From Burkholderiales bacterium 70-64 (lineage in GTDB: Bacteria; Pseudomonadota; Gammaproteobacteria; Burkholderiales; Burkholderiaceae_E): a DNA stretch of 36,106 bases. The stretch is taken from contig MKUQ01000001.1 of the NCBI GenBank assembly GCA_001898645.1, positions 1 to 36,106 on the forward strand, read 5' to 3'. A program made the position numbers and the translations under genes. The notes beneath the pieces are model-generated. The model worked only from the letters and a program-made list of their open reading frames with translations. It made no database searches and was not told the DNA's origin. This document shows, piece by piece, positions 1 to 36,106 of the stretch (the first letter of the stretch is position 1; each line of letters begins with the position of its first letter).

Positions 1-169
1 CGGAGCTCGCGTAGCGAGCGCAGCGAGTTGCGCCGCGCCAGCCGGTGCTGGAGCATCGCAGGGCACCCCCCGCGCCAGCGGGGGGCAAGCACCGGTGCGC
101 CGGCTCCGGGCGGCCCGCGCCTTTGCCTGCGTAGACCCCTGCATGCGCATGCCACTGGCTGCAGCTCGA
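1..169. other. Non-coding region upstream of rpsP, with hairpins
   Basis: I see no gene here. The stretch carries several dyads: a 6-bp stem with a 3-nt loop (5-10/14-19), a perfect 8-bp C-run/G-run stem with a GCCA loop (66-73/78-85), outer complementary segments (42-50/88-96) that would lengthen that hairpin, and a 12-nt perfect palindrome GCATGCGCATGC (141-152). No T-run follows the 66-85 hairpin, so it is not a classical intrinsic terminator, though it could end or stabilise a transcript arriving from upstream. The gene upstream is outside the window. Confidence 0.5.
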
Positions 170-198
170 TTGCCGCCCGGCCCAGCCATCGCTATACT
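170..198 (+). promoter_or_regulatory. Sigma70-type promoter of the rpsP operon
   Basis: A -35 box TTGCCG (170-175) is separated by 17 bp from a -10 box TATACT (193-198), and the rpsP start codon follows 26 bp after the -10. The spacing is ideal and the -10 is one of the few AT-rich points in this GC-rich stretch. The promoter would drive rpsP-rimM-trmD. Inferred from consensus only. Confidence 0.7.
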
Positions 199-224
199 TT
201 AGGGTTTTCCAAGGACAGGCACCA

Positions 225-491
225 ATGGTCGTCATCCGACTGACTCGTGGCGGCGCCAAGAAGCGCCCCTTCTATCACGTCGTCGCAGCGCACAAGCAGA
301 ACCGCCGCGACGGCCAGTTCATCGAGCGTCTCGGCTACTACAACCCGATCGCCAGCGCCAACGAAGTGGGGCTGAACCTCGCGGCCGATCGCATCGATCA
401 CTGGAAGAAGCAGGGTGCGGCGCTCTCGCCCACGGTCGCGCGCCTGCTCGAAGCCCATGCGCGCCGGCAACCGGCCGCCGAGAACGTGTGA
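225..491 (+). CDS. rpsP: 30S ribosomal protein S16
   Basis: Protein of the 30S body, needed for assembly of the small subunit. The 88-residue product has the typical S16 opening (MVVIRLTRGGAKKRPFYHVV) and the ERLGYYNP segment, and its length is usual for betaproteobacteria (about 80-90). An AGGA stretch at 210-213 precedes the ATG. It is first in the classical rpsP-rimM-trmD-rplS order. Its last three codons and stop fall inside the left arm of a long inverted repeat (481-603), so the C-terminal residues (AAENV) may be partly repeat-derived. Confidence 0.97.
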   Translation: MVVIRLTRGGAKKRPFYHVVAAHKQNRRDGQFIERLGYYNPIASANEVGLNLAADRIDHWKKQGAALSPTVARLLEAHARRQPAAENV

Positions 492-603
492 ATGAACCTA
501 CTGCGCGGCCCGATCTCGTGCCTGCGATGCTCGCCGTACCCTAGTACGGCTGCGCTTCTCGGCACGACCTCGGGCCGCTCGCTACGGTTCATTCGCACGT
601 TCT
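481..603. repeat. Long imperfect inverted repeat between rpsP and rimM
   Basis: The two halves are near reverse complements about a centre at 541-542. The core is a perfect 7-bp stem GCCGTAC/GTACGGC (533-539/544-550) with a 4-nt loop. The outer ends also match: 481-498 against 586-603 pair with one mismatch (T/C), and in between GCGGCCCGA, TCGTGCC and similar blocks alternate with mismatches. The left end covers the rpsP stop codon. It looks like a dispersed REP/palindromic intergenic repeat, but no second copy is present in this window. In RNA it would be a long hairpin between two co-transcribed genes. Confidence 0.8.
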
Positions 604-627
604 GAGCGGCGCCGGCCGCTGCTGCCG

Positions 628-1164
628 GTGGCGCAGGAAAGCTCCGCCGAGGCGCCGACCGACGCCGTCGTCGTCGGGCGCATCGCCGGCGCCTGGGGGG
701 TGCGCGGATGGCTGCGCGTCGCCCCGTTCAACGATCCCCGTGACTCCGTCCTGACCGGCCAGCCCCGCTGGTGGCTGCGCCTGCACGGGCGCCTGCAGGC
801 GATGGCCATCGGGGAGGTGCGCGTGCACGGCCGCTCGCTGCTGGCGCGGGCCGACGGCCTGGAAACTCGCGAGCAGGCGCAGGCACTCGAGGGCGCCGAG
901 GTGCTGGTGAGCCGCTCGGCGTTCCCGGCCGCGCAGGCCGGCGAGTTCTACTGGGTCGACCTGATCGGCTGCGCCGTGCGCACCTCGGCCGGCGAGCCGC
1001 TCGGCGTGGTCAGCGCCATCGAAGAGTACGGCGCTCACCCGGTGTTGCGGCTCGAGGCGGGCGCCGGCGCGGCGCAGCGCCTGATCCCCTTCGTGCCGCG
1101 GCACATCCTCGCTGTCGACCTTCCGGAGCGCTCGATCGTGGCCGACTGGCCGCTGGAATATTGA
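628..1164 (+). CDS. rimM: Ribosome maturation factor RimM
   Basis: RimM binds S19 in the 30S head and helps 16S rRNA processing and 30S maturation. The 178-residue product shows the RimM N-terminal beta-barrel ([18 protein letters not shown], about residues 14-31) and the PRC-barrel C-terminal half, with the characteristic [10 protein letters not shown] at about 107-116 and a terminal [10 protein letters not shown] used the GTG at 628, the first in-frame start after the inverted repeat; no good Shine-Dalgarno is visible, so the exact start is uncertain. It sits between rpsP and trmD, 14 bp before the latter. Confidence 0.94.
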
Positions 1165-1178
1165 GGGCGCGCGGGACG

Positions 1179-1940
1179 ATGGCCATGCGCATCGACGCCG
1201 TCACGATCTTCCCCGGCATGTTCGAGGCGGTCACCGGTCACGGCATCACGGGGCGCGCACATGCGCGCGGCCTGTGGTCGCTGGCCTGCTGGAATCCGCG
1301 CGATTTCACCCACGACCCCTACCGGCGCGTCGACGACCGCCCCTACGGCGGCGGCCCCGGCATGGTCATGCTGCCGCAGCCCCTGGCCGATGCCATCGCC
1401 GCCGCGCGCGGCGCCGGCGCCCCGGGCCGGCCGGTGATCGCGCTCTCGCCGCAGGGCCGCCCGCTCGACGACCCGCGCGTGCGCGAGCTGGCGCGCGGTC
1501 CCGGCATGGTGCTGGTAGCCGGCCGCTACGAGGCGATCGACCAGCGCCTGATCGACCGCCACGTCGACGAGGAGATCGCCGTCGGCGACTTCGTGGTCTC
1601 GGGCGGCGAGCTGCCCGCGATGATGCTCATCGACGCGGTGGTGCGGCAGCTGCCCGGCGCGATGAACGATGCCCGCTCGGCGGCCTGCGACTCCTTCGCT
1701 GGCGGCCTGCTCGACTGCCCGCACTACACCCGGCCCGAGGTGTTCGAGGGCATGGCGGTGCCCGAGGTGCTGCTCTCGGGGCACCATGCGCAGATCGAGC
1801 GATGGCGCCGGCAGCAGGCGCTCGCGGCCACGCAGCGGCGCCGCCCGGAGCTGATCGCGCGCGCGCGTGCGGCCGGATTGCTGGGCGCCGAGGACGAGCG
1901 CCTGCTCTCCGATTTGGCGAACGGTCCGGAAAACCCTTAG
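1179..1940 (+). CDS. trmD: tRNA (guanine-N1)-methyltransferase TrmD
   Basis: Uses S-adenosylmethionine to methylate G37 next to the anticodon of tRNAs reading CUN, CCN and CGG, preventing +1 frameshifts. The 253-residue protein has the TrmD signature segments: [10 protein letters not shown] near the N-terminus, [12 protein letters not shown] (about 46-57), the trefoil-knot SAM site around [14 protein letters not shown] and [22 protein letters not shown], and [15 protein letters not shown]. Two ATGs (1179, 1185) are possible; the second gives the more usual [10 protein letters not shown] beginning. A GAGGG lies 10 nt before the first. Its 3' end contains the rplS promoter. Confidence 0.96.
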
Positions 1941-1943
1941 AAT
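1914..1943 (+). promoter_or_regulatory. Candidate promoter for rplS inside the trmD 3' end
   Basis: TTGGCG (1914-1919), an 18-bp spacer and TAGAAT (1938-1943) span the trmD stop codon (1938-1940). The rplS ATG is 123 nt downstream, leaving a leader of about 115 nt. This would give rplS its own transcript besides operon read-through. Consensus-based inference. Confidence 0.6.
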
Positions 1944-2066
1944 ACGCGGTTTTCCATCCTCTGCCCGGCGCAAGCCCGGTCGATGTCCGCTGCGGCCGCT
2001 GCGCCGCGGGGCAGGTCCGGAGCACTCCAGCACACGGTCCGGCGCACGATGGTCCCAGGAGCCCTC

Positions 2067-2453
2067 ATGGATCTGATCCGCCAACTCGAGCAGGAAGAGA
2101 TTTCCCGCCTCGGCAAGAGCATCCCCGACTTCGCGCCCGGCGACACGGTCATCGTGAACGTGAACGTGGTCGAAGGCACCCGCAAGCGCGTGCAGGCCTA
2201 CGAAGGGGTGGTCATCGCGCGGCGCAACCGCGGCCTGAACTCCTCGTTCATCGTGCGCAAGATCTCCTCGGGCGAGGGCGTCGAGCGCACCTTCCAGCTC
2301 TATTCCCCGCTGATCGCCGGCATCGAGGTGAAGCGCCGCGGCGACGTGCGCCGGGCCAAGCTCTACTACCTGCGCAATCGCTCCGGCAAGTCGGCGCGCA
2401 TCCGCGAGAAGCTGCCCGGCAAATCGGTGCGCGAAGCCGGCGGCCAGGCGTAG
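2067..2453 (+). CDS. rplS: 50S ribosomal protein L19
   Basis: L19 lies at the 30S-50S interface of the large subunit. The 128-residue product begins [28 protein letters not shown] and carries the conserved [26 protein letters not shown] block and [25 protein letters not shown]. The frame stays open further upstream to 1983, but the ATG at 2067 matches the family start and is preceded by AGGAG at 2057-2061 with 5-6 nt spacing, so the longer reading is not used. Last gene of the ribosomal block. Confidence 0.97.
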
Positions 2454-2471
2454 GCGGCCGCTGCACCGTAC

Positions 2472-2497
2472 GCCGGCCGGCTTGCGTGCCGGCCGGC
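2472..2497 (+). terminator. Strong hairpin after rplS
   Basis: A perfect 10-bp stem of GCCGGCCGGC on both sides (2472-2481 and 2488-2497) with a 6-nt loop TTGCGT lies 18 nt after the rplS stop. No T-run follows, so it would act as an atypical or Rho-assisted 3' end or a stabilising structure. The rest of the gap up to 2632 shows nothing clear. Confidence 0.5.
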
Positions 2498-2632
2498 TCG
2501 TGCACCAGGCAGGCTCGTATATCAGGCGGGCCGGTACATCTGGCGACCTCCCGCCGTACCTGGAGTAGCGGCGCAGGCCGGCAGGCGAGCGGCCCCTCGG
2601 GATACCCGCCGTCTTTGGTATCTTGAGGGCCC

Positions 2633-3397
2633 ATGCCGACCGATCCCGCCGCCGTCCCTCCGGGCGTGCCGCCGCCGTCCACCGTCGATGCGGACCGCTC
2701 GGTGCGCCTGGCCCGCTTCGATCCGCGCTTCGATCCCCACCAGATGCCGATCGTCGCCGCCGACGAGTCGCTGCCCGCAGTGCTGCCGGAGCGGCTGAGC
2801 CCCGATGCGCTGCGCCGACGCTTCGCGCAGCCGCCGCCCTGGCAGCCGGAGCAGCTCGACGACCGCTTCCGCTTCCATCGCGGTGACCCGCGCGCGGCCG
2901 CGGTGCTGGTGCCGATCGTGACGCATTCCGCGGGCACCACGGTGCTGCTCACGCAGCGCACCTTCACCCTGCGCGACCACTCCGGCCAGGTGGCCTTCCC
3001 GGGCGGGCGCATCGAGCCCGGCGACGCTTCGCCGACGGCCGCCGCGCTGCGCGAGGCGCAGGAGGAGGTCGGGCTCGCGCCGCAGGGCGTCGAGGTGATC
3101 GGGCAGCTCCCCGAATACCTCACCGGGACCGGCTTCCGGGTCACGCCGGTGGTCGCCCTGGTGGTGCCCGGCTTCGTGCTGCGGCCCGATCCGGGTGAGG
3201 TGGCCCAGGTGTTCGAAGTGCCGCTGGCCTTCCTGATGGACCCGCGCCACCACCAGCGCCGGCGCGTGCTGCTCGACAGCGGCGAGCGCACCTTCTTCGC
3301 CATGCCGTACCGGCCACCGGGCGCGTCCGAGGAGCATTTCATCTGGGGCGCCACGGCGGCGATGCTGCGCAACCTGTATCGTCTGCTGATGGCCTGA
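2633..3397 (+). CDS. Nudix hydrolase, CoA pyrophosphatase type (NudL-like)
   Basis: Predicted to cleave the pyrophosphate bond of coenzyme A and its derivatives to 4'-phosphopantetheine and 3',5'-ADP. The 254-residue protein contains the family hallmark TLRDHSGQVAFPGGRIEPGD directly joined to the Nudix box (AALREAQEEVGL), the metal-binding REAQEE helix being complete. After it come an EVIGQLPEYLTGTGFRVTPVV segment typical of CoA-type Nudix enzymes and a C-terminal HFIWGATAAMLRNL. About 90 N-terminal residues are Pro/Arg-rich and less conserved. A GAGGG sits close before the ATG. In many Burkholderiales this gene follows rplS. Confidence 0.88.
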   Translation: MPTDPAAVPPGVPPPSTVDADRSVRLARFDPRFDPHQMPIVAADESLPAVLPERLSPDALRRRFAQPPPWQPEQLDDRFRFHRGDPRAAAVLVPIVTHSAGTTVLLTQRTFTLRDHSGQVAFPGGRIEPGDASPTAAALREAQEEVGLAPQGVEVIGQLPEYLTGTGFRVTPVVALVVPGFVLRPDPGEVAQVFEVPLAFLMDPRHHQRRRVLLDSGERTFFAMPYRPPGASEEHFIWGATAAMLRNLYRLLMA

Positions 3398-3414
3398 GCC
3401 GCTTCTTCGCCGAG

Positions 3415-4386
3415 ATGGGATTCATCGCACTGATCTTCGCGCTCATGGTGGAGCAGGGCCGGCCCCTGCCGGGCGACAACTACGTCCACCGCTGGGCGAG
3501 CGCCTTCGCCGACCTGGTGCGCGGCGCGAGCGATGCCGGCGAGCGCCAGCACGGCGTGTTCGGCTGGTTCTTCGTCGTGGGCTGCGCACTGGCCGGCGTG
3601 GTCGTGCTCGAATGGCTCGCCACGCTGCTGCATCCGGTGGCGCTGTTCGTGTTCCACGTGCTGGTGCTCTACCTCACCGTGGGGTTTCGCCAGTTCAGCC
3701 ACGCCTTCACGCAGATCCAGCTCGCGCTGGCCGCCGACGATGCCGACGACGCGCGCCGCGTGCTCGAGCGCTGGCTGAGGAACAGCGATCCCGACGAGGA
3801 TGCCGATCGCCCGCGGCGCGAAGCGCCGGTGGCCGAGATCTGCCGCCAGGCGATCGCCCACGCGCTGGTGGCGGCGCACCGCCACGTGTTCGGCCCCCTG
3901 TTCTGGTACATCCTGCTGCCCGGAGCCGTCGGGCCGGTGCTGTACCGCTTCGCCGAGCTGCTGGCGCGGCGCTGGGGGGGCACGGTGGCCGAAGGCGCCG
4001 CGCGCGTCGCGGAGCCCTATGGAGCCTTCGCGCGCCGGGCCTATCGCGCGATCGACTGGCTGCCGGCGCGGCTGTCGGCCGCCGGTTTCGCGATCGTCGG
4101 CAACTTCGAGGATGCCGTGTACTGCTGGCGCGGCGCGGTGGCCGCCGGCACCGCCGGCGACCAGCGTGCGCTGCTGCTCGCCTCGGGCGGCGGCGCGCTC
4201 GGGCTGCGCATCGCCGAGCCCGCCCTCGAGGCGCGCTGGGCGGCCGGCGAGCAGGGCTTCGAGTGGCAGGGCAGCGAACCCGACGCGGCCGGCCTGCGCA
4301 GCGCGGTGGGGCTGGTGTGGCGCTCGGTCATCCTGTGGATCGGCCTGTTCGCGATGCTGACCGTCGCGACCTGGCTCGGCCGCTGA
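3415..4386 (+). CDS. CobD/CbiB-family membrane protein
   Basis: A 323-residue integral membrane protein of the CobD/CbiB family. The named family member makes adenosylcobinamide from adenosylcobyric acid and an aminopropanol arm, but betaproteobacterial copies in this location are usually annotated only by family, and no other cobalamin gene is present here. Visible features: an N-terminal hydrophobic start (MGFIALIFALMVEQGRPL), two membrane segments around residues 44-85 (FGWFFVVGCALAGVVVLEWLA and ALFVFHVLVLYLTVGF), the FRQFSHAF motif, the cytoplasmic R.AP.AEICRQAIAHALV block, an FGPLFWYILLPGAVGPVLYR segment and a C-terminal membrane helix. It starts 17 nt after the Nudix stop and is probably co-transcribed. 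Confidence 0.8.
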   Translation: MGFIALIFALMVEQGRPLPGDNYVHRWASAFADLVRGASDAGERQHGVFGWFFVVGCALAGVVVLEWLATLLHPVALFVFHVLVLYLTVGFRQFSHAFTQIQLALAADDADDARRVLERWLRNSDPDEDADRPRREAPVAEICRQAIAHALVAAHRHVFGPLFWYILLPGAVGPVLYRFAELLARRWGGTVAEGAARVAEPYGAFARRAYRAIDWLPARLSAAGFAIVGNFEDAVYCWRGAVAAGTAGDQRALLLASGGGALGLRIAEPALEARWAAGEQGFEWQGSEPDAAGLRSAVGLVWRSVILWIGLFAMLTVATWLGR

Positions 4387-4432
4387 AGGCCGGCGCCGCG
4401 GCCATCCACGCCGCGGCGTCCTGGCCTCCCCC

Positions 4433-4481
4433 GCCGCGGCGCCCGGACCCCCTCCTGTGCCGCGGCGCCGGACCCTCTCCT
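4433..4481. repeat. Two-copy 26-nt tandem repeat
   Basis: Two near-identical GC-rich units of the form GCCGCGGCGCC(C)GGACCC.CTCCT occupy 4433-4456 and 4459-4481, with a degenerate third piece at about 4410-4430. They fill the short gap between the convergent CobD-like gene and rsgA and touch the rsgA stop codon. No function is evident. Confidence 0.6.
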
Positions 4482-5409
4482 AGGCTTCCGCCTCTTCTCC
4501 GATCTGCACGAACAGCCGGTGCCGCGTCGCATCGATGGCCGCATCCGCGACCGCCGCGCGGATCGCGCAGTCGGGCTCGTCGCGGTGGCGGCAGTCGTTG
4601 AAGCGGCAGCGCCCGAGCAGCGGGACGAACTCGCGCATGGCGTGCACGCGCTGCCAGTCGGAGACGTGCGCCAGCCCGAAGCTCTGGAAGCCGGGCGTAT
4701 CGATGAGGCGTGCATCGGGCGCGACCGCGGCCGGCAGCTCGAACATCCTGCTGAAGGTGGTGGTGTGGCGTCCGCTCGAGAGCGCGGCCGAGATCGCCTG
4801 CGTGCGCTGGTCCGCATCGGGCACCAGCGCATTGACCAGCGTCGACTTGCCCATGCCCGACTGGCCGAGCAGCACGGTGGTGCGTCCGGCCAGCCATGCG
4901 CCCAGCGTCGCGCACGCGTGCGCCGCGTCGGCGCCCGCGGCGAGGTCGAACAGCCGGTAGCCGAGCCCGCGGTAGAGCGCCACGCGCGGCTCGATCGCGC
5001 GGCGCGCCTCCGCGCGGTCGCACTTGTTGACGAGCAGCGCCGCCGCGATGCCCGCGGTCTCGAGCGCGATCAGCACGCGCATCAGCAGCGCCTCGGAGAA
5101 CGGCGGCTCGCCGGCGATGACGACGCCGGCCTGCTCGACGTTGGCCGCCAGCAGCTTGCGGCGCCGGTGGTCGCTGCGCTGGAGCAGGCTGCGCCGCGGC
5201 TGCAGCGATTCGATCACTGCCTGGTCGGCGCCGAGCAGGCGCACCCGCACCTCGTCGCCGACGCACAGGTCGTTGCGCCGGGCGCGCGTGACGGCCACTC
5301 GCTCGCCCCAGGCGCCGGTGCGCGACCGGACCACGAGCCGGTGCCCGAAGGCGGCGACGACCCGCGCCTCCTCGAGCGCGCCGGCCGCAGCCCTGGGACG
5401 TGTCAACAC
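4480..5409 (-). CDS. rsgA: Small ribosomal subunit biogenesis GTPase RsgA
   Basis: Circularly permuted GTPase that checks late 30S assembly and releases RbfA. The 309-residue protein has an N-terminal OB-fold (about 14-75), then GTPase motifs in permuted order: NKCD (G4, 128-131), GQSGMGKST (G1/P-loop, 182-190), a TTT switch region, DTPG (G3, 237-240), and the C-terminal zinc knuckle with Cys268, Cys273, His275 and Cys281. The start is a GTG at 5407-5409, only 3 nt after the stop of the upstream pcd gene, suggesting one transcript with the M48 protease and dehydratase genes. Confidence 0.95.
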   Translation of the reverse strand: MLTRPRAAAGALEEARVVAAFGHRLVVRSRTGAWGERVAVTRARRNDLCVGDEVRVRLLGADQAVIESLQPRRSLLQRSDHRRRKLLAANVEQAGVVIAGEPPFSEALLMRVLIALETAGIAAALLVNKCDRAEARRAIEPRVALYRGLGYRLFDLAAGADAAHACATLGAWLAGRTTVLLGQSGMGKSTLVNALVPDADQRTQAISAALSSGRHTTTFSRMFELPAAVAPDARLIDTPGFQSFGLAHVSDWQRVHAMREFVPLLGRCRFNDCRHRDEPDCAIRAAVADAAIDATRHRLFVQIGEEAEA

Positions 5410-5412
5410 GCC

Positions 5413-5766
5413 CTAGTTGCCGCCGCGGCCGAAGACCGCATCGGCCTTGGCCGCGCAGATGAAGTCGTTCTCGGAGATGCCGCCTACCGAGTGGGTGCTG
5501 AAACGCACGGTGCAGCGGTTGTAGCTCACCAGCAGGTCGGGATGGTGGTCCTCGCCATGCACCATCCACGCCAGCGCGTTCACGAAGGCGATGGTGTCGT
5601 AGTAGTCGCGAAACGCGTAGCTGCGCTCGAGCGCGCCGTCGCGCAGGCTCCAGCCCGCGAGCTCGGTGAGCTGCGCTTCGATTTCGGTGGCGCCGTAGGC
5701 GCGTTCGGATTCCATGGCACGCGATTTGCGCGCCAGCAGCTGCGCGCGCGGGATCGGGGCTCTCAT
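5413..5766 (-). CDS. 4a-hydroxytetrahydrobiopterin dehydratase (PCD/DCoH)
   Basis: Dehydrates pterin-4a-carbinolamine, recycling the cofactor of aromatic amino-acid hydroxylases. The 117-residue product shows the family signature around residues 72-100: GEDHHPD followed by SYNRCTVRFSTHSVGGISENDF, including the catalytic His pair and the THS..G..E.D region. The N-terminal 20 residues are a short basic extension; an internal Met18 is an alternative start. It lies 3 nt before rsgA and 38 nt after the M48 gene on the same strand. Phenylalanine hydroxylase is not in the window, so the physiological partner is unknown. Confidence 0.88.
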   Translation of the reverse strand: MRAPIPRAQLLARKSRAMESERAYGATEIEAQLTELAGWSLRDGALERSYAFRDYYDTIAFVNALAWMVHGEDHHPDLLVSYNRCTVRFSTHSVGGISENDFICAAKADAVFGRGGN

Positions 5767-5804
5767 CGGTTGTCTCTTGCGGTGTGTCTCGTCGGGTCCG
5801 GTCC

Positions 5805-7091
5805 TCAGGCCGCCACGGCGCCGCCGCGATCGCCGGCCAGCCCGAGCAGCCGGTCGATGCGCTGCGAGGCGGGCGGGTGCGAATCGTAGAATGCGGAGTG
5901 GACCGGGTCGGGGGTGAGCGTCGAGGCATTGTCCTCGTAGAGCTTGACCAGCGCGCTGACGAGGTCCTGCGCGCGGGCATGGCTCGCCGCGAAGGCGTCG
6001 GCCTGGAATTCGTGGCGCCGCGACATCCAGCTCGCCAGGGGATGCAGCAGGAAGGTGAACACCGGCAGCACGAGGAGGAACAGCACCAGCGCCGAGGCCT
6101 CGAACTCGCCGGCCGAAGGCGTCACCCCCAGCCCCTGGTAGAACCAGCCCTGGCGCGACAGCCAGCCGAGCAGCCACAGCCCGGCCAGGCTCGCGGCGAA
6201 CATGGTGGCGATGCGCACCAGCACGTGGCGGTGCACGTAGTGGCCGAGCTCGTGAGCGAGCACCGCCTCGATCTCGTCGGGCTGCAGGCGCGCGAGCAGG
6301 GTATCGAAGAACACGATGCGCTTGCTGCGGCCCAGCCCGGTGAAGTAGGCGTTGCCGTGCGCCGAGCGGCGGCTGCCGTCCATCACGAACAGGCCCTTGG
6401 CGGCGAACCCGCAGCGTGCGAGCAGCCCTTCGACGCGCTGGCGCACCGCGCCGTCGGCGAGCGGCTCGAAGCGGTTGAACATCGGCGCGATGACGCTCGG
6501 GTAGAGCACCAGCACGGCCAGGTTGAACGCCACCCACGCACCCCACGCCCACAGCCACCACAGGGGGCCGGCGCTGCGCATCAGCCACAGCACCAGCGCG
6601 AGCAGCGGCATGCCGAGCACGGCGGCGAGCGCCGCGGCCTTGAGCGTGTCGGTGACGAACAGCCGCAGCGTCATCCGGTTGAAGCCGAAGCGCTGCTCGA
6701 GCCTGAACTGGCGGTACCACTCGATCGGCAGCTCGGCGAGGGCGCCGATGGCGACCACGATGGCAACGAACAGCAGGCTGCGCACGAACTCCGCTGCGGG
6801 CAGCGCCTGAGCGAGCGCGCCGAGCAGCCACTGCAGCCCGCCGAACAGGGTGAACCCGAGCAGCACCACCGCGCCGAGCAGCGCCTCGACCATGCCCAGG
6901 CGTGCGCGCGCGATGGTGTAGTCGGCGGCCCGGCGATGCGCCTGCATGCCGATGCGCGCGGCGAACTCGGCGGGCACTTCGTTGCGATGCCGCGCCACGT
7001 GGCGGATCTGGCGCGTGGCCAGCCACATGCGCACGGCCACCGATGCGAGCAGCGCCGCTGCGAAGACCGACGTGAAGACGAGGGCAGTCAA
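5805..7091 (-). CDS. M48 family CAAX-type membrane metallopeptidase
   Basis: Zinc endopeptidase of the Ste24/HtpX superfamily, predicted to act in the inner membrane; the bacterial substrate is not known. From the chosen start the protein has 428 residues: an N-terminal Peptidase_M48_N-like part with several membrane helices (about 1-200), the HELGH zinc motif at 280-284, two further hydrophobic segments, and [10 protein letters not shown] supplying the third zinc ligand. I place the start at the TTG at 7091 ([15 protein letters not shown]), which fits the usual family length. The frame runs on to 7289, but that would add an unconserved non-hydrophobic leader overlapping orn. It is head of a likely operon with pcd and rsgA. 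Confidence 0.85.
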
Positions 7092-7131
7092 GGGAATCGC
7101 TGTGCGAGAATCGCAACCGGAGAAAAAAATT

Positions 7132-7752
7132 ATGTCACAGGCCCCGATCCCACCCGAGAGTTCCGAAGCCGCCCATGGGTCGCCCGTGCGACGCTCCCCT
7201 GACGAGTCGCTGCTGGTGTGGGTCGACATGGAGATGACCGGCCTGAACCCGATCGTCGATCGCATCATCGAGGTGGCCATGGTGGTCACCGACGAGGCGC
7301 TGAACGTGATCGCGCATAGCGAGGCGTTCGCGATCCGTCAGCCGGCCTCGGTGCTCGAGGCGATGGACCAGTGGAACCGCGCCACGCACGGGCGTTCGGG
7401 GCTCGTCGAGCGCGTGCTCGCTTCGTCCTGGACCGAGGCCACCGCCGAGCAGGCGCTGCTGGAGTTCCTCGCACCGCTGGTGCCGCCGGGCAAGTCGCCG
7501 ATGTGCGGCAACTCGATCTGCCAGGACCGGCGCTTCATGGCGCGCTACATGCCGCGCCTCGAGGCGTACTTCCACTACCGCAACCTCGACGTGAGCACGC
7601 TCAAGGAGCTGTGCCGGCGCTGGCGGCCCGAGGTGGCGCGCGCCTTCGTCAAGCGCAGCGCCCACACCGCCATGGCCGACATCACCGAGTCGATCGACGA
7701 GCTGCGCCACTACCGCGATCACTTCCTGCTGCTCGAGCGCGGTCCCGCCTAG
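7132..7752 (+). CDS. orn: Oligoribonuclease
   Basis: 3'-5' exoribonuclease of the DEDDh family that finishes RNA decay and cleaves pGpG from c-di-GMP turnover. The 206-residue product has Exo I as [12 protein letters not shown] (Asp32, Glu34), Exo II in [19 protein letters not shown], and Exo III in [22 protein letters not shown], with the catalytic His and Asp present. It is about 25 residues longer at the N-terminus than the usual ~180-residue enzyme. The ATG at 7132 is supported by GGAG at 7119-7122 with 9 nt spacing. Divergent from the M48 gene. Confidence 0.95.
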
Positions 7753-7754
7753 GA

Positions 7755-7788
7755 GCCTGTTCACGCTACGATCGCAGTGTGAACAGGC
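7755..7788. terminator. Hairpin between convergent orn and MATE genes
   Basis: A perfect 10-bp stem GCCTGTTCAC/GTGAACAGGC (7755-7764/7779-7788) with a 14-nt loop starts 3 nt after the orn stop and reaches into the last codons of the MATE gene. It can fold on either transcript, so it could end both convergent genes. No T-run is present on either side. It shares the opening TAGGAG(T/C)CTGT with the hairpin at 33650. Confidence 0.55.
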
Positions 7789-9184
7789 CCTGATCGCGCC
7801 ATGCGCGCGCGAGGATGGCCGCCAGCCCGAGCGAGGCGAGGACCAGGCTCAGGCCGGAGGCGATCCACAGGCCGCGCGGCCCGCCGACTACCTCCGCCCA
7901 CGGGCTGCCCGGGGCGCCGACCACGAAGGCGAGCCACCATCCGCCGCCCAGCCCGATGCCCCACAGGCTGGCCAGATAGACCAGCATCGGCAGGGTCGTG
8001 ATGCGGTGCGCGCGCAGCACGAAGGCGCACATCGTCTGCGCCGCATCGAAGACCTGGTACAGCGCAACCAGCCCGACCAGCGGGGCGGCGGTGGCGATCA
8101 CCGCCGCGTCGGTGCTGTAGAGGCCGGCCAGCGGCTCGCGCGCCACCCACAGCACGCCGCCGGTGGCCAGCGCGCAGCCGAGCGCGATGCGCAGCCCCGC
8201 CCAGGTCCGCGCGCGCGCCTCCGCGGGGCGCGCAGCGCCGAGCGACTGCGCCACCAGGACGCTGGTCGCCGTGGCCAGCGCCAGCGGCAGCATATACACC
8301 AGCGCGGCCAGGTTGGAGGCGATCTGGTGGCCGGCGGCGGTCGTCGCGCCGAGCCGCGCCACGAACAGCGCCATGAAGGTGAACGAGGTGACCTCCACCA
8401 GGTAGCTCGCGCCGATCGGCAGCCCGAGCGCGAGCAGCGCGCGCAGCCGCGCGCCGTCGGGGCGGCCGAGGGCGCCGCCGCCGACCACGCCGAGCCGCCG
8501 GTACAGGGGCTCGATGCGCAGGGCGACGAGCGACAGCAGCACCGACAGCCAGGCGGCGAGCGCCGTGGCCACGCCGCAGCCGGCGCCGCCCATCGCGGGC
8601 ACGACGACGGTCTCGCCGGCACGCCAGCCGTCCATGAAGAGCGCGTTCAGCGGCAGCTTCAGCGCCACGCCGGCGAGGTTGATCAGCATCACCGCCTTGG
8701 GCCGCGCGACGGCGTTGGCGAGCGACTGGAAGACGCGGAACAGCAGGGCCGCGGGCAGCCCCGCGGCCACCGCCCACAGGTAGGCGCGCGCCATCGCCGC
8801 CACTTCCGGCGGCGGGCTGCTCAGGCCCAGCCACAGATCGCTCCAGGCGAGCGCGGCGCATCCCGGCACCGCCAGCATGAAGGCCAGCCACACCGCCTGG
8901 CGCGCCTCGAGCCCGATCTGGTCGTGGCGCTGCGCGCCGTAGTGCTGCGCGGCGATGGGGCCCAGGGCCACCAGCACACCCATCAGGCCGATGTAGATGC
9001 TGATGTAGATGCTGGCGCCCAGGCCGACCGCCGCGATGTCGACGGCCGAGCGGTGCCCGGCCATGACGGTGTCGATCACCCCGTTGAGCATCACGGCCAG
9101 CTGGCCGATGAACACCGGCCAGGCGAGCGCCAGGATCTCGCGCTCGCGTGCGGGCGCCCGCGGCGCGGGCCGGTCGGCGCTCAC
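7766..9184 (-). CDS. MATE family multidrug/toxin efflux transporter
   Basis: Multi-helix inner-membrane antiporter that exports cationic compounds using a Na+ or H+ gradient; its substrate cannot be told from sequence. The 472-residue product has the length and about 12 hydrophobic segments of the NorM/DinF type, with early WPVFIGQLAVMLNGVIDTVMAGHRSAVDIAAVGLGASIY, an ASYLVEVTSFTFMALFVARLG repeat in the second half and ATATSVLVAQSLGAARP. I use the GTG at 9182-9184, whose GTGA overlaps the TGA of the upstream glycosyltransferase by 3-4 nt, suggesting translational coupling. The frame extends to 9262 but only as an Arg/Pro-rich antisense-like leader. Confidence 0.88.
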   Translation of the reverse strand: MSADRPAPRAPAREREILALAWPVFIGQLAVMLNGVIDTVMAGHRSAVDIAAVGLGASIYISIYIGLMGVLVALGPIAAQHYGAQRHDQIGLEARQAVWLAFMLAVPGCAALAWSDLWLGLSSPPPEVAAMARAYLWAVAAGLPAALLFRVFQSLANAVARPKAVMLINLAGVALKLPLNALFMDGWRAGETVVVPAMGGAGCGVATALAAWLSVLLSLVALRIEPLYRRLGVVGGGALGRPDGARLRALLALGLPIGASYLVEVTSFTFMALFVARLGATTAAGHQIASNLAALVYMLPLALATATSVLVAQSLGAARPAEARARTWAGLRIALGCALATGGVLWVAREPLAGLYSTDAAVIATAAPLVGLVALYQVFDAAQTMCAFVLRAHRITTLPMLVYLASLWGIGLGGGWWLAFVVGAPGSPWAEVVGGPRGLWIASGLSLVLASLGLAAILARAWRDQGLFTLRS

Positions 9185-10926
9185 CCCGGCGCGGCGCCCG
9201 GCTGCGCGCGCCGGTAGAGGCGGAAGCGCTCGTCGCGGTCGCTGCGCCGCCGGCCGTCCCACACCGGCGTCCAGCCCGGCATGGGGCCGGCATCGGCTTG
9301 CGCCAGCGAGCCGGTGTCCTCGAGCAGCAGCCAGTCGCAGCGTTCACCGCGTGCGGCCGGCCGCAGGTGCGCGAAGTAATAGAAGCTCGCGCGCGGGGCC
9401 GCCGAGAGGTCGTCGGAGGCGACGCACTCGCCCCGCTTGCCGCCGGCGGCGGCGAATGCGTCCACGAACCGCAGGGCCACCTCGCGGTAGGTGTTGCGGT
9501 CGTTGAACACCGGCAGCCACAGCGTCATCAGCAGCAGCCACGCCAGCACCACGCCGCCGCACGACAGGGCCATGGCGCGCCAGATCATGCGCGGCTGGCG
9601 CGAGATGCGCCAGCGCACCAGCAGCAGCCAGCCCAGCGTGGCCAGCGCGGCCAGCAGGCCCAGCGCGGTGGCCGTCGCCGACCACTGGGGCACGAAGCCG
9701 GGCGAGAACTGCCCGGCGCGAAACGCCATGCGCGGCGGGTAGCCGGTCATCAGCGCGATCCAGTAGCCCCAGATCACCAGGGCGAACAGCGTGAAGCTGA
9801 TCACCGCGAACCAGTCGATGAGGCTCACGATGCCGCGCCGCAGGGTCGGCATGCCCACTGCGGCGAGCATCGCCAGCGGCACCGTCGCCGGCAGCAGCCA
9901 GCTTTCCGCGCCCTGGGGCGCGGCGAGCACCGGCAGAGCCATCGCGCCGGCGGTGAGCAGCGGCAGCGCCACCGCCGGTTCGCTCCAGCGGCCGCGCCAG
10001 CGATAGACCGCCCACAGCGCCACCGGCCAGGCGGGCCAGTAGAACCACGGCACCGTGCGCGCGAGATACGACAGCGAGGCGCCGCTCGGGCCGGAGAGCG
10101 ACTCGACGTTCCAGGCCGCCCACTGCGCCAGGTGCACCTGCCCGGATTCGCCGGCGGCCGCCAGCAGCAGGGGCCAGGGCAGCGCGCCGGCGACGGCTGC
10201 CGCCACCGCCGGCACCAGCATGCGCCGGGCCACCAGTCGCCAGTCACGGCAGGCGATCGGCAGCACGACCAGCACCCCCAGCAGCGCCAGCGCCGTGCCG
10301 GCACCATGGGTGAGCAGGCTGGCGGCGATCGCGGCCCCGGCGATGATGCCGCCCGAGAGCGGGCGCTCGAGCGCGCGCGCGCAGCCGAACAGGAAGGCGG
10401 CGATCCACGCCACCTGCGCCGGCTCGGCGGTGGTCTCGTGCATGCGCACCAGCAGGCCGAAGGTGGCCATCAGCAGCAGCAGCCCCGAATCGGCGATGGC
10501 GCGGCCGTAGTCGGTCTGCGAGGCAGAGGCGCCGAAGGGGTCCGAGGGCTGCACGCCCGAGCGGCGCGCCAGCGCGTAGGTGGTGTACCAGGCGAGCACC
10601 AGCAGCAGCGTGAGCGTGGCCAAGACAGCGAACTGCACCCCGCCGTGCTCGCCCAGCAGCGGCGCGGCCAGGCGCCCGACCAGCGCGTCGATCCAGAACG
10701 GCAGCGGCCCCTCGTCGACCACCGGCAGCCCTGCGATGTTCGGCGCCAGCCAGTCGTGCGCGCCGCCGCGCATCATGGTGAGCGCGATGCCGAAGCCAGC
10801 GGCGTCGAGCGTGCGCCAGGGGTCACGACCGGGAAAGCCGGGCAGGGTGTAGAGCGCGCACAGCAGCAGCAGGCCCCACCGCGGCAGCTTGCCCGCTTCC
10901 AGATCGGTGACGATGAACGGTCGCAT
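9181..10926 (-). CDS. ArnT/PMT-like membrane glycosyltransferase
   Basis: Predicted polytopic GT-C fold glycosyltransferase using a polyprenyl-phosphate sugar donor on the periplasmic side; acceptor unknown. The 581-residue product has a family-like first loop (LPGFPGRDPWRTLDAAGFG), where an acidic residue after the first helix is catalytic in GT-C enzymes, followed by many membrane helices to about residue 480 and a soluble C-terminal domain of about 100 residues ending in RLYRRAQPG. True ArnT lipid A aminoarabinose transferases share this layout, but no arn cluster is nearby, so I do not assign that role. It begins 19 nt after the rpmE2 terminator. Confidence 0.78.
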   Translation of the reverse strand: MRPFIVTDLEAGKLPRWGLLLLCALYTLPGFPGRDPWRTLDAAGFGIALTMMRGGAHDWLAPNIAGLPVVDEGPLPFWIDALVGRLAAPLLGEHGGVQFAVLATLTLLLVLAWYTTYALARRSGVQPSDPFGASASQTDYGRAIADSGLLLLMATFGLLVRMHETTAEPAQVAWIAAFLFGCARALERPLSGGIIAGAAIAASLLTHGAGTALALLGVLVVLPIACRDWRLVARRMLVPAVAAAVAGALPWPLLLAAAGESGQVHLAQWAAWNVESLSGPSGASLSYLARTVPWFYWPAWPVALWAVYRWRGRWSEPAVALPLLTAGAMALPVLAAPQGAESWLLPATVPLAMLAAVGMPTLRRGIVSLIDWFAVISFTLFALVIWGYWIALMTGYPPRMAFRAGQFSPGFVPQWSATATALGLLAALATLGWLLLVRWRISRQPRMIWRAMALSCGGVVLAWLLLMTLWLPVFNDRNTYREVALRFVDAFAAAGGKRGECVASDDLSAAPRASFYYFAHLRPAARGERCDWLLLEDTGSLAQADAGPMPGWTPVWDGRRRSDRDERFRLYRRAQPGAAPG

Positions 10927-10945
10927 CGGACGGGGTGCCGGATGG

Positions 10946-10970
10946 AAAAAAGGCAGCTCGCGCTGCCTTT
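10946..10970 (-). terminator. Rho-independent terminator of rpmE2
   Basis: On the minus strand a perfect 9-bp stem AAAGGCAGC/GCTGCCTTT with a GCGA loop runs from 10970 to 10949 and continues into six T's (complement of 10946-10951). This is the clearest intrinsic terminator in the window. It lies between rpmE2 and the glycosyltransferase, so the latter needs its own promoter or read-through. Confidence 0.9.
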
Positions 10971-11022
10971 CCGGATAGGGGGAACCGGCCCTCGGAGTCT
11001 GCCGGACTCCCGCCGGCCCGGA

Positions 11023-11274
11023 TCACTTGGCCGAGCGGGCGAACTTCTGGCGGAACTTCTCGACCCGGCCCGTCTCGATGATGCGCTGCTGCGCGCCGGT
11101 GTAGAAGGGGTGGGATTCGGAGGTGACGTCGAGCTTGAACAACGGGTATTCCTTGCCGTCGTCCATCTTGACCTTCTCGCGCGTGGCGACCGTGGAGCGG
11201 GTGACGAACTTGAAGCCGCTCGCCATGTCCATGAACACCACTTCGCGATAGTCGGGGTGGATGCCTTCTTTCAT
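11023..11274 (-). CDS. rpmE2: 50S ribosomal protein L31, type B
   Basis: Type B L31, the zinc-independent form of this central-protuberance and subunit-bridge protein. The 83-residue product starts [23 protein letters not shown], has [12 protein letters not shown] and lacks the CxxC zinc ribbon of type A. GGAG lies 8 nt before the ATG. It has its own promoter (11322-11351) and intrinsic terminator (10946-10970), so it is a self-contained unit just downstream of rho. Confidence 0.96.
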
Positions 11275-11321
11275 GTTCGGATCTCCGGGTACCGCAAAGC
11301 CCGCTGCTGCGAAAACCTTGA

Positions 11322-11351
11322 ATTATAACCTTTGTCCGCTGCACCGGGCAA
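11322..11351 (-). promoter_or_regulatory. Sigma70 promoter of rpmE2
   Basis: Read on the minus strand: TTGCCC (11351-11346), an 18-bp spacer and a consensus TATAAT (11327-11322). The rpmE2 ATG is 47 nt downstream of the -10 box. The remaining bases up to the rho stop (11389) hold only a weak 5-bp stem (11353-11366), with no clear rho terminator. Confidence 0.75.
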
Positions 11352-11388
11352 GGCCTGCCGCCAGGCAGCGCCGGTGCGGCCGGCGGCC

Positions 11389-12651
11389 TCAGCTGCCGCG
11401 GCGCATCATCTCGAAGAATTCCTGGTTGCTCTTGGTCTGGCGCACCTTGTCGAGCAGGAACTCCATCGCCTCCAGCTCGTCCATGTCGTGCAGGAGCTTC
11501 CTCAGGATCCAGATCTTCTGCAGCACCTCGGCCTTGATCAGCAGCTCCTCGCGCCGCGTGCCGGAGCGGTTGATGTCGATCGCCGGGTAGACGCGCTTCT
11601 CCATCATCCGGCGATTGAGGTGCAGCTCCATGTTGCCGGTGCCCTTGAACTCCTCGTAGATCACCTCGTCCATGCGGCTGCCGGTATCGATGAGCGCGGT
11701 GGCGATGATGGTGAGCGAGCCGCCTTCCTCGATGTTGCGTGCCGCGCCGAAGAAGCGCTTGGGACGCTGCAGCGCGTTGGCGTCGACGCCGCCGGTGAGC
11801 ACCTTGCCCGAGGCCGGCACCACGGTGTTGTAGGCGCGCGCCAGGCGCGTGATCGAGTCGAGCAGGATGACCACGTCCTTCTTGTGCTCGACCAGCCGCT
11901 TGGCCTTCTCGATCACCATCTCGGCCACCTGCACGTGGCGCGTGGCCGGTTCGTCGAAGGTGGAGGCGACCACCTCGCCGCGCACCGAGCGGGTCATCTC
12001 GGTGACCTCCTCGGGGCGCTCGTCGATGAGCAGCACGATCAGCACCACGTCGGGGTGGTTGGCGGTGATCGCGTGCGCCATGTGCTGCATCAGCACCGTC
12101 TTGCCGGCCTTGGGCGGCGCCACGATCAGGCCGCGCTGGCCCTTGCCGATGGGCGCGATCATGTCGATGATGCGCCCGGTGATGTTCTCCTCGGCGCGGA
12201 TGTCGCGCTCGAGCACCATCGGCTTGTTCGGGTGCAGCGGCGTGAGGTTCTCGAACAGGATCTTGTTCTTGCTCGCCTCGGGCGGCTCGCCGTTGATCTT
12301 GTCGACCTTCACCAGCGCGAAGTAGCGCTCGCCCTCCTTGGGCGTGCGCACCTCGCCCTCGATGGAGTCGCCGGTGTGCAGGTTGAAGCGACGGATCTGC
12401 GACGGCGAGATGTAGATGTCGTCGGTGCTCGCCAGGTAGGAAGTCTCGGGCGAGCGCAGGAAGCCGAAGCCGTCGGGCAGCACCTCCAGGCAGCCGTCGC
12501 CGAAGATGGTCTCGCCGGTCTTGGCCTTGCGCTTGAGGATCGCGAACATCAGCTCCTGCTTGCGCATGCGCTGAGGGTTCTCGATTTCCAGGCCGGTGGC
12601 CATCTCGATCAGCTGCGAGACGTGCAGCGATTTGAGTTCGGACAGGTGCAT
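11389..12651 (-). CDS. rho: Transcription termination factor Rho
   Basis: Hexameric RNA-dependent ATPase/helicase ending transcription at rut sites. The 420-residue protein has the usual length: N-terminal [18 protein letters not shown] helix domain, the cold-shock/OB RNA-binding domain with [22 protein letters not shown] (about 61-82), Walker A APPKAGKT (178-185), [15 protein letters not shown], the Q-loop region with [11 protein letters not shown] and [29 protein letters not shown], and a C-terminal [10 protein letters not shown]. No insertion is present. Preceded by a 231-nt structured leader after trxA. Confidence 0.97.
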
Positions 12652-12882
12652 CGACTGTTTCTCCCCGCGGGGACTGTGCCGGGAATGGACGGAATGGAGA
12701 GGCGCTGCGGCTGACGGGCCGCGAGGCGTTCGGATCGGGGTTCGGGCGGGTCGGGCCCGTGGACGGCGGGGGCGGTCAGGCGGCGGGTGGCCCCTTTCCG
12801 CCCCGGCGTCAGCCGCCGGAGGCCGGAAGACCCGCGTGCAACAGCTGCACGGGCCTTCGAGCGGCTGGAAGCTTACAACGAA
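12652..12882 (-). promoter_or_regulatory. trxA-rho intergenic region, structured rho leader
   Basis: There is no gene in these 231 bases. On the minus strand just after trxA a hairpin formed by 12831-12853 (about 8 bp, one bulge) and another perfect 6-bp stem (12803-12808/12814-12819) follow, then a long C-rich, G-poor tract around 12690-12760. Hairpins without T-runs could end trxA transcripts, and the C-rich tract resembles a rut-type Rho loading region as in autoregulated rho leaders. I see no convincing -35/-10 pair. Confidence 0.4.
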
Positions 12883-13203
12883 TCAGAGATGGCTGTCCAG
12901 AAAGAGCGTCAGCTGCGACTTCGACAGCGCGCCCACCTTGGTCGCGACCACCGCACCGTTGCGAAACAGCATCAGCGTCGGGATGCCGCGGATGCCGTAC
13001 TTCGCCGGCACCGACTGGTTCTCGTCGACGTTCACCTTGGCCACCTGCACCTTGCCGCCGTAATCGCGCGAGACCTCGTCGAGGATCGGCGCGATCATCT
13101 TGCACGGGCCGCACCATTCGGCCCAGAAGTCGACGAGCACCGGCTCGTCCGCCTTCAGGACGTCCTGCTCGAACGAGGTGTCGGAAACATGCTTGATGGT
13201 CAT
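12883..13203 (-). CDS. trxA: Thioredoxin
   Basis: Cytosolic disulfide reductase supplying electrons to ribonucleotide reductase and other enzymes. The 106-residue product has the active site WCGPC at residues 30-34, the [11 protein letters not shown] strand/helix, the cis-Pro loop [11 protein letters not shown], and a C-terminal [13 protein letters not shown] start at the ATG at 13203, with AGGAG 6 nt upstream; the frame remains open to 13245 but adds an unconserved piece. Upstream, and divergent, is the SRP RNA gene. Confidence 0.97.
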
Positions 13204-13283
13204 TTCGGCTCCTGTGCCATGGCTGCCACTGCTTCCGGCAAACATAGCACAGCGGCGGGCCGCGACCGTGCGGGCGGCGCGGC

Positions 13284-13292
13284 TGATAGAAT
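13284..13292 (+). promoter_or_regulatory. Extended -10 promoter of the SRP RNA gene
   Basis: TG at 13284-13285 followed by one base and TAGAAT at 13287-13292 form an extended -10 element. The predicted RNA start at about 13299 lies 7 nt after it. No good -35 is seen at 17 bp (GACCGT), which fits an extended -10 promoter. Confidence 0.65.
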
Positions 13293-13298
13293 CGGCGC

Positions 13299-13396
13299 GG
13301 GCGGGCCCCCCCGCAGTGCGGCGTGGTCAACCTGGTCAGGTCCGGAAGGAAGCAGCCACAGCCATTCCCCGCACGTGCCGGGGTCCCGGCTCGCCC
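13299..13396 (+). ncRNA. ffs: 4.5S signal recognition particle RNA
   Basis: RNA partner of Ffh in co-translational membrane targeting. The conserved apical domain is visible: GGTCAGGTCC, a GGAA tetraloop and GGAAGCAGCCACAG (about 13334-13365), the site bound by the Ffh M-domain. The two flanking strands pair over the rest: the GGGCGGGCC region at 13299-13307 with GGCTCGCCC at 13388-13396. Length is about 98 nt, as expected for the small Alu-less bacterial type. Ends are estimated from base pairing. It lies between divergent trxA and dnaX. Confidence 0.93.
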
Positions 13397-13439
13397 ACTT
13401 CCGGATGCCGCCGCCGCTCCACCGCTGCTCTCCGATGAC

Positions 13440-15161
13440 ATGACCCATCAGGCGCTCGCCCGCAAATGGCGGCCGCGCGACTTCCAGTCGCTGGTCGGCC
13501 AGGATCACGTCGTGCGCGCGCTCTCGCATGCGCTCGAGAGCGGGCGGCTGCACCACGCCTACCTGTTCACCGGCACCCGCGGGGTGGGCAAGACCACCCT
13601 CGCGCGCATCCTCGCCAAGGCGCTCAACTGCGAGACCGGCGTGAGCGCGCGTCCGTGCGGCGCGTGCGCGGCCTGCACCGGCATCGACGCCGGGCGCTTC
13701 GTCGACTGCATCGAGCTCGACGCGGCCTCCAACCGCGGCGTCGACGAGATGACCCAGCTGCTCGAGAACGCCGTGTACGCGCCCACGGCCGGCCGCTACA
13801 AGGTCTACGTGATCGACGAAGTGCACATGCTCTCGACGCATGCGTTCAACGCCATGCTCAAGACGCTGGAGGAGCCCCCGCCGCACGTGGTGTTCGTGCT
13901 GGCCACCACCGATCCGCAGCGCGTGCCGGTCACGGTGCTCTCGCGCTGCCTCCAGTTCAACCTGAAGAACATGCCGCCGGCGGCCATCGCCGCGCACCTG
14001 GCCAGGGTGCTCGGCGCCGAGGCGGTGGCGTTCGATGCCGGGGCGCTCGATCGCATCGCGCGCGCGGCCGCCGGCAGCATGCGCGACGCGCTGTCGCTGC
14101 TCGACCAGGCCATCGCCTTCGGCGGCGGCGAGGTGCGCGAGCCCGCGGTGCGCGAGATGCTCGGCGTGGTCGACGGCGCCTGGCTCGAGAGCATCCTCGA
14201 TGCGCTGGTGGCCGGCGACGGCCGCGCGCTGGTCGAGCTGGCCGACGCCATGCTGGCCGGCAACGTGCCGTTCGAGCGTACGCTGGCCGACCTCGCCGCG
14301 CTGCTGGCGCGCATCGCGCTGGCGCAGGCCGGCGCGCTCGGCGACGCCGACGACCCGCAGACGCTCGAGCGCCTGGCGGCGGCTATTTCCGCCGAGGACC
14401 TGCAGGTCTGGTACCAGATCGTGATCCACGGCGCGCGCGACCTGCCGCTGGCCCCCGACGCCCATACCGGCTTCACCATGGTGCTGCTGCGCCTGCTCGC
14501 GTTTCGCGCCGACGACGGCGGGCCGGCCGCTGCCGCGCGTCCTCCGAGGCGGCCGGCCGCCGCCGCGCGTTCGCCGGCCGTATCGCCCCCTTCGGCTGCG
14601 CTGCGCGCCGCGATGCCCGTACGCGCCGCGAGCGCGCAGGGGGCCGCCGCGGATGCCGCGTCCGGGTCGCCGGCCTCGCGCCCGGCGGCCGCCGGCGGGG
14701 CCGGCGACGGGACCATCGGTGGGGCCGATGCCGCGACCGGCGGCACCCCCGCCCCCGCTTTCGACGGCGACTGGCCGGCGCTGGCCGCGCGCCTGCGGCT
14801 GGGCGGCTTCGTGCAGCAGTTCATGCACCAGAGCGAGCTGATCGAGGCCGACGGCCTGCGCCTGCGGGTGCGGGTGCCCATCCGCCCGCTCGCCGAAGCC
14901 GCCACGGTCGGGCGGGTGCGCGAGGCGTTGGCCGCGCACTTCGGGGCGCCGGTGCGCCTGGAGGTCGAGGTCGGCCAGGTGCAGGGGGCCACCGCCGCGG
15001 CGGCATCGGCGCGCGAGCGCGCCGAACGCCAGGCGCAGGCGCAGGCGGCGATCGAGGCCGATCCGTTCGTGCGCACGCTGATCGAGGATTTCGACGGCTC
15101 GATCGTGCCCGGCTCGGTGCGGCCCGTCGAGAATCGTGAAACTTCCGGAGATGCACGATGA
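13440..15161 (+). CDS. dnaX: DNA polymerase III subunit tau (and gamma)
   Basis: Clamp-loader ATPase that also links the polymerase cores in the replisome. The 573-residue protein begins [25 protein letters not shown]; Walker A is GTRGVGKT (45-52), the zinc module uses Cys64, Cys73, Cys76 and Cys79, Walker B is VIDEVHML (124-131), and LSRCLQF gives the SRC motif. After domain III (to about 360) comes an Ala/Pro-rich linker (about 360-445) and the tau-specific C-terminal domain ending [16 protein letters not shown] see no A-rich slippery sequence like that of E. coli, so a gamma form would need another mechanism. The frame is open from 13323, but that part is the SRP RNA gene. Confidence 0.95.
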
Positions 15162-15484
15162 TGAAAGGACAACTGGCGGGCCTGATGAAGCAGGCCCAGC
15201 AGATGCAGGACAACATGAAGAAGATGCAGGAGCAGCTGGCCCATGTGGAGGTCGAGGGCCAGGCGGGCGCCGGCCTGGTCAAGGTCACGGTCACCTGTCG
15301 CAACGACGTCAAGCGCGTCGTCATCGACCCGAGCCTGCTCGCCGACGACAAGGACATGCTCGAAGACCTGGTCGTGGCCGCGGTCAACGACGCCCTGCGC
15401 CGCGCCGAGCAGACCGCCGCCGAGAAGATGGGTTCGCTCACCGCCGGCCTGCCGATGCCGCCCGGCTTCAAGCTGCCCTTCTGA
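15158..15484 (+). CDS. YbaB/EbfC family nucleoid-associated protein
   Basis: Small dimeric DNA-binding protein of the YbaB/EbfC family, commonly encoded between dnaX and recR. The 108-residue product has the typical heptad-like N-terminal helix ([26 protein letters not shown]), the central beta-sheet [30 protein letters not shown] and the C-terminal helix ending [18 protein letters not shown]. The ATG overlaps the dnaX stop (ATGA), and a second ATG follows immediately at 15161. Six bases separate its stop from recR. Confidence 0.95.
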
Positions 15485-15490
15485 TCCACG

Positions 15491-16105
15491 ATGAAGGCGC
15501 CTGCCCCACTGGAGGCGCTCACCGCGGCGTTCAAGCGGCTGCCGGGCGTCGGCACGAAGACCGCGCAGCGCTACGCCTACCACCTGCTGCAGCACGACCG
15601 CGAGGGCGCGGTGCTGCTTGCGCGCGCCCTCGCCGAGGCCGGCGAGCGCATCCGCCATTGCGCGCGCTGCAACACCTTCACCGAGCTCGAGGTGTGCGAG
15701 ACCTGCTCCTCGCCGCGGCGCGATCCGGCCCTGCTGTGCGTGGTCGAGACCCCGGCCGACCAGCTCACCATCGAGCACACCCTCAGCTATCGCGGCCTGT
15801 ACTTCGTGCTGATGGGCAGGCTCTCGCCGCTCGACGGCATCGGACCCCGGCAGATCGGGCTCGACCGCCTGCTCGCGCGGGCCTCCGACGGCGTGGTGCG
15901 CGAGGTGATCCTGGCGACCAACTTCACCCAGGAGGGCGAGGCCACCGCGCACTACATCGGCGGGATGCTGCGCGCACGCGGCCTGCGCGTGACCCGCCTG
16001 GCGCGCGGCGTGCCGGTCGGCAGCGAGCTCGAGTACGTCGACCCGAGCACGATTGCGCAGGCGCTGCGCGACCGGCGCACGGTGAGCGAGGATGGCGATG
16101 CGTGA
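15491..16105 (+). CDS. recR: Recombination mediator RecR
   Basis: Ring-forming protein of the RecFOR pathway that helps load RecA on SSB-coated gaps. The 204-residue product has the N-terminal helix-hairpin-helix ([20 protein letters not shown]), a four-cysteine zinc finger with Cys57, Cys60, Cys69 and Cys72, the Toprim domain ([39 protein letters not shown]) and the Walker-like C-terminal [18 protein letters not shown] type segment. Full length. Last gene of dnaX-ybaB-recR. Confidence 0.96.
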
Positions 16106-16135
16106 GGCGGGTGCCGCTCACGATCCGGGCGCCGC

Positions 16136-16300
16136 TCACGATCCCCAGGCGGCGTCGAATTCGGCGCGGGCGCGCTGCAGCTCGCGCCACGTGGTGCTGA
16201 CCTCCTGGTGATGCGGGGCGGTCTCCAGCACGCGCCGGTGCACGGCCTCCAGGTAGGCTGCGCGCAGGCCGTAGAAGAGAATGTGCAGCCAGCGGGTCAT
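16136..16300 (-). CDS. Small hypothetical protein (54 residues)
   Basis: I do not recognise this product. The ATG at 16300 is preceded on the minus strand by GGAG with 7 nt spacing, a good Shine-Dalgarno for such a short frame. The sequence MTRWLHILFYGLRAAYLEAVHRRVLETAPHHQEVSTTWRELQRARAEFDAAWGS reads as two amphipathic helices: a partly hydrophobic one (3-24), then a charged one (38-50). The frame continues upstream to 16501 but only as low-quality sequence antisense to the CoA-transferase leader. Its stop lies within an 18-nt tandem repeat (16113-16126 and 16131-16144). It could be a real small protein or chance. Confidence 0.45.
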   Translation of the reverse strand: MTRWLHILFYGLRAAYLEAVHRRVLETAPHHQEVSTTWRELQRARAEFDAAWGS

Positions 16301-16479
16301 GGCGTTGCTCCGGGTGCCTCGTTGAGAACGATTCTGCGATCGCGCCGATCGTGCCGGCAGGAACTCGATCACTCCGCCGCACCCGGCGCCGCGGCCGTTG
16401 CGCGCGATTGCGAACGAATGCCTGTCGGAAGTTTTTCCACTGCGCCGGGCATGGTTTTCCCCGGCCCGCGAGGCTGCCC

Positions 16480-17712
16480 ATGAGCGATGGTTCGTCCACA
16501 CCGGGTCCCCTGGCCGGCCTGAAGGTGCTCGAGCTCGGCCAGCTCATCGCGGGCCCGTTCGCCGGGCGCATGATGGCCGACTTCGGCGCCGACGTGATCA
16601 AGGTCGAGCCGCCCGCGCGCGACGGCCAGGCGGGCGGCGATCCGCTGCGCAAGTGGCGCAAGCTGCATCCGGACGATCCCTCGGGCACGTCGCTGTGGTG
16701 GTACGTCCAGGGCCGCAACAAGCGCTCGATGACGCTCGACCTGCGCCTGGCCGCCGGCCAGCGCATCGCGCGCGAGCTGGCCGCGCGCAGCGACATCGTG
16801 ATCGAGAACTTCCGCCCCGGCGCGCTCGAGAAGTGGGGGCTGGGCTACGAGGCGCTCGCGCGCGAGAACCCCGGCCTGGTGCTGGTGCGCCTGTCCGGCT
16901 ACGGCCAGAGCGGCCCCTATCGCGACCGCCCGGGGTTCGGCGCGATCGCCGAATCGATGGGCGGGCTGCGCTACGTGACCGGCTTCCCCGATCGCCCGCC
17001 GGTGCGTCCCAACCTCTCGATCGGCGATTCGCTGGCGGCGCTGCACGGCGTGATCGGTGCGCTCATGGCCCTGCACCACCGCCGCAGCACGGGCCGCGGC
17101 CAGGTGGTCGACGTGGCGCTGTACGAGGCGGTGTTCAACATGATGGAGAGCACGCTGCCCGAGTTCGACCGCTACGGCCTGGTGCGCGAGCGCACCGGCA
17201 GCAACCTCACCGGCATCGTGCCCTCCAATACCTACCCCACCGGCGACGGCGGCCACATCGTGATCGGGGGCAACGGCGATTCGATCTTCAAGCGCCTGAT
17301 GCACGCCATCGGGCGCGCCGACCTCGCCGACGACCCGGCGCTGGCCGACAACGCCGGACGCGCCGCGCGCGTGCAGGAGATCGACGACGCGATCGCCGCC
17401 TGGACCGGCGCGCACACGCTCGAGGAGGGGCTCGAGGCGATGGCGCACGCCGAGGTGCCGAGCGGGCGCATCTACAGCGCCGCCGACATGGTGAACGACC
17501 CGCAGTATGCTGCGCGCGCGATGATCGAGCGCGTGTCGCTGCCCGACGGCACGCCGCTGGCGGTGCCGGCGGTGGTGCCCAGGTTCTCCGCCACGCCCGG
17601 CGCGACGCGCTGGGTCGGCCCGGCGCTGGGCGAGCACACCGAGGCGGTGCTGCGCGAGCTCGGCTACGACGACGCGGCAATCGAGCGGTTGCGGGCCGAG
17701 CAGGTCGTCTAG
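16480..17712 (+). CDS. Class III (CaiB/BaiF, L-carnitine dehydratase family) CoA-transferase
   Basis: Predicted to move CoA between carboxylic acids through enzyme-bound anhydride intermediates; substrate unknown. The 410-residue protein begins with the family's PLAGLKVLELGQLIAGPFAGRMMADFGADVIKVEPP (about 10-45), has NKRSMTLDLR, the RLSGYGQSGPYRDRPGFG block (137-154) and LSIGDSLAALHG, where Asp183 is the likely catalytic aspartate by comparison with formyl-CoA transferase Asp169. The start at 16480 matches the family; the open frame before it is not conserved. No acyl-CoA ligase, racemase or dehydrogenase gene is adjacent to suggest a pathway. The leader 16301-16479 shows no clear promoter. 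Confidence 0.9.
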   Translation: MSDGSSTPGPLAGLKVLELGQLIAGPFAGRMMADFGADVIKVEPPARDGQAGGDPLRKWRKLHPDDPSGTSLWWYVQGRNKRSMTLDLRLAAGQRIARELAARSDIVIENFRPGALEKWGLGYEALARENPGLVLVRLSGYGQSGPYRDRPGFGAIAESMGGLRYVTGFPDRPPVRPNLSIGDSLAALHGVIGALMALHHRRSTGRGQVVDVALYEAVFNMMESTLPEFDRYGLVRERTGSNLTGIVPSNTYPTGDGGHIVIGGNGDSIFKRLMHAIGRADLADDPALADNAGRAARVQEIDDAIAAWTGAHTLEEGLEAMAHAEVPSGRIYSAADMVNDPQYAARAMIERVSLPDGTPLAVPAVVPRFSATPGATRWVGPALGEHTEAVLRELGYDDAAIERLRAEQVV

Positions 17713-17731
17713 CAGGCCCTGAGCGGCTGCG

Positions 17732-18127
17732 CTACGCCCAGTTCTCGCAGCGCAGGCCGTGCACGCGCCTGAACTCCGACAGGTTGTTCGTGACCAGCAC
17801 CGCCTCGAGGGCCAGCGCGTGTGCCGCGATCAGGGTGTCCAGCGCGCCGATCGGCTTGCCGATCTTTTCGAGGCCGGCGCGTACCCTGCCGTAGCTGCGC
17901 ATCGCTTTTTCGTCGAAGGGCAGTATTTCGAGCGGGGCGAGGAATTTGTCGAGCGCATTCAGGTTGCGCTGTGACCCCGACTTGGCAACGCCGAAAGCGA
18001 GCTCCGCCCCGGTGATGCTGGAGATCCCGACATCGCCGTAGGAGAAATCGTCGAATCGCTCCAGCACCCGGATCGGGCGGCGGTTGATGATGTAGATGCA
18101 GATGTTCGTATCGAGCAGGTACTTCAT
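17732..18127 (-). CDS. vapC: VapC-type toxin, PIN-domain ribonuclease
   Basis: Toxin of a type II toxin-antitoxin pair; PIN-domain RNases of this family cleave tRNA or rRNA. The 131-residue product starts MKYLLDTNICIYIINRRP, giving the first acidic residue (Asp6), followed by SSITGAELAFGV (conserved Glu), and GALDTLIAAHALALEAVLVTNNLSEFRRV, holding the third and fourth acidic positions. I use the ATG at 18127, which overlaps the vapB TGA by one base (TGATG); a start 12 nt earlier adds MARV. Both catalytic halves are intact, so the toxin is probably active. Confidence 0.88.
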   Translation of the reverse strand: MKYLLDTNICIYIINRRPIRVLERFDDFSYGDVGISSITGAELAFGVAKSGSQRNLNALDKFLAPLEILPFDEKAMRSYGRVRAGLEKIGKPIGALDTLIAAHALALEAVLVTNNLSEFRRVHGLRCENWA

Positions 18128-18360
18128 CACGCGGGCCATTCCTCGCGCGTCTGCTGGTCCGGCTGTTCACGCTCGATCGTGAACCCAGGCTCGAATTCGT
18201 CGAGTGCCTCGCGCAGGCCGACCCAGGGATTCTCGATGGGCAGCAGCAGCACGCCGCTGCCGAATCGCTTGACGATCACTTCCTCGCCGCGAAACCGGTA
18301 CGCCTTCGGCAGGCGGACCGCTTGGCTGCGGCCGGACGTGAACAGCTTGGCGGTGTCCAT
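18127..18360 (-). CDS. vapB: VapB-type antitoxin, AbrB/MazE-fold
   Basis: Antitoxin that neutralises VapC and represses the operon. The 77-residue product has an N-terminal swapped-hairpin AbrB-like DNA-binding domain (MDTAKLFTSGRSQAVRLPKAYRFRGEEVIVKRFGSGVLLLPI) and an acidic C-terminal tail (REALDEFEPGFTIEREQPDQQ) of the kind that wraps the toxin. First gene of the pair, translationally coupled to vapC; its promoter and operator-like palindromes lie 50-100 nt upstream. Confidence 0.9.
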   Translation of the reverse strand: MDTAKLFTSGRSQAVRLPKAYRFRGEEVIVKRFGSGVLLLPIENPWVGLREALDEFEPGFTIEREQPDQQTREEWPA

Positions 18361-18413
18361 GAGTCGTTTGCTCCCGAAGTCGTTTGCTGGCGATGTCGTT
18401 CGCCGCCTATCGC

Positions 18414-18457
18414 CTATGATAGCTACCGATGATAGATATCAGCTGCGCATATCGCAA
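18414..18457 (-). promoter_or_regulatory. vapBC promoter and operator-like repeats
   Basis: On the minus strand TTGCGA (18457-18452), a 17-bp spacer and TATCAT (18434-18429) form a sigma70-like promoter. The predicted RNA start falls near 18422, on a 9-nt palindrome CTATGATAG (18414-18422). The ATGATAG half occurs twice as a direct repeat (18416-18422 and 18429-18435). This would let the VapB-VapC complex block its own promoter, as is common for this family. The remainder of the gap to 18592 holds a 7-bp stem (GGATCGG/CCGATCC, about 18500-18526) upstream of the transporter genes. Confidence 0.6.
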
Positions 18458-18592
18458 CTGTTCCCCCATGATCCGGCGGCCGCGCCTCTCCGTCATCGGC
18501 CGGATCGGTTAACCTGACGGCCGATCCGCCTCACGGCCGAGTCGCACCAGGCCGTCGCCGGCGGGCGCGAACCGCTTCCGAGGAGATCCGAC

Positions 18593-19615
18593 ATGCGCGC
18601 ACGCATCCTGGCCATCCTGTTCGCGGCGCTGGCCGCGGCCGTCCTGCCCCGCGCGGCGCCGGCCCAGGACAAGCCCGAGAAGCCCAAGCTCACCATCGCG
18701 GTCGGCGGCAAGGCGGCGTTCTACTACCTGCCGCTGACCATCGCCGAGCAGCGCGGCTACTTCAAGGAAGAGGGGCTGGACGTCGACATCGTCGACTTCG
18801 CGGGCGGCTCGGCGGCGCTGCGCGCCGTGGTGGGCGGCTCGGCCGACGTGGTCTCGGGCGCCTACGAGCACACCATCAGCCTGCAGGCGAGCAAGCAGTA
18901 CTTCACCGCCTTCGTGCTGCAGGGGCGCGCCCCGGCGATCTCGATCGGCGTGTCCAGCAAGGCGAGCTACCGCTCGCCAGCCGACTTCAAGGGCATGAAG
19001 GTCGGCGTGTCGGCGCCCGGCTCCTCGACCAACATGGTGGTCAACTACTTCCTGGCGAAGAACGGCCTGAAGCCCACCGACGTGGCGATCATCGGCGTGG
19101 GCACCGGCAGCGCGGCGCTGGCGGCGCTGCGCTCGGGGCGCATCGATGCGCTGTCCAACGTCGACCCGGTGATGACCATGCTGGAGCAGAAGGGCGACGC
19201 GAAGATCGTCGCCAGCACGCGCACCCTGGCGGGCACCGAGCAGCTGTTCGGCGGCCCGATGCCGGCCGGCTGCCTGTACGCCTCGGAAGACTTCGTGAAG
19301 GCCAACCCGCGCACCGTGCAGGCGCTGACCAACGCCATGGTCAAGGCGCTGAAGTGGCTGCAGCAGGCCGGCCCGTCGGACATCATCAAGACCGTGCCCG
19401 AGGCCTACCTGCTCGGCGACCGGGCGCTGTACCTCGCCTCCTACAACAACGTGAAGGGCGCCTTCAGCCCCGACGGCCTCATCCCCGACGCCGGCGCCAG
19501 GACCTCGCTGAAGGCGCTCGCGAGCTTCGATCCCAAGGTCAAGCCGCAGGAGATCGACCTCTCGCGCACCTACACCAACGCGTTCGTGCGCAAGGCGCTC
19601 GCCTCGATCAAGTGA
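18593..19615 (+). CDS. ABC transporter substrate-binding protein, NitT/TauT type
   Basis: Periplasmic binding protein of the nitrate/sulfonate/taurine/thiamine-precursor group; ligand not predictable. The 340-residue product has a Sec signal peptide (about 1-24, cleavage near APA-Q) with no lipobox cysteine. It then has the family pattern AFYYLPLTIAEQRGYFKEEGLDVDIVDFAGGSAALRAVVGGSADVVSGAYEHTI, a hinge/ligand-site stretch FKGMKVGVSAPGSSTNMVVNYFLAKNGL, and SGRIDALSNVDPV. GAGGAG lies about 8 nt before the ATG. First of three transporter genes. Confidence 0.9.
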   Translation: MRARILAILFAALAAAVLPRAAPAQDKPEKPKLTIAVGGKAAFYYLPLTIAEQRGYFKEEGLDVDIVDFAGGSAALRAVVGGSADVVSGAYEHTISLQASKQYFTAFVLQGRAPAISIGVSSKASYRSPADFKGMKVGVSAPGSSTNMVVNYFLAKNGLKPTDVAIIGVGTGSAALAALRSGRIDALSNVDPVMTMLEQKGDAKIVASTRTLAGTEQLFGGPMPAGCLYASEDFVKANPRTVQALTNAMVKALKWLQQAGPSDIIKTVPEAYLLGDRALYLASYNNVKGAFSPDGLIPDAGARTSLKALASFDPKVKPQEIDLSRTYTNAFVRKALASIK

Positions 19616-19628
19616 GGACGGCCCGGAA

Positions 19629-20543
19629 GTGACGGCGATGCAGGCAGGCGACGGGGCACGCGGCGAGGGCACCGCTGGAAGCGACGACGCTGCCGGCGAA
19701 GCACACGGCGGTGTTTCCGGCGCCGCCCCGCCGGACAGCCCCGCGCTGGCCTTCGAGGACGTCGCCTGCACCTTCGTGTCGCGCGATGATCCGGGGCAGC
19801 GCTACGCCGCGCTGCGCGGCGTGACGCTGCGCATCGCGCCGGGCGAGTTCGTGTCGGTGGTCGGGCCGACCGGCTGCGGCAAGTCCACCCTGCTCAACGT
19901 CGGGGCCGGGCTGCTCGAGCCCTCGGCCGGCCGCGTGGAGGTCTTCGGCCGGCCTCTGGAGGGCATCAACGCGCGCGCCGGCTACATGTTCCAGGCCGAT
20001 GCGCTGATGCCGTGGCGCAGCGCGCTCGCCAACGTCACCGCCGGCCTGCAGTTCCGCGGCGTGCCCGCGGCCGAGGCGCGCAGCCGGGGCGAGGCGTGGC
20101 TGGCGCGCGTCGGGCTGACGGGCTTCGGCGAGCGCTACCCGCACCAGCTCTCGGGCGGCATGCGCAAGCGCGTCGCGCTGGCGCAGACGCTGATCCTCGA
20201 TCCCGACATCATCCTGATGGACGAGCCGTTCTCGGCGCTGGACATCCAGACGCGCCAGCTGATGGAGAACGAGGTGCTCGAGCTGTGGGCGGCGCGACGC
20301 AAGGCGGTGCTGTTCATCACTCACGACCTGGACGAGGCGATCGCGATGAGCGATCGCGTGGTGGTGCTGTCGGCCGGGCCGGGCTCGCACCCGATCGGCG
20401 AGTTCGCCGTCGAGCTGCCACGCCCGCGCGACGTGATCGAGATCCGCACCCGGCCGGGCTTCCTCGACCTGCACGAGCGCATCTGGTCGGTGCTGCGCGA
20501 GGAGGTGCTCGAGGGCTACGCGCAGCAGCGGCGCGCCGCATGA
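19629..20543 (+). CDS. ABC transporter ATPase, NitT/TauT type
   Basis: Cytoplasmic motor of the importer. The 304-residue protein has Walker A GPTGCGKST (79-87), Q-loop Gln122 in MFQADALMPW, signature LSGGM (174-178), Walker B ILMDEPFSALD (195-205) and the switch His222 in ITHDLDEA. About 37 N-terminal residues are an Ala/Gly-rich extension. GTG at 19629 is used; an ATG at 19638 is as likely, with GGAAG 8 nt before it. Its stop overlaps the permease ATG (ATGA), indicating coupling. Confidence 0.93.
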   Translation: MTAMQAGDGARGEGTAGSDDAAGEAHGGVSGAAPPDSPALAFEDVACTFVSRDDPGQRYAALRGVTLRIAPGEFVSVVGPTGCGKSTLLNVGAGLLEPSAGRVEVFGRPLEGINARAGYMFQADALMPWRSALANVTAGLQFRGVPAAEARSRGEAWLARVGLTGFGERYPHQLSGGMRKRVALAQTLILDPDIILMDEPFSALDIQTRQLMENEVLELWAARRKAVLFITHDLDEAIAMSDRVVVLSAGPGSHPIGEFAVELPRPRDVIEIRTRPGFLDLHERIWSVLREEVLEGYAQQRRAA

Positions 20544-21532
20544 GCCGCCCGGCCCGCGCCAGGACCTCGCTGCTGCGCATCCGGCTCTACCAGGCGCTGG
20601 TGCTGGCGGCCGTCATCGGCCTGTGGCACGTGCTCACCAGCCCGACGCTGCTGCCGCCGTTCTACTTCTCGAATCCGAACCAGGCGGCGTTCTTCTTCGG
20701 CGAGCCGTGGAAGGTGCTGGTGCGCATCGTCCAGTGGTTCGCCAGCGGCGAGATCTTCGTGCACCTGGGCGTGACGCTGTTCGAGACCGCGGCCGCCTTC
20801 GCCATCGGCACCCTCGGCGGGCTGGCGGTGGGCCTGTGGCTGGCCCTGAGCCCCATGGCCTCGGCCATCCTCGATCCCTACGTCAAGGCGGCCAACTCGA
20901 TGCCCAGGGTGATCCTCGCGCCGATCTTCTCGATCTGGTTCGGCCTGGGCGTGTGGTCCAAGGTGGCGCTGGGCGTCACCCTGGTGTTCTTCATCGTGTT
21001 CTTCAACGTCTACCAGGGCGTGCGCGAGGTGAGCCCCACCGTGCTGGCCAGCGCGCGCATGCTCGGGGCCGGCCCGCGCCAGCTGCTGCGCCATGTCTAT
21101 CTGCCGAGCGCCACCAGCTGGGTGTTCTCCAGTCTGCACACCTCGGTGGGCCTGGCCTTCGTCGGCGCCGTGGTCGGCGAATACCTCGGCTCGGCGCGCG
21201 GCGTGGGCTACCTGATCCTGCAGGCCGAGGGCACCTTCGACATCAACACCGTGTTCGCCGGCGTGGTCGTGCTCACCGCGTTCGCGCTGGTGCTCGACGT
21301 GGTGGTGGGGGTCGCGGAGAAGCGGCTCATGAAGTGGCAGCCGAGAAGCCGAGAAGCTCTGAACCGGGCCGCGCGCTCGCGCCGGATCTCTGGCATCGGC
21401 CCACCACTGGACCGCCGCGGCGTTCGCGCGCGGATCGGGCGGCGGGTGGGCGCCTTAGACAAGTTTCCTGTCGGAGTAATTGACAATTGTCATGTTTCTA
21501 AGGAATTGAATCTTTGTGAATCAAGGATTTGA
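20540..21532 (+). CDS. ABC transporter permease, NitT/TauT type, with an unusual C-terminal tail
   Basis: Inner-membrane channel of the importer. Residues 15-265 form a standard BPD_transp_1 permease with about six helices. The EAA loop is VREVSPTVLASARMLGAGPRQLLRHVYLPSA (161-191), facing the ATPase. The family normally ends soon after EKRLMKWQPR (about 268). Here the frame goes on for about 63 more residues (SREALNRAARSRR... to NLCESRI) that look unlike a membrane protein and are encoded by the control region of the next gene, including the palindrome at 21481-21492. The boundary coincides with an 8-nt tandem duplication CCGAGAAG (21341-21356), suggesting a frameshift or loss of the original stop. 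Confidence 0.85.
   Translation: MSRPARARTSLLRIRLYQALVLAAVIGLWHVLTSPTLLPPFYFSNPNQAAFFFGEPWKVLVRIVQWFASGEIFVHLGVTLFETAAAFAIGTLGGLAVGLWLALSPMASAILDPYVKAANSMPRVILAPIFSIWFGLGVWSKVALGVTLVFFIVFFNVYQGVREVSPTVLASARMLGAGPRQLLRHVYLPSATSWVFSSLHTSVGLAFVGAVVGEYLGSARGVGYLILQAEGTFDINTVFAGVVVLTAFALVLDVVVGVAEKRLMKWQPRSREALNRAARSRRISGIGPPLDRRGVRARIGRRVGALDKFPVGVIDNCHVSKELNLCESRI
21481..21492. promoter_or_regulatory. Perfect 12-bp palindrome upstream of a sigma54 promoter
   Basis: TGACAATTGTCA is a perfect dyad 46 bp upstream of the -24 element at 21538. A second GACA/TGTC pair (GACA at 21459-21462 and TGTC at 21469-21472) lies just before it. Position and shape fit an upstream binding site for a sigma54 activator. 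It falls inside the reading frame of the permease tail. Inference only. Confidence 0.5.
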
Positions 21533-21537
21533 GAGTG

Positions 21538-21554
21538 TGGCACGTGCCTTGCTT
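21538..21554 (+). promoter_or_regulatory. Sigma54 (-24/-12) promoter of the VWA PEP-CTERM gene
   Basis: TGGCACG, four bases, then TTGCTT: the conserved GG (-24) and GC (-12) pairs are 10 bp apart and every consensus position is met. It starts 5 nt after the permease stop codon. The transcript would begin near 21564, about 32 nt before the ATG, with AGGAGG in the leader. Sigma54 promoters need an activator ATPase, so expression is expected to be signal-dependent. Confidence 0.8.
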
Positions 21555-21595
21555 ATTTCTCCGCGCATTTCCACAACAACCTGCAGGAGGAGCAA

Positions 21596-22384
21596 ATGGG
21601 CATCATGAACACCAAATTGGGCCGGTTCTGCGCCACGCTCGCGATCGCGGGTTCGGTCGGCCTCACTGCCGCGCCGGCCAAGGCCGACCTCATCCAGCTC
21701 GGCTTCATCCTCGACGGATCGGGCAGCATCGGCTCGGGCAACTGGAACATCATTCGTGCCGGCCTGGCCAACGCGGTCAACCTGATCCCGGTGGCCGGCG
21801 AGGACACGTATGAGGTCTCGATCGTACAGTTCGGCGCCACCGCGCAAACCGAGGTCGCCAACTACGTGATCACCGACGCCGCCTCCCGCACGGCGCTTTC
21901 GACCATCGTCGCGGGCCTGGTCTACATGAACGGCGGCGCGACCAACTTCAACGCGGCCTTCACCCAGATGGCCACGGTGCTCGGCAACACGATCCAGGGC
22001 GCCGACGCTTCATACGTCAACTTCGCCACCGACGGACAGCAGAACTCGGGCGGCACCGGTGTCGCTCAGCGCGATGCGCTGATCGCCCTGGGCGTCGACA
22101 ACATCAGCGTCGAGGGCATCGGCAGCGGCGTCGACCAGAACGACCTGATGAACAACTTCTGCTATCCGAGCGCCTGCATCGACATCACCGGCGGCGGCTC
22201 GGCCAATTTCCCGGGGCAGGGCTTCTATGTCGGCGTCGCGAACGCCCAGGGCTACGCGGCCGTGATCGGCAACAAGGTGCGCATCGTGACGGGCCAGCCG
22301 GTGCCGGAGCCGCAGATGATCTCGCTGCTGGGCTTGGGCCTGCTCGGCCTGGTGCCGATGCTGCGCCGGCGCAAGTCGGCCTGA
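21596..22384 (+). CDS. VWA-domain protein with PEP-CTERM sorting signal
   Basis: Predicted exported protein cut and anchored by an exosortase. The 262-residue product has a signal peptide (1-30, AKA-D) and a von Willebrand factor A domain (about 31-230). The metal site is complete: DGSGS (40-44), a Thr in GGATNFNAAF and Asp in FATDGQQN. The C-terminal sorting signal is VPEPQ (236-240), a hydrophobic helix and RRRKSA. A CX4C pair (FCYPSAC, about 189-194) could form a disulfide. AGGAGG is 5 nt before the ATG. No exosortase is in the window. Role unknown; such proteins are usually linked to extracellular polysaccharide or floc matrix. Confidence 0.88.
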   Translation: MGIMNTKLGRFCATLAIAGSVGLTAAPAKADLIQLGFILDGSGSIGSGNWNIIRAGLANAVNLIPVAGEDTYEVSIVQFGATAQTEVANYVITDAASRTALSTIVAGLVYMNGGATNFNAAFTQMATVLGNTIQGADASYVNFATDGQQNSGGTGVAQRDALIALGVDNISVEGIGSGVDQNDLMNNFCYPSACIDITGGGSANFPGQGFYVGVANAQGYAAVIGNKVRIVTGQPVPEPQMISLLGLGLLGLVPMLRRRKSA

Positions 22385-22397
22385 GGATTCCCCCTCG

Positions 22398-22421
22398 GCC
22401 GGGGCGGCGTGCCGCCCCGGC
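22398..22421 (+). terminator. GC-rich hairpin after the VWA gene
   Basis: Perfect 11-bp complementarity (22398-22408/22411-22421) starts 14 nt after the stop codon; sterically the loop must be at least 4 nt. No T-run follows. Probably a transcript end or stabilising stem. Confidence 0.55.
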
Positions 22422-22433
22422 AAGACGCTGGTT

Positions 22434-22462
22434 CGAACGGCAGCCGCTCCGGCTGCCGTTCG
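22434..22462 (+). terminator. Second hairpin after the VWA gene
   Basis: A perfect 13-bp stem with a 3-nt CTC loop (22434-22446/22450-22462), 12 nt after the first hairpin. Again no T-run. Two strong stems in tandem separate the VWA gene from the DsbC-like gene. Confidence 0.55.
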
Positions 22463-22565
22463 GGCAATCTGACCAAGGCCTTGCCCGCCCGCCTGATCTG
22501 GACAAGCCTGTGATCCGCGCATAATCAAGATGCATTGGTTTCCCGGGCGAAAAGAAGGCGTTGCG

Positions 22566-23435
22566 ATGCATGCAGGGGCAGGTGGATGGGCTCGACGACT
22601 CCTCGTCGTGCTGGTGTCGGTTTTCGTGCCGGTGGCCGCTGCGCCGTCATCCGGGGCGTCCGGGGTCGCGCCGGCGCCCGCAGCGTCCGCCGCAGCTGCG
22701 GCACGGGCTCCCGGCCTTCCGCCGCTCGCCTGGAGCCCGGACGTGGCCGCTGCGCGCGCCGCCTTCGAGCGGGCGACCGGCGCGCCGCTGCGGGCCGGGT
22801 TCCGCGTCGAGCCGACGGTGTTCCCGCGCTACTACGCGCTGCGCCCCGATGCGCCGGGGCGTCCGAGCGCCTATTTCCGCGACGACATGCGCTGGACCGC
22901 CAACGTGCGCTCGGCCGGCTGGTCGGTGGGCGGCGATGCGCCGCCCGGGCCCGAAGACCTCCAGCGCTGGCAGCGCGAGCAGCTGCGCGCCGTGCCGCTG
23001 GAGCGGCTGGTGAAGGTCAGGCGCAAGACGCCGTTCGTGGCGGTGATCTGGTCGGCGCCCGATTGCCCGTTCTGCCGGCGGCTCGAGCGCTCGCTGGAGG
23101 AAACCGGCGCCTCGGTCTACCTGGCTCCGGTCGGGCTGGCCGAAGACGGGTTCGCGCGTTCCGCGCAGGTGTACTGCGCCGCGGACCCCGGAGCGGCCTG
23201 GCGCGCCGCGATGGGCGAGGCTGCCGCCACCGGCTCGGCTGCTGCGTCGCGGCCGGGCTGTGCCTATCCGCGCGCCATGATGACCGACATCGGCTTCTTC
23301 CTCGGCCGCGGGCGCCTGGCGACCCCGATCGTGGTCTTCGCCGACGGCTCGAGCATCACCGGCTGGGACGGCGAGCGCGCGCCGGCACGGCTGAGGCAGG
23401 TGCTGGCGCAGAAGCTGTACTTCCCCGAGCGCTAA
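22566..23435 (+). CDS. DsbC/DsbG-like thioredoxin-fold protein, exported
   Basis: Predicted periplasmic disulfide isomerase or related redox protein. With the ATG at 22566 (AAGAAGG, 7 nt spacing) it has 289 residues: signal peptide or membrane anchor (about 1-28), an Ala/Pro linker, an N-terminal region (50-145) that I do not recognise as the DsbC dimerisation domain, then a thioredoxin fold with AVIWSAPDCPFCRR (Cys167, Cys170), a second Cys pair as in DsbC (Cys204 in VYC, Cys232 in RPGC) and a cis-Pro at ATPIVVF (Pro254). An earlier ATG at 22530 has no ribosome-binding site. It lies between two PEP-CTERM genes but has no sorting signal itself. Confidence 0.75.
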   Translation: MHAGAGGWARRLLVVLVSVFVPVAAAPSSGASGVAPAPAASAAAAARAPGLPPLAWSPDVAAARAAFERATGAPLRAGFRVEPTVFPRYYALRPDAPGRPSAYFRDDMRWTANVRSAGWSVGGDAPPGPEDLQRWQREQLRAVPLERLVKVRRKTPFVAVIWSAPDCPFCRRLERSLEETGASVYLAPVGLAEDGFARSAQVYCAADPGAAWRAAMGEAAATGSAAASRPGCAYPRAMMTDIGFFLGRGRLATPIVVFADGSSITGWDGERAPARLRQVLAQKLYFPER

Positions 23436-23478
23436 CGTCTGTCGGGCTGAAGCAAGCCTGCGCCGTCGCCAGGCGATC

Positions 23479-23507
23479 GCGGGCCGGTGCAATACGCGCC
23501 GGCCCGC
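23479..23507. other. 12-bp hairpin between convergent genes
   Basis: A 12-bp stem with one G-T wobble (23479-23490/23496-23507) and loop AATAC. It stands between the DsbC-like stop and the bidirectional terminator and may add to transcript ending for the plus-strand gene. Confidence 0.45.
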
Positions 23508-23548
23508 AAAAGACCAGGGGCAGGCCGAAGCCTGCCCCTGTTTGCTGT
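23508..23548. terminator. Bidirectional intrinsic terminator
   Basis: An 11-bp perfect stem CAGGGGCAGGC/GCCTGCCCCTG (23515-23525/23530-23540) with a CGAA loop on the plus strand (TTCG on the minus strand). On the plus strand GTTTGCTG follows; on the minus strand GTCTTTTGC follows. It serves the convergent DsbC-like gene and the second PEP-CTERM gene. The region 23541-23609 holds nothing else clear. Confidence 0.75.
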
Positions 23549-23609
23549 GCGGCCTGCGCCGGCTGCCCGTGCAGGGCGTGTCCGGCGCGTTCCGCGGCCC
23601 TCGCGCCGT

Positions 23610-24365
23610 TCAGCTCTTGCGGCGCGTGAAGCCCAGGCCGAGCGCCCCGATGCCCAGCAGCGCCAGCGCGCCCGGCACCGGCGTGCTGCCGGAGGGCGGG
23701 GTGACCGCACCGAAGCCGTCGAGGTACACGTAGCCGGCATGGCCACCGTACGGGCAGTCGGACGCCAGCAGCGTCAGCGTGAAGTCGTGGCCGACCGCGT
23801 TCAGCGCAACCAGGTCGATGTTCTCGACGACCCAGCCGCTGGAATACCAGCCGCTGTAGTTGGTCCAGGTGACGCCGCTGGTGCCGTCGCCGATCGAACC
23901 GGCCGAGCTGTAGGCGCGGCTCACCAGCGTGTTGCCGGTGGTGTTGTCGACCAGCGTGAGCGAGAAGTAGTCGGAGTCGGTCAGGCCATGCGAGGCCTCG
24001 AGCACCGCATTCCACGCGAAGTAGATGTTGGTGTCGGTGTAGTTGGTGACGCTCTGGGTGAGCGTGGACACCGAATAGTTGTTGATCGAATCGTTGACGC
24101 GAACGGAGTAGCTCCCGCCGTAGACCCGGTTGGCGCCGGTGAACGGATCGACGCCGCCGCTCATGATGGTGTTGTTCGGCGTGCCGCCTGCGTAGACCGA
24201 CGGGTTCACCGGGGGCAGCGGGCTGCCTTGCCAAGTGCCACCACCTCCGGTCCAGCCGGTCAGGTCTCCGTTTTCGAATCCCCCATTGACGAAGGTGTCC
24301 GCGAACGCGGGGCTCGACAAGCCGATCACCGCGATCGCGGCCGCCACATGTCTGATCTTGATCAT
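23610..24365 (-). CDS. PEP-CTERM sorting-signal protein, beta-rich, function unknown
   Basis: Predicted exported protein handled by an exosortase. The 251-residue product has a signal peptide (1-22, AFA-D), then a Gly/Ser/Thr/Asn-rich beta-strand domain (NGGFENGDLTGWTGGGG..., DFTLTLLASDCPYGGHAGYVYLDGFGAVTPP) of the carbohydrate-binding-like type seen in many PEP-CTERM proteins. The C-terminal signal is PVPGALALLGIGALGLGFTRRKS: the motif is VPGA instead of VPEP, a known kind of variant. One cysteine only. AGGAAAG precedes the ATG. A sigma54 promoter lies 57 nt upstream. Lower G+C and more Asn/Tyr/Thr than the neighbouring genes, as expected for a secreted matrix protein. Confidence 0.85.
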   Translation of the reverse strand: MIKIRHVAAAIAVIGLSSPAFADTFVNGGFENGDLTGWTGGGGTWQGSPLPPVNPSVYAGGTPNNTIMSGGVDPFTGANRVYGGSYSVRVNDSINNYSVSTLTQSVTNYTDTNIYFAWNAVLEASHGLTDSDYFSLTLVDNTTGNTLVSRAYSSAGSIGDGTSGVTWTNYSGWYSSGWVVENIDLVALNAVGHDFTLTLLASDCPYGGHAGYVYLDGFGAVTPPSGSTPVPGALALLGIGALGLGFTRRKS

Positions 24366-24421
24366 CTTCTTTCCTTTTGATGAGGTATTTGCTTGAGCGC
24401 CTCGCGGGCTCGAAAGCCGTG

Positions 24422-24438
24422 AAGCATCAACCGTGCCA
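24422..24438 (-). promoter_or_regulatory. Sigma54 (-24/-12) promoter of the second PEP-CTERM gene
   Basis: Read on the minus strand: TGGCACG (24438-24432), four bases, then ATGCTT (24427-24422). GG and GC are spaced exactly as at 21538, with one deviation (A for T) in the -12 box. The ATG is about 57 nt downstream. Together with the plus-strand copy it indicates shared control of the two PEP-CTERM genes. Upstream, CTGT/ACAG (24510-24513/24525-24528) and GTC/GAC (24489-24491/24497-24499) dyads may bind the activator. Confidence 0.7.
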
Positions 24439-24526
24439 AGATCGGGTCCATTCTCAAGTTATTGAAAAACAAGGGAAATGATCAAGCTGTCAAAAAGACC
24501 CTACTGCTGCTGTAAAGCCTTTCGAC

Positions 24527-24542
24527 AGTGATAAAAATCACA
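24527..24542. promoter_or_regulatory. CRP/FNR-family binding-site-like palindrome
   Basis: AGTGA, six bases, TCACA; on the minus strand TGTGA-N6-TCACT, matching the CRP consensus TGTGA-N6-TCACA at nine of ten positions. It also contains GTGAT-N4-ATCAC. It lies about 90 bp upstream of the minus-strand sigma54 promoter and about 130 bp upstream of the carA promoter, in an AT-rich patch. Which gene it serves is unclear; the distal position fits the PEP-CTERM gene better. Confidence 0.45.
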
Positions 24543-24670
24543 CCCCGCTTCGGCTCCTCCCGTCGCTCTCCCTCTGCTTCCCGACCGCCCGCCTTGGTGG
24601 GTCCCCATGGCGCAACCTGCGCTCCTCGGGAGACGGCGTCCGGGCCATGCCCGGCCGCATCGCCCGCCGA

Positions 24671-24848
24671 TGCTATGATTCGCAGGTTTACCCGAAGCCC
24701 ACCGGTTAGCGCCTGCCTTCTCCTACCCACTCTGCCGACTCCGCGCGTCGCGCTGCGCTCCTGCGCCGCGGCCGCGGGCCCGTCGAGGACCCATGCGGTC
24801 CGGGCGCGTCGGCGCGGGATGCACCGGTGAATTCCGCAGGAGCCGCCG
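24671..24848 (+). promoter_or_regulatory. carA promoter (extended -10) and leader
   Basis: TG, one base, TATGAT (24671-24679) is an extended -10 box; no -35 is evident. The transcript would start near 24686, leaving a leader of about 160 nt with no open frame of note. The leader has a pyrimidine-rich tract (24711-24742) followed by a dense GC stretch (24750-24785). Such a leader could carry pyrimidine-responsive control, but I see no clear attenuator with a T-run. Between 24543 and 24670 nothing is recognisable. Confidence 0.55.
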
Positions 24849-26090
24849 TTGCCACCCGATCCGCACGCTGAACCCGCCCGGCACGCCGGCGCGGGCCTGA
24901 TTCCCGAGTACGCGCCCGCCGTCCTGGCGCTGGCCGACGGCACCGTGTTCCGCGGCCGCTCGTTCGGGGCGCCGGTGCGCGCGGTGGGCGAGGTGGTGTT
25001 CAACACCGCGATGACCGGCTACCAGGAGATCCTCACCGATCCGAGCTACTGCCGGCAGATCGTCACGCTCACCTATCCGCATATCGGCAACTACGGGGTC
25101 AACCCCGAAGACGTCGAGGCCGCGCGCATCCACGCCGCCGGCCTGGTGGTGAAGGACGTGCCGGCGCGGCTGTCGAGCTGGCGCAGCGCCGAGTCGCTCT
25201 CCGAGTACCTGGTGCGCGAGGGCGTGCCGGGCATTGCCGGCCTCGACACGCGGCGCCTGACGCGCCTGCTGCGCGACGGCGGTGCGCAGAGCGGCTGTCT
25301 GGTGGCGGCGGCGCACCCTGGGGAGGCGATCGACGAGCGGGCGGCGATCGAGGCCGCGCGCGCCTTCCCCGGCCTGGCCGGCATGGACCTGGCGAAGGTG
25401 GTGTCGACCCGCGAGCCCTATCCGTGGACGGAGGGCTCGTGGCGGCTGGGCGTGGGCTTCGTGTCGCACTCGCAGCGGCGCTTCCGCGTGGCGGTCTACG
25501 ACTACGGCGTCAAGCGCAACATCCTGCGGCTGCTGGCCGACCGCGGCTGCGAGCTGACCGTGCTGCCGGCGCAGGCGAGCGCCGCCGAGGCGCTGGCGCT
25601 GCGCCCCGACGGAATCTTCCTCTCCAACGGTCCCGGCGACCCCGAGCCGTGCGACTACGCTATCGCCGCCGTGCGCGAGCTCATCGACCGCGGGCTGCCG
25701 GTGTTCGGCATCTGCCTGGGCCACCAGCTCATCGGGCTGGCGAGCGGCGCGCGCACCATGAAGATGAAGTTCGGCCACCACGGCGCGAACCACCCGGTGC
25801 GCAATCTCGACACCGGCAAGGTGCACATCACCAGCCAGAACCACGGCTTCGCGGTCGACGCCGCCACGCTGCCGCCCAACCTGCGGGTGACGCACGTGTC
25901 GCTGTTCGACGGCAGCATCCAGGGGCTGGCGCGCACCGACCGCCCGGTGTTCTGCTTCCAGGGGCATCCCGAGGCGAGCCCCGGCCCGCAGGACATCCAC
26001 TACCTGTTCGACCACTTCGTCACGCTGATGGAGCGCTCGCGCGCGGCCGCGCAGCCGGCCGCCGCCTCCTCCGCGTCCTCCGCCCGCTGA
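24849..26090 (+). CDS. carA: Carbamoyl-phosphate synthase small subunit (glutaminase)
   Basis: Hydrolyses glutamine and passes ammonia to CarB for carbamoyl phosphate, used for arginine and pyrimidines. The 413-residue product has [39 protein letters not shown], then the class I amidotransferase domain (about 212-395) with nucleophile Cys289 in GICLGHQ and the His-Glu pair in GHPEASPGP (His373, Glu375). The start is a TTG at 24849, supported by AGGAG (24838-24842) with 6 nt spacing; no ATG or GTG lies near the family N-terminus. The last 15 residues are an Ala/Ser tail. Ten bases separate it from carB. Confidence 0.95.
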
Positions 26091-26100
26091 CCGCCCCGAC

Positions 26101-29319
<3,219 letters not shown>

Positions 29320-29407
29320 TTGCGACTGCAGTTGCGGTAGAGTGGCAGCTATCCACGGACTGCCCGGCACCCTTGCCCGGCGGTCCGCATCGTTTTCCGG
29401 GGGCTCC

Positions 29408-29884
29408 ATGGCAACCATTCCGCTCACGCGCCGCGGCGCCGAGCTGCTGCGGCAGGAACTGCATCGACTGAAGACGGTCGACCGGCCGGCCGTCATCGCC
29501 GCCATCGCCGAGGCGCGCGCCCACGGCGACCTCTCCGAGAACGCCGAGTACAACGCCGCGCGCGAGCGCCAGGGCTTCGTCGAGGGGCGCATCGCAGAGC
29601 TCGAATCGAAGCTGGCCAATGCGCAGGTGATCGACCCGACGCTGCTCGAGGCCGACGGCCGGGTGGTGTTCGCGGCCACCGTCGAGCTGGAGGATCTCGC
29701 CTCGGGCGAGCGCGTCAGCTACCAGATCGTGGGCGACGACGAGGCCGACATCAGGATGGCGAGGGTCTCGGTGTCGAGCCCGATCGCGCGCGCAATCATC
29801 GGCCGCTACGCCGGCGACATCGCCGAGGTGCATACGCCCGGCGGCATGCGCGAGTACGAGATCCTGATCGTGCGCTACGAATGA
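29408..29884 (+). CDS. greA: Transcription elongation factor GreA
   Basis: Enters the RNA polymerase secondary channel and stimulates cleavage of backtracked RNA. The 158-residue protein has standard length: N-terminal coiled-coil with the acidic tip [27 protein letters not shown] (about 35-61) and a C-terminal FKBP-like domain ending [38 protein letters not shown] at 29408 matches the family start MATIPLT. It lies 88 nt after carB, the common betaproteobacterial order. A TAGAGT (29338-29343) could be a weak own -10 box. Confidence 0.96.
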
Positions 29885-29924
29885 GGCCGCGCGCGCCCCG
29901 AGCCGCCCGGCCCGGCGAGCGTTC

Positions 29925-30536
29925 TCAGCCCTTCTTGCCGCGCGCCCGGGTGCCGGCCCGGGCAGGGCCGACCCGGCCCTGCAGATGACTCGGCCCCTGG
30001 GTGGCGGCGCTGCTGGTGCCCTTGCGCGCCGGCAGGCGCGCACGCGCGCCCACGGCGGTGTGCTTGCCCTCGGTGTCCAGGGGAGCCGACTTGCGCGTGC
30101 GCGCCGGCTTGGCGGCGGCCGCCGCGACCTTCATCGCTCTCATCGAAGTCCTCGCAGTACGCGGTTTGCGCGGGGCGGCCGCCGTCTCGGCGGCCCGTTT
30201 CGCGGGCACGCGCGGGCCGCGCGCCCGCTCCGTGTCCTCGATCGGCCGGGGCCGGTAGACGATCAGCAGCTTGCCGATCGACTGCACGGCGGTGCATCCG
30301 AGCGCCGAGCAGATCTCGGCCAGCAACGTCTGGCGCTGCTCGCGGTCGTCGCCCAGCACGCGGATCTTGATCAGCCCGTGGGCTCCCAGCGCCCGGTCGG
30401 CCTCGGCCAGCACCGCCCGGCTCAGCCCGGCGTCGCCGATCATCACCACCGGATCGAGATGGTGCGCGCGCGCCCGCAGCGCCCGGCGGTCGGCGGGCGT
30501 CAGGGCGATCGGCAGCGGGAACGGGGTGGTGGCCAT
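29925..30536 (-). CDS. YhbY-type CRM-domain RNA-binding protein with long basic tail
   Basis: The CRS1-YhbY domain binds pre-50S particles in E. coli. From the ATG at 30536 the product has 203 residues. Residues 8-95 are the CRM domain: [87 protein letters not shown]. The E. coli protein ends there (97 residues), but here about 100 further residues rich in Lys, Arg, Ala and Pro follow, ending RARGKKG; they are likely disordered and RNA-binding. A TTG at 30584 would add 16 residues. Divergent from rlmE with a 110-bp gap lacking a clear promoter. Confidence 0.88.
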
Positions 30537-30646
30537 GGCGTCGCGGATCCGGGTCGGGTTGCCGCAGGGCGGCGGATATTGCAAGTGTGGGCTGCGGACC
30601 CATCTGCGTGCAAGCAGGGCGGCTCGAACAGGGTCATGGGCGAGGC

Positions 30647-31345
30647 ATGAGCAAGGGCGGGAAAGTCAACCGGGCGTGGATCGCGCAACACATCGACGAT
30701 CCCTACGTGAAGCTGGCGCAGCAGCGCCAGTACCGCTCGCGCGCGGCCTTCAAGCTCATCGGCATCGACGACCAGGACCGGCTGGTGCGCCCCGGCATGA
30801 CGGTGCTCGACCTGGGCTCGGCCCCGGGCGCCTGGAGCCAGGTGCTGCGCGAGCGCATGCGGCATCGCAGCGGCTCCGGGGAGGGCGGCGGGGAGATCGA
30901 CGGGCGCATCTACGCGCTCGACCTGCTGCCGATGGAGCCGATCCCGGGGGTGACCTTCCTGCAGGGCGATTTCCGTGAGGAAGCGACCCTGCGCCGGCTC
31001 GAGGAGGCGCTCGGCGGGCGCCGCCTGGACCTTGTGGTTTCCGACATGGCCCCCAATCTGAGCGGGGTGGCGGCGGCCGACGCCGCCCGGATGGGCGATC
31101 TGGTGGATCTGGCGGTGGCTTTCGCGCTCGATCATCTCGCACCCGGCGGGGCGCTGCTGACCAAGTGCTTTCACGGCAGCGGTTACAGCCAGCTGGTGGA
31201 GCTGTTCAAGCGCAGCTTCGTGCGGGTGGCCGTGCGCAAACCGGCGGCTTCGCGCGCGCGCTCGGCGGAAACCTACCTCCTCGGGCGTTCGCCGAAACGC
31301 GGGCCGGCCGGCGGGCCGCCGCCGGTCGGGCGGAATCGCGCGTGA
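30647..31345 (+). CDS. rlmE: 23S rRNA (uridine-2'-O-)-methyltransferase RlmE
   Basis: Methylates the 2'-O of U2552 in the A-loop of 23S rRNA, a late 50S assembly step. The 232-residue product has [11 protein letters not shown] with the catalytic Lys, the SAM motif [27 protein letters not shown] (Asp), [13 protein letters not shown] (Lys) and RSAETYLLG (Glu), completing the K-D-K-E tetrad. A Gly/Ser insertion ([15 protein letters not shown], about 72-86) and a Pro/Gly-rich C-terminus are additions to the usual ~209 residues. GAGG lies just before the ATG. Upstream of ftsH, as in most proteobacteria. Confidence 0.95.
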
Positions 31346-31412
31346 AGGCCGTCAGCCCCGTCGAATCAACACTTTAGCGACGGTGCGGGGCGAGCCGGAG
31401 CGGCAAACCGCG

Positions 31413-31418
31413 TAGAAT
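31413..31418 (+). promoter_or_regulatory. Candidate -10 box for ftsH
   Basis: TAGAAT, in the rlmE-ftsH gap, 57 nt before the ftsH start. No -35 is evident at 16-18 bp. ftsH may have this promoter in addition to read-through from rlmE. Confidence 0.4.
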
Positions 31419-31475
31419 GCCACGAGGGCCAGTGGATGTGAAACGGGCGGCCGCGAGGCCACAAGGAGCAGGCGA

Positions 31476-33375
<1,900 letters not shown>

Positions 33376-33380
<5 letters not shown>

Positions 33381-33652
33381 TCCAGTGGAACCGGGAAATC
33401 GGCTGTGCGTGAGCGCCTGCAAGGGGCGCAATCGAGGCGCGAAGCCGCCGATGTGGCAGGCCCCACATCAAGGCTTTGCAACGACGAGTGCGCCCCTTGC
33501 AGGCGCTCACCCTTCGGGCCGGGGTCTGCGAGGGCGCGCTGCCGTCGTTGCAGCGCTCGCCCAGGCGTCCAGCCTGGGCAGCGCGCTGCGCCTAGGCCCG
33601 CGCCCTCGCAGACCCCGGCGCACAGCCGATTTCCCGGTTTCACTGGACTAGG
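33376..33652. repeat. Nested inverted-repeat element, Y-shaped, in the ftsH-folP gap
   Basis: An outer inverted repeat (33376-33409 against 33619-33652, one mismatch seen) encloses two hairpin arms of equal length. Arm 1 is 33409-33510, with perfect 22-bp ends (33409-33430/33489-33510) and an inner stem of AAGCC plus GATGTGG type. Arm 2 is 33518-33619, with perfect 21-bp ends (33518-33538/33599-33619) and an inner GCCCAGGC/GCCTGGGC stem. A 7-nt centre (33511-33517) separates them. The arms resemble each other (CTGC(A/G)AGGG core), so the 22-nt unit occurs four times in alternating orientation. The ends read CTAGTCCAGTG and CACTGGACTAG. The element contains the ftsH stop codon. No protein gene is convincing inside it. 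Confidence 0.9.
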
Positions 33653-33685
33653 AGTCTGTCGGAGTTGACACTCCGACAGACTCCT
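33650..33685. repeat. Perfect 16-bp hairpin before folP
   Basis: 33650-33665 and 33670-33685 are exact reverse complements around a TGAC loop. It touches the right end of the nested element and ends 3 nt before the folP GTG chosen here. There is no T-run. It opens TAGGAGTCTGT, like the hairpin after orn (TAGGAGCCTGT). In RNA it would sit over the folP ribosome-binding region. Confidence 0.8.
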
Positions 33686-33688
33686 GGC

Positions 33689-34544
33689 GTGTCGGCACAC
33701 CCCCGGCCGGTGCGCCGCCTCGCCTGCGGCCGCTACACGCTCGCCCTCGATCGCCCGCTGATCATGGGTGTGATCAACGTCACGCCCGATTCCTTTTCCG
33801 ACGGCGGGCACCTCACGACGGTGGAGGCGGCGATCGCGCATGCGCATCGCCTCGCCGAGGAGGGCGCCGACCTGCTCGACATCGGCGGGGAATCGACGCG
33901 GCCGGGCGCTGCGCCCATCACGCCCGCGCAGGAGATCGCGCGCGTGGTGCCGGTGCTCGATGCGCTGCGCGACTGCGGCCTGCCGCTGTCGCTCGATACG
34001 CGCCATCCGGAGACGATGCGCGCCGGCCTTGCGCATGGTGCCGACATGATCAACGACATCGGCGCGCTGCGCGCCCCCGGCGCGATCGAGACGGTGCGCG
34101 ATTCCGCCTGCGCGCTGTGCCTGATGCACATGCAGGGCGATCCGGCCACCATGCAGCAGGCCCCCGCCTACCGCGAGGTGGTCTCGGAAGTCGAGGAGTT
34201 CCTGCGCCGGCGCGTCGAGGTGCTGGCGTCGGCGGGGATCGCGCGCGAGCGCATCGTGCTCGATCCGGGCATCGGCTTCGGCAAGACGCTGCGGCACAAT
34301 CTGCTCCTGATCGAGGCGCTCGACGAGCTCGCCGCCCTCGGCCAGCCCACGCTCATCGGCGTGTCGCGCAAGTCGATGATCGGCCAGCTCACCGGCCGAC
34401 CGGTCGACGGCCGCCTGGCCGGCAGCCTGGCGGCGATGCTCGCGGCGGTGGCGCGCGGGGCGGCGATCGTGCGCGTGCACGACGTGGCCGAAAGTCGCGA
34501 TGCGCTTCGGGTCTGGAAAGCAATCGAGGAAGCGGGGGAAAGGG

Positions 34545-34555
<11 letters not shown>
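33689..34555 (+). CDS. folP: Dihydropteroate synthase
   Basis: Condenses p-aminobenzoate with the pterin pyrophosphate in folate synthesis; the sulfonamide target. Domains: [17 protein letters not shown] (pterin/pABA loop 1, about 25-41), [13 protein letters not shown] (loop 2), [42 protein letters not shown] and [16 protein letters not shown]. With the GTG at 33689 it has 288 residues. The start is uncertain: the frame is open from a TTG at 33665, inside the hairpin, and another GTG lies at 33710; none has a good Shine-Dalgarno. It overlaps glmM by 11 nt. Confidence 0.94.
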
Positions 34556-35963
<1,408 letters not shown>

Positions 35964-36020
35964 GGTCGGCTCGCTCCTCCTGCCCAGGGACGCGCACGGC
36001 CAGGCGCGCGAGAAGTACGC

Positions 36021-36026
36021 TACAAT
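36021..36026 (+). promoter_or_regulatory. Probable -10 box of the tRNA-Pro gene
   Basis: TACAAT, 10 nt before the mature tRNA 5' end; no consensus -35 is seen at 17 bp. The glmM-tRNA gap otherwise holds only a weak CGCGC/GCGCG stem. Confidence 0.45.
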
Positions 36027-36036
36027 CCCGTTCCTC

Positions 36037-36106
36037 CGGGGCGTAGCTCAGCCTGGTAGAGTGCTTGCTTTGGGAGCAAGATGTCGGAGGTTCGAATCCT
36101 CTCGCC
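36037..36106 (+). tRNA. tRNA-Pro (anticodon TGG), cut by the window end
   Basis: The cloverleaf begins with acceptor strand CGGGGCG (36037-36043). It has a D-arm with GCCTGGTAGA, an anticodon stem CTTGC/GCAAG (36064-36068/36076-36080) around loop TTTGGGA with anticodon TGG (36071-36073), and a T-arm GGAGG-TTCGAAT-CCTCT. The last visible bases CGCC start the 3' acceptor strand, so only about 7 bases are missing. Reads CCN proline codons. Confidence 0.95.

Follow-up and report, generated by a model that had tools for sequence, protein, structure and literature searches.

Bacterial MITEs moved by insertion sequences were characterized, as far as the accessible portion of the respective report goes (PMC10969869), by small size, the lack of a gene, terminal inverted repeats, multiple copies and stable folds, all of which are likewise found for the element described here, a Y-shaped inverted-repeat element (Y element) located between ftsH and folP of Burkholderiales bacterium 70-64. 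However, when compared with the MITEs of that portion, only the Y element possesses a three-armed body of fixed form, the two inverted arms of which are homologous and old, and this body is found across end classes and genera. The CIR of Caulobacter and Brucella likewise consist of a pair of long hairpin arms with a linker between them and were said, in the available part of their report (PMC2229807), to differ from repeats with a stem formed by the 5'-end and the 3'-end, whereas the Y element, compared by description, has both the arms and a 31-bp outer stem. BRE of the Betaproteobacteria resemble the Y element in being GC-rich dispersed repeats (75-91 bp) of mostly intergenic location and suspected mobility, but the accessible text on them (PMC3110155) describes a tandem VNTR, by which description they are set apart, kinship with the approximately 100-nt arm being possible. 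Palindromes alternating at gene ends are also known from REP, BIME and REPIN sequences with their RAYT, which, however, consist of 20-40 bp units (PMC3733652, in the part available) and come with a Y1 transposase, absent from the genome analysed here by the search given below. Members of the IS5 family (NCBIfam NF033580) share with the Y element terminal repeats and a YTAR-like site, but encode a transposase and lack the Y body. A narrow literature search, with preprints and most subscription papers outside its reach, returned no description of the Y family.

For the locus in question, which lies within a window of 36,106 nucleotides (the whole stretch of DNA analysed), the initial annotation had offered a non-autonomous mobile element, a BIME-like REP array or a structured RNA. 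The feature is a dispersed element, being neither a REP/BIME sequence nor a unique structured RNA, and very probably it represents a copy of an approximately 270-bp MITE family with IS5-type ends that is moved in trans, with a fixed three-armed body of single origin, stems kept partly by template switching and a selected fold. Documented in the following are the family, its ruler-like dimensions, its single origin, the occurrence of the same ends on a multi-copy element of the IS5 family in one genome, the absence of the Y element from this site in congeners and one template-switch footprint.

Architecture of the element between ftsH and folP

The features of the locus are as follows.

31476..33380, + strand: ftsH (Pfam M41, AAA and FtsH_ext; ORF list), whose TAG stop codon (33378-33380) doubles as the element's left end
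33377..33380, no strand: left CTAG of YTAR type (sequence)
33378..33408, + strand: left 31-bp outer stem and terminal repeat of class C, TAGTCCAGTGGAACCGGG..., with 33/34 pairs to the right end
33409..33510, + strand: arm 1, hairpin of type 1 (model R1, 87.6 bits, E 4.2e-17 within the window)
33435-33439 and 33479-33486, + strand: internal motifs AGGCG and CAACGACG, respectively, within arm 1
33511..33517, no strand: centre CCTTCGG, 7 nt, folding as a mini-hairpin (gap of 3-7 nt across 61 relatives)
33518..33619, - strand: arm 2, hairpin of type 2, the same arm family inverted (model R1, 73.0 bits, E 6.3e-14)
33620..33650, - strand: right 31-bp outer stem and terminal repeat (sequence, pairing with the left end)
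33648..33651, no strand: right CTAG, common to the Y element and the adjoining mini-hairpin (sequence)
33650..33685, no strand: 36-bp perfect hairpin AGGAGTCTGTCGGAGT-TGAC-ACTCCGACAGACTCCT, consisting of two class-B ends and a 4-nt loop, which abuts the Y element
33689..34555, + strand: folP (Pfam Pterin_bind on the longer frame 33665-34552; GTG start at 33689 likely)

Nested dyads with two mirror-placed arms around a 7-nt centre had been described initially, and this architecture was confirmed: the terminal repeat (33376/33652) pairs at 33 of 34 positions, the base of arm 1 (33409/33510) at 25 of 26 and that of arm 2 (33518/33619) at 21 of 22, the first 21 being perfect. The extent given for it, 33376-33652, holds for the dyads as such but needs correction with regard to the element proper, which spans 33378-33650 (273 bp, from the TA at 33378 to the TA at 33650), the 36-bp hairpin at 33650-33685 being separate. 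Two small elements, the Y and the class-B 36-bp hairpin, are thus found adjoining before folP, the right CTAG being common to both. Within the Y element, a 31-bp outer stem encloses the two approximately 100-nt hairpin arms and the 7-nt centre, and the minus-strand reading of arm 2 is homologous to arm 1, which bears out the earlier statement that the arm-end units are related to each other.

The dyads are genuine and far exceed chance expectation. As DNA, the element was computed to fold with -145.5 kcal/mol as compared to -68.6 kcal/mol (sd 3.6) for 200 shuffles, and the RNA fold gave a z of -20.6 against shuffles, i.e., both lie about 21 sd lower. All of the 20 exact 16-mer inverted pairs (up to 320 nt apart) of the whole 36-kb window start within 33370-33690, a count which takes in the neighbouring mini-hairpin too. 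Scanning the window with the arm covariance model R1, for the building of which both window arms were among the 38 arms used, identified the two arms alone, the next match having an E of 0.63. No ORF of at least 100 aa is located wholly inside the element, and with the element as query (BLAST, low-complexity filter on) no match was obtained in plasmid and phage databases.

Distribution and fixed dimensions of the family

The further copies of ends and units that the initial annotation proposed to look for were found both in the own genome and in relatives. A DNA match to the window element was identified in 14 of 61 genomes, the own one included, and scanning GTDB with one end sequence gave at least 118 loci, with an arm match (E<=0.001) at 49 of the 118 end-sequence loci listed. 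Going by record titles, the matches listed derive mostly from Beta-, Gamma- and Zetaproteobacteria, next to a few bins labelled Acidobacteriaceae, Desulfovibrionaceae and Oscillospiraceae. R1, which was built from alignment A1 (71 arms, 43 without near-duplicates, 38 used; L167 arm a, both L193 arms, L190 arm b and L065 arm b left out), has a match in 143 of 300 genomes of the same order and in 76 of 134 genera, with up to 13 candidates scored per genome. Conservation of the pairing, the second point to be checked, turned out as strong covariation, 29 of the 30 consensus arm pairs showing changes on both sides in at least one of the 38 arms. A single-origin, strictly measured and covarying element in 143 of 300 genomes sampled from one order, with no Rfam match and no description in the papers searched, would represent a blind spot of repeat and RNA annotation.

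A common layout of an outer stem of approximately 31 bp, an arm of approximately 100 nt, a 3-7 nt gap and a second arm of approximately 100 nt was identified in 61 complete relatives, a set from which solo arms, duplicates (e.g., L046) and pairs truncated at contig ends (L051, L280) were left out. Arm length in these 61 Ys is 96-105 nt, nearly all arms having 99-103 nt, and the outer stem, for which the best-scoring of three 1-nt offsets was taken in relatives, breaks off abruptly after 30-32 pairs: its Watson-Crick fraction amounts to 0.87-0.97 at positions 9-30 from the arms and to 0.10-0.37 from position 33, and the three positions next to the arms are paired in only about 65%. Neighbouring arms are oriented + then - in 61 of 62 pairs; the sole exception found (L204 1050-1273) is a Y-like arrangement, both arms of which have the same orientation according to the model and are separated by a 25-nt spacer. 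In the arm tree one branch (SH-aLRT 95) separates two arm types, and 60 of the 61 Ys hold one of each, whereas in 500 partner shuffles at most 42 Ys were split across this branch. As the two arms belong to old, diverged types in 60 of 61 Ys, the Y family is of single origin and goes back to one ancestral Y whose arms had already diverged.

Both arms keep the internal motifs AGGCG and CAACGMCG, and the terminal repeats vary, with end classes differing between genomes. Clustering of the ends is loose, 52 of 61 falling into one class, and the eight end-class changes on the tree are not firm and stand without a shuffle control; the better case for one body with different end classes is made by the own genome (G000, 63 contigs), where type-1 arms at 75-85% identity are common to the end classes A, B and C. 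The nearest relative of the window element on the arm tree, L256, has class-C-like ends, and therefore ends and body can also travel together. Four more Ys of the own genome, on C25 (arm 2 shortened to 88 nt), C54, C55 and C56, have class-A ends; one-arm or truncated versions are located on C21, C19, C28 and C60, and single ends are many. A near-identical class-B end recurs at 10 of the 11 other places found, one of these being the one-arm relative on C21, which has both ends, and the eleventh, on C50, looks like a chance match. By eye, the flanks of the Y on C54 (L007, G000:C54:49801-50068) appear to be those of an interrupted gene. Ys or solo ends on C25, C60 and C12 (L003, L018, L087) were seen by eye to lie in or beside another recurring GC-rich inverted repeat, which looks like a different repeat family. 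Rfam RF00504, the glycine riboswitch, has two matches within the locus that holds the one-arm class-B element (L002 2819-3029).

Element ends and IS5-family insertion sequences

YTAR is the target site type of IS5 insertion sequences, and the base preceding the terminal TA is, as expected from this, C or T at 91 of the 100 ends with TA in place (122 ends in total). The window element has CTAG at both ends, a palindrome with which a true target duplication is indistinguishable. The closest link to an insertion sequence comes from G210 (one contig, 5.47 Mb), which harbours 22 full Ys of 270-272 bp, C or T preceding the end in 16 of the 22 copies. Those of 272 bp (n=20) form identical groups of 6, 4, 3 and 3 copies plus four singles. 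The same genome holds an IS5-family element of 859 bp, eleven copies of which were read with 99.8-100% identity, seven being mutually identical, as well as one further end pair at a distance of about 859 bp. Both Y ends (TAGAACCCATTTCATAAATAG) equal one end of the 859-bp element and have two mismatches to its other end, and the transposase frames of one copy, joined by the analyst, matched NCBIfam NF033580 with 243 bits. The orientation of the Ys in G210 is 13 versus 9; a leading/lagging bias was dropped, GC skew from 20 samples being too noisy.

In the own genus, the transposase test covered 14 loci, four of which have clear ends, and IS5-type elements of 831 bp in G003 and G014 carry ends (TAGGKYGTGTTAACAC) close to the class-A Y ends. 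In other bacteria, elements of 830-883 bp whose IS5-like transposase frames are split or intact are likewise flanked by class-A ends (L162, L199, L207, L216, L219), and two further class-A end pairs (L173, L125) have no clear transposase. With two queries, no match to an IS5-type transposase at E<=0.001 was found in the own assembly, neither viral contigs nor the other places searched yielded an autonomous element with ends of class B or C, and for the window's own end class (TAGTCCAGTGAAACCGGG) the places searched gave no partner insertion sequence. Two long end pairs in viral contigs were rejected, the enclosed 455-aa frame being not transposase-like by eye. Among the places listed for the class-C end in 74 genomes of the family, close-together ones occur only at the window and at the Y of G014. 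BLAST with the low-complexity filter on gave no match for L140 on plasmids and phages nor for L271 and a G210 Y on plasmids, and a query with an 859-bp insertion sequence did give a match.

At the ftsH-folP locus, 16 congener loci were examined, of which two were unreadable, and the element is absent from all 14 readable ones, which come from 14 congeners, the folP anchor being weak in a few. The spacer measures 63-287 in congeners versus 378 in the window, the insertion in which parted ftsH from folP. In congeners the ftsH stop codon is TGA or TAA rather than TAG, and in G004 and G008 the stop region reads TGATG, so that ftsH and folP seem to overlap there. The search for empty sites, as proposed initially, was thus successful with regard to loci without the element, but the exact pre-insertion site was not seen. 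Taken with the further copies and the ends shared with a multi-copy insertion sequence in one relative, these loci support the first of the initial readings, the non-autonomous mobile element.

As a mechanism it is proposed that the ends correspond to terminal inverted repeats of IS5-family insertion sequences (NCBIfam transpos_IS5_3 type), that insertion would occur at YTAR sites, e.g., a CTAG often holding a TAG stop codon, and that IS5-type transposases would move the element in trans, the same presumably applying to the class-C ends of the window. Inside the ends, the body (outer stem of about 31 bp, type-1 arm of about 100 nt, 3-7 nt gap, type-2 arm of about 100 nt) would derive from one ancestral Y, and different end classes would have carried it since. 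Replication over the folded strand may copy one stem side onto the other (template switching) and in this way partly give rise to the near-perfect stems, and the kept imperfect motifs AGGCG and CAACGMCG suggest selection on the fold, which probably acts as a DNA structure that a protein or the replication fork encounters, DNA rather than RNA being the likelier acting form.

Stem pairing and the role of the fold

Perfect pairing had been attributed to recent formation, gene conversion or selection, and what emerged is hairpin-templated correction in part and, probably, selection in part. One G210 copy (572473) differs from its sister at 14 positions, all of which locate to positions 166-181; the new tract of 16 nt reads as the opposite side in reverse complement, and arm 2 became a perfect 48-bp hairpin by the change. 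This tract is what template switching at a quasipalindrome leaves behind and represents a clean single-event example of the process. Template switching at quasipalindromes is known in E. coli from the available part of one report (PMC7202029), and a second, likewise accessible in part, proposed it as a way of keeping RNA stems (PMC8794818). The Y family also cautions that strong covariation need not imply a functional RNA; its many near-identical copies are a natural experiment on compensatory stem changes by template switching versus selection, and the rigid three-armed fold is a natural test bed for hairpin evolution.

Stems that are perfect through this mutation bias only, with a functionless fold in an ordinary MITE, are a possible but clearly less probable explanation. 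The one clear template-switch tract fits it, as do the three own-genome copies (4-8% divergence), the stems of which show 15 compensatory doubles versus four singles and five other doubles in pairs that are non-independent. Elsewhere, however, singles nearly equal doubles: among eight related elements (two identical), all pairs at 6-10% gave 56 compensatory doubles, 45 singles and five other doubles, all pairs at 10-20% gave 99, 49 and five, respectively, and the 20 G210 copies of 272 bp, which represent eight sequences, have a single compensatory double among ten variable stem pairs. Moreover, the lengths of arms and outer stem barely vary in 61 Ys and imperfect inner motifs are kept, which argues against homogenisation alone as this would erase them; the imperfect inner motif kept by the other G210 copies suggests selection. 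A point that speaks against the MITE reading as such is that a conserved three-armed body exceeds what a MITE needs. In a rather speculative further reading, the Y fold itself would be part of the transposition machine, folding on single-stranded DNA at the replication fork, with the paired ends forming one 31-bp duplex read by an IS5-type transposase and the AGGCG/CAACGMCG bulges of the inverted arms serving to hold a host or transposase dimer. If true, one old body would parasitise many IS5 lineages via end changes and thereby constitute a structure-recognised class of DDE-dependent MITE.

That selection acts on a transcript, the Y being a structured RNA or a 3' regulatory element (terminator, RNase III substrate) spread by transposition, is improbable, and the structured RNA of the initial annotation lacks positive support, even though several observations are in line with it: the strong covariation, the excess of G-T over A-C pairs (49 versus 21) in the arm alignment in the motif-forward frame, a count which pools both arms, and an A-tract and a T-tract flanking the hairpin in this order in 45 of 122 arms, as against 21 with the two reversed. 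Likewise, 41 of 97 stop-reading ends terminate a frame at least 100 codons long, compared with 14.9% of other TAG (n=2134) and 28% of other CTAG (n=159), counted on open frames instead of annotated genes and with related copies counted separately; ends doubling as stop codons may, however, merely reflect where CTAG survives. In the outer stem G-T amounts to only 44 against 33 A-C, the window element gave no intrinsic-terminator match and has no T-tract in its arms, and the arms of one element lie on opposite strands in the motif-forward frame. With the two arms facing opposite ways, one transcript does not simply explain the same G-T bias in both; the excess in the arms could point to one strand of each arm as the selected form, and the occurrence of the motif and its reverse complement on each strand suits a two-fold DNA complex. 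Readings of the fold that remain are a by-product in an ordinary MITE, an aid to transposition or survival, and RNA action.

The BIME-like array, i.e., REP/BIME or REPIN sequences spread by a RAYT (Y1 HUH transposase) with the arms as four REP units, was not borne out and is very unlikely. Palindromic units do alternate and sites do coincide with stop codons, and Y1_Tnp is present in 21 of 61 genomes searched, including the element-bearing G009, G017 and G022; however, at E<=0.001 it has no match in the own genome (assembly 98.28% complete) and none in 11 of the 14 element-bearing genomes, the ends match DDE-type IS5 elements, and the arms of about 100 nt have a nearly fixed length as opposed to 20-40 bp units. 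An assembly artefact, for which the 63 contigs of the own genome could speak, deserves practically no credence, given that the same fold recurs at differing locations in many assemblies of independent origin, among them single-contig genomes.

In Rfam 15 no match at gathering score was found for the element region, and nine sub-threshold matches, to six microRNA families and three unrelated ones, were rejected. Elsewhere in the window, the bacterial small SRP RNA was identified at 13300-13398 (Rfam RF00169, 74.9 bits) and a tRNA, cut by the contig end, at 36037-36106 (Rfam RF00005).
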